From: Clostridiaceae bacterium
GTDB lineage: Bacteria; Bacillota; Clostridia; Lachnospirales; Lachnospiraceae
Assembly (NCBI GenBank): GCA_910575795.1
Contig: CAJTGE010000011.1
Coordinates: forward strand, 62,001-126,000
Reading direction: 5' to 3'
DNA length: 64,000 nucleotides
Shown here: in pieces, positions 1 to 64,000 of the stretch
Layout: each line of letters begins with the position of its first letter
Position numbering within the stretch: the first letter of the stretch is position 1
Made by a program: the position numbers and the translations under genes
The notes under the pieces: generated by a model
Database searches by the model: none
What the model saw: only the letters and a program-made list of their open reading frames with translations
What the model was told of the DNA's origin: nothing

Positions 1-97
1 CGCAAATCCCCTGCAAAGCGGCTATATTGCTGCTTTTTGGCACAACGCTTTTTAATTTATCAATCTTCCTCGCAAGCTCTGACTTTTCAATCTGCAT
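1..97 (-). CDS. Phage sliding-clamp (DnaN)-like protein, N-terminal fragment
   Basis: Only the first 32 codons are inside the window; the gene runs off the left edge. The ATG at 97 has AAGGAG about 9 nt upstream and overlaps the end of the RecU-like gene by 11 nt, so it continues the same leftward operon. The visible N-terminus (MQIEKSELARKIDKLKSV, then VPKSSNIAALQG) resembles the start of phage-type DNA polymerase III beta-clamp proteins, where a short beta strand is followed by a helix ending in a VVPK..IPALQG-like segment. A clamp fits a replication module. The assignment rests on about 30 residues and is tentative. Confidence 0.45.
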   Translation of the reverse strand, partial: MQIEKSELARKIDKLKSVVPKSSNIAALQGIC

Positions 98-638
98 CCA
101 CTTCCACTCCTTCCAAAATCAATAATATACCCCGATACTGTTTTAACTTAAAAGGCTCCAGATCCTCTATCTGCATATATTTCCTTCCATACCGGCTTTT
201 CATATCACAGAACACATTCCAAGGAACCCGGAAGAAGTCCCGGAACCCCATTGAAACCATAACAAAGCATCTGGCTCCCATCCTCTGAAAATCATTCAAA
301 TTCTGGCGCTGCGTTTCTGTAATAACCGATTCTTGTATCCTGTCTTTGTCCGTATGCTTCGCTTCAAAAATAATTGCTTTGCCGTCACACAGCACCCCTT
401 TGTAATCCGGTTGTGCCTGTTTTACGAAACAGGCTATATACCTCCCTAGCTTTCGATCTCCATAGGGTTGCAAAGGACGCATTGGCTCTGGTGTTTTTTC
501 GATAATCGCCACATTCTTTTCACGATAGTAACTACATGAAGCACTCAACATATTTTCAAACATAGCCCCTGCCACATTGGAACGCTTTCCTGAAATCTGT
601 CTGTTTATATCATTCAAAGAATCCACCTTCCTCCGCAT
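87..638 (-). CDS. RecU-like Holliday junction resolvase (phage)
   Basis: About 183 aa. The protein has the RecU/archaeal-resolvase nuclease pattern: an N-terminal helix with FENML, then QPDYKGVL with the metal-binding Asp, then AIIFEAKHTDKDR with the E-x-K catalytic pair, then the RecU-like stretch QRQNLNDFQRMGARCFVMVS. RecU-type enzymes cut Holliday junctions; phages use them to resolve replication and recombination intermediates. The start is uncertain: ATG at 638 lies inside the preceding HhH gene, and a TTG at 617, 6-7 nt after AGGAAGGTGG, may be the true start. It overlaps the genes on both sides. Confidence 0.75.
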   Translation of the reverse strand: MRRKVDSLNDINRQISGKRSNVAGAMFENMLSASCSYYREKNVAIIEKTPEPMRPLQPYGDRKLGRYIACFVKQAQPDYKGVLCDGKAIIFEAKHTDKDRIQESVITETQRQNLNDFQRMGARCFVMVSMGFRDFFRVPWNVFCDMKSRYGRKYMQIEDLEPFKLKQYRGILLILEGVEVDAD

Positions 639-972
639 ACTTTCTGACCTTATCCACAGTGGCCGGGCCAACTCCGGGGATAACACCTGGAGTTGCCAGC
701 GATTCCAAAAATTTTTTCAGGCTTCCGCCCTTTTTAGCTGCATTTCGCCCTTCGCTCCTTGCTTTCTCAACCCGATCCTCCACATAATGAACCAACTGCT
801 CATCCGTCATTTTGCGCATTTTGACCGCTTTCTCATGAATCTGACTTTCATCCTGAGTTCTGCGGCAATTTCTTTTTTTCATTCTCCTTACCTTCCTTTC
901 CTGTCTGGCGGCTCTCTGTACTGCCAGAGCTGCCGTTGTATCTATGTATCCTTCTCTGTTTCTCCAGAGCAT
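610..972 (-). CDS. Small basic protein with C-terminal helix-hairpin-helix
   Basis: 120 aa starting at ATG 972 behind AAGGAGGAAGCAGC. The N-terminal half is very rich in Arg/Lys. The C-terminus (residues about 95-118) reads IPGVGPATVDKVRKYAEEGG, a good helix-hairpin-helix for sequence-independent contact with the DNA backbone. It overlaps the end of the Gp37/Gp68 gene by 31 nt and the start of recU by about 29 nt, so translation of the three is probably coupled. A DNA-binding accessory role next to a resolvase is an inference; the family is not recognised. Confidence 0.6.
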   Translation of the reverse strand: MLWRNREGYIDTTAALAVQRAARQERKVRRMKKRNCRRTQDESQIHEKAVKMRKMTDEQLVHYVEDRVEKARSEGRNAAKKGGSLKKFLESLATPGVIPGVGPATVDKVRKYAEEGGFFE

Positions 973-1994
973 GCTGCTTCCTCCTTAAATGCCGCCAATT
1001 CTGGCATCTGTATTTCATATCTCCGACACATTTCCAGAAAACAGTTCCAGCACATAAAAGCAAACTGTTTGGGCTGTTCTCCCCGCTGTGTTCTTACGGA
1101 TAAAGCTGCCATCTCACTTTTCTTTCCAAAAGTTTTGCAAACACAGCAGGTATCATACAGTTTCTTTTTCATTTTGGGACTTACCGCTTTGGCTTGGAGC
1201 TGTGGAGGGAATTCTCTACGCATATTTTTTTCTCCAACTATTGGAATTAAGCTGTCCTTCATGAATACAGGTATTTGAAACTTATCGCAATGTTTCAATA
1301 TTTTATCTATCCATTCATTCTTTGGAATTATCTTTGTCTTATTTCTTCCGGTTTCTGCCCCTATAATTACCCACTTGCCCGCTGGACAAAGGATGTGTTC
1401 ATCAAATAGTCGCAAGTCCTCAAGTAAGGGCTCAACACTCACAAAATTATTTTTATCGCCGTATTTGCTGGCCCAACCTTCGCTATCATTGTTGGTGTAC
1501 GAAAATCCATACCACATATTCCTTGCAGCCGGAAGCATCCCTTTGTCCTCAAGTTCCCAATATCTTTTTGGGTTTTTTGTTAAAAACAGATAATTATGTA
1601 TGGGATATTTCTGACAAATACCAAAAATCTCACTGATCCATTCATCTGGTACCCACTCTCCGAATATATCCGCCATAGCTCCAACAAAAATGTTATTTCC
1701 CATTTTCAGTTTCTCTAAAGTATTAAAGCGGTACCGATGAAGCGTTGGTTCAAAGCCAAAAGGATAGACCAAAGAATTCCCTGTTTCAGACAGCATAACC
1801 TGATCCAAAATATACAGGTTCTTCCCATCTGGCGTCTGCTGGAGCCGATAGTCATTGACTGCCGCTTTATTCCGCTTAATGTCCCCCGAGAATCTCACTG
1901 ACATTTTCCTGGCATAGCAATATGGGCACCCATGCAGGCATCCTGTTATAGGATTCCATGTGTGATCACACCATTCAATTCCGGACCGATTCAT
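942..1994 (-). CDS. Phage Gp37/Gp68 family protein (DUF5131)
   Basis: 350 aa. The N-terminus IEWCDHTWNPITGCLHGCPYCYAR is the hallmark of the Gp37/Gp68 (DUF5131) family, which has a radical-SAM-like cysteine cluster (Cys-x3-Cys-x2-Cys within TGCLHGCPYCYA). Family members are common in phages and mobile elements and their reaction is not established. The long C-terminal part, with GAETGRNKTKIIPKNEW and four Cys (CCVCKT, CWNC), is also typical. Start ATG 1994 overlaps the previous stop as ATGA and has GGGAGG 7 nt upstream. Confidence 0.85.
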   Translation of the reverse strand: MNRSGIEWCDHTWNPITGCLHGCPYCYARKMSVRFSGDIKRNKAAVNDYRLQQTPDGKNLYILDQVMLSETGNSLVYPFGFEPTLHRYRFNTLEKLKMGNNIFVGAMADIFGEWVPDEWISEIFGICQKYPIHNYLFLTKNPKRYWELEDKGMLPAARNMWYGFSYTNNDSEGWASKYGDKNNFVSVEPLLEDLRLFDEHILCPAGKWVIIGAETGRNKTKIIPKNEWIDKILKHCDKFQIPVFMKDSLIPIVGEKNMRREFPPQLQAKAVSPKMKKKLYDTCCVCKTFGKKSEMAALSVRTQRGEQPKQFAFMCWNCFLEMCRRYEIQMPELAAFKEEAACSGETEKDT

Positions 1995-2227
1995 AAGCAG
2001 CCCTCCCTCGCAAAACCCAATTCCCTATCTTCCTTCCACTCAATTCCAGCAAAAGTGAGTTTCTGTCCGCACTGATCGCAATATCGTGGCTGATAGAGCG
2101 GACCAGCATTTAATACATGATTGCATCTGGGACAATGATGGTTCTCATGTTCTGTTATAACAAATCCATATTTCAAATAAGTGATTTTCCTTGCTATTGG
2201 CTTTCTTGCCTTTCTCTTTTTAACCAT
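1991..2227 (-). CDS. Small zinc-ribbon protein
   Basis: 78 aa from ATG 2227, which has GGGAGGAAGCCACAG just upstream. It carries two Cys pairs (HCPRCNHV and YCDQCGQKL) spaced as in a zinc ribbon, behind a strongly basic N-terminus. It overlaps the next gene by ATGA and the previous one by 8 nt, so it belongs to the leftward phage operon. Function unknown; zinc binding and possible nucleic-acid contact are inferred from the motif. Confidence 0.65.
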   Translation of the reverse strand: MVKKRKARKPIARKITYLKYGFVITEHENHHCPRCNHVLNAGPLYQPRYCDQCGQKLTFAGIEWKEDRELGFAREGCL

Positions 2228-2420
2228 CTGTGGCTTCCTCCCAATATTCAATTACATATTCTTTCTGTGCGTTATTCCTGCCGGCCTGTTCAGGAACTAC
2301 CCTGTGTGTGATTTTGGCAGCGTATCCGCACTTTAAAAGAAGTGCCGCTATCTGCAGGCGGTCGTCTTCATTCCATTGTACAGATCCTTTTCTTATGCTT
2401 CTAATCATTTGCCTTGCCAT
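2220..2420 (-). CDS. Hypothetical phage protein, 66 aa
   Basis: 66 aa, beginning MARQMIRSIRKG, with no motif I recognise. It is placed between pcfJ (7 nt upstream) and the zinc-ribbon gene, which it overlaps by 8 nt, and keeps the tight spacing of the operon. The ribosome site is weak (GGCAGGG about 10 nt upstream), so it may depend on translation of pcfJ. Confidence 0.5.
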   Translation of the reverse strand: MARQMIRSIRKGSVQWNEDDRLQIAALLLKCGYAAKITHRVVPEQAGRNNAQKEYVIEYWEEATDG

Positions 2421-2426
2421 ATAAAA

Positions 2427-4607
2427 TTACCCTGCCTTTCTATGTTTCCTGACTTTACTGTGCCCCTGAACAGAATCCTGCATCTTCTTTTCAAAAACTT
2501 TCACAAAAGCTTTTACGTCCGGCGGCATATCACAATTATGAAGCCCTCTGCACTGAATAACCCTATTGTCCCTATACTCTAATGTAAAATATGATTCCCC
2601 CGGAGCTTCTGCCTTTCTGACGAAAAAAATATTGGTTTCCCCGCTTGCCACCCGGCTCACATATCCGCCTACACAATGGTGCAAGGCTTCCCCCTCTGCT
2701 TTAATTTCATCTCCGTTTTTAGGAACCATCAGAATCAATCCTTTCCCTTTAATAGAAAAAGCATCTGTCCCCTCATTCTTTTTAAAGATTTCCTCTATGG
2801 CCTTTTGTGTTTGCTCCATCCGCTTCCTAGCAAGGGTTTCCTGTCTTTTTCTTTCTGCGGCTGCTCTCTTATTCTGCAATGCCTGATATTCTTTTGCCGT
2901 TCTGTCATGAACCTTTTTGAAATTGGTGGGCATATAGATAAACAAGTTATCTAAATCATATTTCAATGCTTTGCACCAATCGAGATATTCCAGCCAATCC
3001 CTTGCCATGTTGCGCTTTCTTTCAACACGGGGATCTTCACGTTCCCGGTATCTCATACACGCATAATTGCCACATCCAAAGCTATCTCCCAACGGATACC
3101 GTTCACTTTCTTTTCCGATATATTTCACCAATTTGTGAAGTGACACTTTTCGATTTGCCTGTTTCAACAGGTCTGTATTGCACTCAAAGGTTTCATAGTA
3201 TTCCCTCAGCTGATCCGGTTTTAATTGTAAGCCTATTGTTTGGGCCACCTGAAGCAAGCGTAATTCATCATAGTTGCCATCAATGGACTGCAAAATTTTA
3301 GTATTCACCTTATTCAGACCTAAAATTTTATAAATCGTTCCACCTTTCATATTGATTTTTCCGGTAGCTCCATGATATGTAGCGTTGATGATTCCCTTTG
3401 CCAGCTGGTTAAGCCCCATCTTGCAGATCCATTCTAATTCCGGGAACTCCAGGAAACGCTGGATGCCGCGCTCATATACAAGTGATATGGTCGGCATATT
3501 TTTAGAAAGCGTTTCCAGGGCGGAATATTTCATAGGGGTATGCTCCCATGCCTGTGGTAAATTCCCCGGATATAAAATACATTCTGCACAGGCAATTTTA
3601 CCTTCATCATGGCACCAGCGCGTTTTTCCAGACTGCTTAAATACTGCGTACTCATACGGATCGCACTTTGGCTTTCCATCCGGAAAGGAGTAAAACTGTC
3701 TGGCATATTCCTTTATCCCCTGGGAAACACGCTTATGTCTAATCGTCTGTTCTGGATATTTATGAATCTCACGATAAACATGAAAATACCGCCAGATAAA
3801 TCCTTCTTTTGTAGGATCTACATATGCAACCCATCTTTCATCCGTAATGCGGTAAGGGAGTTTTCCTTTGGCTTTTATGGTGACCTTGCTTCCACAGAAA
3901 GGGCATATTCCTTTTTCATTATTCCTCAAACGAATATCTTTCCTGTTTACCCGACCGATTTTACCGCAATGTGTACATTCGCATTGAGCAACCCCTTTTT
4001 CAATCTCCTGGTAAATAAGGTATCTGCTAAAACTCATAGCAGAATCAAAAGCCCATGACCGGAATTCTTCTGGCTCCTGTTTGACCGGATCCATTACCGC
4101 ATCAATTAAATCTGTTTCTTTTTTATGCTTTGCAGCCAGTCTTATGGCTTTTACTTTTTCCTGGAATCTATGAACCGCATCCCACGGAACTGTTCCATCT
4201 TCCTGCCTTGTGTATTCTTTAAAAAATGTTGAGATAAGCTCCTGTTCCTCATTGGAACGAATAAAAATAAGCTCCTTTCGTACAAAGCAATTTTTTTCCT
4301 TATCCCACGTTGATTCATATACATTAAATTCGTTCATCATGGAAAAGGATGCCGTAAGCCACTTGACTTTTTCCACTCTCAAATCCTGAGTTATATAATC
4401 TTCGTGAGAGAGAAATGTTCTGAAAGCTGCTCCCTCCTTCCCCTTTGCAATGTCTGAAATTTTATAAAAAGTCAGAATTAGTATTCTGTTATCCTCAACC
4501 ATTTGCGCCGTTACAATATGGCGCATTCCTTTCAGCCGTCCGGCAATCTCTATCATATCTTCACTGGCTTTTTCCCTTGCGATTGCAGATAATTTCCGTT
4601 TTTCCAT
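2427..4607 (-). CDS. PcfJ-like protein
   Basis: 726 aa. The C-terminal third carries the PcfJ-domain pattern: GKGLILMVPKNGDEIKAEGE, LHHCVGGYVSRVASGETNIFFVRK, and FTLEYRDNRVIQCRG. The middle contains a zinc ribbon (CTHCGKIG and CPFCGSKV, residues about 210-245). PcfJ was named on the enterococcal conjugative plasmid pCF10; relatives are frequent in phages and integrative elements, usually beside PcfK, as here. Its biochemical role is not established. It starts 13 nt after the pcfK-like stop, with AAGGGGG as ribosome site, so the two are cotranscribed. Confidence 0.87.
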   Translation of the reverse strand: MEKRKLSAIAREKASEDMIEIAGRLKGMRHIVTAQMVEDNRILILTFYKISDIAKGKEGAAFRTFLSHEDYITQDLRVEKVKWLTASFSMMNEFNVYESTWDKEKNCFVRKELIFIRSNEEQELISTFFKEYTRQEDGTVPWDAVHRFQEKVKAIRLAAKHKKETDLIDAVMDPVKQEPEEFRSWAFDSAMSFSRYLIYQEIEKGVAQCECTHCGKIGRVNRKDIRLRNNEKGICPFCGSKVTIKAKGKLPYRITDERWVAYVDPTKEGFIWRYFHVYREIHKYPEQTIRHKRVSQGIKEYARQFYSFPDGKPKCDPYEYAVFKQSGKTRWCHDEGKIACAECILYPGNLPQAWEHTPMKYSALETLSKNMPTISLVYERGIQRFLEFPELEWICKMGLNQLAKGIINATYHGATGKINMKGGTIYKILGLNKVNTKILQSIDGNYDELRLLQVAQTIGLQLKPDQLREYYETFECNTDLLKQANRKVSLHKLVKYIGKESERYPLGDSFGCGNYACMRYREREDPRVERKRNMARDWLEYLDWCKALKYDLDNLFIYMPTNFKKVHDRTAKEYQALQNKRAAAERKRQETLARKRMEQTQKAIEEIFKKNEGTDAFSIKGKGLILMVPKNGDEIKAEGEALHHCVGGYVSRVASGETNIFFVRKAEAPGESYFTLEYRDNRVIQCRGLHNCDMPPDVKAFVKVFEKKMQDSVQGHSKVRKHRKAG

Positions 4608-4620
4608 ACGAGCCGCCCCC

Positions 4621-5646
4621 TTACATACCCATCATGGAAAACATATCCATCTGGCCTTCCAAATCTTTATTGTTTCTTCGGGTTCGTTTTTCCTCCGCAT
4701 TTTCTGCAGGAGCAGGAGATTTTCCCTTTTCCTGTGCTGCCTTATTTTCAGATTTAGGCTTGCCGGTACTGGCCTTTGATTTTGCAGCCCGTTCCGCCGC
4801 TTTCTTCTTTGCTTCTTCTGCTTTTTTAGCCTTTTCCGCTTCTTCCGCCTTATCGTCTTTATGGTAATAATCTTCAGCCCATTCATAAACCACTTCGTCA
4901 CGGACAGCCGCACAATTTCCATTTGCCTGCTTCCTGGCAAGAGAATATACATAACTCAAACATTTCTCCCAAGTTTTATGCTTCTGCAGAATATCCTCCG
5001 ATAAACCTTTATCATCTTCACACCGGCCCATAAGATATTTAATAATCGGATCCGCAAATGACTTATCCTTGGCATTTTTCAATTCATCTTTGAGCTTTTT
5101 TATCGCTCTTTCTTTTACAGCCGCAGCATTTTCAGAAATCTCCGCTGGTGCTGAATGCGTATGCTCCGCTTCCCCAGTTGCACCTTTGTTTCCCTCCGGC
5201 TCCCCGTCTTCTTCTGGTATTGATGGTTTATTTTCAGGAGATTCCTCCTGTTCTTCGTAAGTCAATTTTTCCTCTCCGGAAAGATTACTGCCCTTTTCCA
5301 GAGATTCATATTCCTTTGTCAATCGCTCATTTGTCACATCAAAAAGCGTATCCCCATCCGAATCATAAAATGCCGTAACCTTATCCCGCCGAAGCACTTT
5401 GTATATAACACCGCCTACTTCCAGATCGCATCCCTTGTCAGCCGCTTTGTACCCTATTTTGAAATACTCCTTGACAACTGCGCCCCATTCCGGCCCATAT
5501 TCATTGCCAGCCTCAGCTTCTTCCGAGAAATGTTTAATCTCCCTTCTTGCCTTAATTCCTTCCCTAGCTTTCTGCCAGGTTTCGGACTGCAGGGCTTTCT
5601 TGCTTTCTTCTGACAAGCTGCTGTTTTCAATTCCGCTGATTCCCAT
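4621..5646 (-). CDS. PcfK-like protein (AcrIIA9-type family)
   Basis: 341 aa from ATG 5646 behind AGGAGGTTGAAT; the start lies 20 nt inside the methyltransferase-like gene. The central segment (about residues 185-270: AIKKLKDELKNAKDKSF, PIIKYLMGRCEDDKGLSEDIL, and YVYSLARKQANGNCAAV) is the PcfK-like fold. This Pfam family now also bears the name of the Cas9 inhibitor AcrIIA9, one of its members. The rest is low-complexity acidic sequence followed by an Ala/Lys/Glu-rich coiled coil. The protein ends EGQMDMFSMMGM, in which QMDMF resembles the beta-clamp-binding pentapeptide (QLxLF). Whether this copy inhibits Cas9 or serves replication cannot be told. Confidence 0.8.
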   Translation of the reverse strand: MGISGIENSSLSEESKKALQSETWQKAREGIKARREIKHFSEEAEAGNEYGPEWGAVVKEYFKIGYKAADKGCDLEVGGVIYKVLRRDKVTAFYDSDGDTLFDVTNERLTKEYESLEKGSNLSGEEKLTYEEQEESPENKPSIPEEDGEPEGNKGATGEAEHTHSAPAEISENAAAVKERAIKKLKDELKNAKDKSFADPIIKYLMGRCEDDKGLSEDILQKHKTWEKCLSYVYSLARKQANGNCAAVRDEVVYEWAEDYYHKDDKAEEAEKAKKAEEAKKKAAERAAKSKASTGKPKSENKAAQEKGKSPAPAENAEEKRTRRNNKDLEGQMDMFSMMGM

Positions 5647-6469
5647 ATTCAACCTCCTGTTCTTTGAAATCGAAAAACATAAAATAACGCTCTTTTTCCA
5701 CTGTTTTTTGAGTGGTTCCGGTTCCACTGATATTTTTCAAAAGGCTGAACGCCCTTCTGAAATGCCATACTTCGCTAAAATAAAGTGGTGTATACCAAAA
5801 CTCCTGCCCCTCTTTCTCTATGGGCATAAGCGGCGATCCCACTATCGGATTTGTCATTGTGTTTGCAATGACGATATATCCGGGACACCCCAAAAGAGAA
5901 AGCTGTATATAAGCCATCATGCCAACCACCCGATCAATATCCTGACCAACAAAAAGCACATGATTGTGATAATATACATTCTGGTGCCGCAGCGTATGGA
6001 CTGCCGCTATCATCATGGCCCCGCCGCCTATACATGGATCGCATATAGAAATCCAACCATCTTTCTCAATCGCTTTCTGGCAATCCCCCATTGTCATTTC
6101 AGACATAAGCTGGCAAATATTGTACGGCGTAAAAAACTGCCCTTTCCAATGGTTTCCCAGCTCTAAAGTCATGTACAACTCACCGAGGAAGTCCTGATCG
6201 GGTTTTGCCTCTAACTCTTCCACCAGAATGGCGAATAATTGTGCAGGCTTTTCCACACCGCCCAGGCGCTTTATGCACTCTGCATATTCCTTTTCGCGGT
6301 TCTCATGCCGCTTCGGTGACTTATCCACGGCATTTGCTATCGAGCAGGCCATAACCGTAATTACATCAGACCAAACCTCCCATGGCTGGCGGGAATAACA
6401 TAACTCCCGGATGATTTTTACAAATTCCCCTTTGCTCCCCTGAAAGCTTCTTTTTGCATGCCTTTTCAT
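5627..6469 (-). CDS. Phage N6-adenine DNA methyltransferase-like protein
   Basis: 280 aa. The AdoMet-binding part is clear: GQFFTPYNICQLMSEM, then the motif-I-like CDPCIGGGAMMIAA (residues about 142-155), then FVGQDIDRVVGMMAYIQLSLLG. This is the layout of phage and type I N6-adenine methylases. The catalytic (N/D)PP(Y/F) motif expected about 30-40 residues later is not visible; the segment there reads IANTMTNPIVGSP. It may therefore be inactive or use a diverged motif. The gene starts within the preceding stop (ATGA overlap) and is overlapped by the pcfK-like start. Confidence 0.72.
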   Translation of the reverse strand: MKRHAKRSFQGSKGEFVKIIRELCYSRQPWEVWSDVITVMACSIANAVDKSPKRHENREKEYAECIKRLGGVEKPAQLFAILVEELEAKPDQDFLGELYMTLELGNHWKGQFFTPYNICQLMSEMTMGDCQKAIEKDGWISICDPCIGGGAMMIAAVHTLRHQNVYYHNHVLFVGQDIDRVVGMMAYIQLSLLGCPGYIVIANTMTNPIVGSPLMPIEKEGQEFWYTPLYFSEVWHFRRAFSLLKNISGTGTTQKTVEKERYFMFFDFKEQEVEYGNQRN

Positions 6470-6789
6470 GCCCGTATCTCCTGGCTTAAAAATTTATCAG
6501 CCATATTCTCTACTTTTTCCCAGGCTTCTTTTCCGCTAAGTGTTTCCAATAACTCCAAAACAAAATTCCTCTTTCTTAAACCTCCGTTCTCCCTTGCCTG
6601 TGTCATAAGATAATCAAACAGTTTATTTTGACTATCTGCATTCAGATAATCGAATTTCAGCAACATCCTGGTAAATGCATTTTCCCAGTAAGCCTCTTTC
6701 CGGTCTTCTGGAACCCCTTGCAACACCATTTCGGTAATCTGCTTTTTTCTTTCCTCCACCCCTGTGAACTGAATAATATTATTTTTCAT
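6466..6789 (-). CDS. Hypothetical phage protein, 107 aa
   Basis: 107 aa from ATG 6789, chosen because GGAGGAATTGC precedes it; an in-frame ATG at 6810 lacks such a site. Mostly helical by composition, with no recognised domain. It is the first gene of the leftward run that begins at the divergent promoter region 6811-6960 and overlaps the methyltransferase-like gene by ATGA. Function unknown. Confidence 0.55.
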   Translation of the reverse strand: MKNNIIQFTGVEERKKQITEMVLQGVPEDRKEAYWENAFTRMLLKFDYLNADSQNKLFDYLMTQARENGGLRKRNFVLELLETLSGKEAWEKVENMADKFLSQEIRA

Positions 6790-6813
6790 TGCAATTCCTC
6801 CATCCGTCACAAA

Positions 6814-6945
6814 ATAACGTGTTGCGTTTTCTTTTCTCCCTCAACATATCACAAATAACGCTATTCGTCAACACAAAAATAACGAATAGAGAGATTTTTT
6901 TCTTTTATTGCTTGACTAAATTCTTTTACACGTTATAATATAACG
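6814..6945. promoter_or_regulatory. Divergent promoter region with repeated ATAACG operators
   Basis: The rightward promoter is TTGACT (6912-6917), 16 nt, TATAAT (6934-6939). A leftward promoter reads TTGACG, 17 nt, TATGTT on the minus strand (6866-6871 and 6843-6848). The half-site ATAACG/CGTTAT occurs five times (6814, 6855, 6879, 6931, 6940). The last two form the perfect 15-bp palindrome CGTTATAATATAACG lying on the rightward -10. The small XRE protein encoded at 6961 is the obvious candidate to bind here and repress itself and the leftward genes. Confidence 0.65.
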
Positions 6946-6960
6946 GAAGGGAGGTGCTCC

Positions 6961-7188
6961 ATGCTCAAGTCAAAATTAAAGGTTTTACTTGCCATGCATG
7001 ACATGAACCAAAAGCAACTTGCAGAGCTTACCGGGGTTAGACCTCAAACAATCACCAACATTGTGAATAATAAAATCAAGCAGATTCCAGTAGAAGCATT
7101 GGATTCTATCTGTGAAGTTCTTAATTGTGATGTGTGTGATGTATTTGAGCATATCCCCAACCCCAATCCTGAAAAGGCGGAGAATTAA
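6961..7188 (+). CDS. Small Cro/C1-type (XRE) regulator
   Basis: 75 aa. A single helix-turn-helix of the short YozG-like kind covers almost the whole protein (MNQKQLAELTGVRPQTITNI, then VPVEALDSIC-like ALDSICEVLNCDVCDVFEH). It is preceded by GGGAGGTGCTCC and is the only rightward gene within the leftward replication block; its 3' end overlaps the GIY-YIG gene by 4 nt, convergently. It probably controls its own divergent promoter region through the ATAACG repeats. Confidence 0.85.
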   Translation: MLKSKLKVLLAMHDMNQKQLAELTGVRPQTITNIVNNKIKQIPVEALDSICEVLNCDVCDVFEHIPNPNPEKAEN

Positions 7189-7697
7189 AGTTCTCCGCTT
7201 TTTAATTTTAAGTACAACCATTCTGGAGTGATATTCAGCAACTTCAAACCATTACAAACCATATCCAGAAAAAATCTCCCTGTTTCTCCCAGTTCTATTG
7301 GCTCAATATGTTGCAAGAGCTTCTGTGCCATATCCGGGCTTATACACTGTTGAAATGCCTTCTCTTTATCGTTGAAACTCCCAATTTTAGTGTTATATCC
7401 TGTAAATGCGGTTCCAAAACGAATGATATACCACGCTTCCAGCAAGTCTATGATTTTGGATACTTCCTGCCTGACTTTTAACGATTTCATGTTAAAATCC
7501 TTAGAATCAATATCAAACAAAATATCAAAAGAGAATTTGTTTCCAGAATCATAATCTTTCTGCATATCCTCAATTTCTTTCCCCGCCTGGAATTTATATT
7601 TATGGGCTTCAATTCTCTTTTGCAGTTCCATACTCTTGCCAATGTAACTTTTGCCATTGCTTTTATTTTTAATCAAGTAAATCCCTATATCTCCCAT
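7185..7697 (-). CDS. GIY-YIG nuclease family protein
   Basis: 170 aa. The N-terminal GIY-YIG fold is clear: GIYLIKNKSNGKSYIGKS (residues 4-21), then the Arg of LQKRIEAH, and the metal-binding Glu in LLEAWYIIRFG near residue 91. The C-terminal 60 residues probably form a small helical DNA-recognition part. It starts behind AGGAGGACAT. Stand-alone phage GIY-YIG enzymes are often homing or repair endonucleases; there is no nearby intron to suggest homing here. Confidence 0.82.
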   Translation of the reverse strand: MGDIGIYLIKNKSNGKSYIGKSMELQKRIEAHKYKFQAGKEIEDMQKDYDSGNKFSFDILFDIDSKDFNMKSLKVRQEVSKIIDLLEAWYIIRFGTAFTGYNTKIGSFNDKEKAFQQCISPDMAQKLLQHIEPIELGETGRFFLDMVCNGLKLLNITPEWLYLKLKSGEL

Positions 7698-7721
7698 ATG
7701 TCCTCCTGAATAAATGCTTTT

Positions 7722-8351
7722 CTATGCCCTCCTTCCGGTTCCCATTGACTGATAGAGTTCCTCCAAAAGTTTGTTGATATGTTCCGGGGCTGCTCTTACC
7801 ACGCTTTCGGGCGCCTGACTTTCTTTGCTCTCAATTTGGCGGACAGGCGGTGTATGGCTTTCAATCATCCGGGTTCTTTCATTTCGCACAAATTCCGGAA
7901 TCTGTGTCTGCCTCTTTTCTTCTTTCACCATTCCTTCATACATTCGCTGAAAATGCGCCCGGTCTGCCACCGGATTATCGCTGCTGCACAAATTCTGAAA
8001 CCCCATCCGGCGAACAGCAACCTCCGTCATTCGAGTCATTGAGGCCAGCGCTTCTTCCTCCCGGTAGCGGCCATACTTCCGGATAGCCCTCTGCACTTCT
8101 TCCCATGCCTCCCCCCAGTCAGTCACCATCGGAGATAGTCTGGCCGTACACTTTTCCCGAATTTCTGCAATACTGGGAGGAAACGGGGATGTGCCTATAT
8201 GTTCCCAAACCGCATTTTCTACCACGGCGGATTCCAGATCCCCCAGCATCCGGTACCAGACTTTCATGGCATACTTATCGGGCAGAACGTTGGAATTGGG
8301 ATAGGCTGCTTTTAATGCCAACGCAACTGTTTCAAACTCCTGATCAGTCAC
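7722..8351 (-). CDS. Phage replicative helicase loader/inhibitor (G39P-like)
   Basis: 209 aa with GTG start overlapping the previous stop by 4 nt. The N-terminus (EFETVALALKAAYPNSN, then KVWYRMLGDLE, then FPPSIAEIREK) matches the all-helical domain of SPP1 G39P-type proteins, which deliver the phage replicative helicase to the origin complex. The C-terminal half is unstructured by composition, as in G39P, where the tail contacts helicase. It follows the replisome organizer directly, the usual order in Firmicute phages. Confidence 0.68.
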   Translation of the reverse strand: MTDQEFETVALALKAAYPNSNVLPDKYAMKVWYRMLGDLESAVVENAVWEHIGTSPFPPSIAEIREKCTARLSPMVTDWGEAWEEVQRAIRKYGRYREEEALASMTRMTEVAVRRMGFQNLCSSDNPVADRAHFQRMYEGMVKEEKRQTQIPEFVRNERTRMIESHTPPVRQIESKESQAPESVVRAAPEHINKLLEELYQSMGTGRRA

Positions 8352-9151
8352 TCATTCCACCCCCTGATTGATTCCGCATATTGTTCTGTTGTCATGTTCC
8401 GGGCATTGTTACCGACAGCCCTTTTTCCTCCCTTGTCCTGCTCTCTCGCCAGCCAGGAGTTTATAAATCTGCCAATGCCTCGCTTGGTTTTCCGCTTTGT
8501 CGGATTCGTCATGAGCCACCCTTTCATACCCCTCATTGCTTGCAGTATATCTACCGCTGGATACAGTTCAGCAAATGCATCAATATCACGCTGAAAAATC
8601 AAGTGTTCTGCGCCTGTATTCAGAGGGAGCGTTATGATGGGTGGTTCCTCCGGTCCGGAGTTTAGCTCCGGGCAAATATCTTTTTCTTTCTCTTTCTCTG
8701 TGTCTTTCTCTATATCTTTATCTATATCTATATCTGTGTTACCACTTTGTAACAGCGGCGTTACATCTGTGTTACTTTGTAACGCTTTTTTCTCTCTATA
8801 CCGTCTTACTCTGGCCGCAGATTCGCTCTCAGAGCCAACCATTTCATCGCACTGAAGAAGCAAAAATTCATCTTCTCCCATCACCCGAATTAAACCCTGG
8901 CGCTCCAAAAATGATAATGTTACTTTCACATTTTCCGGATCTTCATCAAGTTCTAATGCCAGTTCTTCCGGGAAGGTATCTTCCACTCCTTCAAAAAACA
9001 GTTTATTGCCCTGCTTTACCGCAGCCAGAAGCATTTTAAGGTAAATGACGGTATATGTATCACCTCCCGCAATTTTTCTTAGCTTTTTGATTTCTTTCTG
9101 CTTGAAAAATCCTTCTTTGAGCTGAATCCAGTAATATCTTTTTTCTGCCAA
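8348..9151 (-). CDS. Phage replisome organizer, N-terminal domain type
   Basis: 267 aa. The N-terminus KRYYWIQLKEGFFKQKEIKKLRK followed by GDTYTVIYLKMLL belongs to the phage replisome organizer family (winged helix that recognises the origin). A repetitive acidic-basic linker (DIDIDKDIEKDTEKEKEKD, residues about 140-158) is characteristic. The C-terminal part (IQAMRGMKGWL-like LQAMRGMKGWLMTNPTKRKT, then GIGRFINSWL) is the region that contacts partner replication proteins. Origin sequences of such phages often lie inside this gene; I did not identify iterons. Confidence 0.8.
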   Translation of the reverse strand: MAEKRYYWIQLKEGFFKQKEIKKLRKIAGGDTYTVIYLKMLLAAVKQGNKLFFEGVEDTFPEELALELDEDPENVKVTLSFLERQGLIRVMGEDEFLLLQCDEMVGSESESAARVRRYREKKALQSNTDVTPLLQSGNTDIDIDKDIEKDTEKEKEKDICPELNSGPEEPPIITLPLNTGAEHLIFQRDIDAFAELYPAVDILQAMRGMKGWLMTNPTKRKTKRGIGRFINSWLAREQDKGGKRAVGNNARNMTTEQYAESIRGWNE

Positions 9152-9196
9152 TACAATTACCTCCTGCCCGGAGGGGGATAACCCTCCGGTTATCCC

Positions 9197-12100
9197 TTAA
9201 TAAATTACCTTGCTCCCATGTTCCGTCTTCACCACGTCAAGGTTCTGCAGGAATCGAGCCTTCATAGTCGGATCATGGGTAATTGCCATGATTTTAATAT
9301 TCCCATACCGTTCCTGAATCGTTTCCAGAGCGTCACAATATGCCTGAATGCCATCCGCATCCAAAAACGGCGGTTCATCAATGAACAACATGCCAAACTG
9401 GACACCTGCGGTTGTAGCTTTAATTTCCGCCAAGGCAAGTATAACCGAGAGGGAAGACTTCACTTTCTCGCCGCCGGACTTTGACAGGTAGGGAAGGCTG
9501 CTCTTTCCGTATTCCTCAATGAAAATATCCAGAGTAACCACTTCTTTTTTGCTGTTGCTTTTTAATATCTTCTCTGTTACAAAGTCCACACCAAGCTGTC
9601 CGCCGGTCATCTGTCCCAGGATATTATTGGCCGTGTTTGACAGCTTCGGAAGAATTGTCCGGATAATCTGATGGGGGATTCCGTCCTGGCTGAAGGAAAG
9701 TTTCAAAGCGTCATAATCTGCCGCATCCTCGGCCATATCCGCGATTTCCTCCTGAATAGCAGCTATTCCCTGCCGCATTCTCTGAATTTCACGGATCCTC
9801 TGTTCAAAACCACCGATTTTCACCTGAATTTCTTTGGCCTTCCTATCAAGACTGTCAATCTCTGTCTGAATATCCTTTACCTGCCGCTCTGCTTCCACAA
9901 CCCCGACAGCAGCCTCCTTTTCCTTGCCGGCCTGTTCCCGTTTTCCTGTAAGTTCCGCTTCAAGCAACTGAATTTCCTCCGACAGCTCCTTTGCTCTCCG
10001 CTCCGCATTGGTACGCCTCTCACGAATAACCGGAATTTCATTTTCTTTCTGAAGCCAGATTTTCAGTCCTTCCATCTGGTTCCGTATCTTTTCATGCTCC
10101 AGATAACTTTCTGCATACTTCCCTCTCTCTGATTCTGCCTCCAAAGCCCTGGATTTCAATTCTGAAAGGTTTTTTTCGGTGTTGCCTATATTAAGTTGTA
10201 TCCCTTCAATCCGAGCCTTAATTAAGGCAATCTGGCTTTCCTGGCGTTCCAGTTCTCTCAGCTTTTCCGTGTAAATTTCCAGAGAACCGCACTCTCCCCG
10301 CAGCGCATCCAGCTTTTCTTCCGAAAAATCCAATTCCCGGATCTCAGCCTCTGCCGCTTCAACATCTTTCTCAAGAGATTCCAGGGCTTTAGTACGTTCT
10401 TCCGCCAGAATTTTCAACTTTTCCGGATATAACGCAAGCTCTGCCTTTGCTTGTAGAGCATCCGCCAGAAATCTGCATGAGGCTTTTTCCATATCAACAC
10501 ATCCGGAATTATCCAGCAGCTCCATGCGCTTATTCAGAGAATTCTTTTCTGCCAGAAGCGCTCTCTCCTGTTCGTTAAAATATGCCTTTTTACTATCAAG
10601 TGCCCACGCGCAGCGGCTCCTTTTATCCTGCAGATCTGCAGCCTTTCGGGAAAGGGCATACATGGAATCAAGCAGCTTTTTCTTTTCCTGGTATTCTGCC
10701 GCTTTGCTTTTGATTTCTTCCTGGTCTTCCTGGGATTCAATGGACTTCAAACGGCTTTGGTACTCTGTAAGCGTCTGCCGATAATCCGCAATTACCTTTT
10801 CCACTTCGGATATTTGCCCATTTATCCTGTCAAGTTCCGCTGATCTGGCTTCATAAACAGCGGTTCCCTCAATCAACCCCTTTTCCTGTTCCACCAGCGA
10901 ACGGTATTTCCTGGCATTTTCCAGAATCACACTTTCTTCCGCCAAACTCACATCACATGCCTGTACTGTAGCGTCCTCAGCTGTTTTTCCGCTCTCTGCA
11001 ATCCGTTTTTTATTTTCCAAAGAGGAAATATCCACCATAATGGCATGATAACGTTCCTCCGCTGCCCTTGTGGTTCCCAGGTGAAGGTTCGCGTTTTGCA
11101 GCTCCAGCTTCTTAATCTGGACTGAACCCTCTACCCCTCGCAGGTCTTCCCTGGCCTCTGCCAGTTCTTCATCCGGCTTTCCAAAGGCAAGAATATTATC
11201 TGACTGGACTTTAATAGTCTGCTTCTTCCCGGCGATCCGCCGATTATAATCCGCCGCCTGGTCCTTTGCTTTTTCTTCCATACTGCCATAGATACCCAGC
11301 CCCAAAAGATTTGACAGAATTACCATGCGTTCCTCTTTTTTGGCCTGCAGAAACAATCCATACTGATCCTGCATAATAAGGGCGCAGCTCTTAAAAGTCA
11401 TGCTGTCAACACCGATCAGCCGCTCAATGTCTGCCTGTGTATCATTAAACTTTTCCTGTGAACGATCTTCCCATTCTCCGGCCACCAGCTCCGCAAGGTT
11501 CAAAGTCCCTTTCCCGGATTTGGCCCTTGTTCTGGTTATGCGGTACACCTTATCACCGATGGAAAAAGTGAATGAGATGTACCCGGAGCGCACCCCTTCA
11601 TCATTTCTCAACCACGGAACCTTTACCGATGTGCTTTTTCCTTCCCTGGGTTCCTCATAAATACAATCAATAATTGCATCCATAAAGAGGGAAGACTTTC
11701 CGGCTCCGTTCTGACCGTTTATGGTACAGAATTGAATATCCTCAAAAGAGAATTTTTCTTCAGCATATGCCCGGTAGTTTTTTACTTCGATTTCAATGGG
11801 TACAAACATCCCGGAGAAAGCTGCTCCGGTTTCTGCCGCCATTGCTTCAGCGATAATCGGCCGCGCTTTCAGTATCAGCCGCTCAATATCCTCCCGATCC
11901 ATCCCCTTTTCTTCCAGATATGCTTTCAAATTTGCTTCCGGATCTGTTTCCTGTGACAAATCGGTTCGATCTGCAGATGCCTCTATTCTTTCCGGCGCAA
12001 TACCGGACACCCAGAAAGCCCCGTCTTCATACAATGCTTTTTCCAGCAGGGCAGCATTGAAAGCCTTTTGCTTCTCAGCAGAGCATTCATATAATACCCG

Positions 12101-13069
12101 GACAATCTTATTTGCCACGGCACCATTCCAGCGCCAGTAGTTCATGGCCACCTCATCCACATGCCCGTAAATAATTGCCGTAATGTCAGTGTCAGTAAAT
12201 TGAAATGTGATAAATTCACGATATGGAGTCTTTACAAATTCAGAATCACTAAAAACCATACCCTCATGGCCAAATGCCCTCCGTTCGGCATGATGAATCC
12301 AAAAGCCCCGTTCCTGCCCCTCGTCATTGAAATTATTGGCATTGATAGAACCGGAATAATATACATTGTCAAATCCAGACACTAACTGCGGACGATGTAT
12401 ATGCCCTAAAGTCACCAAATCATAATGAGAAGCGGATAAAGCCTCCGGCGGTATAATTGGCTCAAACTGAGTAAGAAGCTGTGACTGGCCGCTCTCCGTG
12501 TTACACCCTGGCACCGTATAATGCGCCATTAAAACCGCTGGACGATCCCCCCGGCAGTGCGCCCGGAGTCCCATCACAATTTTGCCAAGTTCCTGAGAAA
12601 ACACTTCATTTTCTTCCTCTTTTCCCAATCCGGGAAACTTCGCCCGATACACGCCTCTGTCAAATCCCGGAAGAACGGCAATATCCGCGTATTCTGTCTG
12701 AATCACTTCCGGATTGATAACAATATGGACATTATAGAAGCTGGAAAAATGAGCTTCCAGAACTTTAAACTGGCCCTCCCCGTCATGGTTTGGAGTACCT
12801 TTCATGATAACCACATGACCGGAAACAGCGGCCAGACGGGTAATAATTTCAATCGCTGTTATCACTTCATCACAGCAGCGGTCGCTCCATGTTTTCCCGG
12901 TGTGAAAAATGTCCCCCGGCACCAGCACCAGCTCCGGGCGCTCCTGCTCCGCACGTTCCGCCATAAATTCAAGGCATCGTCTTGTGTCCAGGGAGCGGAG
13001 ATTAACTCCCTCCCTTTCTGGCCCTTTAAAATTGCCAATATGCCAATCTCCTGAATGAATAATCTTCAT
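9197..13069 (-). CDS. Fused SbcD-SbcC (Mre11-Rad50-like) nuclease/ATPase
   Basis: 1290 aa. Residues 1 to about 300 are an SbcD/Mre11 metallophosphoesterase: HSGDWHIG (5-12), LVPGDIFHTGK (49-59), KGTPNHD (90-96), MAHY (181-184) and LGHIHRP (221-227). A linker leads to an SbcC/Rad50 ATPase: Walker A NGQNGAGKSS (451-460), more than 600 residues of coiled coil, the ABC signature SKSGGEK, and Walker B GMLFIDEPPFLDADG near the end. The two proteins are normally separate genes; here they are one polypeptide. The hook region has Cys spaced CVDMEKASC rather than the usual CxxC. The start overlaps the upstream stop as TAATG, so it is translationally coupled to the annealase-like gene. Confidence 0.92.
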   Translation of the reverse strand: MKIIHSGDWHIGNFKGPEREGVNLRSLDTRRCLEFMAERAEQERPELVLVPGDIFHTGKTWSDRCCDEVITAIEIITRLAAVSGHVVIMKGTPNHDGEGQFKVLEAHFSSFYNVHIVINPEVIQTEYADIAVLPGFDRGVYRAKFPGLGKEEENEVFSQELGKIVMGLRAHCRGDRPAVLMAHYTVPGCNTESGQSQLLTQFEPIIPPEALSASHYDLVTLGHIHRPQLVSGFDNVYYSGSINANNFNDEGQERGFWIHHAERRAFGHEGMVFSDSEFVKTPYREFITFQFTDTDITAIIYGHVDEVAMNYWRWNGAVANKIVRVLYECSAEKQKAFNAALLEKALYEDGAFWVSGIAPERIEASADRTDLSQETDPEANLKAYLEEKGMDREDIERLILKARPIIAEAMAAETGAAFSGMFVPIEIEVKNYRAYAEEKFSFEDIQFCTINGQNGAGKSSLFMDAIIDCIYEEPREGKSTSVKVPWLRNDEGVRSGYISFTFSIGDKVYRITRTRAKSGKGTLNLAELVAGEWEDRSQEKFNDTQADIERLIGVDSMTFKSCALIMQDQYGLFLQAKKEERMVILSNLLGLGIYGSMEEKAKDQAADYNRRIAGKKQTIKVQSDNILAFGKPDEELAEAREDLRGVEGSVQIKKLELQNANLHLGTTRAAEERYHAIMVDISSLENKKRIAESGKTAEDATVQACDVSLAEESVILENARKYRSLVEQEKGLIEGTAVYEARSAELDRINGQISEVEKVIADYRQTLTEYQSRLKSIESQEDQEEIKSKAAEYQEKKKLLDSMYALSRKAADLQDKRSRCAWALDSKKAYFNEQERALLAEKNSLNKRMELLDNSGCVDMEKASCRFLADALQAKAELALYPEKLKILAEERTKALESLEKDVEAAEAEIRELDFSEEKLDALRGECGSLEIYTEKLRELERQESQIALIKARIEGIQLNIGNTEKNLSELKSRALEAESERGKYAESYLEHEKIRNQMEGLKIWLQKENEIPVIRERRTNAERRAKELSEEIQLLEAELTGKREQAGKEKEAAVGVVEAERQVKDIQTEIDSLDRKAKEIQVKIGGFEQRIREIQRMRQGIAAIQEEIADMAEDAADYDALKLSFSQDGIPHQIIRTILPKLSNTANNILGQMTGGQLGVDFVTEKILKSNSKKEVVTLDIFIEEYGKSSLPYLSKSGGEKVKSSLSVILALAEIKATTAGVQFGMLFIDEPPFLDADGIQAYCDALETIQERYGNIKIMAITHDPTMKARFLQNLDVVKTEHGSKVIY

Positions 13070-14223
13070 TATCTCTGTCCCCCTCTCTGTTCACTCTTAA
13101 CAATACGCTGGCACTTATAGCAAAGTGGCCGCCCAAAATTTTCACAGGAATATTTCCACACCTCTTTTGTTACAACAACGCCACACTTATCACAGCAAAA
13201 ATCCGCTGCGCGGTCTGCTTCTGTCATTACCCGGCTTGCCCCTTGTGGCTGTGGCTGGCTCTGCTGCCGCTGTGCCGGCTTCCGATCTGTCGGCTGATGT
13301 GATTCTGTTGTCGTTTCCTTCTGTGGCTGCCCTGTTTCCTGCACATCTGCAGGAATTTCATCCTCTACCGGAGGAATGGAAAGCGTTTGCACAATTGGCA
13401 TGGTATTCCCAAACAGATTTCCCACACTGTGCAGCGCTTGTTGTAATAATATCTGCTTAATCATTGGATCGTTATAATCCGGTGAGAAGGAAGTTCTTGC
13501 CACTGCAAAGGGCTTTTTCAGTTCATCAATAGTGTAAGTACCCTTAATGCCCAAAAGGTCCCTGATAACCCTCAGGATAGCTCCTGTGGCAGCTTTCTGC
13601 GGAGCATTGGCCCGTAACTGTGTCATGGCATCAAGCAGGCTGTTCTCGATATATTTCCCTCTTTCCTGTTCAACCACCATATATAATTTGATAGGGTATC
13701 CCTTGTCATTTGTCTGTCCAGTGTCCACCCACTTCCCTGGATACTTTTTGGAAGCCTCTGCAGCTGCTTTGTAATCTAAAATCCCTCTTTCTGCCTTTTC
13801 TTCGTAAGCCAGACGATACTTCTTTTCCTCTGTGGCCAAATCAATCACTTTGAAATTATTGCTGGTTCTCACACTTCCATCAGGAAGCCGGATCGCCCCG
13901 AATGCGCTTGCCTTCCATGTGTTTTCATCCATCTTTGTTACATCGCCGGCACCAGGACCAAACTGAATTCCTGCTTCCGTTGCCAACCTCTGCAGAAACG
14001 GTTTTGTCAGGGAGTACAAATCTTCCCACCGATTATTACCAAGGCTCCGGGAACCCACCTTAAAAATCTGTGACGCCCGTTCATCCGTGTCCACATAAAG
14101 CAGGGAAACACTCATTTTGTAAAAGGGATTGATCTGCTGAGTTTCCACAAACGGAATCGCAAGATTGTAGTTATTCCTCTGAGCGAGGACATTCTGAATT
14201 GATAAATCACTCACTTTTTTCAA
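13069..14223 (-). CDS. Putative phage single-strand annealing protein with C-terminal zinc finger
   Basis: 384 aa. The N-terminal 240 residues have features of phage recombination proteins: a predicted beta core (FYKMSVSLLYVDTDE; GAIRLPDGSVRTSNN; FKVIDLATEEKKYR), then KAATGAILRVIRDLLGIKG and FAVARTSF. Residues about 290-340 are Gln/Pro-rich linker. The C-terminus has four Cys in two pairs (CCDKCGVVV and LCYKCQRIV), a zinc finger. The coupling to SbcDC, a nuclease/ATPase, supports an annealase-nuclease pair, but the fold is inferred, not proven. A general single-stranded DNA-binding role is the main alternative. Confidence 0.5.
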   Translation of the reverse strand: MKKVSDLSIQNVLAQRNNYNLAIPFVETQQINPFYKMSVSLLYVDTDERASQIFKVGSRSLGNNRWEDLYSLTKPFLQRLATEAGIQFGPGAGDVTKMDENTWKASAFGAIRLPDGSVRTSNNFKVIDLATEEKKYRLAYEEKAERGILDYKAAAEASKKYPGKWVDTGQTNDKGYPIKLYMVVEQERGKYIENSLLDAMTQLRANAPQKAATGAILRVIRDLLGIKGTYTIDELKKPFAVARTSFSPDYNDPMIKQILLQQALHSVGNLFGNTMPIVQTLSIPPVEDEIPADVQETGQPQKETTTESHQPTDRKPAQRQQSQPQPQGASRVMTEADRAADFCCDKCGVVVTKEVWKYSCENFGRPLCYKCQRIVKSEQRGGQR

Positions 14224-14365
14224 CCTCCATATTGATTTATTTGCATTTCCATGCTACAATATGGTTGCTTGGGGAGTGTTCTGGCAAATTGCCGAACGCT
14301 CTTTTTCCATATTTCGCATGTTCATTGCCACTAATTTCACGCTCCTTTACATAGCGCCTGTGTTT

Positions 14366-14739
14366 TTACCCCCCCACACACAAGGAATAGCAGTTGAGGT
14401 AGCTGTCATATGTAACCATATCCATCAAAGTCATACCCTCTGAATCCCCCACAATAGCATCCAGGCTGATGGTCTTAATTCTGCGATCCGCCTTTTTAAG
14501 CTCATTGCCGATATAAGAACGCATTGTCTGTTTCGCTATTGTGGAAAACTATACTCATGCAGTTCACTTCTTGTATGCCATGACTTGACCGCCTTCAAGT
14601 AGCCTATGGCAGCCACATCATAATACTCTGAAAGGTTATAATTACTGATCCGGAAAAACCAATCAATTACCCAGTGATTTTCTTCCGCAAACTTTTGTTC
14701 CTCCTGTGTCAGCGGTGTAAGTTTCTGATAAACTCTCAT
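14366..14739 (-). pseudogene. Sigma-factor-like phage gene, frameshifted
   Basis: The first part (from ATG 14739, MRVYQKLTPLTQEEQKFAEE, then LSEYYDVAAIGYLKAVKSW) resembles the start of small sigma-70-like phage proteins, where a helix with D..A.IGYL.AV is followed by YSFSTIA. Here the frame reads YSFPQ and stops at 14536. One base earlier, the other frame continues exactly as expected (TIAKQTMRSYIGNELKKADRR, then a conserved-looking DAIVGDSEG) and stops at 14366. A single missing T in the TTTT/CC stretch near 14545 explains it. It may be a true mutation, a programmed shift or a sequencing error. Confidence 0.6.
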
Positions 14740-14980
14740 ATGTAACACCCCCGTAAAATAATTTCTGAATCCACCCAAACACCTTATATATCCCATAAAA
14801 CACAAACGGTATCACGAGATATTCCCCGCCATAGGCTTTGTATCCCCTTTGGATAAATGCCTGCTCTATGGACCACACGGAATACAAATATGTCAGGGCA
14901 ATCGCTCCAAACAGTCTGATTACATGCGGTGCCGCTTTCTTAATGAATCGTCGGGCCGCCTGCCATTTGCTCTTTCGCAC
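14663..14980 (-). CDS. Small membrane protein, start uncertain
   Basis: About 105 aa if begun at GTG 14980; no convincing ribosome site is visible for this frame, and its first part overlaps the zinc-ribbon gene at 14920-15066. The protein has two hydrophobic stretches (HVIRLFGAIALTYLYSVW and YLVIPFVFYGIYKVFGW), suggesting two membrane spans, separated by a short charged loop. Its C-terminal 25 residues overlap the sigma-like gene. Function unknown; it could be a small phage membrane protein. Confidence 0.4.
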   Translation of the reverse strand: MRKSKWQAARRFIKKAAPHVIRLFGAIALTYLYSVWSIEQAFIQRGYKAYGGEYLVIPFVFYGIYKVFGWIQKLFYGGVTYESLSETYTADTGGTKVCGRKSLGN

Positions 14981-15066
14981 TTTGGACAGATATACCCGGA
15001 CTTTGGAATCTTCTGCAAGACACCGACATTCCATGATAATCCACACCTTACACACCGCGCCTTCAT
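14920..15066 (-). CDS. 48-aa zinc-ribbon protein
   Basis: A 48-codon gene whose ATG overlaps the upstream stop as ATGA. It encodes MKARCVRCGLSWNVGVLQKI followed by SGYICPKCE, that is, two Cys pairs (CxxC, then CxxC) 19 residues apart, a complete zinc ribbon. Small stand-alone ribbons of this form are common in Lachnospiraceae prophages. Function unknown. The overlap and the perfect ribbon are the reasons for calling it despite its size. Confidence 0.55.
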   Translation of the reverse strand: MKARCVRCGLSWNVGVLQKIPKSGYICPKCERANGRRPDDSLRKRHRM

Positions 15067-15218
15067 CCGACACCAGCCGTTTCCTCTTTATCAATCCGGT
15101 TAAGTTCCCGGACAATGGCAAGGATAAGGTCTTCTTCATCAATACAGTGCCAAGAAATAGGGGCTTTGGAATTATCCAGAGCTGCCAGTATTCGCTCCGC
15201 TTTTTTCCTGTTCTCCAT
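15063..15218 (-). CDS. 51-aa hypothetical phage protein
   Basis: A 51-codon gene starting at ATG 15218: MENRKKAERILAALDNS, then WHCIDEEDLILAIVRELN. The composition is that of a helical acidic protein. It starts about 2 nt before the stop of the gene above and overlaps the zinc-ribbon gene below by ATGA, fitting the tight leftward operon. No family recognised. Confidence 0.5.
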   Translation of the reverse strand: MENRKKAERILAALDNSKAPISWHCIDEEDLILAIVRELNRIDKEETAGVG

Positions 15219-15219
15219 C

Positions 15220-15390
15220 TCATACCTCTAACCTTTCCAGGGGCCAGTTGAACGTAAACTGATCGCTCCCTGCCTCCTTCTTATAAAAACTTTCCCTGCG
15301 CTCTGCTTCCCGCTTCGCTTCTTCTTCACAATCACAGTGCTCTCCAGGATCCAGACGAGCGCCGCATTTTTCGCATTGATACCGGTACAT
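15220..15390 (-). CDS. 56-aa zinc-ribbon protein
   Basis: Begins at ATG 15390 behind GGAAGGAAGGTGCGGA. The sequence YRYQCEKCGARLDPGEHCDCEEEAKREAERR has a CxxC pair and a CDC, consistent with one bound zinc, then a charged helix. Proteins of this pattern are recurrent in Firmicute phages between regulators and replication genes; their role is not known. The longer in-frame extension to 15477 has no ribosome site. Confidence 0.58.
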   Translation of the reverse strand: MYRYQCEKCGARLDPGEHCDCEEEAKREAERRESFYKKEAGSDQFTFNWPLERLEV

Positions 15391-15412
15391 TCCGCACCTT
15401 CCTTCCATCGTT

Positions 15413-15658
15413 TTAATCAATCCCACATCTGGAGTCAAAATACCGCTTCGGTACCCGTCCGGCAGGATATTCTTCAATCAGCCGGCCAGAAGCAATCAGC
15501 TCTTTTCTCAGGCTCCGCATAATGTCATACGCCTTTGACTGCTTCACCCCCAGGAGATTCATCACATCCTCTACCGTGTAATAGTTCCTGTTCTCTTTGG
15601 TAAGCACTCGTATAACCCCATTCCTTCCCGGAGCAATCGGAGCAGCTTGTGCTTTCAC
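15413..15658 (-). CDS. Small winged-helix/excisionase-like DNA-binding protein
   Basis: 81 aa with GTG start (AGGAGAG about 8 nt upstream) placed directly after the preceding stop (TAAGTG). The central segment YTVEDVMNLLGVKQSKAYDIMRSLRKEL is a helix-turn-helix of the MerR/excisionase type, followed by a basic wing (AGRVPKRYFDSRCG). In integrative elements such proteins often act as recombination directionality factors or early regulators. It is the best excisionase candidate in the window, which is an inference. Confidence 0.6.
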   Translation of the reverse strand: MKAQAAPIAPGRNGVIRVLTKENRNYYTVEDVMNLLGVKQSKAYDIMRSLRKELIASGRLIEEYPAGRVPKRYFDSRCGID

Positions 15659-15949
15659 TTAAATCTCTCCTTTCTCCACAAATACCATCACTTCACCTTC
15701 CGTAACATACGCATGACAAATGTCAATGCTGGAAAACATACCAATAATTTTCTTTATTTCCTCGTCCGCAGCTTCTCTGGTGAATTCCCCCATTTCGGCA
15801 ATCAAATCCACCATTCCAATAAGCTGTTCTTTAAGATTTCCGCAAAGCCGTATACACTTTTCCAGATTGTCATATGGATGTTCTGGATCGTAAGCAGCCC
15901 TGCAGGATCGCAAGTACAAATCAAAAAAGTAATTGTACTTCTCTACCAC
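15659..15949 (-). CDS. Hypothetical phage protein, 96 aa
   Basis: 96 aa, GTG start at 15949 preceded by GGAGGGAAAG. Helical by composition with several Cys (SCRAAY; KCIRLCGN), no recognised domain, no membrane segment. It sits between the double-XRE regulator (3 nt apart) and the excisionase-like gene (adjacent), so it belongs to the early leftward transcript. Function unknown. Confidence 0.5.
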   Translation of the reverse strand: MVEKYNYFFDLYLRSCRAAYDPEHPYDNLEKCIRLCGNLKEQLIGMVDLIAEMGEFTREAADEEIKKIIGMFSSIDICHAYVTEGEVMVFVEKGEI

Positions 15950-15952
15950 GCT

Positions 15953-16378
15953 TTACTTTCCCTCCTTTGACAAATCCTTTTTCAGCAAATCATCTACGGT
16001 AATACCAAAAAATTCTGACACGTTTATTAAACCTTGGTTACTCAATTCGGCAGCGCCGCTTTCATATTTGCCCATATGGGCCTTGCTTATTTTGAGCAGC
16101 CTTGCCATATCACCTTGACTGAAATGCTCTCTATTTCGGAGATACTTCAAATTACGGGCAAGCATGGAACCTTGCGGCCGCAAATCCTTCAGGAGCAGGT
16201 CATCAATACTTACCGAAAAATACTCTGCTATTTTTATCAGATTTTTCAGTGATGGCTCCCGATCTCCGCTTTCATAAAGTCCTACTGCTGATTGTGTCAG
16301 CCCAATAACCTCCGCCATTTCTCCTTGTGTCAGTCCCCATTTCTTCCTAAGGAGTGACAAATTAGTATTCAGATACAC
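15953..16378 (-). CDS. XRE regulator with two tandem helix-turn-helix domains
   Basis: 141 aa, GTG start with GGAGGACTGTA upstream. Two complete Cro/C1 domains lie head to tail: residues 5-65 (LRKKWGLTQGEMAEVIGLTQ, then VGLYESGDREPS and FSVSIDDLLLKDL) and residues 72-136 (LKYLRNREHFSQGDMARLLK, then HMGKYESGAAELS and FGITVDDLLKKDL). The repeated end VDDLLxKDL shows internal duplication. A single chain could thus bind a pair of sites without dimerising. Confidence 0.82.
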   Translation of the reverse strand: MYLNTNLSLLRKKWGLTQGEMAEVIGLTQSAVGLYESGDREPSLKNLIKIAEYFSVSIDDLLLKDLRPQGSMLARNLKYLRNREHFSQGDMARLLKISKAHMGKYESGAAELSNQGLINVSEFFGITVDDLLKKDLSKEGK

Positions 16379-16388
16379 TACAGTCCTC

Positions 16389-16868
16389 CTATTCCAGATT
16401 CTTTTCTGTCCATGCTTTTAAACTTTGTGCAATGGTAGAAATTTCATCAAGCGTTTCCAGAACCCTCTTTAATGACGGTTTTTCATCCTCGCTTATCACT
16501 CCGTCCTCGGTTATGTTCAAAAGAAGGTCTTTTGTTTCCTCCGCCTTTCTCAAAGTTGCCATAGCTCTTACTGTTATCCGATCCAAATCAGTTACTTCCA
16601 AAACCGGAACATGCTCGCCCAAAGGACACATTTCTCTGCAATAGAGATTCTTCAATTCTGGAGCCCGGTATAAATCCGCCATTCTCAGAATGTTATCCGG
16701 CGGAATACACTTTGTAATTCCCAGTTCATAATCCTGAAGCTGACTGGCTGAAATATGTAACTGCTCCGCAGCGTACTCCTTTGAAAAGAACTTCTCATTG
16801 TACTCTGCTGCCCTTAATCTGGCCTGACAGAATGGATTATCTGCTGCTTTTGTTGGACGTCGTCCCAT
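16389..16868 (-). CDS. XRE-like phage regulator with C-terminal helical region
   Basis: 159 aa starting at ATG 16868 behind AAGGAGGTGAAATATTAA. Residues 28-75 form a helix-turn-helix of the XRE kind (FSKEYAAEQLHISASQLQDYELGITKCIPPDNILRMADLY), followed by a Cys pair (YCREMCPLG) and a C-terminal coil. The pattern is seen in Lachnospiraceae phage regulators between the Cro-like gene and replication genes. Target and role are not known. Confidence 0.65.
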   Translation of the reverse strand: MGRRPTKAADNPFCQARLRAAEYNEKFFSKEYAAEQLHISASQLQDYELGITKCIPPDNILRMADLYRAPELKNLYCREMCPLGEHVPVLEVTDLDRITVRAMATLRKAEETKDLLLNITEDGVISEDEKPSLKRVLETLDEISTIAQSLKAWTEKNLE

Positions 16869-16912
16869 TTAATATTTCACCTCCTTATGCTACAATTTTA
16901 CAAAATACTACA

Positions 16913-17122
16913 TTACGGCGAGTTTTGAGGCAAAAAAATATCAGGAAATAGCTTTTCCAGAGAAATCCCGTAGTAACTGCTGATTTTACAAGCTAATTTC
17001 ATGCTGGGATTTCTGTGCCCAAGTTCCAATTTGCTTACATACTTCTGTGTAACTCCCAGATTGAGCGCTACTTCCTGCTGTGTTTTGCTCCCTCTAGCCT
17101 CAATAAGCTCTTTTCTTGTCAA
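16913..17122 (-). CDS. Cro-like XRE repressor
   Basis: 69 aa; the start codon is TTG (17122), set 5 nt behind GGAGGTGA, and the ATG/TTG choice is decided by that site. One classical helix-turn-helix (KTQQEVALNLGVTQKYVSKLELGHRNPSMKLACKISSYY) fills the protein. It is the first leftward gene from the lysogeny-type divergent promoter and faces the CI-like gene at 17250, so a Cro-like role in the genetic switch is likely. Confidence 0.8.
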   Translation of the reverse strand: MTRKELIEARGSKTQQEVALNLGVTQKYVSKLELGHRNPSMKLACKISSYYGISLEKLFPDIFLPQNSP

Positions 17123-17146
17123 TATCTCACCTCCATTCGCCTTTAT

Positions 17147-17181
17147 GTAGTAATTCTATACTACTTTTTGGCGATTGTCAA
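17147..17181 (-). promoter_or_regulatory. Leftward early promoter with operator palindrome
   Basis: On the minus strand TTGACA (17176-17181) and TAGAAT (17153-17158) are exactly 17 nt apart, an almost consensus housekeeping promoter. The -10 lies in the perfect palindrome GTAGTAATTCTATACTAC (17147-17164). A further TTGTAGTATGATA at about 17219-17231 repeats the GTAGTAT half-site near the rightward promoter. The pattern suggests operators shared by the two divergent regulators. Confidence 0.72.
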
Positions 17182-17249
17182 GTATAATTCGCCACTTAGT
17201 TCCTTTTATTTTACTCCTAGTTGTAGTATGATATATAAGGAGGTATTTT

Positions 17250-18131
17250 ATGAACAGAATTGCAACCGAACGCAAGCGTCTGGATCTCACTCAAGAAGAA
17301 TTAGCTGAAAAGCTGAATATTTCCCAAAAGTCAATAAGCAAATACGAAACCGGAGCCCGTAAGCCATCTTTTGAAACTTTGACGGAAATGGCGAAACTAT
17401 TCAATGTTTCTACGGATTATCTATTAGGAATATCCGATTCAAGAACAGGAAATAGTGGGCTATTTGCCGACACGCCTTTCCCCAGAAGAACTATTGGCAG
17501 CGCTATCAGACTATGGATAGGAAAAACCGGCTTCGGTGATGATGAAATTGCTGAAATGCTTGGAATTTCAGAGGAATTATTAAAGAGCTATTATTCAGGT
17601 GAAAGTATGCCATTGGAAACGCTGGTGAAATTATCAGAAATATGCGAGGTTTCAACGGATTGTTTGCTTGGCCTGCGAGAAAAGACCAGGCCGAAACAAG
17701 ATGGAGCATACCCATTCCGATTTGACCCGGAGATCTCCCGGCGTCTGAAAGACCAAATGCAGCGGATGGGAGAAAGCTATTCCCAAATAGCCGCTGCCAT
17801 AGGAATTGAGGAAGAAGAAATGTTTGATTTTCTGGAATACGGCTTTGTTCCCCATATCTCTGTTTTTGCCCAGATAGTGGAGCATTTTCTGGTATCCTCT
17901 GACTTCCTACTCAACAGAACAGGCAGCACTATAACCATACAGGAAGATGAAGAAGAACTTTTGCTCTCATACCGAGCACTTAACTCCAAAAGCAAAACAA
18001 TGGCTCTTTCACGAATTTACGAACTGGAAAGGGAAGAAGAATCCTTAGTTGCAGCTAAGAATCGTTACCTGGACAGAGAGGGAAAATCCTTGCCTTCGAG
18101 TGGTACCGGAGGCGGCACAATGGTGGGTTAA
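17250..18131 (+). CDS. CI-like repressor with several helix-turn-helix domains
   Basis: 293 aa behind AGGAGGTATTTT. Residues 4-63 are a classical XRE domain (LTQEELAEKLNISQKSISKYETGARKPSF, ending VSTDYLLG). A second, weaker one lies at about 85-143 (FGDDEIAEMLGISEELLKSYYSG, ending VSTDCLLG). A third, weaker still, is at about 165-222 (ESYSQIAAAIGIEEEEMFDFLE, ending VSSDFLL). The triple VS(T/S)D(Y/C/F)LL shows repeated duplication. The C-terminus is a helix plus Gly-rich tail with no peptidase domain, so SOS cleavage is not expected. Probably the lysogeny regulator of this element. Confidence 0.8.
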   Translation: MNRIATERKRLDLTQEELAEKLNISQKSISKYETGARKPSFETLTEMAKLFNVSTDYLLGISDSRTGNSGLFADTPFPRRTIGSAIRLWIGKTGFGDDEIAEMLGISEELLKSYYSGESMPLETLVKLSEICEVSTDCLLGLREKTRPKQDGAYPFRFDPEISRRLKDQMQRMGESYSQIAAAIGIEEEEMFDFLEYGFVPHISVFAQIVEHFLVSSDFLLNRTGSTITIQEDEEELLLSYRALNSKSKTMALSRIYELEREEESLVAAKNRYLDREGKSLPSSGTGGGTMVG

Positions 18132-18204
18132 AAAAAATAGCACGTTTGTCGATTCAGGCAGTATAAGATAAAACCATGTGTTTTAACAGTACAATTTGAC
18201 AGCG

Positions 18205-18230
18205 GGCGGCCATTGTGCCGCCTTTTATTT
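18205..18230 (+). terminator. Terminator downstream of the CI-like gene
   Basis: GGCGGC (18205-18210) pairs with GCCGCC (18217-18222) and is followed by TTTTATTTT. The right arm can also pair over a longer distance with GGCGGCACAATGG at the end of the repressor gene (18110-18122), a 13-bp perfect inverted repeat with CCATTGTGCCGCC. The integrase begins 16 nt further on and so may need read-through or its own promoter. Confidence 0.6.
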
Positions 18231-18245
18231 TAGGAGTGTGATCGC

Positions 18246-19625
18246 ATGCCCGTATATAAGGACAAAAAACGGAATACCTGGTACTGCCAGTTTTATTATA
18301 AGGACTGGACCGGGAAAAGCAAACAAAAGCGGAAGCGTGGATTTTCCACCCAAAGAGAAGCAAAGGAATGGGAGCGCAATTTTCTCAACACTCTGCAGAC
18401 GAATTCCGATATTACATTCGCTGCCCTGGTAAACAACTATATGGAGGATCTGGCAACACGTCTGAAGCCTACCACTATGGAAACCAAAAGGAGTATTATT
18501 GAAGATAAGCTGCTTCCCTACTTCAAAGATATGAAAATATGTGATATAGATGAACTGGCTGTCCGCCGCTGGCAGAACGAATTGCTGGATTACCGGAACG
18601 ATAAAGGCAAACCTTTTTCCGATACCTATTTAAAAACCATCAATAATCAGCTTTCGGCCATACTGAATTATGCTATAGTCTATTATAAGCTGGCAAAGAA
18701 TCCCTGCAGAGCAGTAGGCTCCATTGGCAAGTCAAACGCTTCCGCAATGCAGATCTGGACTCTCGATCAGTTTGAACAGTTCATTGGATATGAAAAAAAG
18801 GCAGCCGGCCGGCTGGCTTTCAATGTCCTGTTCTGGTCCGGCATCCGGGAGGGGGAGCTTCTGGCGCTTACCAGAAACGATTTCATTCACAGCGGCACCG
18901 ATGAATACCGCCTCAATGTCAATAAAAATTTCGAGGTTGTAAAGGGAACTCAATATATTCTTACCCCAAAAACAGATTCCAGCAACCGCTGTATCACAAT
19001 CCCCCAGTTTCTATACTATGAAGCGGTACACTATTTTGATTCCCTCTATGAACCAGATCCGGAGGAACGCCTTTTTTATTTCACAAAAAGTTATCTGCTG
19101 AATGAAATCAAACGAGTGGCAAAAGCTGCCGGACTTAATCCCATAAGAATCCATGACCTCAGGCACTCCCATGCCTCTCTACTGATCGAGATGGGCTTTA
19201 ATATCCTGATGGTATCGCAGCGCTTAGGCCATGAAAAGGTTGAGACAACCTGGCAGACCTATGCACATCTGTATCCGGACAAAGAAAAAATGCTGGCCGC
19301 CCAGTTGGATACTGTGAAAGTACAGGGCATTACCGCCAACTTGACCATCGAAGATCGGCTTGCGGAATTCATGGCTCAGTTCCAAAGCCATCTGAAGGAG
19401 CAGCCGGCTCTTATTGACATAAACAGCGAGGAAATTATCCGATGGGATCCGGAAAAAAGAGAGAAGGCCACCGTTACCGCGGCGGAATTCGAGCAGGAGG
19501 CCCAGCTTGACGAAGGAATTGAAGCCGGCCTTGCCTCAGCAGAAATCTTCCAGGCCGGATACCTTGAACTGTGTGGCATAGTCTATTTCCTTGCCAGCCG
19601 GGGGCTGCCAGCGAAATTTCTTTAA
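18246..19625 (+). CDS. int: Tyrosine-recombinase integrase
   Basis: 459 aa. N-terminal arm-binding domain (PVYKDKKRNTWYCQFYYKD, then KRGFSTQREAKEWE), a core-binding domain (FAALVNNYMEDLATRLKPTT), and the catalytic domain with Arg in SGIREGE, HDLRHSH, LGH, and the nucleophile Tyr in WQTYAHLYP. All catalytic residues are present. The C-terminus extends about 130 residues past the Tyr, longer than most relatives, ending in a hydrophobic segment. Its position next to the guaA 3' end points to that gene as the attachment site. Confidence 0.93.
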   Translation: MPVYKDKKRNTWYCQFYYKDWTGKSKQKRKRGFSTQREAKEWERNFLNTLQTNSDITFAALVNNYMEDLATRLKPTTMETKRSIIEDKLLPYFKDMKICDIDELAVRRWQNELLDYRNDKGKPFSDTYLKTINNQLSAILNYAIVYYKLAKNPCRAVGSIGKSNASAMQIWTLDQFEQFIGYEKKAAGRLAFNVLFWSGIREGELLALTRNDFIHSGTDEYRLNVNKNFEVVKGTQYILTPKTDSSNRCITIPQFLYYEAVHYFDSLYEPDPEERLFYFTKSYLLNEIKRVAKAAGLNPIRIHDLRHSHASLLIEMGFNILMVSQRLGHEKVETTWQTYAHLYPDKEKMLAAQLDTVKVQGITANLTIEDRLAEFMAQFQSHLKEQPALIDINSEEIIRWDPEKREKATVTAAEFEQEAQLDEGIEAGLASAEIFQAGYLELCGIVYFLASRGLPAKFL

Positions 19626-19628
19626 TAC

Positions 19629-19767
19629 TTGCAAAATCCAAAGGCATAGTATATAATGAACGTAGAAAGAGCACCCACTCCAAAGCGGATGCTCCCAAGC
19701 GAGATTATCTACCTCTCAATGAGAGGCGCCTCTCCTGTGGACCAGACAGGAGGGGCATTATTTTTTT
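19629..19767 (+). ncRNA. Probable antisense antitoxin RNA
   Basis: A near-consensus promoter TTGCAA (19629-19634), 17 nt, TATAAT (19652-19657) predicts a start near 19664. No ribosome site or useful reading frame follows. The transcript would end in a strong hairpin (CTCCTGT...ACAGGAG, about 19731-19757) and the run CATTATTTTTTT. It runs convergent to the toxin gene and covers its last codons and whole 3' untranslated region, the arrangement of TxpA/RatA-type type I systems. The palindrome GAGAGGCGCCTCTC inside could be the initial pairing loop. Confidence 0.55.
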
Positions 19768-19883
19768 CGCCTGTTCTTCCTATCTCTGTCGAGAAAGGCA
19801 AGCAACGCCACAATCAAGCTGCCAAAGGACATTAACAGAGCCAATATCCCTATGAAAATCGAGATGATCTCATAAGCCGTCAT
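19758..19883 (-). CDS. Holin-like type I toxin
   Basis: 41 aa: MTAYEIISIFIGILALLMSF, then GSLIVALLAFLDRDRKNRRKK. This is one membrane span with a strongly basic end and the MTxYE start typical of the holin-like toxin family (TxpA/BsrG-like). The ATG at 19883 has a very strong site, GGGAGGTGGCG. Such peptides insert in the membrane and are silenced by an antisense RNA. The mRNA would begin near 19968 and could terminate at a hairpin around 19670-19700 (GAGCATCC...GGGTGCTC then TTTCT). It lies between integrase and guaA, so it may stabilise the element. Confidence 0.72.
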   Translation of the reverse strand: MTAYEIISIFIGILALLMSFGSLIVALLAFLDRDRKNRRKK

Positions 19884-19974
19884 AAACGCCACCTCCCTTC
19901 CTATGTATTCCGGCATGCCGGTTTCATTGGCTCGGGAGGCTACCACCCTGTCATGGGTACTCTTCCATGAGAGA

Positions 19975-20003
19975 ATTATAACAGAGATCTGCAGAATTGG
20001 CAA
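19975..20003 (-). promoter_or_regulatory. Promoter of the toxin mRNA
   Basis: Minus-strand TTGCCA (19998-20003), 17 nt, TATAAT (19975-19980). Transcription would start near 19968, giving a leader of about 85 nt before the toxin ATG. A long structured leader is usual in type I toxin mRNAs. Confidence 0.65.
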
Positions 20004-20122
20004 CCAGGCTTTCATGCTCCTGGCTCTATGCTGGCTCTGAAAAATAATGTCATAATAATGTCACGGCACAAAGAAAAAGCCCGGAAAGCCGCATAAACAC
20101 TGGCTTTCCAGACTTTAGAGCG

Positions 20123-20140
20123 TTATTCGAACTCAATCGT
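20123..20140. other. Probable attachment site at the guaA 3' end
   Basis: The last codons of guaA (ending ATTGAGTTCGAATAA on the minus strand) are the expected insertion site for guaA-specific integrases; genomic islands in many Firmicutes use this end and restore the gene. The integrase is the nearest element gene, about 500 bp away, as expected for a right end. The matching copy at the far end is outside the window, so the core cannot be defined. Confidence 0.35.
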
Positions 20141-21664
20141 AGCCGGCGGCTTCCCCGTGCAGTCATACAGCACTCGGTTCACGCCCTTCACCTCATTTAC
20201 GATCCGGCTGCTGACCTTCCCCAGCACCTCCCAGGGCAGGCGGGCGGCTTCTGCTGTCATGAAATCGGAAGTCAGAACCGCGCGCAGCGCAACCGCATAG
20301 TCATATGTCCTGACATCGCCCATGCAGCCCACGGAGCGCATATTGGTGAGCGTTGCAAAATACTGCCCCAGATCCTTTGCAATCCCGGCCTTATCGATCT
20401 CTTCGCGGTAAATCGCATCCGCATCCTGTACAATACGCACCTTTTCAGCTGTTATCTCTCCGATTATGCGGACACCCAGCCCCGGGCCCGGGAAGGGCTG
20501 GCGGTAGACCAGATTCTCCGGAATTCCGAGCTCCAGCCCGGCTTTCCTCACCTCATCCTTAAACAGCATCCTCAAAGGCTCAATAATCTCTTTAAAATCC
20601 ACATGCTCGGGCAGGCCGCCGACATTGTGGTGGGACTTGATCACTGCTGATTTTCCCAGGCCGGACTCTATCACATCCGGATAGATCGTGCCCTGTACAA
20701 AGAAATCGACTGCGCCGATCTTCTTTGCCTCCTCCTCAAAGACGCGGATAAACTCCTCGCCAATAATCTTTCTCTTCTGCTCCGGATCCGTCACTCCCGC
20801 CAGCTTTTTGTAGAAGCGCTCCTGCGCGTTCACGCGGATGAAATTCAGATGGTAGGGGCCGGACGACCCGAATACGGCCTCCACCTCATCGCCTTCATTT
20901 TTGCGGAGCAGGCCGTGATCAACAAACACGCATGTGAGCTGCTCGCCGATTGCCCTGGCCATCAAAACGCCGGCTACGGAGGAATCCACGCCGCCGGAAA
21001 GCGCCAAAAGGGCGCGTCCATTTCCTACCTTTTCGCGGATAGACTGTATCGAGCTCTCCACAAATGCATCCATCTTCCAGTCGCCGGAGCAGCCGCAGAT
21101 ATTGTATACAAAATTCGAGAGCATCTTTGCGCCTTCAACGGTATGCATCACCTCCGGATGGGCCTGAATCCCGTACAGGGCTCTTGCTTCATCCTCCATG
21201 CCTGCAATCGGGCAGACCGGCGTATGGCTCGTCGTGCGAAAGCCATCCGGCGCTTTGGCGATATAATCTGTATGGCTCATCCAGCAGATCGTTTTTGGCG
21301 ATACGCCCTCGTAAAGCCTGGACTGCGTATCCACCTCCACCTCTGTCTTCCCGTACTCGCTGACCGGCGCGGTCTCTACTTTACCGTCTAACAGATAAGC
21401 CATGAGCTGTGCGCCGTAGCAGATACCTAAAACAGGAATACCCATATTAAAAATATCTTTGGAGCATCTCGGCGAATCTTCTTTATAAACGCTGTTGGGA
21501 CCGCCTGTAAAAATAATTCCCTTTGGATTCATTTCCTTAATCGCCTCTAATGGCATGCTGTACGGATGCACTTCGCAATACACGCCGCATTCCCTTACTC
21601 TTCTGGCGATGAGCTGATTATACTGGCCTCCAAAATCTAATACGATAATCTTTTCCCTTTCCAC
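20123..21664 (-). CDS. guaA: GMP synthase (glutamine-hydrolysing)
   Basis: 513 aa, the usual length. It converts XMP to GMP with ATP and glutamine in the cytoplasm. The class I amidotransferase domain has the nucleophile Cys in LGICYGAQ (Cys82) and the His-Glu pair in GIQAHPEV. The ATP pyrophosphatase domain has [10 protein letters not shown], and the C-terminal dimerisation domain ends PPATIEFE. The start is GTG with GCAGGAGGAATACTT before it. It is monocistronic: the upstream side is a cluster of palindromic elements. The 3' end is intact, consistent with an integration event that preserved the reading frame. Confidence 0.97.
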
Positions 21665-21746
21665 AAGTATTCCTCCTGCGCACTTTTCAAAACATTGTCA
21701 TCCTGCAAGCTGACGGCTCTCTTTAAGGCCCGGAAATCAAAGACGC

Positions 21747-21912
21747 CTAGAGCGTGTTTGAAAATTCATTCCTGGCATCTGCACGCCCCACTTCGCGGTA
21801 TATTTGTGCCAAATTCACTTAACGTAGCCCACTACGCCGCGTTCATTTGGCACAAATCTCCCACAAAGTGGCACGCACAGCTACCAGAAAGCAATTTTCA
21901 AACACGCTCTAG
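21747..21912. repeat. Palindromic element type A, copy 1
   Basis: A 166-bp imperfect palindrome bounded by CTAG at both ends. The arms are CTAGAGCGTGTTTGAAAA and its complement TTTTCAAACACGCTCTAG; inner arms (TTGTGCCAAAT...ATTTGGCACAA) continue the stem. The centre is GTAGCCCACTAC. No coding potential. The right-hand CTAG is shared with the next element. Confidence 0.85.
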
Positions 21913-22074
21913 TACAGCATTGCATTAATTCACGAGTAAACAGCACTCGCTATCCGCGCCCTCTGCACGCCTGCGAAGCTAGCTGTAGGCTCCACTACGC
22001 CGTCGCTTCGCAGACGTACAGATGACACGAATATCAAGCGATTTTACTCGTTAATTTATGCAACACTGTACTAG
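21909..22074. repeat. Palindromic element type B, copy 1
   Basis: A 166-bp palindrome from CTAGTACAGCATTGCATTAA to TGCAACACTGTACTAG. The stem includes GCGAAGC...GCTTCGC around the centre GTAGGCTCCACTAC. Both CTAG ends are shared with the neighbouring elements (types A and D). Confidence 0.85.
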
Positions 22075-22180
22075 TATAAATGATTTTAATTAGCTTTATG
22101 TTATTCTGTCGAAAGAACAGGTACATCACTATGCCCAAGATATTTTATATCATAAAGTTATTTGAAATCACTTATACTAG
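22071..22180. repeat. Palindromic element type D
   Basis: A 110-bp AT-rich palindrome, CTAGTATAAATGATTTTAAT on the left and the near-complement AAATCACTTATACTAG on the right, with arms of about 30 bp carrying a few mismatches. It fills exactly the space between element B1 and element A2, sharing CTAG on both sides. Confidence 0.75.
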
Positions 22181-22342
22181 AGCGTGTTTGAAAAATCATT
22201 CCCGCCATCTGCACGCCCCACTTTGCGGTATATTTGGGCCAAATTCACTTAACGCAGCCCACTGCGCCGCGTTTATTTGGCCCAAATCTCCCACAAAGTG
22301 GAACGCACATCTGACAGAAAGCATTTTTCAAACACGCTCTAG
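22177..22342. repeat. Palindromic element type A, copy 2
   Basis: A 166-bp copy of type A with the same ends (CTAGAGCGTGTTTGAAAA) and centre GCAGCCCACTGC. The G-C pair exchanges in the centre relative to copy 1 are compensatory, so the hairpin itself seems to be maintained. Confidence 0.85.
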
Positions 22343-22502
22343 AGCGTTGCTTAAATTTCAGTGAATACATTGCTTGATATCGGTGTCATCTGTGCGTCTG
22401 CGAAGCGACGGCGTAGTGGCGCCTACGTCTAGCTTCGCAGGCGTGCAGAGGGCGCTGATAGCGAGTGATTTATTCACTGGAATTTAGGCAATGCTGTACT
22501 AG
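22339..22502. repeat. Palindromic element type B, diverged copy 2
   Basis: A 164-bp element in the opposite orientation to copy 1. It runs from CTAGAGCGTTGCTTAAATT to GGCAATGCTGTACTAG, keeps the CTGCGAAGC/GCTTCGCAG stem, and has the centre GTAGTGGCGCCTAC. CTAG is shared on both sides. Confidence 0.8.
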
Positions 22503-22598
22503 TACAGCATTTTTTAAATAACCGGACTATAAAAACACTATATCTATAGGTGTTTTCGGCTATAATAAAGTCCAGTTAATTAGTGAACGATGTACTAG
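22499..22598. repeat. Palindromic element type C
   Basis: A 100-bp palindrome from CTAGTACAGCATTTTTTAAA to GAACGATGTACTAG. Inner complementary segments are CCGGACT/AGTCCAG and AAACACTATA/TATAGGTGTTT. It closes the six-element row between guaA and uvrA; from 22599 to 22724 I see only a short non-coding stretch. Confidence 0.75.
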
Positions 22599-22724
22599 TT
22601 AAAAGGCCCGCCGCCTTCTTCCTGCTCATATCCTGTCATCAACAGGCTGTTTAGCGTCTCCCGCCTGTTCTTCTGTCAGCATGATTTTATTATAAAATAT
22701 CAGAGGCATAATAACAAGCCATTT

Positions 22725-25568
22725 TTAACTGGATTCCTGCGCGCGTTCCAGATAACGCTTCACATACTGCCCCGTATATGAGGCCGGGTTTTCCGCCACT
22801 TCCTCCGGCGTTCCCTTTGCGATGACCGTGCCTCCCTGATCGCCGCCTTCCGGCCCGATGTCGATGATATAGTCTGCTGTCTTGATCACGTCCAGGTTGT
22901 GCTCAATGACCAGCACCGTGTTTCCTCCGTCGGACAGCCGCCTCAGTATCTCGATCAGCTTGTGGACATCCGCAAAGTGCAGGCCCGTGGTCGGCTCGTC
23001 CAGGATATAGATGGTTTTCCCGGTTCCCCGCTTGCTCAGCTCCGTCGCCAGCTTGATGCGCTGCGCCTCGCCGCCGGACAGCTCCGTGGACGGCTGGCCT
23101 AACCGGATATAGGAAAGCCCCACGTCGTAAAGCGTCTCGATCTTCCGGTGGATGGAGGGGATATTCTCAAAAAAGTGCAGTGCTTCTTCGACGGTCATAT
23201 TCAGCACGTCATAGATGCTTTTTCCTTTGTATTTGACCTCCAGCGTTTCGCGGTTATAGCGTTTTCCGCCGCAGACCTCGCAGGGCACATAGATATCCGG
23301 TAGAAAATGCATCTCGATCTTGATGATGCCGTCCCCGGCGCAGGCTTCGCAGCGGCCGCCTTTTTTATTAAAGCTGAAGCGGCCCTTATTATAGCCTTTT
23401 GCCTTTGCGTCCGTGGAGGCGGCAAAGAGATCACGGATCAGATCAAACGCGCCGGTATACGTCGCCGGGTTCGAGCGGGGCGTGCGGCCAATAGGCGACT
23501 GATCGATGGCAATCACCTTGTCAAGCTGCTCAGTCCCCTCTATGCCCTTGTGCTTTCCCGGTATGGTATGGGCGCGGTTCAGCTTCTTAGCCAGGGCCTT
23601 GTAGAGTATCTCATTTACCAGGGAGCTCTTTCCGGAGCCTGACACGCCGGTCACACAGGTCATCACCCCAAGAGGGATGTCCACATTGATGTTTTTTAAA
23701 TTGTTTTCCGCCGCCCCGCGCACCTTGAGCCAGCCGGCCGGCTTTCTCCTCTTTTCCGGGATCGGAATCCGGATGCGGCCGCTTAGGTAAGCCCCTGTCA
23801 CTGACTCTTCACACTGCATGATCTCCTCTGCCGTTCCCACAGCCACCACCCTGCCGCCGTGTTCACCGGCTCCGGGGCCGATATCGACGATACAGTCCGC
23901 GGCGAGCATGGTGTCCTCGTCGTGCTCCACGACCAGCACGGAATTCCCCAAATCCCGCAGATGCATCAGGGTCTGCAAAAGCTTGTCATTATCCCTCTGA
24001 TGCAGGCCGATGCTCGGCTCGTCGAGAATATACGCCACGCCCACCAGTCCGGATCCAATCTGCGTTGCCAGACGGATCCGCTGCGCCTCGCCGCCGGAGA
24101 GCGTGCCTGTGGCCCGCGAAAGGGAGAGATACTCCAGGCCGACGTTGATAAGAAATGACACTCTGGCGCGGATCTCCTTTAAAATCGGCGCTCCGATCGC
24201 CTCCTGCATGGGCGTCAGAGTCAAGTCGTCCATGAATTCACGGAATTTCACGATCGACATATTCGTCGCCTGAAAGATATTCTTGTCTCCCACTGTTACT
24301 GCCAGGGATTCCTTTTTCAGACGCTGTCCCTTACACGTCGCGCAGGGCGTAATCCGCATAAAGGTTTCATATTCCGCCTTCATCGTCTCTGAAAACGTCT
24401 CCCTGTATTTGCGGTTCATGCTCTGGATCAAACCCTCAAAGGAAATGTCATAGACGCCCTCGCCGCGCTGTCCCTTATACCGCACTTTTACGGATCTGCC
24501 GTTCGTCCCGTGCAGCAGGACATCGTGGATCTCCTGCGGGTAATCCTGGAACGGCGTGTCCAGATCAAAGCGGTACTCCTCAGCCAGAGCCGCGAGGATC
24601 GCTCCGGTAAAGCTTCCCTTGTCTGTACATGACTGCCACCCCATAGCCGTGATGGCTCCCTGGCTGATGCTTAAGCTCTTGTCCGGGATCAGCAGATCTT
24701 CGTCAAACTCCATCTTATACCCCAGTCCAAAGCAGTCCGGGCACGCGCCAAACGGGTTATTAAACGAAAAGCTTCTCGGCTCCACCTCGTCCACGCTGAT
24801 CCCGCAGTCCGGGCAGGAGAAATTCTGGCTGAAGGTGAGCGGCTCGCCGCCGAACACATCGACGGTCATCAGTCCGTTTGTCAGGCCCATAACCGTCTCA
24901 ATCGAGTCGGAAAGGCGTTTTTCAATGCCCTCCTTGACCACGATTCGATCCACCACGATCTCGATATTATGCTTTATATTCTTGTCCAGGGAAATGGTTT
25001 CCGTCAGCTCGTATAAGTTTCCGTCAATCCGCACACGGACGTAGCCGCTCTTTTTTGCCTGCTCCAGCACCTTTTCATGACGCCCTTTCCTTCCCCGCAC
25101 CATGGGGGCCAGAAGCTGCAGCCTCGTCTTCTCCGGCATGGCCATAATCTGATCCACCATCTGATCCACGGTCTGCCGGCGGATCTCGCGCCCGCATTTG
25201 GGACAGTGCGGTATCCCGATCCGCGCGTAGAGAAGGCGCATGTAATCATAGATCTCCGTCACTGTCCCCACCGTCGAACGAGGGTTCCGGTTTGTCGATT
25301 TCTGATCAATGGAAATAGCGGGGGACAATCCCTCTATGCTCTCCACGTCCGGCTTCTCCATCTGTCCCAGAAACTGCCTTGCGTAGGAGGAGAGGGATTC
25401 CATATAGCGTCTCTGCCCTTCCGCATAGATCGTGTCAAACGCAAGGGAGGACTTTCCCGAACCGGATAAGCCGGTCAGAACGACCAGCTCATCCCTTGGG
25501 ATATTCAGAGAAATGTTCTTTAGGTTGTGCTCATTCGCACCACGTATTTTGATATACTGCTTTGCCAT
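22725..25568 (-). CDS. uvrA: Excinuclease ABC subunit A
   Basis: 947 aa, normal length for the damage-recognition ATPase of nucleotide excision repair. Two ABC modules are complete: Walker [10 protein letters not shown] near residue 34 and GVSGSGKSS near 640, with two signature sequences of the type LSGGEAQRI, and two zinc modules (HCPKCGREI and later CEACAGDG...CEVCGGKRY). The UvrB-contact region between the first Walker A and the first zinc module is present. Transcribed alone from a promoter overlapped by an SOS box; uvrB is not adjacent. Confidence 0.97.
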
Positions 25569-25664
25569 CGCATTCGCTCCTGTAACCGCGGTCAGACTGC
25601 CAGACTATAAGCAGGAACGCGGCCTTCTGCACCAATTCATTCTCAAAGATTGACTGTGTACATT

Positions 25665-25704
25665 AGTATATCACATCTCATATATTTTTGCAAACATTTG
25701 TTCG
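25665..25704 (-). promoter_or_regulatory. uvrA promoter with LexA (SOS) box
   Basis: Minus-strand TTGCAA (25688-25693), 17 nt, TATACT (25665-25670). Overlapping the -35 and just upstream lies CGAACAAATGTTTG on the minus strand (25691-25704), which matches the Gram-positive LexA box CGAACRNRYGTTYC at 13 of 14 positions. uvrA is a known SOS gene in Firmicutes, so damage-inducible repression is likely. Confidence 0.75.
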
Positions 25705-25732
25705 TTTTGTTTTCAACTGATCATGGCCTAAA

Positions 25733-25865
25733 GTAACAGTTCAGACAGGTCAGCGCACCTGCTGCGCTGACCGTACGAAAACGCGGCGGCAGCAGACATC
25801 TGCCCCATCGCGAAGCGATTTTCATGGGCAGATGCCGTAACAGTTCAGGTTGTCTGAACTGTTAC
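25733..25865. repeat. Multi-hairpin repeat element type E
   Basis: Perfect 15-bp ends GTAACAGTTCAGACA / TGTCTGAACTGTTAC enclose two further hairpins (CAGCGCA...TGCGCTG and CATCTGCCC...GGGCAGATG with ATCGCGAAGCGAT in the loop). The final 30 bases form a hairpin by themselves and recur near 41109 and 53239. Lies between uvrA and the hybrid kinase; the remainder of 25569-25966 holds only the uvrA promoter. Confidence 0.75.
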
Positions 25866-25966
25866 AGCCTAAAAGATGCGTGAACCGTAATCAGCGCTTA
25901 TTTCAGAGCATCAATGAAACAACTTTCTAAAGGACTCTCAGACAAAACTCCCGGCCCTAAGCCCTC

Positions 25967-28900
25967 TCACTTCAATATCTGATCCAATGTCCAGAACAGC
26001 TTTTTAACATCAATCGGCTTGGATATATGGCCGTTCATCCCGCACCGCATGGCCTCCTGCTTATCTTCCTCAAATGCATTCGCTGTCATGGCAATAATCG
26101 GAATGGAAGCCAGAGCCCTGTTCTTCAATTTACGGATCTCCCGGGTCGCCTCATAGCCGTTCATGACCGGCATCTGCACATCCATGAGCACTAACTGATA
26201 GTATCCCGGCCGGGACCTTTTTACCTTCTCAACCGCAATCTGCCCGTTATCCGCTACTTCGACAGAAAATCCTGCGTCCTCCAGGAGCACTGTGGCGATC
26301 TCCTGGTTCAATGCCACATCCTCTGTCAGCAGGATGCGCCCTGTATGGGCTTTCTGCTCATTCTCGGGCGCCTCTTCCTCTGCCTTATCATCCGCATGTA
26401 TGACAGAATGCAGGCAGCTACGCAGCTCTGACAAAAACAGCGGCTTGCTGCAGAACGCCGTCACTCCGGCCTCCCTGCCCTCTTTTTCAATGTCAAACCA
26501 GTCATAGGCCGTCAGGACAATGATTGGCACATCCTCGCCCATCTCCTTGCGGATCCTCCGCGTCACTTCAATGCCGTTCATATCCGGGAGCATCCAGTCG
26601 ATCACATATACACTGTAGTTATCCTTACGCATAGCCGCCTGGCGCGTGCGCAGAACCGCTTCTTTGCCGGATAAGGTCCATTCCGCGCGCAGGCCGATCT
26701 GCTGAAGCATATAGGACACGCTGTCGCAGGTATTAAAATCGTCGTCCACCACCAGCGCCCGGCAGTTTTTAAGCTCCGGTATGCCCACCGGCTCCTTTTC
26801 CCCGGAATCCAGCCGCAGGGTTAAGTAAACCGTAAACTCCGTGCCCACGCCCTGCTCGCTCTTTACATCAATGGCGCCGTTCATCATGTCCACGATATTT
26901 TTCGTGATCGCCATCCCGAGCCCGGTTCCCTGAATCTTGCTGATTGTAGAGTTCTTCTCCCGCTCAAACGGCTCAAAAATATGGGATACGAATTCCCGGC
27001 TCATGCCGATGCCAGTATCCTTGATATGAAATTCATAATTTGCATATCCCGCCGGCGCTCCGGCTTTCTCAATGATCCGGACCGTGATAATGCCTCCGGC
27101 CTTTGTGTACTTCACGGCATTGCTCAAAAGGTTTAAGAGCACCTGGTTCAGCCGCAGCTTGTCGCAGTAAATATTCTCATTCATCACATCCACTGCGTCC
27201 ATATACAGCTCAAGCTGCTTGGCATGGATCTCCGCCAGCAGGATATTGCGCAGCCCGTGCAGAATGTCCGGCAGCCTGCACGGCTTCTCCTCCAGATGCA
27301 TCTTGCCGCTCTCGATACGGCTCATATCCAGAATATCATTAATAAGGCTCAGCAGGTGATTGCCGGACGCCATGATTTTTTCCAGATACTCTCTTACCTG
27401 TTCCGTCTGATCGATATGCGTAATTGCCAGCGCCGTAAAACCGACGATAGCATTCATCGGCGTTCGGATGTCGTGCGACATGTTGGAAAGAAATACGCTC
27501 TTGGCCCGGCTGGCTCTGTTTGCCTGCAAAAGCGCATCCTCCAGCAGGTTCTTTTTCTCCATCTCATCGCGGATCTCCCTGTCCACGCTGCGAAATCCCA
27601 GGACTGCGCCGTGATCCCCGTCCCACACGCCCGCCCGCACTGCCTTGAGCTGGTAGTAGACCGTCCCGCTGTCCGTTGTAATGCGGTAATTCACATAATC
27701 CGTCTTCTTTTCCACCAGCTCTTTTCTGAGGCGCTCGAGAGAGGCGAACTGCCGCAGCGTTTCCTGATCCTCTGCATGCACATGTTTTTCTATGTAACAC
27801 CCCATGCTCTCTTCCAGGGAAATGTCTCCTTTGAACGAAATCTCACGCCCGCAGCTCTTGCTGTCGTTACTGCGGATCATCCGCCCTCTGCCCGAATCGA
27901 GATCAAAAAAGCAGACCACGCTGTAATCAATGCTCAGCGCCTGTACAAGCTCCATCTGGCGTCTCTCATTTTTTTCCTCTTCAAGCTTCTGCGCCGTACA
28001 GTCCAAAAGGAAGCGCTGGTAAAACAGCTTCCCATTTTCCCTTAAGAGCTTAACATTGCCCATCACATGCAGGATCTCCCCGGTTCTGTGACGCACGCGG
28101 TATTCCACGCTGACGCTGTCTCCCTCCTCCTGCAGCTCGCGGATCGCGTCCTGAAGCTCCTGTCTGTCCTCGTCCAGGACAGATGACGCGATCAGGAAAA
28201 ATCCCTGATCCATCAGTTCATTCTGGGATTCATAACCCAGAATGTGCAGGGCGGCCCTGTTTACGCTGAGAATCTCGGAGCCGTCGAGGCTGTGGCAGAT
28301 CACGCCGCAGTCCATGGTGGTAAAGATTGTCTCCAGCGTCCGGCTTTTCTGGATAATCTCCTGCTTATAGATGCGCTCCTGCGTCACATCAACCGCAATG
28401 CCCACGGTTCCCATCACGCTTCCGTCAGGATTATAGAGCGGGGACTTATACGTGGTGAGCATCCTTAAGCCCTCTCCGGTCACAATCGTCTCTTCCGTCA
28501 CAACCGTCTGCCCTGTTTCCATAACCTTTTGTTCTGACTCTCTGCAGACCGGATCATCCTCCTCGACATCCCAGATATATGCGTGGCCGCGCCCTTCCAC
28601 CTGCTCCCTGGTCTTATTCACGCTTTTACAGAAACTGGCGTTCACCTTTTCATGAATGCCGTCCTTATCCTTAAACCAGATGAGGTTTGGGCTGTTGTTA
28701 ATGGCCGTCTCCAGAAAATGGCTGGCCTCCCAGAAATCCCTGCTCGTTTTCAGGGCCTGCTGCCATCTCAGAAAGCGGAAGCGCAGCTCCTCTTCAGACA
28801 TCGGAAGCGTCCACACATCCTTTATCTCCGGCAGAGCGCCTGCCAGCAGCGGGATCTGGGCCTTATCCGCGAGCACAATCAGCTCCGCCTCCCCCTTCTT

Positions 28901-29110
28901 GGATGAACGCAGCGCCCCGAGCGTTTTCTCCACATCCATATCCTGTAACTCCGCCAGGATCACATCCGCTCCCGACGCCAGCGCTTCATCCGGTTCATCG
29001 CTTTCAGAAAACTCATGCGTAAAATGTTCAAGCGGCGGCATTTCCTTTATTATTTCAGCCATGCGCCGTTCATGGCCTGTCAAATAAATACGAATATGGC
29101 AATGATACAT
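25967..29110 (-). CDS. Hybrid sensor histidine kinase with PAS and two receiver domains
   Basis: 1047 aa, no membrane segment, so cytoplasmic. Order: an N-terminal receiver-like domain without a clear phosphoacceptor (1-130); PAS repeats at about 145-270, 275-395 and 400-520; HisKA with SNMSHDIRTPMNAIVG; HATPase with NLLSNAVKYTKAGG, DTGIGMS and GTGLGMAITK; receiver 1 (ALVVDDDFNTC; Asp in VIDWMLPDMNG); and receiver 2 (LLTEDVALNQ; Asp in LMDVQMPVMNG). Ribosome site GGGGGAACGGATTC. Relatives in gut clostridia are abundant and mostly uncharacterised; the ligand and the output partner are not visible here. Confidence 0.94.
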   Translation of the reverse strand: MYHCHIRIYLTGHERRMAEIIKEMPPLEHFTHEFSESDEPDEALASGADVILAELQDMDVEKTLGALRSSKKGEAELIVLADKAQIPLLAGALPEIKDVWTLPMSEEELRFRFLRWQQALKTSRDFWEASHFLETAINNSPNLIWFKDKDGIHEKVNASFCKSVNKTREQVEGRGHAYIWDVEEDDPVCRESEQKVMETGQTVVTEETIVTGEGLRMLTTYKSPLYNPDGSVMGTVGIAVDVTQERIYKQEIIQKSRTLETIFTTMDCGVICHSLDGSEILSVNRAALHILGYESQNELMDQGFFLIASSVLDEDRQELQDAIRELQEEGDSVSVEYRVRHRTGEILHVMGNVKLLRENGKLFYQRFLLDCTAQKLEEEKNERRQMELVQALSIDYSVVCFFDLDSGRGRMIRSNDSKSCGREISFKGDISLEESMGCYIEKHVHAEDQETLRQFASLERLRKELVEKKTDYVNYRITTDSGTVYYQLKAVRAGVWDGDHGAVLGFRSVDREIRDEMEKKNLLEDALLQANRASRAKSVFLSNMSHDIRTPMNAIVGFTALAITHIDQTEQVREYLEKIMASGNHLLSLINDILDMSRIESGKMHLEEKPCRLPDILHGLRNILLAEIHAKQLELYMDAVDVMNENIYCDKLRLNQVLLNLLSNAVKYTKAGGIITVRIIEKAGAPAGYANYEFHIKDTGIGMSREFVSHIFEPFEREKNSTISKIQGTGLGMAITKNIVDMMNGAIDVKSEQGVGTEFTVYLTLRLDSGEKEPVGIPELKNCRALVVDDDFNTCDSVSYMLQQIGLRAEWTLSGKEAVLRTRQAAMRKDNYSVYVIDWMLPDMNGIEVTRRIRKEMGEDVPIIVLTAYDWFDIEKEGREAGVTAFCSKPLFLSELRSCLHSVIHADDKAEEEAPENEQKAHTGRILLTEDVALNQEIATVLLEDAGFSVEVADNGQIAVEKVKRSRPGYYQLVLMDVQMPVMNGYEATREIRKLKNRALASIPIIAMTANAFEEDKQEAMRCGMNGHISKPIDVKKLFWTLDQILK

Positions 29111-29210
29111 GAATCCGTTCCCCCTGTGTGTTACAGATGATTAGTATAAATTTGCGAATAAATACATCCCTTTTTGCAGGCCGTAACTGCTCCTGTCACA
29201 AAAACTGCTG

Positions 29211-31469
29211 TTACAGGCCCTGCCTTAAATATTCTCCTGTCACGCTGCCTTCTGCCTCCAATGCGCCTTTTGGCGTCCCCGCATATAAAAGCCTCCCTCC
29301 GGCATTCCCGCCGCCAGGCCCCAGCTCAATCAGATAGTCCGCATCCTTCATCACATCCAGGCTGTGTTCGATGATAAACAGCGTATTACCCCGTTCCGCC
29401 ATCTCATTAAACAGCTTCATCAGACGGCGGATATCGTCCAGATGAAGGCCGTCCGTGGGCTCATCGAGGATAAAAATCCGCCCCTGCTCCTCAAGCCGCC
29501 CCGCCAGCTTTACACGCTGCAGCTCGCCCCCGGATAAGGTAGTCATGGACTGATTCAGATGGAGGTAGCCAAGCCCGACCTTTAAAAGAGTCTCCAGCTT
29601 TTTCACAAGCGGCTCGCCCTCAAAAAAGCGCGCCGCCCGGCGGACCGTCATATCCATCACCTCCGCGATATTCTTTTCCTTATACCGGTACTGCAGAACT
29701 TCCTGTGAATACCGGGTTCCCCCGCAGACCTCGCAGATCGTCTCGATCGCGTCCATGTAGGCCATATCGGACACGATCACGCCCTTTCCCTGGCAGGCGG
29801 GGCAGCCGCCTTTTGAATTAAAGCTGAAATACGCCTGAGCCACATGGTTTTCCTTTGCAAACAGGCTCCGTATCTCATCGGCAATGTCGAGATAGGTGGC
29901 CGGCGTGGAGCGCAGGTTGATCCCGATATCCTTCTGCCGGATGGAAATCACCTCCTCCGGACAGCGGCTCTGAAAATATTCCATCAGGGAGCTTTTCCCT
30001 GAGCCCGCCACGCCCGCGATCACGGTTATGACTCCCAGCGGCAGATCCACGGAAACCTGCTTTAAATTGTGCAGCGAAGCCCCTTCCAGATGGAACCATC
30101 CGGACGGCCTGCGCAGTTCTTCCTTAAACGGCAGACGCGTCCGCAGCATACGCCCGGTAAGCGTATCGGAGCGCAGAAGCTCATCATAACTGCCCTCAAA
30201 CATGATCCTGCCCCCGTTCATGCCCGCTTCGGGTCCCATATCCACTATATGATCCGCCAAAGCGATCACTTCCCGGTGATGCTCTACAATCATAACCGTG
30301 TTTCCATGATTTTTCAACTTAATCAGAGAATTTTTCAGATTTTGAATATCGCGTGAATGAAGTCCCACGCTCGGCTCATCCAGGACATACATCATATCCG
30401 TCAGCGGCGAGTTAATATACCTGGCAATTTTAATGCGCTGCGCCTCTCCGCCTGACAGGGTATCCGTCCCCCGGCTCAGGGACAGGTAACCAAGCCCAAT
30501 CTCAATCAGGGCGTCAAGACGTTTTAAAATCTCCCTCTTCAAATCCACGGCCAGCGGATCCTCAATTCCCCGGATAAAGGCCGCCGCGTCCGGAATCGGA
30601 AGATCCGCCGCCTCGCAGATATTCAGGCCGCTTATCCGGCAGCTCCGGATCCGCTCGTTGAGCCTAGCCCCCTTACAGTCCGGGCAGGTAAAGACGCTGA
30701 CAATCCGGTCCAGCTCCTTTTTGTGAAGCTGACCCTCTTTAGAATTGATAATGCTCCTGTACATCCTGGGATAGATCCCCTCATACTTCGCCGACTTCGG
30801 CCAGTTTGCGGGCGGGTTCTTCAGCCTTATCTGGGGAGAATATAAAAACAGCTCCATCTCCTCATCCGAATAATCGCGTATCTTTTTATCCAGATCAAAA
30901 AGGCCGCTGTAGGCGTAGCGCTTCCATCTCCACGCCCCTGTGGTAAAGGCCGGCCATTTGATCACGCCCTCGTCATTTAAGCACTTGTCAAAATCCACCA
31001 GCTTATGGATATCCAGCTCCGTCACGGTCCCCAGCCCCTCGCAGCGCCCGCACTTCCCGTTCGGATGGTTAAAGGAAAAGCTGTCCGAATACCCCACAAA
31101 CGGCTTCCCCACCCTCGAAAACAGGAGGCGCAGCAGCGCGTAAATATCCGTGTACGTCCCCACCGTCGAGCGTGAATTCGCCGTCGGTTTCTTCTGATCA
31201 ATTACAATCGTTACCGGAAGATTCTCAACCCGCTCCACCTCCGGCCTTCCGTATTTGGGAAGAAACTGCTGGATAAAGCTGGGAAACGTAGCGTTCAGCT
31301 CCCGCCTCGACTCTGCCGCAATCGTATCCAGGCACAGGGAAGATTTCCCGGATCCGGAAACACCGGTAAACACCGTGATCTTCTTTTTCGGTATGCGCAA
31401 GGATACATTCTTTAAATTATTCTCGCTCGCATTCGTAATCTCAATGTACGCCTGATTTTCCGTCCCCAT
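29211..31469 (-). CDS. Short UvrA paralogue (drug-resistance type, UvrA2-like)
   Basis: 752 aa from ATG 31469. Two ABC modules like UvrA: Walker [10 protein letters not shown] and GVAGSGKSS, signatures TLSGGEAQR and TLSGGELQR, and the second zinc module (CPACQGKG...CEVCGGTRY). The first zinc module and UvrB-binding region of true UvrA are missing; only about 50 residues separate RSTVGTYTDIYALLRL from the CGRCEGLG motif. Short UvrA-like proteins such as Streptomyces DrrC confer resistance to DNA-binding drugs. The upstream tetR gene and the leader with terminators fit inducible resistance. Excision repair proper is unlikely. Confidence 0.9.
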   Translation of the reverse strand: MGTENQAYIEITNASENNLKNVSLRIPKKKITVFTGVSGSGKSSLCLDTIAAESRRELNATFPSFIQQFLPKYGRPEVERVENLPVTIVIDQKKPTANSRSTVGTYTDIYALLRLLFSRVGKPFVGYSDSFSFNHPNGKCGRCEGLGTVTELDIHKLVDFDKCLNDEGVIKWPAFTTGAWRWKRYAYSGLFDLDKKIRDYSDEEMELFLYSPQIRLKNPPANWPKSAKYEGIYPRMYRSIINSKEGQLHKKELDRIVSVFTCPDCKGARLNERIRSCRISGLNICEAADLPIPDAAAFIRGIEDPLAVDLKREILKRLDALIEIGLGYLSLSRGTDTLSGGEAQRIKIARYINSPLTDMMYVLDEPSVGLHSRDIQNLKNSLIKLKNHGNTVMIVEHHREVIALADHIVDMGPEAGMNGGRIMFEGSYDELLRSDTLTGRMLRTRLPFKEELRRPSGWFHLEGASLHNLKQVSVDLPLGVITVIAGVAGSGKSSLMEYFQSRCPEEVISIRQKDIGINLRSTPATYLDIADEIRSLFAKENHVAQAYFSFNSKGGCPACQGKGVIVSDMAYMDAIETICEVCGGTRYSQEVLQYRYKEKNIAEVMDMTVRRAARFFEGEPLVKKLETLLKVGLGYLHLNQSMTTLSGGELQRVKLAGRLEEQGRIFILDEPTDGLHLDDIRRLMKLFNEMAERGNTLFIIEHSLDVMKDADYLIELGPGGGNAGGRLLYAGTPKGALEAEGSVTGEYLRQGL

Positions 31470-31521
31470 CACCTTTCTCTTTCCCCGTTTCTTCATTAAA
31501 ATATGCCGCGTGCAGCTCCGT

Positions 31522-31614
31522 AAAAAGGATCCCCCTGTCCGGGATCGGGCAGGGAAGGTTACTTCCCCTGCTATCTGCGCCGGGCGTCCGTCAGCTTGCT
31601 GACATATTTCCTTT
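31522..31614 (-). promoter_or_regulatory. Possible attenuator leader of the UvrA2-like gene
   Basis: Reading leftward there is AAAGGAAAT, then ATGTCAGCAAGCTGA (31605-31591, a four-residue peptide M-S-A-S) inside the hairpin GTCAGC/GCTGAC. Then comes a hairpin at 31549-31571 (GCAGGGGAAG/CTTCCCTGC). Last is GATCCC/GGGATC (31528-31546) followed by CTTTTT, which looks like an intrinsic terminator 53 nt before the coding start. The layout resembles translation-coupled attenuators of antibiotic resistance genes. No separate promoter is seen, so it may act on read-through from tetR. Confidence 0.4.
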
Positions 31615-31627
31615 AGACGCCCGTGTG

Positions 31628-31656
31628 CAAAAAAAGAATCCTGCCCTGCAGGATTC
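31628..31656 (-). terminator. Terminator after the tetR gene
   Basis: GAATCCTGC (31648-31656 as read leftward) pairs with GCAGGATTC through a 3-nt loop and is followed by TTTTTTT on the minus strand. A strong intrinsic terminator 96 nt after the tetR stop. Confidence 0.8.
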
Positions 31657-31751
31657 TCCGCCTTCTGGCGCGCCGGCGCTTGAAACAGGCCCGCCGGACG
31701 CCGGGCCCATACATCCTCATCAACACTCACTGGCATTTGCGCAGCGACGTA

Positions 31752-32342
31752 TCAGGCCCGCCCCGTCCCCCGGACGCCGCCGAAAATCAGGGGCATGGTT
31801 CTCCTCGTATACTCTCCCAAAGAATAATTCCCGTTGGAGATACAATAATCATAGATAATCGCCCTCTCACAGAGCGTGTACAGCCTGGCAACCTCATAGT
31901 AGGGGAGCTCCCTTGTGATCTGCCCCCTTCTCTGGCCCTCATCCACCAACTGGTTTATCATTTTGTAATAAAAGCGGTTCTGATCCAGCAGGTGCTTATC
32001 CCCTTTGGTCACCACCTGGGAGGAGTAAAGGGAGGCCAGAAGACCGACCGGAATCTCCTCTCCTATCATATCATGAATACTATAGCAAAGGAATAAAAGC
32101 TTTTCATAACTGTCCATCTCCGGATCCAGCGTCTGAATCACTTCTTCATATTTTGCGTCAAATATCTCAGGCAGAGAGGATAAAAGTTCATCCTTCCCGC
32201 TGTAATAGTGATAGAAACTCCCTTTTGAGGTTCCTGACTGGAGGATGATCTCATCAATCGTCGTATCTTCATATCCCTTTTCATGGAACAGCTTCCATGC
32301 CACACGGGCAATTCTGGCCTTTGTCTCACTTCCTTTTGCCAT
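31752..32342 (-). CDS. TetR/AcrR family regulator
   Basis: 196 aa. The N-terminal DNA-binding domain is typical: RIARVAWKLFHEKGYEDTTIDEIILQSGTSKGSFYHYYSGKDELL (residues 10-54). The C-terminal helical ligand domain is of the sort that carries an extra helix pair (YYKMINQLVDEGQRRGQITREL). It is upstream of the UvrA2-like gene and probably regulates it and itself. A possible promoter is TTTACT, 17 nt, TACAAT about 55 nt upstream. The region from 32400 to 32580 holds nothing else I can identify. Confidence 0.92.
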   Translation of the reverse strand: MAKGSETKARIARVAWKLFHEKGYEDTTIDEIILQSGTSKGSFYHYYSGKDELLSSLPEIFDAKYEEVIQTLDPEMDSYEKLLFLCYSIHDMIGEEIPVGLLASLYSSQVVTKGDKHLLDQNRFYYKMINQLVDEGQRRGQITRELPYYEVARLYTLCERAIIYDYCISNGNYSLGEYTRRTMPLIFGGVRGTGRA

Positions 32343-32585
32343 CTGTTTTTCCCTCGTTTCATCAAAAATGTGCCTGACTTCTATTGTATCATTAAATTGG
32401 AACGAAGTAAAGGCAAAGGTTGGATTCTTATTTGCGGTCTTGGTTGCGGGAATTACGTCATGTTTATATTTTGGCCATGGTTTAAGTGTGGGAAGGCCGC
32501 CATGGACGTATGCCGAAAATAGCGCATCCTTATATATGATATCAGGCGATCTCAGGGATAAATGATGCCTGCCGTCCTCTTACCC

Positions 32586-32749
32586 AGAGCGTGTTTGAAA
32601 ATTGCTTTCTGGTAGCTGTGCGTGCCACTTTGTGGGAGATTTGTGCCAAATGAACGCGGCGCAGTGGGCTGCGTTAAGTGAATTTGGCACAAATATACCG
32701 CGAAGTGGGGCGTGCAGATGCCAGGAATGAATTTTCAAACACGCTCTAG
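32586..32749. repeat. Palindromic element type A, copy 3
   Basis: A 164-bp copy in the opposite orientation to copy 1 (AGAGCGTGTTTGAAAATTGC at the left, TTTTCAAACACGCTCTAG at the right), centre GCAGTGGGCTGC. The left end lacks the C of CTAG (reads CCAGAG). Directly abuts type B copy 3 through a shared CTAG. Confidence 0.85.
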
Positions 32750-32912
32750 TACAGTATTGCATTAATTCGCGAGTAAACAGCACTCGCTATCCGCGCCCTC
32801 TGCACGCCTGCAAAGCTAGCCGTAGACTCCACTATGCCGTCGCTTCGCAGACGCACAGATGACACGAATATCAATCGCTTTTTACTTGCAAATTAATGCA
32901 ACGCTGTACTAG
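32746..32912. repeat. Palindromic element type B, copy 3
   Basis: A 167-bp copy, same orientation as B copy 1 and again directly to the right of a type A element. Its right end (TTAATGCAACGCTGTACTAG) runs into the mogA reading frame and provides that gene's last residues and its TAA stop (32893-32895). Confidence 0.85.
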
Positions 32913-33390
32913 CGCACTCCCCCGCCTCCCCCAGAAGGATTTCCAGCCCATGCCGTAATTCCGGCAGAATATATTCCAGACACTCGCGGACCGCCTTGGG
33001 GCTTCCCGGCAGGTTCACGATCAGGGAGCGCCCCCGGATCCCGCTGGCAGCCCTTGTCAGCATGGCGCGTCTTGTAAACTGCATACTGTACGCCCGCATC
33101 GCCTCCGGAATTCCGGGAACCATCCGCTCGGCGGCGGCGGCTGTGGCCTCTGGCATCACATCCCGGGGAGAACAGCCCGTCCCTCCGGTAGTCAGCACCA
33201 AATCTGCTCTCCCCTCATCACAGATCCGTATCATCGCATCGCGGAGCATCGCAAAATCATCCGGAAGGAGCTCCCTCTGAACCACCTCATAGCCCGACGC
33301 GGTCACAATCTCCTCTATCACCGGCCCGCTTACATCCTCCCGCTGTCCCGCATACCCGGAATCGCTGGAAGTAATAATTGCAACTCTCAT
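32893..33390 (-). CDS. mogA: MogA/MoaB-type molybdopterin adenylyltransferase
   Basis: 165 aa from ATG 33390 (AAGGAGAGCCAGGAT upstream). It has the MogA fold signatures: AIITSSDSGYAGQREDVSGP at the start, VLTTGGTGCSPRDVMPEATA in the middle, and LIVNLPGSPKAVRECLEYILP near the end. MogA activates molybdopterin with ATP before molybdenum insertion. The last residues (STALH) and the stop come from a palindromic element, so the native C-terminus has been replaced, probably without loss of the active site. Cotranscribed with the MOSC gene and moaAC. Confidence 0.88.
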   Translation of the reverse strand: MRVAIITSSDSGYAGQREDVSGPVIEEIVTASGYEVVQRELLPDDFAMLRDAMIRICDEGRADLVLTTGGTGCSPRDVMPEATAAAAERMVPGIPEAMRAYSMQFTRRAMLTRAASGIRGRSLIVNLPGSPKAVRECLEYILPELRHGLEILLGEAGECASTALH

Positions 33391-33442
33391 ATCCTGGCTC
33401 TCCTTATAATATTTCAATTTTCCTGAATCCATAGACCGCGCA

Positions 33443-33874
33443 TTACTTAACAATCTCCAGCATATCCCCTTCTCTTATCGTCCCCCCGCTGATCACTCTG
33501 CTGAATACCCCCTCTCGGGGCATGATGCAATCTCCCATGGCCTGGAATATCGCGCACCCGTGATGGCATTCCTTCCCGATCTGCGTCAGTTCCAAAATCA
33601 CGTCATTGCACTGGAAGCGCGTCCCGATCGGAAGCGTCTTAAAGTCGATCCCTTCCACGACCAGATTCTCCCCGAACGCGCCGTCCTCCACCTGCGCGCC
33701 GCGCTTCCTGAATTCCTCGATCCTGTCATGGGACAGCAAACTCACCTGGCGGAGCCATTTCCCCGCGTGGGCGTCGCCCTCGATGCCAAAGTCCTCGATA
33801 AACCTTGCCTCATGGACATTTTTTTTCTGAACTCCCTTTATATCGCTTGTACAGACTGCAATTACCTTTCCCAT
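33443..33874 (-). CDS. MOSC domain protein
   Basis: 143 aa from ATG 33874 behind AGGAGGGAAAA. Single MOSC domain: GKVIAVCTSDIKGVQK, GIEGDAHAGKWLRQVSLL, GAFGENLVVEGIDF, IGTRFQCNDVILELTQIGKECHHGC, IMPREGVFSRVISGG. The conserved Cys of the MOSC domain is in KECHHGC. Stand-alone MOSC proteins in clostridia are encoded in molybdopterin clusters, as here (between moaA and mogA), and are thought to handle the sulfurated or maturing cofactor; the exact role is not established. Confidence 0.9.
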   Translation of the reverse strand: MGKVIAVCTSDIKGVQKKNVHEARFIEDFGIEGDAHAGKWLRQVSLLSHDRIEEFRKRGAQVEDGAFGENLVVEGIDFKTLPIGTRFQCNDVILELTQIGKECHHGCAIFQAMGDCIMPREGVFSRVISGGTIREGDMLEIVK

Positions 33875-33960
33875 TTTTCCCTCCTGCTTTCTTTTTGCCT
33901 GCTGCGCCAGCCCCGGTAACCGGAACTGAGTCTCTTTCATGTTCTTTTTATTCTATCAGA

Positions 33961-34028
33961 GTCAACACCCCCGCTGCAGGCAACGGAGCGTCAAGCCTGC
34001 AGCGCTGCAGAGCAGCGGGGTATTTGAC
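33961..34028. repeat. GC-rich hairpin element type G
   Basis: GTCAACACCCCCGCTGC (33961-33977) pairs with GCAGCGGGGTATTTGAC (34012-34028), two mismatches, around an inner CTGCAGGC/GCCTGCAG. It fills part of the 230-bp gap between moaA and the MOSC gene. No T-run follows, so it is not a standard terminator; it might protect or process the transcript. Confidence 0.6.
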
Positions 34029-34104
34029 CCTCGCGGCAGTCGCCAAATGTGCATGCAAGCATGCCCACCTGGCTCGTTGCTCGCGGGAATAAATCCCCTG
34101 ACGG

Positions 34105-35085
34105 TCAGCCGCCTATCTGCGACATGCCGCGGCGCTCTGCGCCCGCCGTCCGCGCGCAGCCTCCGAAATCGTGTCCTGACGGCTTGGTGCGCAGGGCTTT
34201 TTCGATGGCGGCTTTCAGCTCTTCTTCACTGCACCCGGCCGCCAGAAGGGGCTTTAGCTCCACGCCTGTATCGTACTGGAGGCAGGTCTTTAAAAAGCCT
34301 TCGGCAGTCAGGCGCACCCTGTTGCACTCAGAACAGAATTTGTGGGTGACTGCGCTGATAAAGCCGACCCGCCCGCAAAAGCCTTCGGCGGCGTAATATT
34401 TACAGGGGCCGTTTCCCTTTACGTCGCTGCACGGCGTTAAGGCGCCCAGATGCGCTTCCAGAAATTCCTTCAGCTCGTTTTCACTGATAAAGGGAAATTG
34501 GCTTCCGAGCCCGATAGGCATCATTTCAATAAAACGGACGTGGATCGGCTGGCTCTTTGCAAGCTGCAGCAGCTCCAAAATCCCCTGTTCACGCGGATCC
34601 CCCATCGGGACGCAGTTGATTTTAAGGGAAATCCGGTTCTTTAACGCTGCCTGGCGGATGCCCCGTATCACACGCTCCGCCTCGTCGCGCCTGGTGATCG
34701 CGCGGTAGCGGGCCGGATCCAGGGTGTCGAGGCTCACGGTTACGGCGTCGAGCCCGGCGTCGGCCAGGCTGTCGTACATCTCCTCCAGAAGGACTCCGTT
34801 CGTGGTGAGCGTGATATTTTCAATGCCCGGCGTCTGGCGGATGCGGGCAATTAAGTCTGTGACGCCCCGCCGCACCAGCGGCTCCCCGCCGGTTATTTTT
34901 ACCTTTTTAAGCCCCATGCCGGCCAGGACGCTGACAATCCGCAGGATCTCCCCAAAGCGCAGGATCCGATCGTGCGCAATGCTCTCCACCCCTTCCTCGG
35001 GCATACAGTACCGGCACCTTAAATTACACCGGTCCGTCACGGAAATGCGGATATAGTCAATGGTTCTGCCCATGCCGTCCGTCAT
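34105..35085 (-). CDS. moaA: GTP 3',8-cyclase MoaA
   Basis: 326 aa radical SAM enzyme that starts molybdopterin synthesis from GTP. N-terminal cluster CNLRCRYC (Cys20, 24, 27), TGGEPLVR, and the C-terminal second 4Fe-4S cluster with [19 protein letters not shown]. It ends ...RRGMSQIGG; the double Gly tail is the conserved element needed for GTP rearrangement. Its start overlaps the end of moaC by ATGA. Partner MoaC is encoded directly upstream. Confidence 0.95.
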
Positions 35086-35558
35086 CTCGCAAAATCCCCG
35101 CTTTTCCCACCTGATTTTGTTTCCAGATGTATTTCATTCATCTCCATGCGCTTATCAATGGCCTTACACATATCGTAGATTGTCAGAAGCGTGACGCTCA
35201 CTCCCGTGAGGGCTTCCATCTCCACGCCGGTCTTTCCCTCCGCTGTCGCGGCGCAGATGACCTTGATCTCCATCTCTTCCTTATTAATCTCAAATTCAAT
35301 GCTGCACTTGGAAATAAACAGCGTATGGCACATGGGTATCAGGCCGGCCGTCTGCTTGACCGCCATGATTCCCGCCACCCTGGCCACGCCCAGGACGTCG
35401 CCCTTTTTTACGGTCCCGGCCATGACCGCTTTCATCACAGCCTCATTCACGCGGATCTTTCCCGTGGCTACTGCAGTGCGGGTGGTGACATCCTTATCCC
35501 CCACATCCACCATCACGGCGTTTCCCTTTGTATCAAAATGAGTCAATTTCTTTTCCAT
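35082..35558 (-). CDS. moaC: Cyclic pyranopterin monophosphate synthase MoaC
   Basis: 158 aa. Typical motifs: [57 protein letters not shown], and [26 protein letters not shown] with the catalytic Lys in the final helix. It performs the step after MoaA. First gene of the moaC-moaA-MOSC-mogA operon; moaD, moaE and moeA are not in the window. Confidence 0.96.
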
Positions 35559-35690
35559 GAATTTTCCTCGCTTTTTTAATAGTCCTGTTTAAAAATCACT
35601 TTATTTTTTTCATATTATATCGCTTATCGTTCTTGCTGTCATCTCTTTTTAGGAAAGTTTTGATTTCTTTATATTTTTTTCAAATTTCTA

Positions 35691-35747
35691 TTGTATTTCA
35701 AAGCAATTTGTAGTATTATAGACTCATAACTAGAACGTAGTCTAGTT
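35691..35747 (+). promoter_or_regulatory. Promoter and possible operator of the glycyl radical enzyme operon
   Basis: TTGTAT (35691-35696), 17 nt, TATTAT (35714-35719). Just downstream, around the predicted start, AACTAGA (35728-35734) and TCTAGTT (35741-35747) form a perfect 7-bp inverted repeat with a 6-bp spacer, a plausible operator. The AT-rich upstream stretch 35600-35690 contains no gene. The regulator is not identified in the neighbourhood. Confidence 0.6.
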
Positions 35748-35770
35748 TTCAAAAAAGGGGGGCGGGGATT

Positions 35771-36688
35771 ATGGAGCATCCTTATGTATTTAACATTCAG
35801 AAATTTTCCATCCACGATGGGGATGGCATCAGAACCAGTATATTTTTTAAAGGATGCCCGTTATCCTGCCTGTGGTGTCATAACCCGGAAAGCCAGCGGC
35901 GCCCAAAGGAGCTGATGGTCTTCCATGACCGCTGTACGCTCTGCGGAGAATGTGTAAAGCGCTGCCCCGCGCAGGCGATCTCGCTTACGCAGGATAAGGT
36001 TGTCCTGGACCGCGATGCGTGTACGGCCTGCGGCGTCTGTACCGACTGGTGCTTAAACAATGCCAGGGAGATCGCCGGCAGGGAGTATACGGTGCAGGAG
36101 CTGGTAAAGGAGGCCGAAAAGGATCGGATGTTCTATGAGAGCTCCGGCGGCGGCATTACCCTTTCCGGCGGCGAGGTGATGATTCAGGACATGGATTTCA
36201 TCGAAAAGCTGTGCCGCATTTTACACGACAAGGGCTACAGCGTGAATATTGACACCTGCGGCTATGCGCCTTACGGGAATTTCAAACGGATCCTGCCGTT
36301 TGTCGATACGTTTTTGTACGACATCAAGGCCATGGATCCTGAGATACATAAGCATTTCATGGGCGTTGACAACGCGCTCATTTTAGAGAACTTAAAGAAG
36401 CTGAATGAGGACGGCGCTTCGATCAGCATCCGCATCCCAACCATCGATGGGGTCAATGCCGACGAAGCTTTTATGAACCAGGTTATTGATTTCCTGCGGG
36501 AGAACAACATCCGCGTAAAACAGGTCAATCTTCTGCCCTACCACAATACGGGCAACCACAAATACGGGAAACTTGACAGAGCCTGCGACGAAGAGAATAT
36601 ACTGAAGACGCCGGACAAAGAGCGTATGGAGCTGTTCAAAAATATGTTTATGCAACATGGTTTCAATCATACAAAAATAGGAGGGTAA
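35771..36688 (+). CDS. Glycyl radical enzyme activase (HypD activase type)
   Basis: 305 aa. Radical SAM cluster Cys29-x3-Cys33-x2-Cys36 (KGCPLSCLWCHNP), then an inserted ferredoxin domain with two 4Fe-4S sets (CTLCGECVKRC at 55-65 and CTACGVCTDWC at 84-94), then GGGITLSGGEVMIQ and NIDTCGYAPYGNF. This is the layout of activases for glycyl radical enzymes other than pyruvate formate-lyase. It installs the glycyl radical on the enzyme encoded 4 nt downstream. Unusually for many GRE loci, the activase comes first. Confidence 0.9.
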   Translation: MEHPYVFNIQKFSIHDGDGIRTSIFFKGCPLSCLWCHNPESQRRPKELMVFHDRCTLCGECVKRCPAQAISLTQDKVVLDRDACTACGVCTDWCLNNAREIAGREYTVQELVKEAEKDRMFYESSGGGITLSGGEVMIQDMDFIEKLCRILHDKGYSVNIDTCGYAPYGNFKRILPFVDTFLYDIKAMDPEIHKHFMGVDNALILENLKKLNEDGASISIRIPTIDGVNADEAFMNQVIDFLRENNIRVKQVNLLPYHNTGNHKYGKLDRACDEENILKTPDKERMELFKNMFMQHGFNHTKIGG

Positions 36689-36692
36689 AAAC

Positions 36693-39125
36693 ATGGCAAA
36701 CGAAACAAGCTGTTGCTGCGGTGGAAGCGGCTATGAAAAGGATTACACCGGCAATCAGGAACGCGGTATGAACGAGCGTATCAGAAGGCTCAGAAAAATA
36801 AGCACGACCACCCAGCCCCACATCTATATCGAGCGCGCTGTGCTGGAAACAGAGGCTTATAAGATGTATGAGGGCTCTGTCTCCGTTCCCGAGCTGCGCG
36901 CCCTGGTATTAAAGCATTTCTTCACCAACAAGACCATCAGCATTGACGACGGCGAGCTGATCGTGGGTGAGAAGGGCGACGGCCCGCAGTCCGCTCCCAC
37001 ATTCCCGGAGCTGTGCTGCCATACACTGGAAGACATGCACAACATGAACGATCGCAAGATCGTGAATTTCTCTGTAACCGAAGAGGACTTAAAGATTCAG
37101 GAAGAGATGATCATTCCCTTCTGGGAGAATCGTTCCACGCGCCACAAGATCTTAAACAGCATGACCGATGAGTGGAAAGAGGCTTATGCGGCCGGTATTT
37201 TCACGGAGTTCATGGAGCAGCGCGGACCGGGCCACACGGTTGGCTCTGAGAATATCTTCAAGCAGGGCTACCTGGATTATCAGAATGAGATCAAAGAGGC
37301 GATCGCGAACCTGGATTTCATGAACGATCCCGAAGCGCTGGAGAAGAAGAATCAGTTAAACGCCATGAGCATCTGCTGTGACGCCATCATGATTTTAGGA
37401 AAGCGCTACGGCGATCTGGCCAGAAAGATGGCGGCGGAATGCACAGATGAGCAGAGAAAGAAAGAGCTTTTACAGATCGCCGCCAACTGCGACGTCGTTC
37501 CGGCTCACAAACCTCAGACCTATTACCAGGCGATCCAGCACTACTGGTTCACCCATCTGGCTGTTACCACGGAATTAAATCCCTGGGACGCTTATTCACC
37601 GGGACATTTTGATCAGCACTTAGGCCCGTTCTACGCAAAAGATGTGGAAGACGGCGTTATCACAAGAGACGAAGCGCTTGAGCTGATGGAGTGCTTATGG
37701 GTGAAATTCTACAACCAGCCGGCTCCGCCGAAGGTAGGCATCACCTTAAAGGAGAGCTCCACCTACACAGACTTTGCCAACATCAACACCGGCGGCGTGA
37801 CACCGGACGGCAAGGACGGCGTAAATGACGTGTCCTATATCATTCTTGACTGCATGGATGAGATGAGGCTGGTTCAGCCCAACTCCAACGTACAGATCAG
37901 CCGCAAGAACCCGCAGAAGTTCTTAAAGAGAGCCTGCGAGATCGCGCGCGAGGGATGGGGCCAGCCCTGCTTCTACAATACGGAAGCCATCATCCAGGAG
38001 CTCATGAACGCAGGAAAGACCCTGGAAGACGCCCGCAAAGGCGGTTCCTCAGGCTGCGTTGAGACCGGCGCATTCGGAAACGAGGCTTATATCCTTCAGG
38101 GATACTTCAACCTGCCCAAGATTTTCGAGCTCACCCTGTTTAACGGCGTGGATCAGATGACCGGCAAGCAGTTAGGCCTTCAGACCGGCGACGCAAGGGA
38201 TTTCAAGACCTTTGACGAGTTATGGGACGCTTATACAAAGCAGATCAATTACTTCCTTGACATCAAGGTAAGAGGCTCCAATGTGATCGAGCAGATCTTT
38301 GCGAAATATATGCCGGTTCCGTTCCTGTCCATCCTGACCAATGACTGTATCGCCAAAGGCAGGGACTACAACGCAGGCGGCGCGCGCTACAACACCAGCG
38401 TTATCCAGGGCGTGGGCACAGGCACCATCTCCGACTGCCTGTCCGCTGTAAAATACAATGTATATGACCACAAGAAATTCACCATGGCTGAGCTTCTGGA
38501 CGCGCTGAAAGCCAACTTTGTCGGCTATGAGTCCATCCGCAACCTGGTTCTTAATAAGACGCCGAAATACGGCAATGACGACGACTACGCAGATGAGCTG
38601 ATGCAGAAAGTCTTCAACTACTATGTTGACAACGTATCCGCAAGACCCAATATGAGAGGCGGATCCTACCGCGTTGACATGCTTCCGACTACCTGCCATG
38701 TTTACTTCGGCAGCGTCATGATCGCGAGCGCCAACGGACGTCTGGCTGAGAAGCCCGTATCAGAGGGTATCTCTCCGGAGAAGGGCGCTGATGTGAATGG
38801 GCCGACCGCTGTTATTAAGTCCTGCGCGAAGATGGATCACTTAAAGACCGGCGGCACCCTGCTGAACCAGAAGTTCACACCTGATGTCCTGGAGGGCGAG
38901 GAAGGTATTGACAACCTGGCTAACTATGTACGCGCTTACTTTAATATGGACGGACATCATGTGCAGTTTAACGTTGTAAACCGCGAGCTGCTGCTCGAGG
39001 CGCAGAAGAATCCGGAGGAGTACAAGGATCTGATTGTGCGCGTGGCCGGATACAGCGACCATTTCCGGAATCTGGATAAACCGCTTCAGGATGAGATTAT
39101 TGAGCGTACGGAGCAGAGTTTTTAG
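36693..39125 (+). CDS. hypD: Glycyl radical dehydratase, probably trans-4-hydroxy-L-proline dehydratase
   Basis: 810 aa. Catalytic thiyl Cys455 and base Glu457 lie in SSGCVETG; the radical Gly786 is in VRVAGYSDHF. All residues known for Clostridioides difficile HypD that I could place are conserved at a constant offset of 21: His160->181, Asp278->299, Ser334->355, Phe340->361, Cys434->455, Glu436->457, Tyr450->471, Gly765->786. HypD removes water from hydroxyproline to give pyrroline-5-carboxylate. The offset is explained by an N-terminal extension rich in Cys (ETSCCCGGSGYEK) absent from that enzyme. No proC is adjacent. The alternative is a related hydroxyproline C-N lyase. Confidence 0.85.
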   Translation: MANETSCCCGGSGYEKDYTGNQERGMNERIRRLRKISTTTQPHIYIERAVLETEAYKMYEGSVSVPELRALVLKHFFTNKTISIDDGELIVGEKGDGPQSAPTFPELCCHTLEDMHNMNDRKIVNFSVTEEDLKIQEEMIIPFWENRSTRHKILNSMTDEWKEAYAAGIFTEFMEQRGPGHTVGSENIFKQGYLDYQNEIKEAIANLDFMNDPEALEKKNQLNAMSICCDAIMILGKRYGDLARKMAAECTDEQRKKELLQIAANCDVVPAHKPQTYYQAIQHYWFTHLAVTTELNPWDAYSPGHFDQHLGPFYAKDVEDGVITRDEALELMECLWVKFYNQPAPPKVGITLKESSTYTDFANINTGGVTPDGKDGVNDVSYIILDCMDEMRLVQPNSNVQISRKNPQKFLKRACEIAREGWGQPCFYNTEAIIQELMNAGKTLEDARKGGSSGCVETGAFGNEAYILQGYFNLPKIFELTLFNGVDQMTGKQLGLQTGDARDFKTFDELWDAYTKQINYFLDIKVRGSNVIEQIFAKYMPVPFLSILTNDCIAKGRDYNAGGARYNTSVIQGVGTGTISDCLSAVKYNVYDHKKFTMAELLDALKANFVGYESIRNLVLNKTPKYGNDDDYADELMQKVFNYYVDNVSARPNMRGGSYRVDMLPTTCHVYFGSVMIASANGRLAEKPVSEGISPEKGADVNGPTAVIKSCAKMDHLKTGGTLLNQKFTPDVLEGEEGIDNLANYVRAYFNMDGHHVQFNVVNRELLLEAQKNPEEYKDLIVRVAGYSDHFRNLDKPLQDEIIERTEQSF

Positions 39126-39166
39126 GAAAAATGTTCTGAAGGCTTAAGCTAAGGATATCTGATTTT

Positions 39167-39224
39167 ATACCTCTTATGACAAAGCAGGGGAGTATGCCTC
39201 TCATGCTTATATCATAAGAGGTAT
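39167..39224 (+). terminator. Hairpin after the glycyl radical enzyme gene
   Basis: ATACCTCTTATGA (39167-39179) and TCATAAGAGGTAT (39212-39224) are perfect 13-bp complements, with a smaller hairpin in the loop. TATATTTCTG follows, which is a weak T-tract. It probably ends the hypD transcript, but a stabilising 3' hairpin is equally possible. Confidence 0.45.
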
Positions 39225-39277
39225 TATATTTCTGATAATTGAATGCACGCCATCCTGTAACATAAAGGATTTTTCTT

Positions 39278-39301
39278 AAAAAAGCCTGCCGGACGGCAGG
39301 C
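39278..39301 (-). terminator. Leftward terminator
   Basis: Minus-strand GCCTGCC-GTCC-GGCAGGC followed by TTTTTT. A compact intrinsic terminator facing the hypD transcript and ending the small leftward gene at 39318-39493. Confidence 0.8.
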
Positions 39302-39317
39302 TTCACATGTAAAAATG

Positions 39318-39493
39318 TTAATCATTTTTGAGCGGAGGCTGTTGATACAGTTTTCTGTTGATTTCGTTTTTTAGGATCTCAATCTCACTTTTGCAGCTTC
39401 TGCGCCGCCGCTTTCTAATTGACGTTCGATCCGCTCAACTATCGTAAGCTGGTCAAAAAAGACACTGTTTAATTCTTTTTCATCTGATGGCAT
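39318..39493 (-). pseudogene. Small protein gene with one-base frameshift
   Basis: ATG 39493 has GAGGTGAGACGCG as ribosome site and a TATAAT-like -10 about 55 nt upstream. The frame reads MPSDEKELNSVFFDQLTIVE, RIERQLESGGAEAAK and stops at 39371. One base off, it continues as SEIEILKNEINRKLYQQPPL-KND to a stop at 39318, immediately followed by the terminator. A missing A in the AAAA run at the junction explains it. A predicted coiled coil spans the join. Function unknown; error or real inactivation cannot be separated here. Confidence 0.45.
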
Positions 39494-39594
39494 CGCGTCT
39501 CACCTCTTTCCTCATTAAATAAAGATTGCCGTTATACTTACTTGTATTATACATACCATAGCGTAACCTGCGGCTGCAATCAAATTCCAATCTC

Positions 39595-40959
39595 TCAACT
39601 GCTGCGCCCTACCAGGCTGCGCTTCGCCCACCTTCCGCTGCGGTAACGGGAATAGGAAATGAGGCTGCCGACAAGCCAGCCGATGGGAATCGACCACCAG
39701 ATCGCCCCGGGGCCCATCCGGCTTGCCAGCGTATACGCTACCGCAACCCTGCAGAACAGGTTCCCAAGCGAGCTCAGCATGAAGAATCCCATATCTCCCG
39801 CTCCCCGTAAAAGCCCGTTGCTCACAAATAAAATGCCCATCAGTATGTAAAAGGATGACACGGTACGCATATAGGACATCCCGTAGCCGATGGCATCCAC
39901 ATTTGTGTCGGAGTCCATGAACAGGTTTAATAAATTCGGGCCGAACAGGAAGATAAGCGTTGTCAGCGCCAAGCTGAATACCACGACCATAAAGAGGCTG
40001 GCTTTGTAGCCTTCCCTGACCCGTTCCTGCTTCCCGGCCCCGATATTCTGGGCTGTATAGCTGGACATGGCGTTGGAAAAGTTCATATTCGGCAGCATGG
40101 CCAGGCTGTCGATCTTGGTCGCCGCCGTGTAGCCTGCAATAAAGAGGGCGCCATAGCTGTTTACAAGCCCCTGCATAAGCAGCATGCTAAAGGAGACGAT
40201 CGACTGCTGAATCATGGAGGGCACTCCCACGCGGGCGATCCGTTTCACAGCGGAAAAATCAAACAGCCTCGCGTTCAGCTCCGGCGCGTCCTCCTCGTCC
40301 GGCAGTTTCTTTAACCGGATTAACAAAATCAGAAACGACAGGCCCGCGCAAATGCCCTGCGCGATCAGAGTCGCCCAGGCCACGCCTGCCACCCCCATCT
40401 GGTAGCGGATGACAAACAGCAGATCCAGCGCAATATTAGCCAGTGTCGAAAACATCAGAAAATAAAGCGGCGTTTTGCTGTCTCCCAGCGCATTATATAT
40501 TCCATTCAGGGTATTATAAATAAACAGGAACACTGCTCCGCAGAAATAAATCTGCAGATACGTCCTGGAATCTGCCATTATATTAGCCGGCGTTTTCAGA
40601 AGCCTTAAAATCGCTGGCGAGAGAAGTCCCCCTGCGATCATAATGGCAAGGCTTAAGAAGAACTGCCCGAGCAGGGCCGTTGATATCGTGACCTTCATCT
40701 CACGGATCCGGTTCGCGCCGAAAAGCTGTGAGATCACTACATTACAGCCCATCGACAGGCCCGCCGCCAGCGCCACGGCCAGAAATACCACCGGAAAAGA
40801 GGCCCCCACCGCCGCCAGCGCCTCTGCGCCGACGAAATTGCCGACCACGATTGAATCTACCATATTATAAAGCTGCTGGAATAGATTTCCCAAAAGCATG
40901 GGCAGAGAAAAGAAAAATAAAAGCTTAAGCGGCCTTCCTTCCGTCAGGTTTTTAATCAT
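39595..40959 (-). CDS. MATE family multidrug/sodium antiporter
   Basis: 454 aa, 12 membrane spans by hydrophobicity, in two homologous halves. N-terminal GRPLKLLFFFSLPMLLGNLFQQLYNMVDSIVVG and GAEALAAVGASFPV are classical MATE signatures, with the second-half equivalents VKRIARVGVPSMIQQSIVS and MNFSNAMSSYTAQNIGAGK. Exports cationic drugs or metabolites by sodium or proton exchange. Monocistronic, with a good own promoter at 41041-41069. Substrate not predictable. Confidence 0.94.
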   Translation of the reverse strand: MIKNLTEGRPLKLLFFFSLPMLLGNLFQQLYNMVDSIVVGNFVGAEALAAVGASFPVVFLAVALAAGLSMGCNVVISQLFGANRIREMKVTISTALLGQFFLSLAIMIAGGLLSPAILRLLKTPANIMADSRTYLQIYFCGAVFLFIYNTLNGIYNALGDSKTPLYFLMFSTLANIALDLLFVIRYQMGVAGVAWATLIAQGICAGLSFLILLIRLKKLPDEEDAPELNARLFDFSAVKRIARVGVPSMIQQSIVSFSMLLMQGLVNSYGALFIAGYTAATKIDSLAMLPNMNFSNAMSSYTAQNIGAGKQERVREGYKASLFMVVVFSLALTTLIFLFGPNLLNLFMDSDTNVDAIGYGMSYMRTVSSFYILMGILFVSNGLLRGAGDMGFFMLSSLGNLFCRVAVAYTLASRMGPGAIWWSIPIGWLVGSLISYSRYRSGRWAKRSLVGRSS

Positions 40960-41040
40960 AATTGTCCTTCCTCCTTTTCTGAAATAGCGGTTTGGAAATG
41001 CAGTTTTGGAACTTTGGGCGGAAATATGTGAATCTTATAA

Positions 41041-41069
41041 TTATAATGCGGACGGATGGAAAACGCAAG
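41041..41069 (-). promoter_or_regulatory. Promoter of the MATE gene
   Basis: Minus-strand TTGCGT (41064-41069), 17 nt, TATAAT (41041-41046), 82 nt before the MATE start codon. Confidence 0.65.
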
Positions 41070-41108
41070 CGGGAAAATTTTTTATGCTGTGGGCGGCCCT
41101 CTCACGGT

Positions 41109-41326
41109 GTAACCGTTCAGACAACCTGAACTGTTACCTCACGGTTACTGTTCACACGCCGGCCAATCCGAGGTGTTTTTGTGAGTGCAGCGCAGCGAAA
41201 GTCACCGACAGCGGGCCCCCTTGGGTCAAACCCGGGAGCAGCAGCGCCAAGCTGCATTTTTTGCAGTTTGTGTGCATCGCGAAGCGTGTTACCGGGCACA
41301 GCCCGGCAGGGGTGCGAACAGTAACC
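41109..41326. repeat. Type E hairpin followed by a larger palindrome
   Basis: 41109-41137 is a 29-bp hairpin (GTAACCGTTCAGACA...CTGAACTGTTAC) related to the end of the element at 25733-25865. It is followed by a palindrome with ends GGTTACTGTTC (about 41143) and GAACAGTAACC (about 41325), enclosing several GC-rich stems (GGGCCCCCTTGGGTC, CCGGGCACAGCCCGG). No coding potential. It occupies most of the gap between the divergent MATE and 2HCT genes. Confidence 0.65.
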
Positions 41327-41474
41327 TCTCACGAATCCCCCTTCACGAATAATCCCCCCATTTACAAACCAACTGCTGGAAATACCCGAGACTCTATGCT
41401 ATGATAAAGAAAACAAACCGCAGTTCATCCCCCATTTTACTGCGGCAACAATATTTCACGAAAGGAATGATACG

Positions 41475-42761
41475 ATGACAGGGAATTTTAAAACCAGGAT
41501 ATGGGCGGCAAATGTAGCGGGGTTCCCGCTTCCCGTCTATCTGGGCGTCCTGATCCTTGTGATAGCATGTATGTATGCAGACTGCCTCCCGGCCGGGCTG
41601 GTCGGCGGCATCATTGTCTTGATGGTCGTGGGCGAAGGGCTGAACGCGATCGGCAATTCGCTGCCGGTGGTACGCACCTACTTAGGCGGCTCGGTGATCT
41701 GTATCCTGGGCGCGGCGGCGATTCAGGCGGCAGGGCTGATTCCGGCGCAGACGCAGGATATTCTGAACCATTTCGTAAACCAGCAGGGCTTTCTGGTCTT
41801 TTATATATCCGCCCTGATCACGGGAAGCCTGTTTAATATTGACCGCAATCTTCTTCTGCGGGCCACGGTCCGGCTGCTTCCGACAGCCGTTGTCTCCCTG
41901 GCCGCCGGAGTCATTCTGGCGGGGATTCTGGGAATGTTTATGGGAAATTCCTTTTTGGAGGGCATACTGTATATCGGGATCCCCATGACCAGCGGCGGGA
42001 TGACGGCAGGCTCGGTCCCGCTGTCCGCCATGTACTCCTCTGTCCTTGGCACGGACGCGGGGCAGATCCTCACAAGGATTGCGCCGGCCACGGTGCTCGG
42101 TAACTGCGTGGCCATCGTGCTGGGCGCTCTGGCCAACAATGTGGGAGAAAAACGTCCTGAGCTGACCGGCCACGGGCGTCTGGTGAATGACGGGACAAAA
42201 CCGCCTGCAAGGCCGGCCATGAAACCGTCCCTGTCCCTCTTATGCACCGGGCTGATCATTTCCCTGGCGTTTTATGAACTGGGAGCTCTCTTTCACCGCT
42301 TCATCTCCCTGGTTCCTACTTATGCCTGGATGATCATTGCCGTGGTCATCGTCAAGGGCACGGGCATTATGTCCGAGCAGCTTGAGGAGGCGGCCCGCCA
42401 GTGGGGACAGCTTGCCATCCATAGCTGGACTGCCGCGGCCTTAACCGGGATCGGGGCCACACTGATTGATCTGAAGAGCATCCTGCGCGATATTACCCCG
42501 TTTTACCTCCTGACCGTCGTCCTGGTCGTCCTTGCCATTACGCTGACCGCCTCGCTGGTGGGCAGGAAAGTGGGATTTTACCCGCTTGAATCAGCGATTG
42601 CGGCCGGGATGTGCACCACCAATATGGGCGGTTCCGGCAACGTGGCGGTGCTCAGCAGCGCAAAGCGGATGGAGCTTCTCCCCTTCGCGCAGATCGTGAC
42701 GCGCTCCTGCGGGGCGCTGATGCTGACGCTCGGCGGAGTTCTGGTGCAGTTGATGCTTTGA
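41475..42761 (+). CDS. 2-hydroxycarboxylate transporter family (2HCT) carrier
   Basis: 428 aa membrane protein. The two pore-loop signatures are GIPMTSGGMTAGSVPLSAMY (about 170-190) and the C-terminal CTTNMGGSGNVAVLSSAKRM (about 377-396), related to the GGxG loops of CitS, MleP and CimH. The family exchanges or co-transports citrate, malate or lactate with sodium or protons. Ribosome site AAAGGAATG. No citrate lyase, malolactic enzyme or sensor is adjacent, so the substrate is open. Confidence 0.9.
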   Translation: MTGNFKTRIWAANVAGFPLPVYLGVLILVIACMYADCLPAGLVGGIIVLMVVGEGLNAIGNSLPVVRTYLGGSVICILGAAAIQAAGLIPAQTQDILNHFVNQQGFLVFYISALITGSLFNIDRNLLLRATVRLLPTAVVSLAAGVILAGILGMFMGNSFLEGILYIGIPMTSGGMTAGSVPLSAMYSSVLGTDAGQILTRIAPATVLGNCVAIVLGALANNVGEKRPELTGHGRLVNDGTKPPARPAMKPSLSLLCTGLIISLAFYELGALFHRFISLVPTYAWMIIAVVIVKGTGIMSEQLEEAARQWGQLAIHSWTAAALTGIGATLIDLKSILRDITPFYLLTVVLVVLAITLTASLVGRKVGFYPLESAIAAGMCTTNMGGSGNVAVLSSAKRMELLPFAQIVTRSCGALMLTLGGVLVQLML

Positions 42762-42826
42762 GGCTTTGAAGGATGGCGGCTTTAAAGGCTGACAGTTTAT
42801 ACAGAAGAGAATACTGCGGATTATAC

Positions 42827-42875
42827 CGTCTGCAAATCCCCGTAACATACAGATAATGCCGGAGATTTGCAGACG
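42827..42875. promoter_or_regulatory. Inverted repeat between the two transporter genes
   Basis: CGTCTGCAAATC (42827-42838) and GATTTGCAGACG (42864-42875) are perfect 12-bp complements with a 25-nt loop. No T-run follows. It could be an RNA stem controlling expression of the EutH-like gene or a binding site; nothing decides. Confidence 0.4.
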
Positions 42876-42936
42876 CCGGAGAAGGAACCGTCCATGCTGT
42901 CTGAGCGGCCGGAACGCAGGATATTGAGGAAAGATT

Positions 42937-44013
42937 ATGAATGTATTTGTTATTTTGATGCTTGTATTTGCCGCGCTGGGCCTTCTCGATGAAATACTGG
43001 GCGGCAGGCTGGGCTTTATGCCTGATTTTGAGAAGGGCCTTTCCACGATGGGCGGCCTTGCCATGTCTACGGTCGGCTTTTACGCGATCGGCATTTCTTA
43101 TGTGCAGAGCCATGCGGAGGCGTTCGCAGCCGCCGCAGAACATATGCCTTTTGATCCGTCTCTTATTGTGGGATGTCTCCTGGCGCCTGATATGGGGGCC
43201 ATGGGCATTGCGCAGAAGCTGGCGGCTTCGGCTTCGATCGCCATCTTTACCGGTTCCATGGTTTCCGGCGGGCTGGGGGCCACAGTCGGGTATCAGCTCC
43301 CCGTCTTCCTGGCCGCTGTCAAAAAGGAAGAGATCCCGGAGCTGATGCGGGGTTTTATTTTGGGGCTTATTATGCTGCCCTTCGGCCTCGCGGCAGGTGG
43401 CCTGATGCTCGGCCTGACTGCATCCGAGCTGTCTGTCAATATGATTCCGGTGCTGGCGCTCTGCGCGGTTCTGATTGCCGCCTTTCTTCTGATCCCCGCG
43501 CAGACCACCCGGTTTCTGATTATCCTGGGAAATGGGATCCGGATCCTCAGCTTCCTGTTTTTCGGCATTGCGATATTCAGCGTCTTTGTCCCCAGGTATG
43601 CGGTCGTGGACAGCGCTCTGGTAACGGAAATGCTTGATATGGTTCTCCGCATGGTCATCGTCGCCTGCGGCGGACTTGTCATGTCCCACATTGCCCTTGA
43701 CAAGCTCAGGCGGCCGATTGAGGCCATCGGGCGCTTTCTCGGCGTGAACAATGAGTCTGTGGTGGGACTATTCCTGAGCTGTACCCAGAGCCTTGCCATG
43801 CTGCCGCTCTTTACAAAAATGGATCGCAGAGGGCGGATCTTAAACGCGGCCTTTTCAGTGGCAGGCGCGTATGTAGTCGGCGGCCAGATGGCTTTCGTGG
43901 CCTCTCTTATACCGCCTAAGGCGCTGACGGCTTATATGGCCAATAAAATGATCTCAGGTATATTAGCTGTGGCGCTTGCGGTTTTTTGTGATAAAAGGCA
44001 GAGCTTATCGTAG
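42937..44013 (+). CDS. EutH-like ethanolamine permease family protein
   Basis: 358 aa with about 10 membrane spans. EutH features: FMPDFEKGLSTMGGLAMSTVG near residues 28-48, PSLIVGCLLAPDMGAMGIAQKLA at about 70-92, GFILGLIMLPFGLAAGG, and NNESVVGLFLSCTQSLAMLPLF. EutH carries ethanolamine in protonated form. No other eut gene is present, so the true substrate may differ. The TAG stop (44011-44013) is formed by the end of a type A element fragment, implying an altered C-terminus. It follows the 2HCT gene by 175 bp. Confidence 0.87.
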   Translation: MNVFVILMLVFAALGLLDEILGGRLGFMPDFEKGLSTMGGLAMSTVGFYAIGISYVQSHAEAFAAAAEHMPFDPSLIVGCLLAPDMGAMGIAQKLAASASIAIFTGSMVSGGLGATVGYQLPVFLAAVKKEEIPELMRGFILGLIMLPFGLAAGGLMLGLTASELSVNMIPVLALCAVLIAAFLLIPAQTTRFLIILGNGIRILSFLFFGIAIFSVFVPRYAVVDSALVTEMLDMVLRMVIVACGGLVMSHIALDKLRRPIEAIGRFLGVNNESVVGLFLSCTQSLAMLPLFTKMDRRGRILNAAFSVAGAYVVGGQMAFVASLIPPKALTAYMANKMISGILAVALAVFCDKRQSLS

Positions 44014-44040
44014 AGCGTGTCTGAAAATTCATTGCTGGCT
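44011..44040. repeat. Fragment of a type A palindromic element
   Basis: TAGAGCGTGTCTGAAAATTC and ten further bases match one end of the type A element; the rest of the element is missing. It lies exactly between the EutH stop and the truncated flavodoxin gene, so a deletion starting inside the element is the likely cause of that truncation. Confidence 0.7.
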
Positions 44041-44046
44041 GGATAG

Positions 44047-44826
44047 AACACTGGTCCATCCGGACAGTATTATGGAGGCCCTGAATGGGAAGTGGAATGG
44101 CAGTGGCTGGACGGAAACGAAGACGGCATTGCAGAATGCTATGCGTTTGACAGAGAGGGATGGATGTATGCGGATACGGCCACACCAGACGGTTATACCG
44201 TAAACACAGATGGGGCATGGACTGTAAACAGCGCGGTGCAGACAATGGCAGTGCCTGCCGGATACGCCGGAACAATGGCGCAGACACCGCAGGCGAACAC
44301 GGATGGAAAGCGGATCCTGATCGTGTATTTCTCTCATACCGGTACGACACAGGAAAACGCAAAGGAGATCCAGGCGGCAGCCGGAGGCGATCTGTTTGAG
44401 ATCACGGTAACCAATCCGTACCCTTCAAGCTACCAGAGCGCCGTTGACCGGGCCCGCAGGGAATTGGATCAAAACGCCAGGCCGGAGCTGTCCTCCCGCG
44501 TAGAACATATGGAAAACTACGATGTGATCCTGCTGGGCTACCCGATACGGTGGCATACAGCGCCTATGGCAGTTGATACGTTCCTTGAATCCTATGATCT
44601 GAACGGAAAGACAGTGCTTCCCTTCTGCACCAGCGGAGGCAGCAGCATTGAAGAAAGCATACCGGACATCCGCAGCCTTGGACAGAGCCGCGGGGCATCG
44701 GTTGGAAACGGGCTGACGGAATTCTGCGGCCGGGAGCAGTTTAATAGCTCCGGATGCGGTCATTTTCATCTTCGCCCGTTTTTTCAATCGTTTTTATCAC
44801 CACCGTATACCCGGCCTTATCGCTGA
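44047..44826 (+). pseudogene. Remnant of a flavodoxin gene with cell-wall-binding repeats
   Basis: The open frame starts after TAG at 44044 without signal peptide or ribosome site. Its first 45 residues (WQWLDGNEDGIAECYAFDRE, then TPDGYTVNTDGAW) are a repeat of the extracellular choline/glucan-binding kind. A flavodoxin domain follows (ILIVYFSHTGTTQENAKEIQ, then PYPSSYQSAVDRARREL, then VILLGYPIRWHTAPMAVDTF and FCTSGGSSIEESIPDIRSL). The domain loses its usual end (GLTEFCGREQF, then unrelated sequence) and runs over the greA 3' end. Both ends are therefore lost. Intact relatives are secreted clostridial proteins. Confidence 0.65.
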
Positions 44827-45244
44827 TCCGGACCTGGACGCGATCCCCGGCGCGGTGTCCCTTAATCGCCTTTCCAAGAGGCGATTCGATACTGATCAGC
44901 CCTTTCAGAGAGTTTCCCCGGATGCTGGTGACAAGGCGGTAGGTTTCCTCCTCCTCCTCGTCCTCAAAGTAGAGAGTCACCGTGTCGTTGAGGCCGATCT
45001 CGTCCGGCGCGGACTCGTCCGATACCACTCTGGCGTGCTTTAACATGTTTTCCAGATAACGGATCCGGCTCTCATTGCGGTTCTTGTCCTTTTTTGCGGC
45101 GTAGTATTCAAAATTTTCGCTTAAGTCCCCCTGCGCCCGGGCCTCCTTGACGGCCTCGATGGCTTCCCTGCGCACTACCAGCTTACGGTGGTCGATCTCT
45201 TCCTGTATCTTCTTTATATCGCTCTGCGTCAACTGTTCTCTCAT
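44741..45244 (-). CDS. greA: Transcription elongation factor GreA/GreB family
   Basis: 167 aa, normal length. N-terminal coiled coil with the acidic tip ARAQGDLSENFEY that enters the polymerase secondary channel; C-terminal FKBP-like domain (ESPLGKAIKGHRAGDRVQVRI). It stimulates transcript cleavage of backtracked RNA polymerase. The pairing EEEEETYRLV in the linker is acid-rich. Ends converging with the flavodoxin remnant; 67 nt from glmM, with which it may be cotranscribed. Confidence 0.93.
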   Translation of the reverse strand: MREQLTQSDIKKIQEEIDHRKLVVRREAIEAVKEARAQGDLSENFEYYAAKKDKNRNESRIRYLENMLKHARVVSDESAPDEIGLNDTVTLYFEDEEEEETYRLVTSIRGNSLKGLISIESPLGKAIKGHRAGDRVQVRISDKAGYTVVIKTIEKTGEDENDRIRSY

Positions 45245-45311
45245 CCTGTCACCCCATTAAATATCCAAACGCCATGCCGCGGCAGATACCTCCGCCGCGG
45301 CGCAAAAAGCA

Positions 45312-46664
45312 TTACAGAATATGTCCCTTTGCCTTCATCACGTCAATCACCTGATCCACATATTTCTCGCACACGGCGTCGGTCTCGGCCTCTACCATCA
45401 CGCGTATCACCGGCTCTGTGCCGCTCTGGCGAAGCAGGATGCGGCCTGTGTCGCCGAGGGCGTCCGCAACCTTCTGAACCTCGGCCTGAACGTCCTTATC
45501 CTCCTGGGCCTCAGCCTTGCTCTTTACCTTTACATTCTTAAGCACCTGCGGGTAAATCTCAATTTCAGAGGCCAGCTTTCCAAGCGTCTGCTTCTTCTCC
45601 AGGATCACTTCCATCACCTTCAGAGAGGTGAGGATCCCGTCTCCTGTGGTGGCGTTTTTGCTGAAAATGATGTGCCCTGACTGCTCTCCGCCCAGGCAAT
45701 GGCCGTTCTGGGCCATATTTTCATACACGTATTTGTCGCCGACCGCGGTCTTTTCATAGGCGATGCCCTCTCTCTCCAGCGCCTTGTAGAGGCCGAAATT
45801 GGACATAATGGTGGTGACGATCGTATTGTTCACCAGCGTTCCCTGCTCCTTCATGTATTTGCCGCAGATGTACATGATCTTGTCGCCGTCCACCAGCTCG
45901 CCCTTCTCGTCCACGGCCAGGCAGCGATCCGCGTCTCCGTCATACGCAAAGCCCACGTCGAGCCGTTTTTCCTTTACAAACTGCATCAGCCTGCCGATAT
46001 GGGTGGATCCGCAGTTCGTATTGATATTCAGGCCGTCGGGCTGGTTGCTGAGCACATAGGTCTCCGCGCCCAGGGCGTCAAATACATTTTTGGCAATGGA
46101 AAAGGAGCTGCCGTTCGCGCAGTCCAGGCCGACCCGCATATTTTTGAAGGAACGGGTGGCAATGGAAATCAGGTAGCCGATGTAGCGGTTCCGGCCCGCT
46201 GAGAAATCCACCGTGCATCCGATGTGATCCCGCTTTGCAAACGGAATCTCCCCGATTTCGCCGTCCAGATAGCTCTCAATCTTTTCGATCACCTCTTCCT
46301 CCAGCTTTTCGCCCCGCTCATTGATGACCTTGATGCCATTGTCATAATACGGGTTATGGCTGGCGGAAATCATGATTCCGCACTCAAAGCCCTCGGTGCG
46401 CACCACATACGATACGCTGGGCGTGGTCGTCACATGCAGGAGATATACGTCCGCGCCGGACGCGGTCAGCCCGGACACCAGAGAATACTCAAACATATAG
46501 CTGCTTCGTCTCGTATCCTTGCCGATCACGACGCGGCAGCGGTGATCCCCCGCCTTCTGCCCGTAATACCAGCCCAGGAAACGTCCTACCTTATACGCGT
46601 GCTCCACCGTTAAATCCACGTTTGCTTCTCCGCGGAAGCCGTCCGTGCCAAAATATTTTCCCAT
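45312..46664 (-). CDS. glmM: Phosphoglucosamine mutase
   Basis: 450 aa from ATG 46664 (GGAGAGGATGGAACGG upstream). It interconverts glucosamine 6-phosphate and 1-phosphate for UDP-GlcNAc and peptidoglycan synthesis. Visible: FGTDGFRGEAN at the start, the phosphoserine loop MISASHNPYYDNGIK, the metal loop DGDADRCLAVD, the sugar-binding GGEQSGHI, and the phosphate-binding RQSGTEPVIRVM. All residues required are intact. Confidence 0.96.
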   Translation of the reverse strand: MGKYFGTDGFRGEANVDLTVEHAYKVGRFLGWYYGQKAGDHRCRVVIGKDTRRSSYMFEYSLVSGLTASGADVYLLHVTTTPSVSYVVRTEGFECGIMISASHNPYYDNGIKVINERGEKLEEEVIEKIESYLDGEIGEIPFAKRDHIGCTVDFSAGRNRYIGYLISIATRSFKNMRVGLDCANGSSFSIAKNVFDALGAETYVLSNQPDGLNINTNCGSTHIGRLMQFVKEKRLDVGFAYDGDADRCLAVDEKGELVDGDKIMYICGKYMKEQGTLVNNTIVTTIMSNFGLYKALEREGIAYEKTAVGDKYVYENMAQNGHCLGGEQSGHIIFSKNATTGDGILTSLKVMEVILEKKQTLGKLASEIEIYPQVLKNVKVKSKAEAQEDKDVQAEVQKVADALGDTGRILLRQSGTEPVIRVMVEAETDAVCEKYVDQVIDVMKAKGHIL

Positions 46665-46786
46665 CCGTTCCATCCTCTCCTCGCTAAAATTTCCCTGAAT
46701 TTAAATCATTCAATCGTTCACATAAAGGCTAATGTACCGACGCGTTCCTGCTTCACCAAATCAACGCAACGCGCCGGCATGCCAGG

Positions 46787-47656
46787 TTATTTGTTCTCTC
46801 CCGCTATTTCCTCTAAATACCGCCTCAGGGCGTCCTGCCACGGCGGAAGCCGCTTAAAGCCCTTTTCCTCCAGCTTATCCTTGCTGATGCGGCTGTTCAT
46901 CGGCCGCCTGGCCTGGCCCGGGTACATGGCCGTGTAAGCCTCTGTGCTGACCGGCGTCACGGAAACATGTTCCATGCCCGCCTGCTTAAAGATCTCCGCC
47001 GCAAATTCATACCAGCTGCACAGCCCCTCATTGGTGGCGTGATAACGCCCGTACTGCTCTGTCTGAATCATATCCACCAGAAGCCGCGCCAAGTCAAAGG
47101 TGTAGGTCGGGGAACCGATCTGGTCGTCAACCACGCTCACCGCGCCCCGCTCCTTTCCAAGGCGCAGCATGGTTTTGATAAAATTCCTGCCGTTTACGCC
47201 AAATACCCAGGCGATGCGGACAATGAAATATTTCTCAAGCAGCTCCTCGATCGCCAGCTCGCCCTCATATTTTGCCTGGCCGTAGACATTCAGCGGATCG
47301 CGCGCGTCGTCCGGCTCCCAGGGGCGCGTCCCCTGCCCGTCAAACACATAATCTGTACTGATGTACATCATCTTAATATCCAGCTCGCGGCAGACTTTCG
47401 CAATATTTCCCGTCCCCTCTGCATTCACCTTCATGCAGAGCTTTGGATGCCTCTCTGCTTCATCTACTGCAGTATATGCGGCGCAGTGGATAACGGCGCC
47501 TGGCCGGGCCTCTGCGATCACGCGCCTGCAGGCTTCCGGATCCGTTATGTCCATCTCATCCACATCCGCGCCGATCCCCTCGATCCCGCGCCTGGCCAGC
47601 TCGTTCATCACATCGTGGCCAAGCTGTCCCTTTGCTCCTGTCACAAATACCTTCAT
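46787..47656 (-). CDS. rfbD: dTDP-4-dehydrorhamnose reductase
   Basis: 289 aa, short-chain reductase. NADPH-binding VTGAKGQLGHDVMNEL, catalytic MYISTDYVFDG with Ser/Thr, and Tyr/Lys in NVYGQAKYEGE. Last step of dTDP-L-rhamnose synthesis. Its start overlaps the rfbB stop by 4 nt. Order rfbA-rfbB-rfbD; the epimerase rfbC is missing from the set. Confidence 0.96.
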   Translation of the reverse strand: MKVFVTGAKGQLGHDVMNELARRGIEGIGADVDEMDITDPEACRRVIAEARPGAVIHCAAYTAVDEAERHPKLCMKVNAEGTGNIAKVCRELDIKMMYISTDYVFDGQGTRPWEPDDARDPLNVYGQAKYEGELAIEELLEKYFIVRIAWVFGVNGRNFIKTMLRLGKERGAVSVVDDQIGSPTYTFDLARLLVDMIQTEQYGRYHATNEGLCSWYEFAAEIFKQAGMEHVSVTPVSTEAYTAMYPGQARRPMNSRISKDKLEEKGFKRLPPWQDALRRYLEEIAGENK

Positions 47657-48678
47657 TCTAATCGATCTCCATACATTTTTTCAAAATAACGGCTGTATTC
47701 CCCGCTTATAATGTGCTTCCACCAGCTCTCATTTGCCAGATACCACTCGATTGTCTGGCGGATGCCTGTGTCAAAGCTGTACATCGGCTTCCATCCAAGC
47801 TCGCTCTCAATTTTTGTCGGATCAATGGCATAGCGGCGGTCATGCCCCGGACGATCCTTGACAAAGCGGATCAGGCTTTCCGGCTTATCAAGAGCCGCCA
47901 GGATCGTCTTCACCACCTCCAGGTTCGTCCTCTCGTTGTGGCCGCCCACATTATAAATCTCGCCCACGCGGCCTTTGTGGAGAATTAAGTCAATCGCCCC
48001 GCAGTGATCCGATACGTGAAGCCAGTCGCGCACATTCGCCCCGTCGCCGTAAACCGGAAGCTCGCCGTCCGCCAGGGCCCGGCTGATCATCAGCGGGATC
48101 AGCTTCTCCGGGAAATGGTACGGCCCGTAATTATTGGAGCACCTTGAAATGGTCACAGGAAGCCCGTAGGTCCTCTGGTACGCCAGCACAAACAGATCCG
48201 CCGCGGCCTTTGACGACGAATACGGGCTTGATGTGTGAAGCGGCGTCTCCTCTGTAAAGAACAGATCCGGCCGATCCAGCGGCAGATCCCCGTACACCTC
48301 GTCCGTCGATACCTGATGGTATCTCTGAATCCCATACTCCCGGCAGGCGTCTAAAAGCGTTGTGGTTCCCATCACATTGGTGCGCACAAAGGCTTCCGGA
48401 TCCGTAATGGAACGATCCACATGGCTCTCCGCCGCAAAATTGACGATCATGTCCGGCCGCTCTTTCTCAAACAGCTCAAACACAAATTTCCGATCCGCGA
48501 TGTCCCCCCTCACAAACCGGTAATTCGGCCTGTCCTCCACAGGCTTTAATGTCTCTAAATTCCCCGCGTACGTTAAGAGATCCAGGTTCACGATCTCATA
48601 ATCCGGATATTTATTCACCATGTGATGCACAAAGTTGCCGCCAATAAATCCGGCTCCCCCTGTTACTATAATTTTCAT
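47653..48678 (-). CDS. rfbB: dTDP-glucose 4,6-dehydratase
   Basis: 341 aa extended short-chain dehydrogenase. NAD-binding VTGGAGFIGGNFVHHM, catalytic STDEVYGDL and SPYSSSKAAADLFV (Tyr-x3-Lys), and SRCSNNYGPYHFPEKLIP. It converts dTDP-glucose to dTDP-4-keto-6-deoxyglucose. Overlaps rfbD, follows rfbA by 73 nt. Confidence 0.97.
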   Translation of the reverse strand: MKIIVTGGAGFIGGNFVHHMVNKYPDYEIVNLDLLTYAGNLETLKPVEDRPNYRFVRGDIADRKFVFELFEKERPDMIVNFAAESHVDRSITDPEAFVRTNVMGTTTLLDACREYGIQRYHQVSTDEVYGDLPLDRPDLFFTEETPLHTSSPYSSSKAAADLFVLAYQRTYGLPVTISRCSNNYGPYHFPEKLIPLMISRALADGELPVYGDGANVRDWLHVSDHCGAIDLILHKGRVGEIYNVGGHNERTNLEVVKTILAALDKPESLIRFVKDRPGHDRRYAIDPTKIESELGWKPMYSFDTGIRQTIEWYLANESWWKHIISGEYSRYFEKMYGDRLE

Positions 48679-48751
48679 CCTGCTTTCTCCTTTATCATTT
48701 CCGCGCCGGGCGGACAGCCTCTCTTAGAGCCGGCGCCGTGCCGCCCTGCTT

Positions 48752-49645
48752 CTAATCCTGATGCAGCCTGTCCACGTATTTACCGTCCAGGACATCCTTT
48801 AAATATTTGCCGTACTGGTTCTTTTTATACACCTCATACGCCGCCAGCACCTCTTCCCGGCTGATCCAGTCGTTCAGATAGGCGATCTCCTCCAGGCAGG
48901 CAATCTTGCGGTGCTGGTGCGTCTCCACGGTCTTCACAAAGCTCGTGGCCTCCACAAGGGATTCGTGTGTCCCGGTATCCAGCCATGTAAAGCCCTGCCC
49001 CAGAAGAATTACGTCCAGCTCCCCGTTTTCCAGATAAATCCGGTTCAAATCTGTAATCTCCAGCTCGCCTCTCGCCGACGGCTTTAAATTCTTTGCGTAT
49101 TCCACCACACGGTTATCGTAAAAATACAGGCCCGTCACACAGTAATTCGATTTAGGATGCGCGGGCTTTTCTTCGATCGAAACCGCCTTGCCCTGATCGT
49201 CAAATTCCACGATGCCAAAGCGCTCCGGATCGTCTACATAGTAGCCGAATACCGTGGCCCCGCTCTTCTTTGACGCGGCCCTTAAAAGGCGCTTTTTCAG
49301 TCCCTGGCCCTGGAAGATATTGTCGCCCAGAATCATGGCGACCGAATCGCTTCCGATAAAGTCTTCCCCGATAATAAATGCCTGCGCCAGCCCGTCGGGG
49401 CTCGGCTGCACGGCATAGCTTAAATGAATCCCAAACTGGCGGCCGTCCCCGAACAGCTCCTCAAACCGGGGCGTGTCATCCGGCGTGGAAATAATCAGAA
49501 TATCCCGGATCCCCGCGCTCATCAGAACTGACAGGGGGTAGTAGATCATCGGCTTATCATAAATAGGCAGAAGCTGCTTGGACGTTACCTTTGTCAGCGG
49601 ATACAGGCGCGTTCCCGAACCGCCCGCCAAAACAATTCCCTTCAT
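48752..49645 (-). CDS. rfbA: Glucose-1-phosphate thymidylyltransferase
   Basis: 297 aa. N-terminal nucleotide-binding [38 protein letters not shown], the metal-binding GDNIFQG, and [15 protein letters not shown]. Makes dTDP-glucose from dTTP and glucose 1-phosphate. First gene of the rhamnose operon, with AAGGAGAAAACC as ribosome site and a promoter TTTACA, 18 nt, TATAGT at 49699-49728. Confidence 0.97.
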
Positions 49646-49698
49646 GGTTTTCTCCTTGTAATTTTTGTTGTATCATTTGCTGGTGTTGCGCTACACGT

Positions 49699-49728
49699 AC
49701 TATAGCATATTGAAAAGAGGATTGTAAA
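49699..49728 (-). promoter_or_regulatory. Promoter of the rfb operon
   Basis: Minus-strand TTTACA (49723-49728), 18 nt, TATAGT (49699-49704); predicted start about 48 nt before the rfbA ATG. Confidence 0.5.
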
Positions 49729-49845
49729 CTGGTTCTGGGGGAAAATTATTAAATTTTTATTACAGGAGGGAGAGTTGGAGGAATGTTTTTTATTTTAGGG
49801 GGGGGTGGAGCGAAGGGGATGTGGGATGTGAGTTGCCGTGAAAGG

Positions 49846-49989
49846 GCAGCCAGTGTCAGATTTGATATCCATAAGGAACCCCGCTTCCGCCCGGAGAAAA
49901 AGCGCAGCGGTACTAAGATCGAAAAGCCCCGCTAAGTGCCGGCGGTTTTCTATGGGTTCCTTAAGGATATCGAATCTGCCTCTGGCTGC
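49846..49989. repeat. Palindromic element type H
   Basis: A 144-bp palindrome. Left arm GCAGCCAGTGTCAGATTTGA and onward TATCCATAAGGAACCC pairs with the right arm GGGTTCCTTAAGGATATCGA onward to TCTGGCTGC, about 36 bp with a few mismatches. The interior has CGCTTCCGCC and CCGGCGG stems. It ends 17 bp past the sortase stop; the rest of the 360-bp rfbA-sortase gap is G-rich sequence with no gene. Confidence 0.7.
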
Positions 49990-50006
49990 GTTATTGGCAA
50001 TGAATT

Positions 50007-50867
50007 TCAGTATTCCTCTACCGCATAAACAATGGTTCTTGCGTCCGGGAACTCGTAGCTGCAGGTTACAAACGAATATAGCCTTTGGGGGGCGTTCACG
50101 GGAAGCTCCCGAAAGGCGCAGTTTTTCGTCATTTCATCTATGTACTGTCGAAACCCTTCCTCTGAAGGGAACTCGGTTCTCCTTTTTTCCCCGTCCGCAT
50201 TCCCGTACAGGGCTGCCACCGTGCGCAGGCGCAGCTCCCTCTGCGGCGTATAGAGGATAATCTCCCTGTGGCTGTTAAAAAAGTCCTCTTTTTTGAATTT
50301 TACCAGCTCTGCGAACATGCTTCCGTCTCTCATGTGATGTCCATAGAAAATAGAATGCTTCCCTGTCAGCGCACCGTCGCTGTCGCAGTCCAGGTAAATC
50401 GCGCCCGACGCGCTCGCGTTTTTGTCGAAGCCTGTTGTCAAATACGTGTCATTATTGTCGGTCTGTACGATCGGATAGTCAATCTCCGTTCCCGGAATCG
50501 TCAGCCAGGCGATTGTCTCCGGGTTGATTTGGCGCAGGGCGGTGAAATCAATTGGCGGCTCGTATTTTTCTGATTCTCCTTCCTGCCTCATCCCCTGTGC
50601 TCTCTGCCGGCGTTCCCCGTCTCCTGCCGCCGTTTCCCGCTGCCGGTCTCCCCCTTTCACCCTGTTTTCCCACTGGCGCCCGGCCGGTCTCCGGTCAGGG
50701 GAATGGGCGGAGGAATAAAGGAACTGGGACAGAGCCAGAAACGCAAGCGACGCTAAAATGGCGGGTCCTGCTGCGCGGCTGCGTTTGTGACTGTCCCTGG
50801 CAGTTCCTCTTTTTTTATGTGATCGCGTATATGTGTCCTCCTTAATGAAATCTCTGTCATTATTCAT
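50007..50867 (-). CDS. srtB: Class B sortase
   Basis: 286 aa. A membrane span near residues 35-52 (AILASLAFLALSQFLYSS), a charged linker, and the sortase domain: WLTIPGTEIDYPIVQTDNNDTYL, catalytic His in SIFYGHHMRDGS, Cys in YSFVTCSYEF and Arg in PDARTIVYAVEEY. The two extra helices before the Cys strand are those of class B. Such enzymes anchor proteins with NPQTN-like signals to the wall or build pili. No substrate gene is next to it; substrates must be encoded elsewhere. Confidence 0.92.
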   Translation of the reverse strand: MNNDRDFIKEDTYTRSHKKRGTARDSHKRSRAAGPAILASLAFLALSQFLYSSAHSPDRRPAGRQWENRVKGGDRQRETAAGDGERRQRAQGMRQEGESEKYEPPIDFTALRQINPETIAWLTIPGTEIDYPIVQTDNNDTYLTTGFDKNASASGAIYLDCDSDGALTGKHSIFYGHHMRDGSMFAELVKFKKEDFFNSHREIILYTPQRELRLRTVAALYGNADGEKRRTEFPSEEGFRQYIDEMTKNCAFRELPVNAPQRLYSFVTCSYEFPDARTIVYAVEEY

Positions 50868-50936
50868 GCTGTCTGAGCTGTCACAAATTCAAGCCATTGC
50901 AGGCTCATATTCCGTACAGCTTCGCATCTTTGTTCT

Positions 50937-51425
50937 TTAGTAGCCGAATCTTCCCTCCAGCGACTCGTCCCGTTCGATCCAGTCCTTTACCTCAATCACC
51001 CTGTAATCGTTCTTATTGTCGCGGATATAGACGCGTTCAATCCCGGCGTTTATAATCATCCGCTTGCACATGGAGCAGCTGCATGAGGACTCCACATAGT
51101 CCCCGGTGCGGGCGTCAATCCCTGTGAGGTATAGCGAGGCACCTATCATCCGCTCCCTGGAGGCGCTGATGATGGCGTTTGCCTCTGCGTGGACGCTGCG
51201 GCACAGCTCGTAGCGCTCTCCTCTGGGCACTTTTAACTCTTCCCTGATGCAGCGGCCGATATCCGTACAATTCTTCCTGCCCCTGGGGGATCCGACATAG
51301 CCTGTGGAAATCACTTCGTCATTATTTACAATCACACTTCCGTAATGCTTGCGCAGACAGGTGCTGCGCTGCGACACCATCTCCGCCAGATCGAGATAAT
51401 AATTTACTTTATCGCGTCGTTCCAT
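50937..51425 (-). CDS. dCMP deaminase family protein (ComEB-like)
   Basis: 162 aa from ATG 51425 behind AGGAGGAAAAAAGGT. Zinc-dependent deaminase: His-Ala-Glu in SVHAEANAII, and the two Cys in SSCSCSMCKRMIINAG. N-terminal STCLRKHYGSVIVNNDEVISTGYVGSP is typical. Provides dUMP for thymidylate synthesis or acts on related deoxycytidylates. Single gene, 70 nt before the sortase start in the same direction. Confidence 0.9.
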   Translation of the reverse strand: MERRDKVNYYLDLAEMVSQRSTCLRKHYGSVIVNNDEVISTGYVGSPRGRKNCTDIGRCIREELKVPRGERYELCRSVHAEANAIISASRERMIGASLYLTGIDARTGDYVESSCSCSMCKRMIINAGIERVYIRDNKNDYRVIEVKDWIERDESLEGRFGY

Positions 51426-51439
51426 ACCTTTTTTCCTCC

Positions 51440-51685
51440 TCATGCCGGTTTATCTTAAGTCCGGCAAATAATTCCTCAGAATGGCATCCTTTGCTGTAAT
51501 ATGCCGCAGGCATGGTTACAGCCATTGTTTTTCCAAATCTTCTTGGCCTGCTCGAACAGATAAGCGGTCTGTCTTTTCCAATACGGCTGTTCGCATATTT
51601 TATAAAATTCTGTCTTATTCACATATAATTCAGAATTGACAGAAACTGCAAACTGCTCATTTCCAGGATTTCAGTAGATTCCCAT
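51440..51685 (-). pseudogene. Remnant of an AAA-ATPase-like (DUF1703-type) gene
   Basis: From ATG 51685 the sequence reads MGIY-stop-NPGNEQFAVSVNSELYVNKTEF, then in another frame FIKYANSRIGKDRPLICSSR, PRRFGKTMAVTMPAAYYSKG and CHSEELFAGLKI. This is the start of the AAA-ATPase_like/PD-(D/E)XK family that is multicopy in gut clostridia. A lost base creates the early stop and a second change shifts the frame. Everything after about residue 75 is absent; the dCMP deaminase begins there. Confidence 0.65.
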
Positions 51686-51834
51686 GTCTGTACGCTCCTC
51701 ATTTTCCGGCAAAATCAACTGCATTCATATGGACTCATCTGCTTCAAGTTTACTAAATAAATATATCTTTTGCAAGCCATATTCTAAATATTCACTACCC
51801 TTCCTCCGCATCCGCTGCAGCCCGGTACAAACTT

Positions 51835-51992
51835 AGGAACTGTCAAGAAATAACTTTTCATATTGCTTGTCTTTTTCTCCGATAGTGCTGCTCAAAAATC
51901 AGTTACATAGCCCACTATGCGCCTGATTTTTGAGCAGCACTCTCGAAGAAAAATCCTGCGCACTATTGAAAAGTTATTTCTTAACAGTTCCT
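51835..51992. repeat. Palindromic element type F
   Basis: A 158-bp palindrome; outer arms AGGAACTGTCAAGAAATAAC (plus TTTTCA) and the complement ending TTAACAGTTCCT match at 25 of 26 positions. An inner stem AGTGCTGCTCAAAAATCAG / CTGATTTTTGAGCAGCACT surrounds the centre ATAGCCCACTAT. The stretch 51686-51834 holds nothing recognised. Confidence 0.8.
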
Positions 51993-52152
51993 TACTTTCT
52001 CACAAAAACATCCGATATATTCATTAAGCAGGGAAAATTTCCCTGGCTGCCGCGCGCCATATTAGCGTCATACTTTCGCTGCACGGGGCTGTACATATAA
52101 AATCAATTCATAACACGAAAGAAAAACAGTCAATAAGGAAGGAGAAGATGAA

Positions 52153-53232
52153 ATGACAATTGGCGGATGCAATCTTTTTATGGGCGCATATGCGGAACGC
52201 ATGGCTGGCAGAACCCCCGGTTCCCGGCTTCCAATCAGTGAGGACAGGGAAAAGGAAATTACAAATCAGGTAACCGAAGCATGGAAACAGATAAAATCCT
52301 CCGGGAATAAACAGGATTCCGTATCCATTTCAGAGGAAGGAAAAGCTTTTTTATGCAGCGATGCGGTTAAGGATAATATGCAAAAATCCAGCGCATTGGT
52401 AGAAAAAATGTATATGGACAATGCGAAGCTCCAGGAAAAGCTGCAGCAGACTGACCCGGACGATCCGTTCTGGAGCAATACCGGGAACCAGTGGCTGGTA
52501 TTCAGCGGGCGTCTCCACAGCAATGGCTTTTACGACGCCATGTCCGATGAAGAGGTGATCGCAGTTGAAACACTTCTCGATAAACTGACCTGCGGCATGG
52601 ACGGGGTGAGCAGCAGTCTGTATCATACCGGACTCAACATTTACGCCGGCAATGAGCCGGGCAAAATCAATACCTCCGGATTTGATCTGTTTAATGAAAC
52701 CAGCGGAGCGCTGACCATGGATCTGGAATCATCCGCCGCTGCGCTGAAATATTTCGGCGAAACACACATTGCCGATGAAGCATTGCGGGATGAGTTTAAC
52801 GGGCTGGTTGACAAGTATTATTCCCACAACGCGGAGATATTAAAAGGATATCAGTCCCCGGCTGAAAAGATGCAGAAGGCGATCAGCAATATACACAGCG
52901 GCAAATATCCAGACTCTGCCGTTTTCAATAAGAGCAGCCAGAATGCAATTGAACAGTATTCCGAACGCTTAAATGCACACAGCCATTTAGGCGGCGTCTC
53001 CCATGCCACCGAAGAGGAAAACCAGTATAAAAAGGATATCTCCATCCTGTTTGAACAGTTAAAACAGGGAGCTTCCGGGTGGGATGATATGTGGAAAAAG
53101 CTGGAGAATGCGCTTGTGGACTATACTTCCGACAACAGTGACAGCGAGAGTATCCGGCAGGCTGTGTCAGAGCAGGCGGATGTGACATTTGATCGCATGA
53201 AAGGTTACTGGTCGCTTTTAATGAACCGGTAA
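52153..53232 (+). CDS. Uncharacterised 359-aa protein
   Basis: No family recognised. No signal peptide or membrane span, so cytoplasmic or exported by a non-Sec route. Residues about 10-60 are hydrophilic (including KQDSVSISEEGKAFL, a phrase found in some secretion- or motility-linked small proteins). The middle (TGNQWLVFSGRLHSNGFYDA, SDEEVIAVETLLDKLTCGMDGVSSS) is the most conserved-looking block because a decayed paralogue directly downstream keeps it. The C-terminus is helical. Ribosome site AAGGAGAAGATGAA. Surrounded by repeats and remnants. Confidence 0.65.
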   Translation: MTIGGCNLFMGAYAERMAGRTPGSRLPISEDREKEITNQVTEAWKQIKSSGNKQDSVSISEEGKAFLCSDAVKDNMQKSSALVEKMYMDNAKLQEKLQQTDPDDPFWSNTGNQWLVFSGRLHSNGFYDAMSDEEVIAVETLLDKLTCGMDGVSSSLYHTGLNIYAGNEPGKINTSGFDLFNETSGALTMDLESSAAALKYFGETHIADEALRDEFNGLVDKYYSHNAEILKGYQSPAEKMQKAISNIHSGKYPDSAVFNKSSQNAIEQYSERLNAHSHLGGVSHATEEENQYKKDISILFEQLKQGASGWDDMWKKLENALVDYTSDNSDSESIRQAVSEQADVTFDRMKGYWSLLMNR

Positions 53233-53238
53233 ACTGAT

Positions 53239-53265
53239 AGCTGTTCAGGCTGTCTGAACGGTTAC
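53239..53265. repeat. Short type E hairpin
   Basis: AGCTGTTCAGGCTGTCTGAACGGTTAC-like hairpin of 27 bp (GTTCAG-GCTGT-CTGAAC core), the same class as at 25836-25865 and 41109-41137, placed 6 nt after the stop of the 359-aa gene. Probably an intergenic RNA hairpin. Confidence 0.6.
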
Positions 53266-53271
53266 TTAAAC

Positions 53272-53515
53272 TATAGCGGACAGCAATGGCCTGCTTTCAG
53301 TAAGTGCTTATATGACAGGGGATTTATGAGGGGATGGAGAAAGATGAGATCTTGGAGATAGAATCCATGTTGTCAAAGCTCACAAATTCTATGGATATAT
53401 TGAACTACACCACTATAAGCAGCCTGGCTCCGGACAGGTGCTGCTTACGGATATTTTTTATGGAGGCGTCTATGCGCCCCGTGATTACGATGAAAGCGCG
53501 GAAACAATGTTATAA
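53272..53515 (+). pseudogene. Decayed paralogue of the 359-aa gene
   Basis: YSGQQWPAFSKCLYDRGFM in one frame, then (after a shift near 53327) GMEKDEILEIESMLSKLTNS-MDIL in another. These correspond to NTGNQWLVFSGRLHSNGFYD and AMSDEEVIAVETLLDKLTCG-MDG of the intact neighbour. A third frame then reads QVLLTDIFYGGVYAPRDYDE to a stop at 53515, which has no match in the neighbour. A tandem copy that has lost its ends and frame. Confidence 0.6.
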
Positions 53516-53628
53516 TGCCAGGACTGAACACTTACCAGCTTTTACCATCACATTAACGAGCGGGATTCCTTATGGATATAGAAGCTGCCACAGGCGGCCT
53601 TTTCATCCCCCATCACACACAACCCGCG

Positions 53629-53663
53629 AAAAAGGAGAGCGCCCCGTTCCCCGGAGCCTCTCC
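53629..53663 (-). terminator. Second leftward terminator after the pxp operon
   Basis: Minus-strand GGAGAG...CTCTCC stem with GC-rich loop followed by TTTTT. Lies 154-188 nt beyond the DUF1445 stop, behind the first terminator. Confidence 0.6.
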
Positions 53664-53718
53664 CCTTTTCCATGCCGCTTGTAATGAACTTTTTTGCCTT
53701 CCTGTCTCTATCATCAAA

Positions 53719-53751
53719 ATAAAACATAAAGGCCCGTCTCATGCCCGGGCC
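53719..53751 (-). terminator. Terminator of the pxp operon
   Basis: Minus-strand GGCCCG-GGCATGAGA-CGGGCC followed by TTTATGTTTT, 66 nt after the stop codon of the DUF1445 gene. Confidence 0.7.
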
Positions 53752-53816
53752 GCCGCCGTCCGCTCCTTTTCAGGCATCAGCATCCCCCGGCAGCGCCCCC
53801 TGTCTCTATCTTGTTT

Positions 53817-54623
53817 CTACCTCTTCTTCGCCTCCAGAAAATCATTCAGCTCCGTATTGAGAACATTTGTGATAAACATATGCCCCGGCGCGTGCGTCAC
53901 AACCAGCGGAAGCTTTGCATTCTCTATCGCCGCCTGCGGCGTTACCCCGCAGGCCCAGAATACCGGGATCTCGCCCTCGCGGATCTCCACGCTGTCGCCG
54001 TAATCCGGCCTTTTGATATCCCGGATTCCGATCGCCTCCGGATCGCCGATCTGCACCGGCCCGCCGTGTACATTTGGATACCGCTCCGTGATCTCCTTCG
54101 CCTTTTTCGCATTCTCCGGCGTCATGGGCCGCATGCTGACTACCAGCGGCCCCTCAAAGACGCCCGCCTTCTCGCAGGCGATATTCGTCTTGTACATGGG
54201 CACATTGCACCCCAGCGCTATATGGCGCACCTCGATCCCCCCGCGCATCAGCGCTTCCTCAAAGGAAAAGCTGCAGCCAATCAGGAAAGCGACAAAATCC
54301 TCCTGCCAGAGCGCGGATGCGTCTGTAACCTCCTCTGTCCGGACTCCGTTTCTGTATACAAAATACCTGGGTATATCGGTTACAATGTTCGCGCCCTCTC
54401 CCATATCATGGATATCCGGCGTCCCCTCCACTACCTCCAGAATCGGGCAGGGTTTGGGGTTTTTCCTGGCAAATTCCTTAAAATCCTCCGCGTACCGTTT
54501 CGGCAGAATCACCAGGTTCGCCTGCGCATAGCCGGCGCACATGCCGGCAGTCGGATAATCAATCTCTCCGGAGCGGATGAGCTTCCATATCTCCTCCGGA
54601 GCGGTCTTGCTGTAATCCTTCAT
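53817..54623 (-). CDS. DUF1445 protein (D-glutamate cyclase-like / putative hydro-lyase)
   Basis: 268 aa from ATG 54623 behind AGGAGGAAGTACGG. It is full-length for the family (B. subtilis YcsI): PTAGMCAGYAQANLVILPK, CPILEVVEGTPD, DIPRYFVYRNG, FLIGCSFSFEEALM, PMYKTNIACEKAG, GPLVVSMRPM, GDPEAIGIRDIKRPDYGD, FWACGVTPQAAIENAKLP and ITHAPGHMF-like VTHAPGHMFITN. Family members include a mitochondrial D-glutamate cyclase that opens 5-oxo-D-proline. Being last in a 5-oxoprolinase operon, it may handle the D-form; this is inferred. Confidence 0.88.
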   Translation of the reverse strand: MKDYSKTAPEEIWKLIRSGEIDYPTAGMCAGYAQANLVILPKRYAEDFKEFARKNPKPCPILEVVEGTPDIHDMGEGANIVTDIPRYFVYRNGVRTEEVTDASALWQEDFVAFLIGCSFSFEEALMRGGIEVRHIALGCNVPMYKTNIACEKAGVFEGPLVVSMRPMTPENAKKAKEITERYPNVHGGPVQIGDPEAIGIRDIKRPDYGDSVEIREGEIPVFWACGVTPQAAIENAKLPLVVTHAPGHMFITNVLNTELNDFLEAKKR

Positions 54624-54657
54624 CCGTACTTCCTCCTTTTTTACGGTTCGCGCTCCG

Positions 54658-54718
54658 GTACAGCATTGCATTAATCCGTGAGTAAACAGCACTCGCGAAT
54701 TAATGCAGCGCCGTACTG
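54658..54718. repeat. Short derivative of palindromic element type B
   Basis: Starts GTACAGCATTGCATTAAT and ends ATTAATGCAGCGCCGTAC, 61 bp. It has the ends and the GAGTAAACAGCACTC segment of type B but lacks the central 100 bp. Located between pxpC and the DUF1445 gene, within the operon. Confidence 0.75.
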
Positions 54719-54729
54719 GCCCTCTCCGC

Positions 54730-55827
54730 CTACCTTAAGCCGACGGTCTCCTCCTCGAGCTCCACAATAAACTCGCTCCCGTCAACCACAACCTTATATT
54801 TTCCGGCGCGGCTCCAGTATTTGCCCGCCTCATGCGCGACCGCCGTATGGATCGCCGCGTCAAGCTCTTTACATGGCTCGGGCGCTTTCTCAAAGCGTTC
54901 CTTAAGAGCTTTATAGTTCGCTGCCTGTTCTACATAAAGCCTCTGCGCCTCTTCGATGGAAACACGCTCAAATTTTACTTTATATCCCGGCCTCGACTGG
55001 GCGATCTTCGGCAGATCCACGGAAATAACGGCCGCGATCTTGGTGTAGCCGCCCGTGGTCTGATGATCGGCCATCATGATGATCGGCTGCCCGTGGGACG
55101 GCACCTGAATCGCGCCGAATGCGATCCCGTCTGTGATGATGTCCCCGCCGTTTTTGTGTTCAATCACCTCGCCCTCGAGACGGCAGCCCATGCGGTCTGA
55201 TTCGTTTGTAAAGGCATAGGAGGCGCTTAAAAAGGTCCGGATACCCTTGTCCGTAAAGCAGTCGTCCTGGGGGCCCATCACGACGCGGATGGTCTGTTCC
55301 CCGGATACGAATTCCTCCGGAACAAGCGTTCTCTGCCGCATATTCGGAAGAACCGTCTTCGGCGCGCTAAAGCCGATCTCGTCGCCGCTCCCGAGCTTTC
55401 TCCCCTGATAGCCGCCCACCTTTGACTTCAGATTCGTGGACTTGCTGCCCATCACGAGCGGGATATCGAGCCCTCCGGCAAAGGCAATGTACGCCCGGCT
55501 TCCGCTTACCATGCCCGTAAAGCTTAAGCTGTCGCCCTTATGGGCCAGAACAGCCTGGTACATCGGCAGGTCTTTTCCGTTCAGCTTCGGTCCCAGATTC
55601 CCGCCGGTTACTGCGATGATATTGTCCTCCGTAAAGGAGATCATGGGCCCCATGAGGGTTACTTCGATAACTGCCTCGTTTTCATCGTTGCCCACAAGGA
55701 TGTTCGCCAGCGCGGCGGAGCGCTGATCCATCACGCCGGATACGGACATGCCCGCTTCCTGAAAGCCGATGCGCCCCATATCCTGAACCGTTGTCAGGAA
55801 ACCGCCGTTTGCAAATTGAATGCCCAC
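54730..55827 (-). CDS. pxpC: 5-oxoprolinase subunit PxpC (KipA-like)
   Basis: 365 aa of the biotin-dependent carboxyltransferase-like family. Visible: GGFLTTVQDMGRIGFQEAGM at the start, NEAVIEVTLMGP, VRVVMGPQDDCF-like IRVVMGPQDDCFTD, SDRMGCRLEGE, PSHGQPIIMMADHQTTGGYTK and KIAAVISVDLP. With PxpB it carries out ATP-dependent opening of 5-oxoproline passed from PxpA. Starts 3 nt after pxpB. Confidence 0.94.
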   Translation of the reverse strand: MGIQFANGGFLTTVQDMGRIGFQEAGMSVSGVMDQRSAALANILVGNDENEAVIEVTLMGPMISFTEDNIIAVTGGNLGPKLNGKDLPMYQAVLAHKGDSLSFTGMVSGSRAYIAFAGGLDIPLVMGSKSTNLKSKVGGYQGRKLGSGDEIGFSAPKTVLPNMRQRTLVPEEFVSGEQTIRVVMGPQDDCFTDKGIRTFLSASYAFTNESDRMGCRLEGEVIEHKNGGDIITDGIAFGAIQVPSHGQPIIMMADHQTTGGYTKIAAVISVDLPKIAQSRPGYKVKFERVSIEEAQRLYVEQAANYKALKERFEKAPEPCKELDAAIHTAVAHEAGKYWSRAGKYKVVVDGSEFIVELEEETVGLR

Positions 55828-55829
55828 CC

Positions 55830-56558
55830 CTACACCTCCTTATCGTAAACGACATATTGGTACGTATTCTCTGCGACTTCGCGCTCAATCCGGTCGTACT
55901 CGGCCTGCGTCACGGACTTAAAGCGGATGTACTGGCCCGCCTCTAAGAGAACCGGCTTTTCCCGGTCCGCATCATAAAGCTTTAAGGGCGTTCTTCCGAT
56001 CAACTGCCATCCTCCCGGGGAATCTACCGGATAAATTCCTGTCTGTTCTCCGGCAATGCCCACGGATCCCCCGTCGATCCGGACTCTCGGGCTTTTCAGC
56101 CTAGGAGTCGCGATCTCCTTGCTCATGCCGCCCAAATAGGGGAAGCCGGCTATAAAGCCCAGCATATAGATCAGATAATCCTCGGATGTGTGGATCCGGA
56201 TGACCTCTTCCACGGTCTTATGATTGTGGGATGCCACATTTTCAATATCCGGCCCCATCTCCCCGCCGTACAGAACCGGGATCTCGATCACGGTCGGCGG
56301 CGGAATCTGAATGCTTGAAAGAGAGCTCATCAGGCTTTCAAATTTTTCCGTGAGCGCCTTAAAACCGATGATTTCCGGCTTATAATGCACAAGCAGCGAG
56401 CGGTACGTGGGAACCGTCTCCACGATCCCGTCGATCGCGCTTTGCTCCACCGCAATCTTAAACGCCCTGATCCTGGTATTGATCTCCGGGCTGATCGCAT
56501 TGCCGAATTCCACGCACACCGAGCAGTCGCCTGATACAAGGTATCTTACTTCGCTCAT
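55830..56558 (-). CDS. pxpB: 5-oxoprolinase subunit PxpB (KipI-like)
   Basis: 242 aa from ATG 56558 (GGAGGAAAAAT upstream; the longer frame overlaps the transporter and has no ribosome site). SGDCSVCVEFGNAISPEIN, VPTYRSLLVHYKPE, EIPVLYGGEMGPDIENVA, MLGFIAGFPYLGGMS, ATPRLKSPRVRIDGGSVGIAGEQTGIYPVDSPGGW are the family blocks. Phosphorylates or activates 5-oxoproline with PxpC. In Bacillus the same protein (KipI) also inhibits kinase KinA. Confidence 0.94.
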   Translation of the reverse strand: MSEVRYLVSGDCSVCVEFGNAISPEINTRIRAFKIAVEQSAIDGIVETVPTYRSLLVHYKPEIIGFKALTEKFESLMSSLSSIQIPPPTVIEIPVLYGGEMGPDIENVASHNHKTVEEVIRIHTSEDYLIYMLGFIAGFPYLGGMSKEIATPRLKSPRVRIDGGSVGIAGEQTGIYPVDSPGGWQLIGRTPLKLYDADREKPVLLEAGQYIRFKSVTQAEYDRIEREVAENTYQYVVYDKEV

Positions 56559-56575
56559 ATTTTTCCTCCACTGTC

Positions 56576-57802
56576 CTACCCAAAAATAGTTAAAATGTTG
56601 GGAACCGCCTTGATTCCCGAGTAGCCGGTCAGAAGCACCACGCATAAGCCCAGCACAATCAAAACCGTCGGATGCTTATAGTCCTCGCCCACAATATCCT
56701 TTCTTCTGCTCGCCAGAAGGATTACCAGCAGCGTCAAAGGCAGGATCAGGCCGTTTACAGAGCCTGCCAGCACCAGAAGCGTGGCCGGCTGTCCAAGCAG
56801 TGTCATAATAATCGTCGATACAGCGATAAACCCGATCACGAACCACTTCTCATTCTCCATGATAAACGGATGCAGCGTCTTTAAGAAGGAAACCGAGGTA
56901 TATGCTGCGCCGATAATGGAGGTGCAGGCGGCAAAGAATATAACCATTCCGAAAATGAAGTAGCCGATATTCCCTGCTCCGCCCTTAAAGGCTGCCGCCG
57001 GCGGGCTGGCCACCCATTCCGGGCTGCCGACAATCTGCGGCATGGCTGTGACAACGCCTAATACGGCTAAAAACAGCAGGATCCTCATGGTTCCGGACAC
57101 GCCGATTCCCATCAATACAGACTGGCGCACCTTCGGAAGATCCTTCTTTCCCGAATAGCCCGCGTCCAGAAGACGGTGCGCGCCGGAGAAGGTGATATAG
57201 CCGCCGCAGCTTCCGCCAAGGAGCGTAATCATCGGGAATACGAGCCCCGGGGCCTCGCTGAACTTAAAGAGGCTGACCACCGCCTCGCCGACCGGCGGCT
57301 TGGAGCGGAAGGCCACAAACAGCACCACCACTATCATAATACTTCCCAGGTATTTTGTCATCTTATCCATGCCGTTTTTTGCATCCTTGGATAAGAAAAT
57401 GAGAATGCCGATTGCGCCGCCGATGATGGTGCCGGCCTTTAAGGGAAGTCCAAACATTACATTCAGCCCCGTGGCCGCGCCGCCGACATTTCCGATATTA
57501 AATACCAGGCCGCCGAGGGATACCAGGAATGCGATGAAATATCCCAGTCCCGGAAGCACTTTATTGGCAATATCCTGTCCGCGCATGCCGGACACGCCGA
57601 TAATGGACCATATATTGAGCTGCGTCGTGACATCCAGAAGAATGGTACACACGATAACCATTGCAAAGATTGCGCCGTACTGCCCCGTGAAGGTGGCTGT
57701 CTGGGTTAAGAACCCGGGGCCGATGGCGGATGTCGCCATCAGGAACGCCGCTCCAAAGAGCGCGGTCATATTATTTGAAGAGCTTTTTTTCTTTTCTGAC
57801 AT
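56576..57802 (-). CDS. NRAMP-related transporter of the 5-oxoprolinase operon (YcsG-like)
   Basis: 408 aa, about 11 membrane spans. The first span carries MATSAIGPGFLTQTATFTGQYG, the place where metal-transporting NRAMP proteins have DPGN; here it is IGPG, without the metal-binding Asp/Asn. The metal-binding Met-Pro-His of span 6 is also not seen (region MGIGVSGTMRILLFLAVL). Proteins of this branch are regularly encoded between pxpA and pxpB (B. subtilis ycsG). A role in carrying 5-oxoproline or another organic ion rather than Mn/Fe is more likely; this is inferred. Confidence 0.85.
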   Translation of the reverse strand: MSEKKKSSSNNMTALFGAAFLMATSAIGPGFLTQTATFTGQYGAIFAMVIVCTILLDVTTQLNIWSIIGVSGMRGQDIANKVLPGLGYFIAFLVSLGGLVFNIGNVGGAATGLNVMFGLPLKAGTIIGGAIGILIFLSKDAKNGMDKMTKYLGSIMIVVVLFVAFRSKPPVGEAVVSLFKFSEAPGLVFPMITLLGGSCGGYITFSGAHRLLDAGYSGKKDLPKVRQSVLMGIGVSGTMRILLFLAVLGVVTAMPQIVGSPEWVASPPAAAFKGGAGNIGYFIFGMVIFFAACTSIIGAAYTSVSFLKTLHPFIMENEKWFVIGFIAVSTIIMTLLGQPATLLVLAGSVNGLILPLTLLVILLASRRKDIVGEDYKHPTVLIVLGLCVVLLTGYSGIKAVPNILTIFG

Positions 57803-57819
57803 AACGATATCCTTTCGTG

Positions 57820-58578
57820 TTAAAACAGGTTTTTAATCTCTACGCCCTCAGAAACAAGCGTCTCACGGATATTTCTTACAAACTCCAGCGCCTTGGGGTT
57901 GTCGCCGTGTACGCAGATTGAATCCGCCTTGATCGCGATATCATTCCCATTGACGCTCTCCACCCTGCCTTCCTTAACCATGCGCACCACGCGCCGGATC
58001 GCCAGATCCTTGTCCTTAATCACTGCGCCCGGAAGCTTCCTTGAAACCAGCGTTCCGTCATCGTTGTACGCGCGATCCGCAAACACCTCGCTCGCGGCGC
58101 GAAGACCTGCTGCCTCAGCGGCCTCAATCATCTTAGAACCGGCAAGGCCCATGAAAATGATATCCTTGTCTACCTCATAAACGGCCTCGCACATGGCTCT
58201 TGCAAGCTTCTCATCCACAGCCGCCATGTTGTACAGCGCGCCGTGCGGCTTTACGTGCTGGATTTTCACGCCCTGGCTCTTTGTAAACGCATATAATGCG
58301 CCCAACTGGTATTTCACATACGCCTTGGCCTCCTCAGGCGTCACTGCCAGATTCCGGCGTCCGAAGCCCATCAGATCCGGAAAGCCCGGATGCGCGCCCA
58401 CGGCTGTCCCGCACGCTTTTGCCAGGGCAATCGTCTTCTCCATCACCAGCGGATCCCCCGCATGCCATCCGCAGGCCACGTTGGCGGATGAGACATATTT
58501 TAAGATTTCCTCATCCATCCCAAGCGTGTAATTACCAAAGCTCTCCCCTAAATCACTGTTCAGATCCACGTAAAACAT
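57820..58578 (-). CDS. pxpA: 5-oxoprolinase subunit PxpA (LamB/YcsF family)
   Basis: 252 aa. Starts at ATG 58578 (8 nt after AGAGGAGG), next to an alternative ATG 58584. Family blocks: [40 protein letters not shown] at the start, [37 protein letters not shown], and [11 protein letters not shown] at the end. First gene of the operon pxpA-transporter-pxpB-pxpC-DUF1445, which converts 5-oxoproline to glutamate. Confidence 0.95.
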
Positions 58579-58701
58579 ATACATATCCTCCTCTTCCTCG
58601 CTGCGGCAGTTCATGGCATACAGCGCCCGGATTGACCGATTCGCCGGCTTCACCGGCTGCCGCCCCTCTGATTCACGAGCCGTTTTGGCCCTGTCCTCTA
58701 T

Positions 58702-58730
58702 ATTTTATCTGTCTTTTTTTATTATTTCAA
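58702..58730 (-). promoter_or_regulatory. Promoter of the pxp operon
   Basis: Minus-strand TTGAAA (58725-58730), 17 nt, TAAAAT (58702-58707). Housekeeping type; I found no GG/GC -24/-12 sigma-54 promoter in 58579-58925, although the neighbouring regulator is of the NtrC type. Confidence 0.6.
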
Positions 58731-58776
58731 GATCATTTTGTATTATTTTTTATATTTTTTTATTTTAACTAAAAAT

Positions 58777-58817
58777 TCGTGCAAATTCGCTCGCTTTTGC
58801 TGTGCGAATTTGCACGA
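58777..58817. promoter_or_regulatory. Regulator binding site upstream of the pxp promoter
   Basis: TCGTGCAAATTCG (58777-58789) and CGAATTTGCACGA (58805-58817) form a perfect 13-bp inverted repeat with a 15-bp spacer, 47 bp upstream of the pxp -35. A further half-site TTTTTGCAC lies at 58824-58832. Position and form are those of an activator site; the response regulator encoded at 58926 is the obvious candidate. Confidence 0.65.
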
Positions 58818-58925
58818 TGTGAGTTTTTGCACTGTTTATTATGGCAGATCCGTCTCTTTGAACGGCACAATCCAATGAGGACGCAAATGAATATTCCGGT
58901 CTGGAGCAGAGCCCGATATGGAATA

Positions 58926-60281
58926 TTACTCCCTCTCCATCCTCCTCTTCATAGAAAACCGCGTCGTCCCCAAAAGAGCCGCCGCCTTTGTCAGATTATT
59001 ATTGCACAGCTTAAGCGCCTGATCCATATACCTCTTTTCCAGAGCCGCCACCTCCTGCTCCAGGCTCACGGGGCCCTGCGTCAGATCCTTCAGATAATAG
59101 CACTCCCCTCCGGGCGGCGCTGCCTCTTTGGAGGCCGGAACCAGCTCCACATGCTTTTCCAGCGTATTCCCCTGGCTGAACAGGAAACAGCGCTCGAAAA
59201 TATTCTTCAGCTCCCGCACATTCCCCTTCCAGTCATAAAGGAGCAGCTCGCGCATAAAATCCGGATCCACCCGTTCAATGCCTTTGGCAAACGCCTTATT
59301 ATAATAATCCAGATAATAGTCGCAGAGCGCCGGAATATCCTCCCTGCGCTCTCTGAGCGGCGGGATCACGATCTGCATCACATTCAGTCGGTAAAACAGA
59401 TCCTCGCGGAATGCCCCTTCCTTTATGGCCTTTTCCAGATCCCGGTTCGTGGCTGCCATGACCCGCACATCCACCTCCGTATCCTCCAGAGCGCCGATCC
59501 GCTTAAACCGCCTGTCATCCAGAAAGGTCAGGAGCTTGGCCTGCATGGACATAGGCAGCTCGCCGATCTCATCCAGAAAAACCGTTCCCCCGTTCGCCAG
59601 CTCAATCAGCCCCTTTTTGGTCTTCAGCGCTCCCGCAAAGGCCCCTCTCTCGTATCCGAACAATTCGCTCTCCAAAAGGTTTTCCGGAATCGCCCCGCAG
59701 TTGATCCGCACCATCAGATTATCGCTCCGGTCGCTGTGCGCATGAATCAGGCGCGCCACAATCTCCTTCCCGGTTCCCGTCTCGCCGCGCAGCAGCACAT
59801 TGACCGTCGAATTCGCCCCCAGCACGCGGATCTCGCTGCGTATCTGACTGGCGGCCTGGCTGACGCCGGTAAATTCCTGGGGCTTTCCTTTCAAAAATTC
59901 CAGGGAATCGCGGCTCTTCATCTGATCCAGGCAGCGCCTGACCATGAAATCCACCTCATCCATATCAAACGGCTTGAGCACATAGTCGCACGCGCCTTTC
60001 TTAATGGCCTCCACGGCCTGCGAGACAGAGCCGTAGGCTGTCATCAGGATAATCTGGATATCCTCGTCTATCTGTTTAAAATCCGGAATCGTTTCCATGC
60101 CCACGCTGTGCTCCAGCAGATTATCGAGAAGCACCACCGCGGGGTGATACTTTTTCACATACTCCAGCGCTTCCTCCACCGACGCCACAGAAGCCGTGTC
60201 GTGCCCCCTGTCCCGCAACCCCTCCTCCAGGGTATAGCGTATCAGAAATTCATCATCTACTATTAAAATCCGTTTCATCAC
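58926..60281 (-). CDS. NtrC-family response regulator with GAFAGA loop
   Basis: 451 aa. Receiver domain with Asp53 (VVLLDNLLEHS) and YVLKPF; AAA+ domain with Walker A GETGTGKE (166-173), NGGTVFLDEIGEL, and RVMAATNRDLE; a Fis-type helix-turn-helix at the end (LTKAAALLGTTRFSMKRRMERE). The sigma-54 contact loop reads GAFAGA at 213-218 instead of GAFTGA. The Thr is the residue that touches sigma-54, so this protein may activate or repress through the ordinary polymerase. Cotranscribed 33 nt after its sensor kinase. Confidence 0.93.
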   Translation of the reverse strand: MMKRILIVDDEFLIRYTLEEGLRDRGHDTASVASVEEALEYVKKYHPAVVLLDNLLEHSVGMETIPDFKQIDEDIQIILMTAYGSVSQAVEAIKKGACDYVLKPFDMDEVDFMVRRCLDQMKSRDSLEFLKGKPQEFTGVSQAASQIRSEIRVLGANSTVNVLLRGETGTGKEIVARLIHAHSDRSDNLMVRINCGAIPENLLESELFGYERGAFAGALKTKKGLIELANGGTVFLDEIGELPMSMQAKLLTFLDDRRFKRIGALEDTEVDVRVMAATNRDLEKAIKEGAFREDLFYRLNVMQIVIPPLRERREDIPALCDYYLDYYNKAFAKGIERVDPDFMRELLLYDWKGNVRELKNIFERCFLFSQGNTLEKHVELVPASKEAAPPGGECYYLKDLTQGPVSLEQEVAALEKRYMDQALKLCNNNLTKAAALLGTTRFSMKRRMERE

Positions 60282-60313
60282 GCCTCCTGTAAACGGCAGC
60301 CTGTCCCGGGTGT

Positions 60314-61654
60314 TCAGGCAATGCTGTGCCCGCTTTCTCTGCCGCCGCTCTTCCTGAATGTGAGAATGACTCTCGTCCCCTCCCCGGGACGGCTCGCCAT
60401 CTCGATACTCCCCTCATTTTGCTCCGCCAGACGCCTGACGATCGAAAGCCCTAAGCCGATTCCATTTATGCTCTTTGTATAAAACGGTTCCATGGCCTTT
60501 GAGAGCTCCTCCTGCGTCATGCCTTTCCCGTTATCCTCAAACACGATGCGCGCCGTATGTTCCGTTTCCTCGCCCGAGACACGGATTTTCCCCTCGCGTC
60601 CCGGTTCCATGGCCTTTAAGCTGTTCCCGGCCAGATTGTGAATCATCTGACGGAATTCATTCTCATTTACATAAGCCTTAAAGCCCGCCGGAACCGTACA
60701 CTCAAAAACCGCGCCCTGTTCTCCGGCCCCTCTGGCATAAATCATGGCGATTTCCTGCAGCGTCCGCCCCAGATCCACCTCCTCCCGGACCGAATCCTTT
60801 TTCACAGACAGCGTAAACAGGTTCATGATCAGCGCATTTACCCGGTCGATCTCCTTGATCATACTCTCGCAGAGCATCCGGTCCCCGTCCTTTTCGGCCC
60901 TGCCATGCAGGAGCTGAATGCCGGAACGGATGCCTGCAATCGGATTCTTGATCTCGTGCGCCAGAGTCGCCGACATCCGGCTCGTGTACTCCATCTTTGT
61001 ATAATTGTCCATATCGTGCAGGAGCCGTTCAAAGGTCACAGCCAGCTCCCCCAGCTCATCGCGCCGCTTTACCGTATCAAAATGATAGCTTCTGTAGCTT
61101 CCTTTATTAGCATTGATCGCACGGCAGGTCCGGCTCATGCTGCGCACCGGCCGCGTGATATTTTCGGAAATAAAAATACTGGCCTGGATGATGATTAAAA
61201 GCGCCGCAATGGCCCCGACCACCACATAATTCTGCTTTTCCAGAATCTCCTCGGCAAATTCCTTTTCATCAATCAGAAATTCCAGCTTCCAGCCAAATGC
61301 GTTCCCTCCCTCATTGGTCTGGAATACCTCCATCCGCTCCCGGTCCTCCCATTTTGTCACCCGGTTTCCGTCCGCATCCGTGATCCGCACCATTCCCCGC
61401 CCATAGTAGCGGTATTTCCCCCGCACCGCATCCTCGTGAAGCTTTCCGTGCAGAAAATTCAGATCCCGGTTGATCTCATCAAACATTACCAGGGCAAGCG
61501 TTCGCCGGCTGTCCCTCTGTATCGTATAGCCGCTGTAATACGAAATCACCCCAAACCCGCACAGCACCACGATCCCCACGATCAGAAACGGGATCATCAC
61601 CTCATTTTCGATCTGGAAAAACCACCGCTTGACCCGTTTAATCATCCCTCTCAC
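60314..61654 (-). CDS. Membrane sensor histidine kinase
   Basis: 446 aa; GTG start at 61654 is favoured by AGGAGG 6 nt before it. Two membrane spans ([40 protein letters not shown]) enclose an external domain of about 110 residues. HAMP ([10 protein letters not shown]), HisKA ([19 protein letters not shown]), N box ([11 protein letters not shown]), DNGKGM and [12 protein letters not shown] follow. It partners the NtrC-type regulator. It overlaps the upstream symporter gene by 17 nt, so signal and transport are probably linked. Confidence 0.93.
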
Positions 61655-63074
61655 GCTTCTCCTCCTTCCTCCCCTCAATCAGGGGAATCACAAGAAAGAC
61701 CGCGCTGGAAATGACCGTGGCCGGAAATGCCCAGTACACGGGAAGCTCCCTTCCCCACAGCGCCGCAATACACACAAGGCCCGCCAGAAACGCCCCCCAG
61801 GCCCCCTTTCTCGTCCCTCTAGGATACAGAAAGGTTCCGTAAAAGAGCGGCGTACACACCACGGAAAACACGCCCCAGATATCCGCCCCGAACAGCAGCG
61901 TATTTTCAGGCGGGTTTAAAGACAATACAAGGGACAGCGTCCCTCCCAGAAAAATAAAGCCGCGCGCCAGCCTCAAAAGCGTCTCCTCCCGAATCGGCTT
62001 TTTCGCCATCTGTCCCGCCACATCATAGGAAAGCATGGAACCAATCAGAAGGAGCTGCGAATTAGCCGTGGAAACACAGGCCCCGATCACGCTGATCAGA
62101 AAAAAACCGCTGAACCTGGAGCGGATCAGATGATGAATGGCATAGATAAAGATATCGTCCGTGCCACAGTATGTATCCAGATGGGGAAACAGGATCTTAA
62201 GCCCCAGGCCGATCTGCGTCAGCAGGAAATAAAAGACAGCCAGGAAGCACAGGGCATAGACGATCATCCGTTTTGCCGTCCTCTTATCCTTTGCCGCTGA
62301 TAAGCGGATCAGGTACTGAGGATTCGTCGCCAGGCCCATTCCCCAGCCAAAAAACATGGTTGTATACATAATCCCCGAATAGCCGCCGAAAAAGCCGCCG
62401 TAGCTGACCGAAACGCCGCCCTCCATCATCCTCTGTTCAACCAGGCGCGTCGTCATAAGCCAGCTTCCTTCCACGCGCCCCATGATCACAAAATAGATGA
62501 CCCCGATACTGACGGACAGCATGATCAGATTGCACGCATCCGTTTTTGTCACAGAATTAAAACCGCCAAAGGTGGAATAGAGGATAAACAGATAAACAAG
62601 AAATACAGCCACTTTATAGTCGATATTCAGAAGGCTGGAGGCCGCAATCCCAAAGCCCTTGATCTGGATGACCAGATACATCACATACCCGCAGGAAAAA
62701 AGAACCGCCGAGGCCGCCTGAAGGCCCTTTGAGCGGTAGCGTTTCCCTATCAGCTCCGGGATCGTAAAGACCTGGCGGTCATGCAGACGGTCGCTGACGG
62801 CAAACAGCATAACCGCCCCGATAAACCATGGGATCACTGAGGTGGCGATCACCGAGGTCCCCTCCAGATAGACATTCCCCGTATAGCTCAGGATCGTCGC
62901 CGCCGAAATCCAGGTGCCCACAAATGTAAAAAAGAGGCGCAGCAGGCCGATATTCCGCTCGCCCACAAAAAACTTGGAGACAGAATCGCTTTCCCCCAGC
63001 GAGGACTTTCCGATGAAGAGAATGACCAGAGAATAGACGCCGAAATACACCAGATACTCAAATGTTTTGCTCAT
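61638..63074 (-). CDS. Sodium:solute symporter family protein
   Basis: 478 aa with about 13 membrane spans, the SSS (PutP-like) topology. N-terminal [42 protein letters not shown] is the family's first repeat; [26 protein letters not shown] and [21 protein letters not shown] are its central blocks. Substrate unknown. Operon position upstream of the kinase/regulator pair and near the pxp genes makes an amino acid, 5-oxoproline or small acid plausible; this is inferred. Confidence 0.9.
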
Positions 63075-63082
63075 ACCTGCCC

Positions 63083-64000
63083 TCACCCCTCATGTTTTTC
63101 ATACGCCGCCAGCAGCCATTTTGCCCCGCCTTCTTTACCGCCCGCCGCGCTGTCCTCCTGTCCCTCAGGCAGACGCCCGTCCTGACGGCCCGGCGCTTCA
63201 AGCCGGTAAAAGCCATACCTCTGCCCCGCCTCCAGGCGTCCTCCCGCATCCGCTATGCGCACCTCCTTCGCCCCGTTGCGGTATGCCTGATGGATCACCC
63301 GTCTTGCCAGACCTGCCAGCTCGCTCTCCTCACAGCGCAGGATCGTTAAGTACGCCGGGCCCCCGCCCGGAACCTCCTCCTGATTCAGGATATAGCTCCA
63401 ATGCCGGTTCTCTCCCGCTATCTGCGGCGCCAGCTCTTTCTCGTACTCCAGTCCGACCAGCGTAAGCCCTCTGGCCGGAATCGTCGGCCCGGACGCCGCC
63501 CGGTCGCGCGCCTCCAGAATCTCCTCCACATGCTCCGGCTGGTAAACGCCCATCCCGACTTTCACAAGCGTTCCGGCAATGATCCGGACCATATTGTAGA
63601 GGAAACCGCTCCCGCTGATCCGAAGCGTGAGCATATCCCCGTCCTTTTGCAGATCCAGGCTGTAAATGGTGCGCACCGTCTCCTCCGCCTGAGACCGCGC
63701 CGTACAGAAGCTTTTGAAATCGTGCTCTCCCACAAGATAGGCCGCCGCCTGCCTCATCTTGTCCACATCGAGCTTAAAATAGCAGAAATGGCTGTACAGG
63801 CGCTGCAGCGGCATATCGATCTTCCGGTTCAGAATCCGGTATTCATACGTCTTCACACAGTTCGCCTTGCGCGGATGAAAGGTCAGGGGAACTTCCCTGG
63901 AGGACTGGATGCGGATATCGTCCGGCAGCCTCTGATTCAGGGCAAAACAAAACTTATCCCCCGGGATCCGGCTCTTTGTGTCAAACACCGCCACATTCCC
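63083..64000 (-). CDS. truA: tRNA pseudouridine synthase A, N-terminus outside window, extended C-terminus
   Basis: 305 residues are visible; the first about 55-60, with the catalytic Asp, lie beyond the right edge. NVAVFDTKSRIPGDKFCFALN, ADDIRI-like LPDDIRIQSSREVP, KTYEYRILN, GEHDFKSFCTARSQAEETVRTIY, SGSGFLYNMVRIIAGTLVKVG and ARGLTLVGLEYE are TruA. Normal TruA ends there, at about 245-265 residues in total. Here about 100 more residues follow (PAYLTILRCEESELAGLARR, then YRNGAKEVRIADAGGR and YGFYRLEA), an additional domain of unknown role. Its stop lies 9 nt before the symporter ATG. Confidence 0.88.
   Translation of the reverse strand, partial: GNVAVFDTKSRIPGDKFCFALNQRLPDDIRIQSSREVPLTFHPRKANCVKTYEYRILNRKIDMPLQRLYSHFCYFKLDVDKMRQAAAYLVGEHDFKSFCTARSQAEETVRTIYSLDLQKDGDMLTLRISGSGFLYNMVRIIAGTLVKVGMGVYQPEHVEEILEARDRAASGPTIPARGLTLVGLEYEKELAPQIAGENRHWSYILNQEEVPGGGPAYLTILRCEESELAGLARRVIHQAYRNGAKEVRIADAGGRLEAGQRYGFYRLEAPGRQDGRLPEGQEDSAAGGKEGGAKWLLAAYEKHEG

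Follow-up and report, generated by a model that had tools for sequence, protein, structure and literature searches.

In the window, by which we mean the whole 64,000-nucleotide stretch of DNA analysed (C11:62001-126000 of a 6.23-Mb draft assembly in 273 contigs), two frames on the minus strand at 20123-21664 and 22725-25568, which we take by eye to be guaA and uvrA, flank a chain of six palindromic units. The chain begins with element A (21747-21912, 166 bp, plus strand), which has IS5-type ends and 160 bp between its flanking TAs, followed by element B (21909-22074, 166 bp, plus strand), with IS630-type ends and 160 bp between TAs, and element D (22071-22180, 110 bp, unstranded), with 104 bp between TAs and ends that begin GTATAA. 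A second A, here A' (22177-22342, 166 bp, plus strand), has the orientation of the first, and is followed by a second, inverted B, here B' (22339-22502, 164 bp, minus strand), whose left end is three bases short, and by element C (22499-22598, 100 bp, unstranded), with 94 bp between TAs and IS630-like ends that begin GTAC. CTAG is found at both ends of all six units, and each junction is a single unstranded CTAG common to two neighbours, at 21909-21912 (A to B), 22071-22074 (B to D), 22177-22180 (D to A'), 22339-22342 (A' to B'), and 22499-22502 (B' to C). The description in an earlier note on this DNA, of six palindromes abutting through shared CTAGs, therefore stands for all six units and five junctions, with the qualification that the B' end is incomplete where it meets A': B' begins there with CTAG-AGCGTTGC and at its opposite end with CTAG-TACAGCATTGC, the three bases TAC being gone.

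The identity of the six units to their own reverse complements ranges from 0.71 to 0.77, whereas 400 random 166-mers of the window have a median of 0.58 and reach 0.71 at most, although the value for D, 0.71, only equals the random maximum and both D and C are shorter than the 166-mers used for comparison. A and A' are identical at 152 of 166 positions and differ at 14, and B and B', once inverted, agree in 140 of 169 alignment columns. Given these differences and the inversion of B relative to B', the array is not a tandem duplication.

By size and ends the six units are MITEs: they measure 94-161 bp between TAs, have inverted ends, and contain no transposase gene. Elements of this kind are present at some homologous sites and absent from others, and the ends of A and B match those of autonomous elements (at loci L170 and L133, respectively). 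The chain is thus one of MITEs, i.e., non-autonomous transposons, and not a fixed block. Serial insertion of small non-autonomous elements at CTAG, as the earlier note had suggested, is supported, since A and B also occur singly elsewhere in the genome and in other combinations. Another chain in the window begins with a further A element (32587-32746, minus strand, left target CCAG), which is joined through one CTAG to a B element (32749-32909, unstranded). Adjoining guaA on its other side, the region 17250-19625 appears by eye to encode an integrase of phage type together with a repressor-like protein, and may be one edge of an integrated element.

Terminal repeats and target sites

An 879-bp IS5-family element with A-type ends on both sides was found in another genus of the family (L170, 1665-2543), where it adjoins a 160-bp A element directly through one CTAG, and a second 879-bp element with A-type ends was found in another genus (L173, 1503-2381). 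In the L170 element, each of two overlapping frames matches one half of the IS5-family model NF033580 (E values of 2.2e-40 and 6.5e-42), with further matches to DUF4096 and DDE_Tnp_1. Judged by these ends, the terminal repeats of A are those of an IS5-family insertion sequence whose two frames overlap. The second frame of the L170 element has a match in 5 of 20 selected A-bearing genomes (G125, G416, G202, G303, and G050). No relatives of this transposase were detected in any of the eight genomes comprising our own genome and its genus at E 1e-20, nor in four genomes of the genus at the looser E 1e-10, with G125 serving as a positive control; our own assembly is a draft. This implies that the mobiliser of A in the genus is lost or absent, unassembled, or diverged.

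The target sites of A were tabulated from a 1.10-Mb sample of our own genome (57 pieces, picked mostly for copies of A), from a sample of about 1.18 Mb (60 pieces) of the same-genus genome G002, and from other loci; counts from both samples are biased toward element-bearing regions. The 54 complete A elements of our own sample are flanked by CTAG in 40 cases, TTAG in 5, CTAA in 4, and CTAC in 1, with the TA lost on one side in 4. For the 14 elements of G002 the corresponding counts are TTAG 6, CTAG 5, CTAA 1, and lost 2, and for 63 elements at other loci CTAG 54, TTAG 4, CTAA 1, GTAG 1, and lost 3. Immediately inside the TA, 119 of 121 A ends of our own sample have a G, and the outer triplet is TTA in 11 and CTA in 101. 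The outer base changes on only one side of a given element, giving TTAG or CTAA, while the inner G is constant, and the duplicated target of A is therefore TA within YTAR. A duplication of four bases would carry the outer variation to the inner side as well, and the four-base CTAG duplication originally proposed for the chain must therefore be given up in the case of A.

For B, genome G023 contains a 1366-bp element (L133) that lies between TAs, ends on both sides in the same 18 bp, GTACATCATTGCATTAAT, and matches the IS630-family model NF033545 in two frames (E values of 4.2e-33 and 4.5e-12). In two B copies of G002 (L208 and L210) all 18 terminal bases are those of the L133 element, and the B ends in the window differ from them at a few bases. 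Truncated or degenerate IS630 copies with B-like ends are present in our own genome (L131 and L134), and further IS630-family copies at L108 and L113 are bounded by CTAG; all own-genome IS630 copies that were inspected are truncated, frameshifted, or stop-containing. A comparison of termini thus assigns to B the terminal repeats of an IS630-family insertion sequence. TA is found on both sides of B, which would fit a duplication of TA or of CTAG alike. From their flanks, both A- and B-type elements sit at TA within YTAR, mostly CTAG. The ends of D had no match among the autonomous elements found, and those of C are only similar to IS630 ends. The broken IS630 element of L108 contains a unit of 110 bp that resembles D in its ends and length. 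The search for insertion sequences with matching terminal repeats that the earlier note had proposed thus identified the IS5-family element of L170 for A and the IS630-family element of L133 for B.

A third transposase family was also encountered at this target. A complete IS701-family element (L070, 8679-10168; G000:C15:76679-78168), whose match to NF033540 (E value of 3.6e-93) is the only one in the genome, is inserted exactly at the terminal CTAG of an A copy, and CTAG also bounds a relative in G007. However, the ends of the L070 and G007 elements are unlike those of A and B, and none of the six units has L070 ends, so IS701 was rejected as a general mobiliser. Seven further DDE_5 loci of the genus have no CTAG-bounded ends. 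REP and REPIN sequences are built of short REP hairpins with a RAYT (Y1) transposase and have no terminal repeats of a DDE element; given the DDE-type ends and TA flanks of the units, this assignment was also rejected. A separate repeat of 191-192 bp with inverted GAATAAC ends and CGTA/TACG flanks (L063, 12909-13100; L140, 82-272) lies outside the CTAG group.

Empty sites and alternative explanations

To what extent insertion into CTAG is reflected in unoccupied homologues was examined at ten events with an empty homologue spanning the junction, seven of them flanked by CTAG and three by TTAG or CTAA. At the site of the chain, all six units are absent from the corresponding gap of G002, where the flanks meet at the four bases CCGG; this is the weakest case, with a gapped alignment of 65% identity. 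The other CTAG-flanked sites correspond to CGAG (L059), CTGG (L070, 16770), CCAG (L206, 12252), CCAG (L210), CGGG (L232), and CCAG (L056, a 99% identical paralogue in our own genome). CTAG was therefore present in none of the seven empty homologues, or in none of five if the two gapped sites, i.e., the window chain and the L210 chain (with 9 bases of right flank before the gap), are set aside, contrary to the expectation in the earlier note that empty sites would hold exactly one CTAG. As for the TTAG- and CTAA-flanked events, a host repeat retains TTAG, L058 does not (TTCA), and L069 (9235) retains TA or not depending on the placement of a one-base gap. Four paralogous G002 copies of the host repeat were counted as one event, and L049, L051, L060, L063, L067, the B copy of L069, L071, L083, and L222 were left out, their alignments being gapped or ambiguous at the junction. 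In the loci on the uvrA side of seven relatives, neither A nor GTAC-type ends were found (in G007 the gap to guaA exceeds the stretch covered).

Insertion into an ancestral CTAG was thus not directly seen, which argues against the simple version of the model. Since the homologous flanks meet precisely at those four bases, our reading is that these CTAGs would have newly arisen by mutation and then been filled by elements. Free CTAGs in permissive DNA would be filled quickly, so that those still open are constrained ones. Two further observations were made at homologous sites. At L230, the G002 homologue of an A site at L071 (9189-9348), the corresponding position shows what looks to be the remnant of an A end, perhaps left by an earlier insertion common to both genomes. 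In addition, a dispersed repeat with GGTCTTTTCGAGCTTAGCGTCCGCTGCGCT occurs at the G002 loci L193, L196, L202, and L206 and at several loci of our own genome; the four G002 copies of this host repeat carry an A element at its TTAG, and the two appear to have been dispersed jointly.

The same empty sites could be explained in another way, by an enzyme that inserts at Y-NN-R with elements that bring their own TA, so that NN is replaced by TA on either side of the insertion. Consistent with this, a different central dinucleotide is found in all seven CTAG-flanked homologues (CG, GA, TG, CA, CA, GG, and CA), two of them within flanks that are 98-99% identical (L070 and L056). By contrast, unoccupied noncoding CTAGs retain TA in 8 of 8 cases from our own genome to G002 (the whole word in 7 of 8) and in 7 of 7 in the reverse direction, largely at the same sites; these counts are limited to sites whose flanks agree at 20 or more of 24 bases, a filter that was not applied to occupied sites, and unoccupied coding CTAGs retain TA in 4 of 9 and 2 of 2. 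However, five of the seven dinucleotides are one substitution away from TA, and four of these are transitions, CA or TG, as would result from mutation, while the TTAG-flanked host-repeat site clearly retains TA. Moreover, by reasoning rather than calculation, random hits at Y-NN-R would almost never fall on the ends of existing elements, yet 16 such junctions were seen, and the scheme is at odds with the known chemistry of the IS5 and IS630 families. We therefore regard it as unlikely, though it has more in its favor than the alternatives that follow.

The mobilisation of all elements by one IS5-group transposase that duplicates the four bases CTAG is another possible account, and in the cited literature IS5 itself is described as duplicating YTAR, mostly CTAG (PMC5493358), and a 100-nt MITE with CTAG or YTAA duplication, MITEPsy1, is on record (PMC3189936). 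The asymmetric outer bases and constant inner G of A point instead to a two-base duplication, and the identity of the B ends with those of an IS630-family element rules out a single IS5 enzyme for B. An IS5-group mobiliser, as suggested in the earlier note, accordingly fits A, whose ends are those of the NF033580-matching L170 element, but not B, and C only resembles IS630; as a general explanation it is quite improbable. Slightly better placed, but still improbable, is the idea that the hairpins are functional RNAs or terminators under selection, with mobility incidental. The predicted folds of the types of ~160 bp reach -59 to -117 kcal/mol, the length distribution is narrow, and 16 of 47 classified chains of our own genome lie between convergent genes compared to 78 of 430 gaps longer than 60 bp, as judged by crude ORF calling. 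Against it, no Rfam family reached its gathering score on the chain, nor, tRNAs apart, at five other element-bearing loci; presence and absence differ between close relatives; and 15 of 66 chains lie inside long ORFs as called by the same crude means. Finally, the chain could be a composite repeat that moves or is duplicated as a block, and some repeats do travel with an A inside, such as the G002 host repeat with its TTAG target. Given the solitary and otherwise combined copies of A and B, the 14 differences in 166 between the A copies, and the inverted, divergent B copies, we give this possibility very little credence.

Mixed junctions and probable growth of chains

Copies of A are abundant in our own genome, where the A terminus (up to 3 mismatches) was found 89 times in forward and 91 times in reverse orientation, compared to 3 and 3 for a reversed control pattern. 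The chain sequence was matched in the same-genus genomes G002, G003, and G007, but not in G001 or G004-G006. Family-wide, 25 of 397 genomes, from 24 of 334 genera, contain an exact match to the A terminus plus its TA, and no control match was among those listed. No match to the chain was found in plasmid records, in which the IS5 element had three weak matches; phage records contained two partial matches to the chain and six records matching the IS5 element, and the A terminus occurred in three stretches of viral contigs.

Junctions that share a TA number 16, among 181 recognised ends, in the 1.10-Mb sample of our own genome, a minimum figure, given that the end patterns used fit no more than 3 of the 5 junctions in the window chain, and 12, among 101 ends, in the G002 sample. 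An A end is joined to another type in 11 of the 16 and in 10 of the 12. A 22-mer spanning the junction of an A end with GTACA was found in at least 109 stretches of genome contigs, with the caveat that GTACA may follow CTAG by chance, and the matches listed include [Clostridium] citroniae, Blautia, Lacrimispora, Murimonas, and Parablautia. Of 110 such junctions, 27 could be closed by an inverted repeat on the GTAC side, 17 of them at 159-161 bp. On their A side, the closed length was 159-161 bp in 31 and 876-879 bp in two, with 51 giving no clear closure. As far as can be read from these matches, mixed junctions of A ends with GTACA-type ends recur in other genomes.

Outside catalogued elements, CTAG is scarce in our own sample, with 69 occurrences in coding DNA against 395 expected and 49 in noncoding DNA against 123 expected, several of the 49 being ends of truncated or uncatalogued elements. 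Each transposase would act in trans on the hairpins bearing its ends. An insertion of the form C-TA-[element]-TA-G would leave CTAG on both flanks, and element ends, being among the commonest CTAGs that remain, would serve as landing sites for an IS5- or IS630-type enzyme. Given that CTAG is scarce, that both element types lie mostly at CTAG, and that each insertion leaves two CTAGs, mixed chains can grow. We therefore consider it probable, from the sequences compared here, that the locus is a mixed chain of hairpin MITEs with IS5- and IS630-type ends that has grown by cross-use of one target by unrelated transposases. One point against this best explanation is that, by reasoning rather than calculation, a random choice among all CTAGs present would be expected to yield more than 16 junctions.

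A possible shared hairpin and its relation to known systems

The distance between TAs is 159-161 bp in 148 of 199 catalogued elements from 3.39 Mb of loci, which include copies from overlapping loci and represent 167 distinct sequences. By end type, this length is found in 103 of 138 A, 33 of 38 GTAC, and 7 of 7 GTGTTC elements, with longer A forms in other species, e.g., 181 bp (8 elements). Four types with different ends, E, F, G, and H, share a centre, with 57-87 of the 100 central bases in common compared to a maximum of 46 after shuffling. In ungapped central windows the relation of B with E, F, G, or H is nominal only (p of 0.003-0.05, uncorrected), and the centre of A shows no relation to the other types; its link to IS630-type ends emerged only after other species were added. 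When cores of 110-120 bp, stripped of their ends, were compared between 79 A-type and 41 other elements, 54 pairs had E values below 1e-3 (best 5.8e-8), all 54 in register with the element centre, although these pairs are non-independent and involve 35 A-type and only 4 other elements. Twenty arm-preserving shuffles of the cores gave two pairs in all, the best at 1e-4. Outside the shared centre, arms and ends differ. Some elements with IS5-type ends and some with IS630-type ends thus have a hairpin core in common.

Shared centres could still, if less probably, reflect convergence of short hairpin loops. With some support from the core comparison, we infer that many of the elements belong to a single class of ~160-bp hairpin, alike at the centre, which has swapped its ends in the course of evolution and thereby gained access to different transposases. 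As a speculative candidate for the route, template switching between the arms of neighbouring hairpins could exchange ends, and would keep both arms alike. We propose only tentatively, as a possibility that falls somewhat short of an even chance, that a Lachnospiraceae hairpin of ~160 bp with a conserved centre has changed its transposase through exchange of both ends, with CTAG-joined chains as a possible place of exchange by template switching.

In its parts, the chain is of a known kind; what is unusual is that hairpins of at least two transposase families are joined through one shared CTAG, and the chain may belong to a modular group of hairpins. RUP of Streptococcus pneumoniae, a small element whose mobilisation is ascribed to an IS630 element, is similar to B in being small and linked to IS630, and we know of no RUP hairpin that is shared with elements of another transposase family. 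The closest known system is that of the Bru-RS repeats and IS711 in Brucella, IS711 being a member of the IS5 family. In the cited accounts, IS711 measures 842 bp and has two frames, for which fusion by a -1 frameshift is assumed (PMC2266754, PMC3163539; size also in PMC2267715), it duplicates TA at YTAR with a reported preference for Bru-RS palindromes, and Bru-RS are palindromic repeats of about 103-105 bp (both PMC2266754, PMC3163539). The likeness to element A lies in the palindromic repeats and in the duplication of TA at YTAR. In contrast with Bru-RS, the elements described here are mostly ~160 bp long, have several end types, are linked to at least two transposase families, and form chains of multiple elements that share CTAGs. 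MITEPsy1 of Pseudomonas syringae, as described in the part of the source cited, lies at CTAG or YTAA, is thought to be moved by ISPsy2, which is listed as "IS5?", and is reported to duplicate four bases; mixed chains are not among the features described there (PMC3189936). The IS630 family is described as inserting at TA and duplicating it, and a 1991 title cited in the same source names CTAG as the preferred IS630 site (PMC2170065). Elements of the IS630 and ISY100 (Tc1/mariner) family are autonomous, whereas B is a hairpin with such ends.

In a search of the literature at the level of titles and abstracts, the incomplete coverage of which is not proof of absence, neither CTAG-joined chains of MITEs nor MITEs with exchanged ends were found. 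The usual view of MITEs is that each derives from a single insertion sequence by internal deletion. In the present case, a rare target, mostly one length, and in some cases one centre are common to hairpins linked to unrelated transposases. If our interpretation is correct, it is the target sequence, and not common ancestry, that shapes mixed arrays; unoccupied CTAG sites in permissive DNA would become depleted in these genomes; and by changing its ends a non-autonomous element could outlive its transposase.
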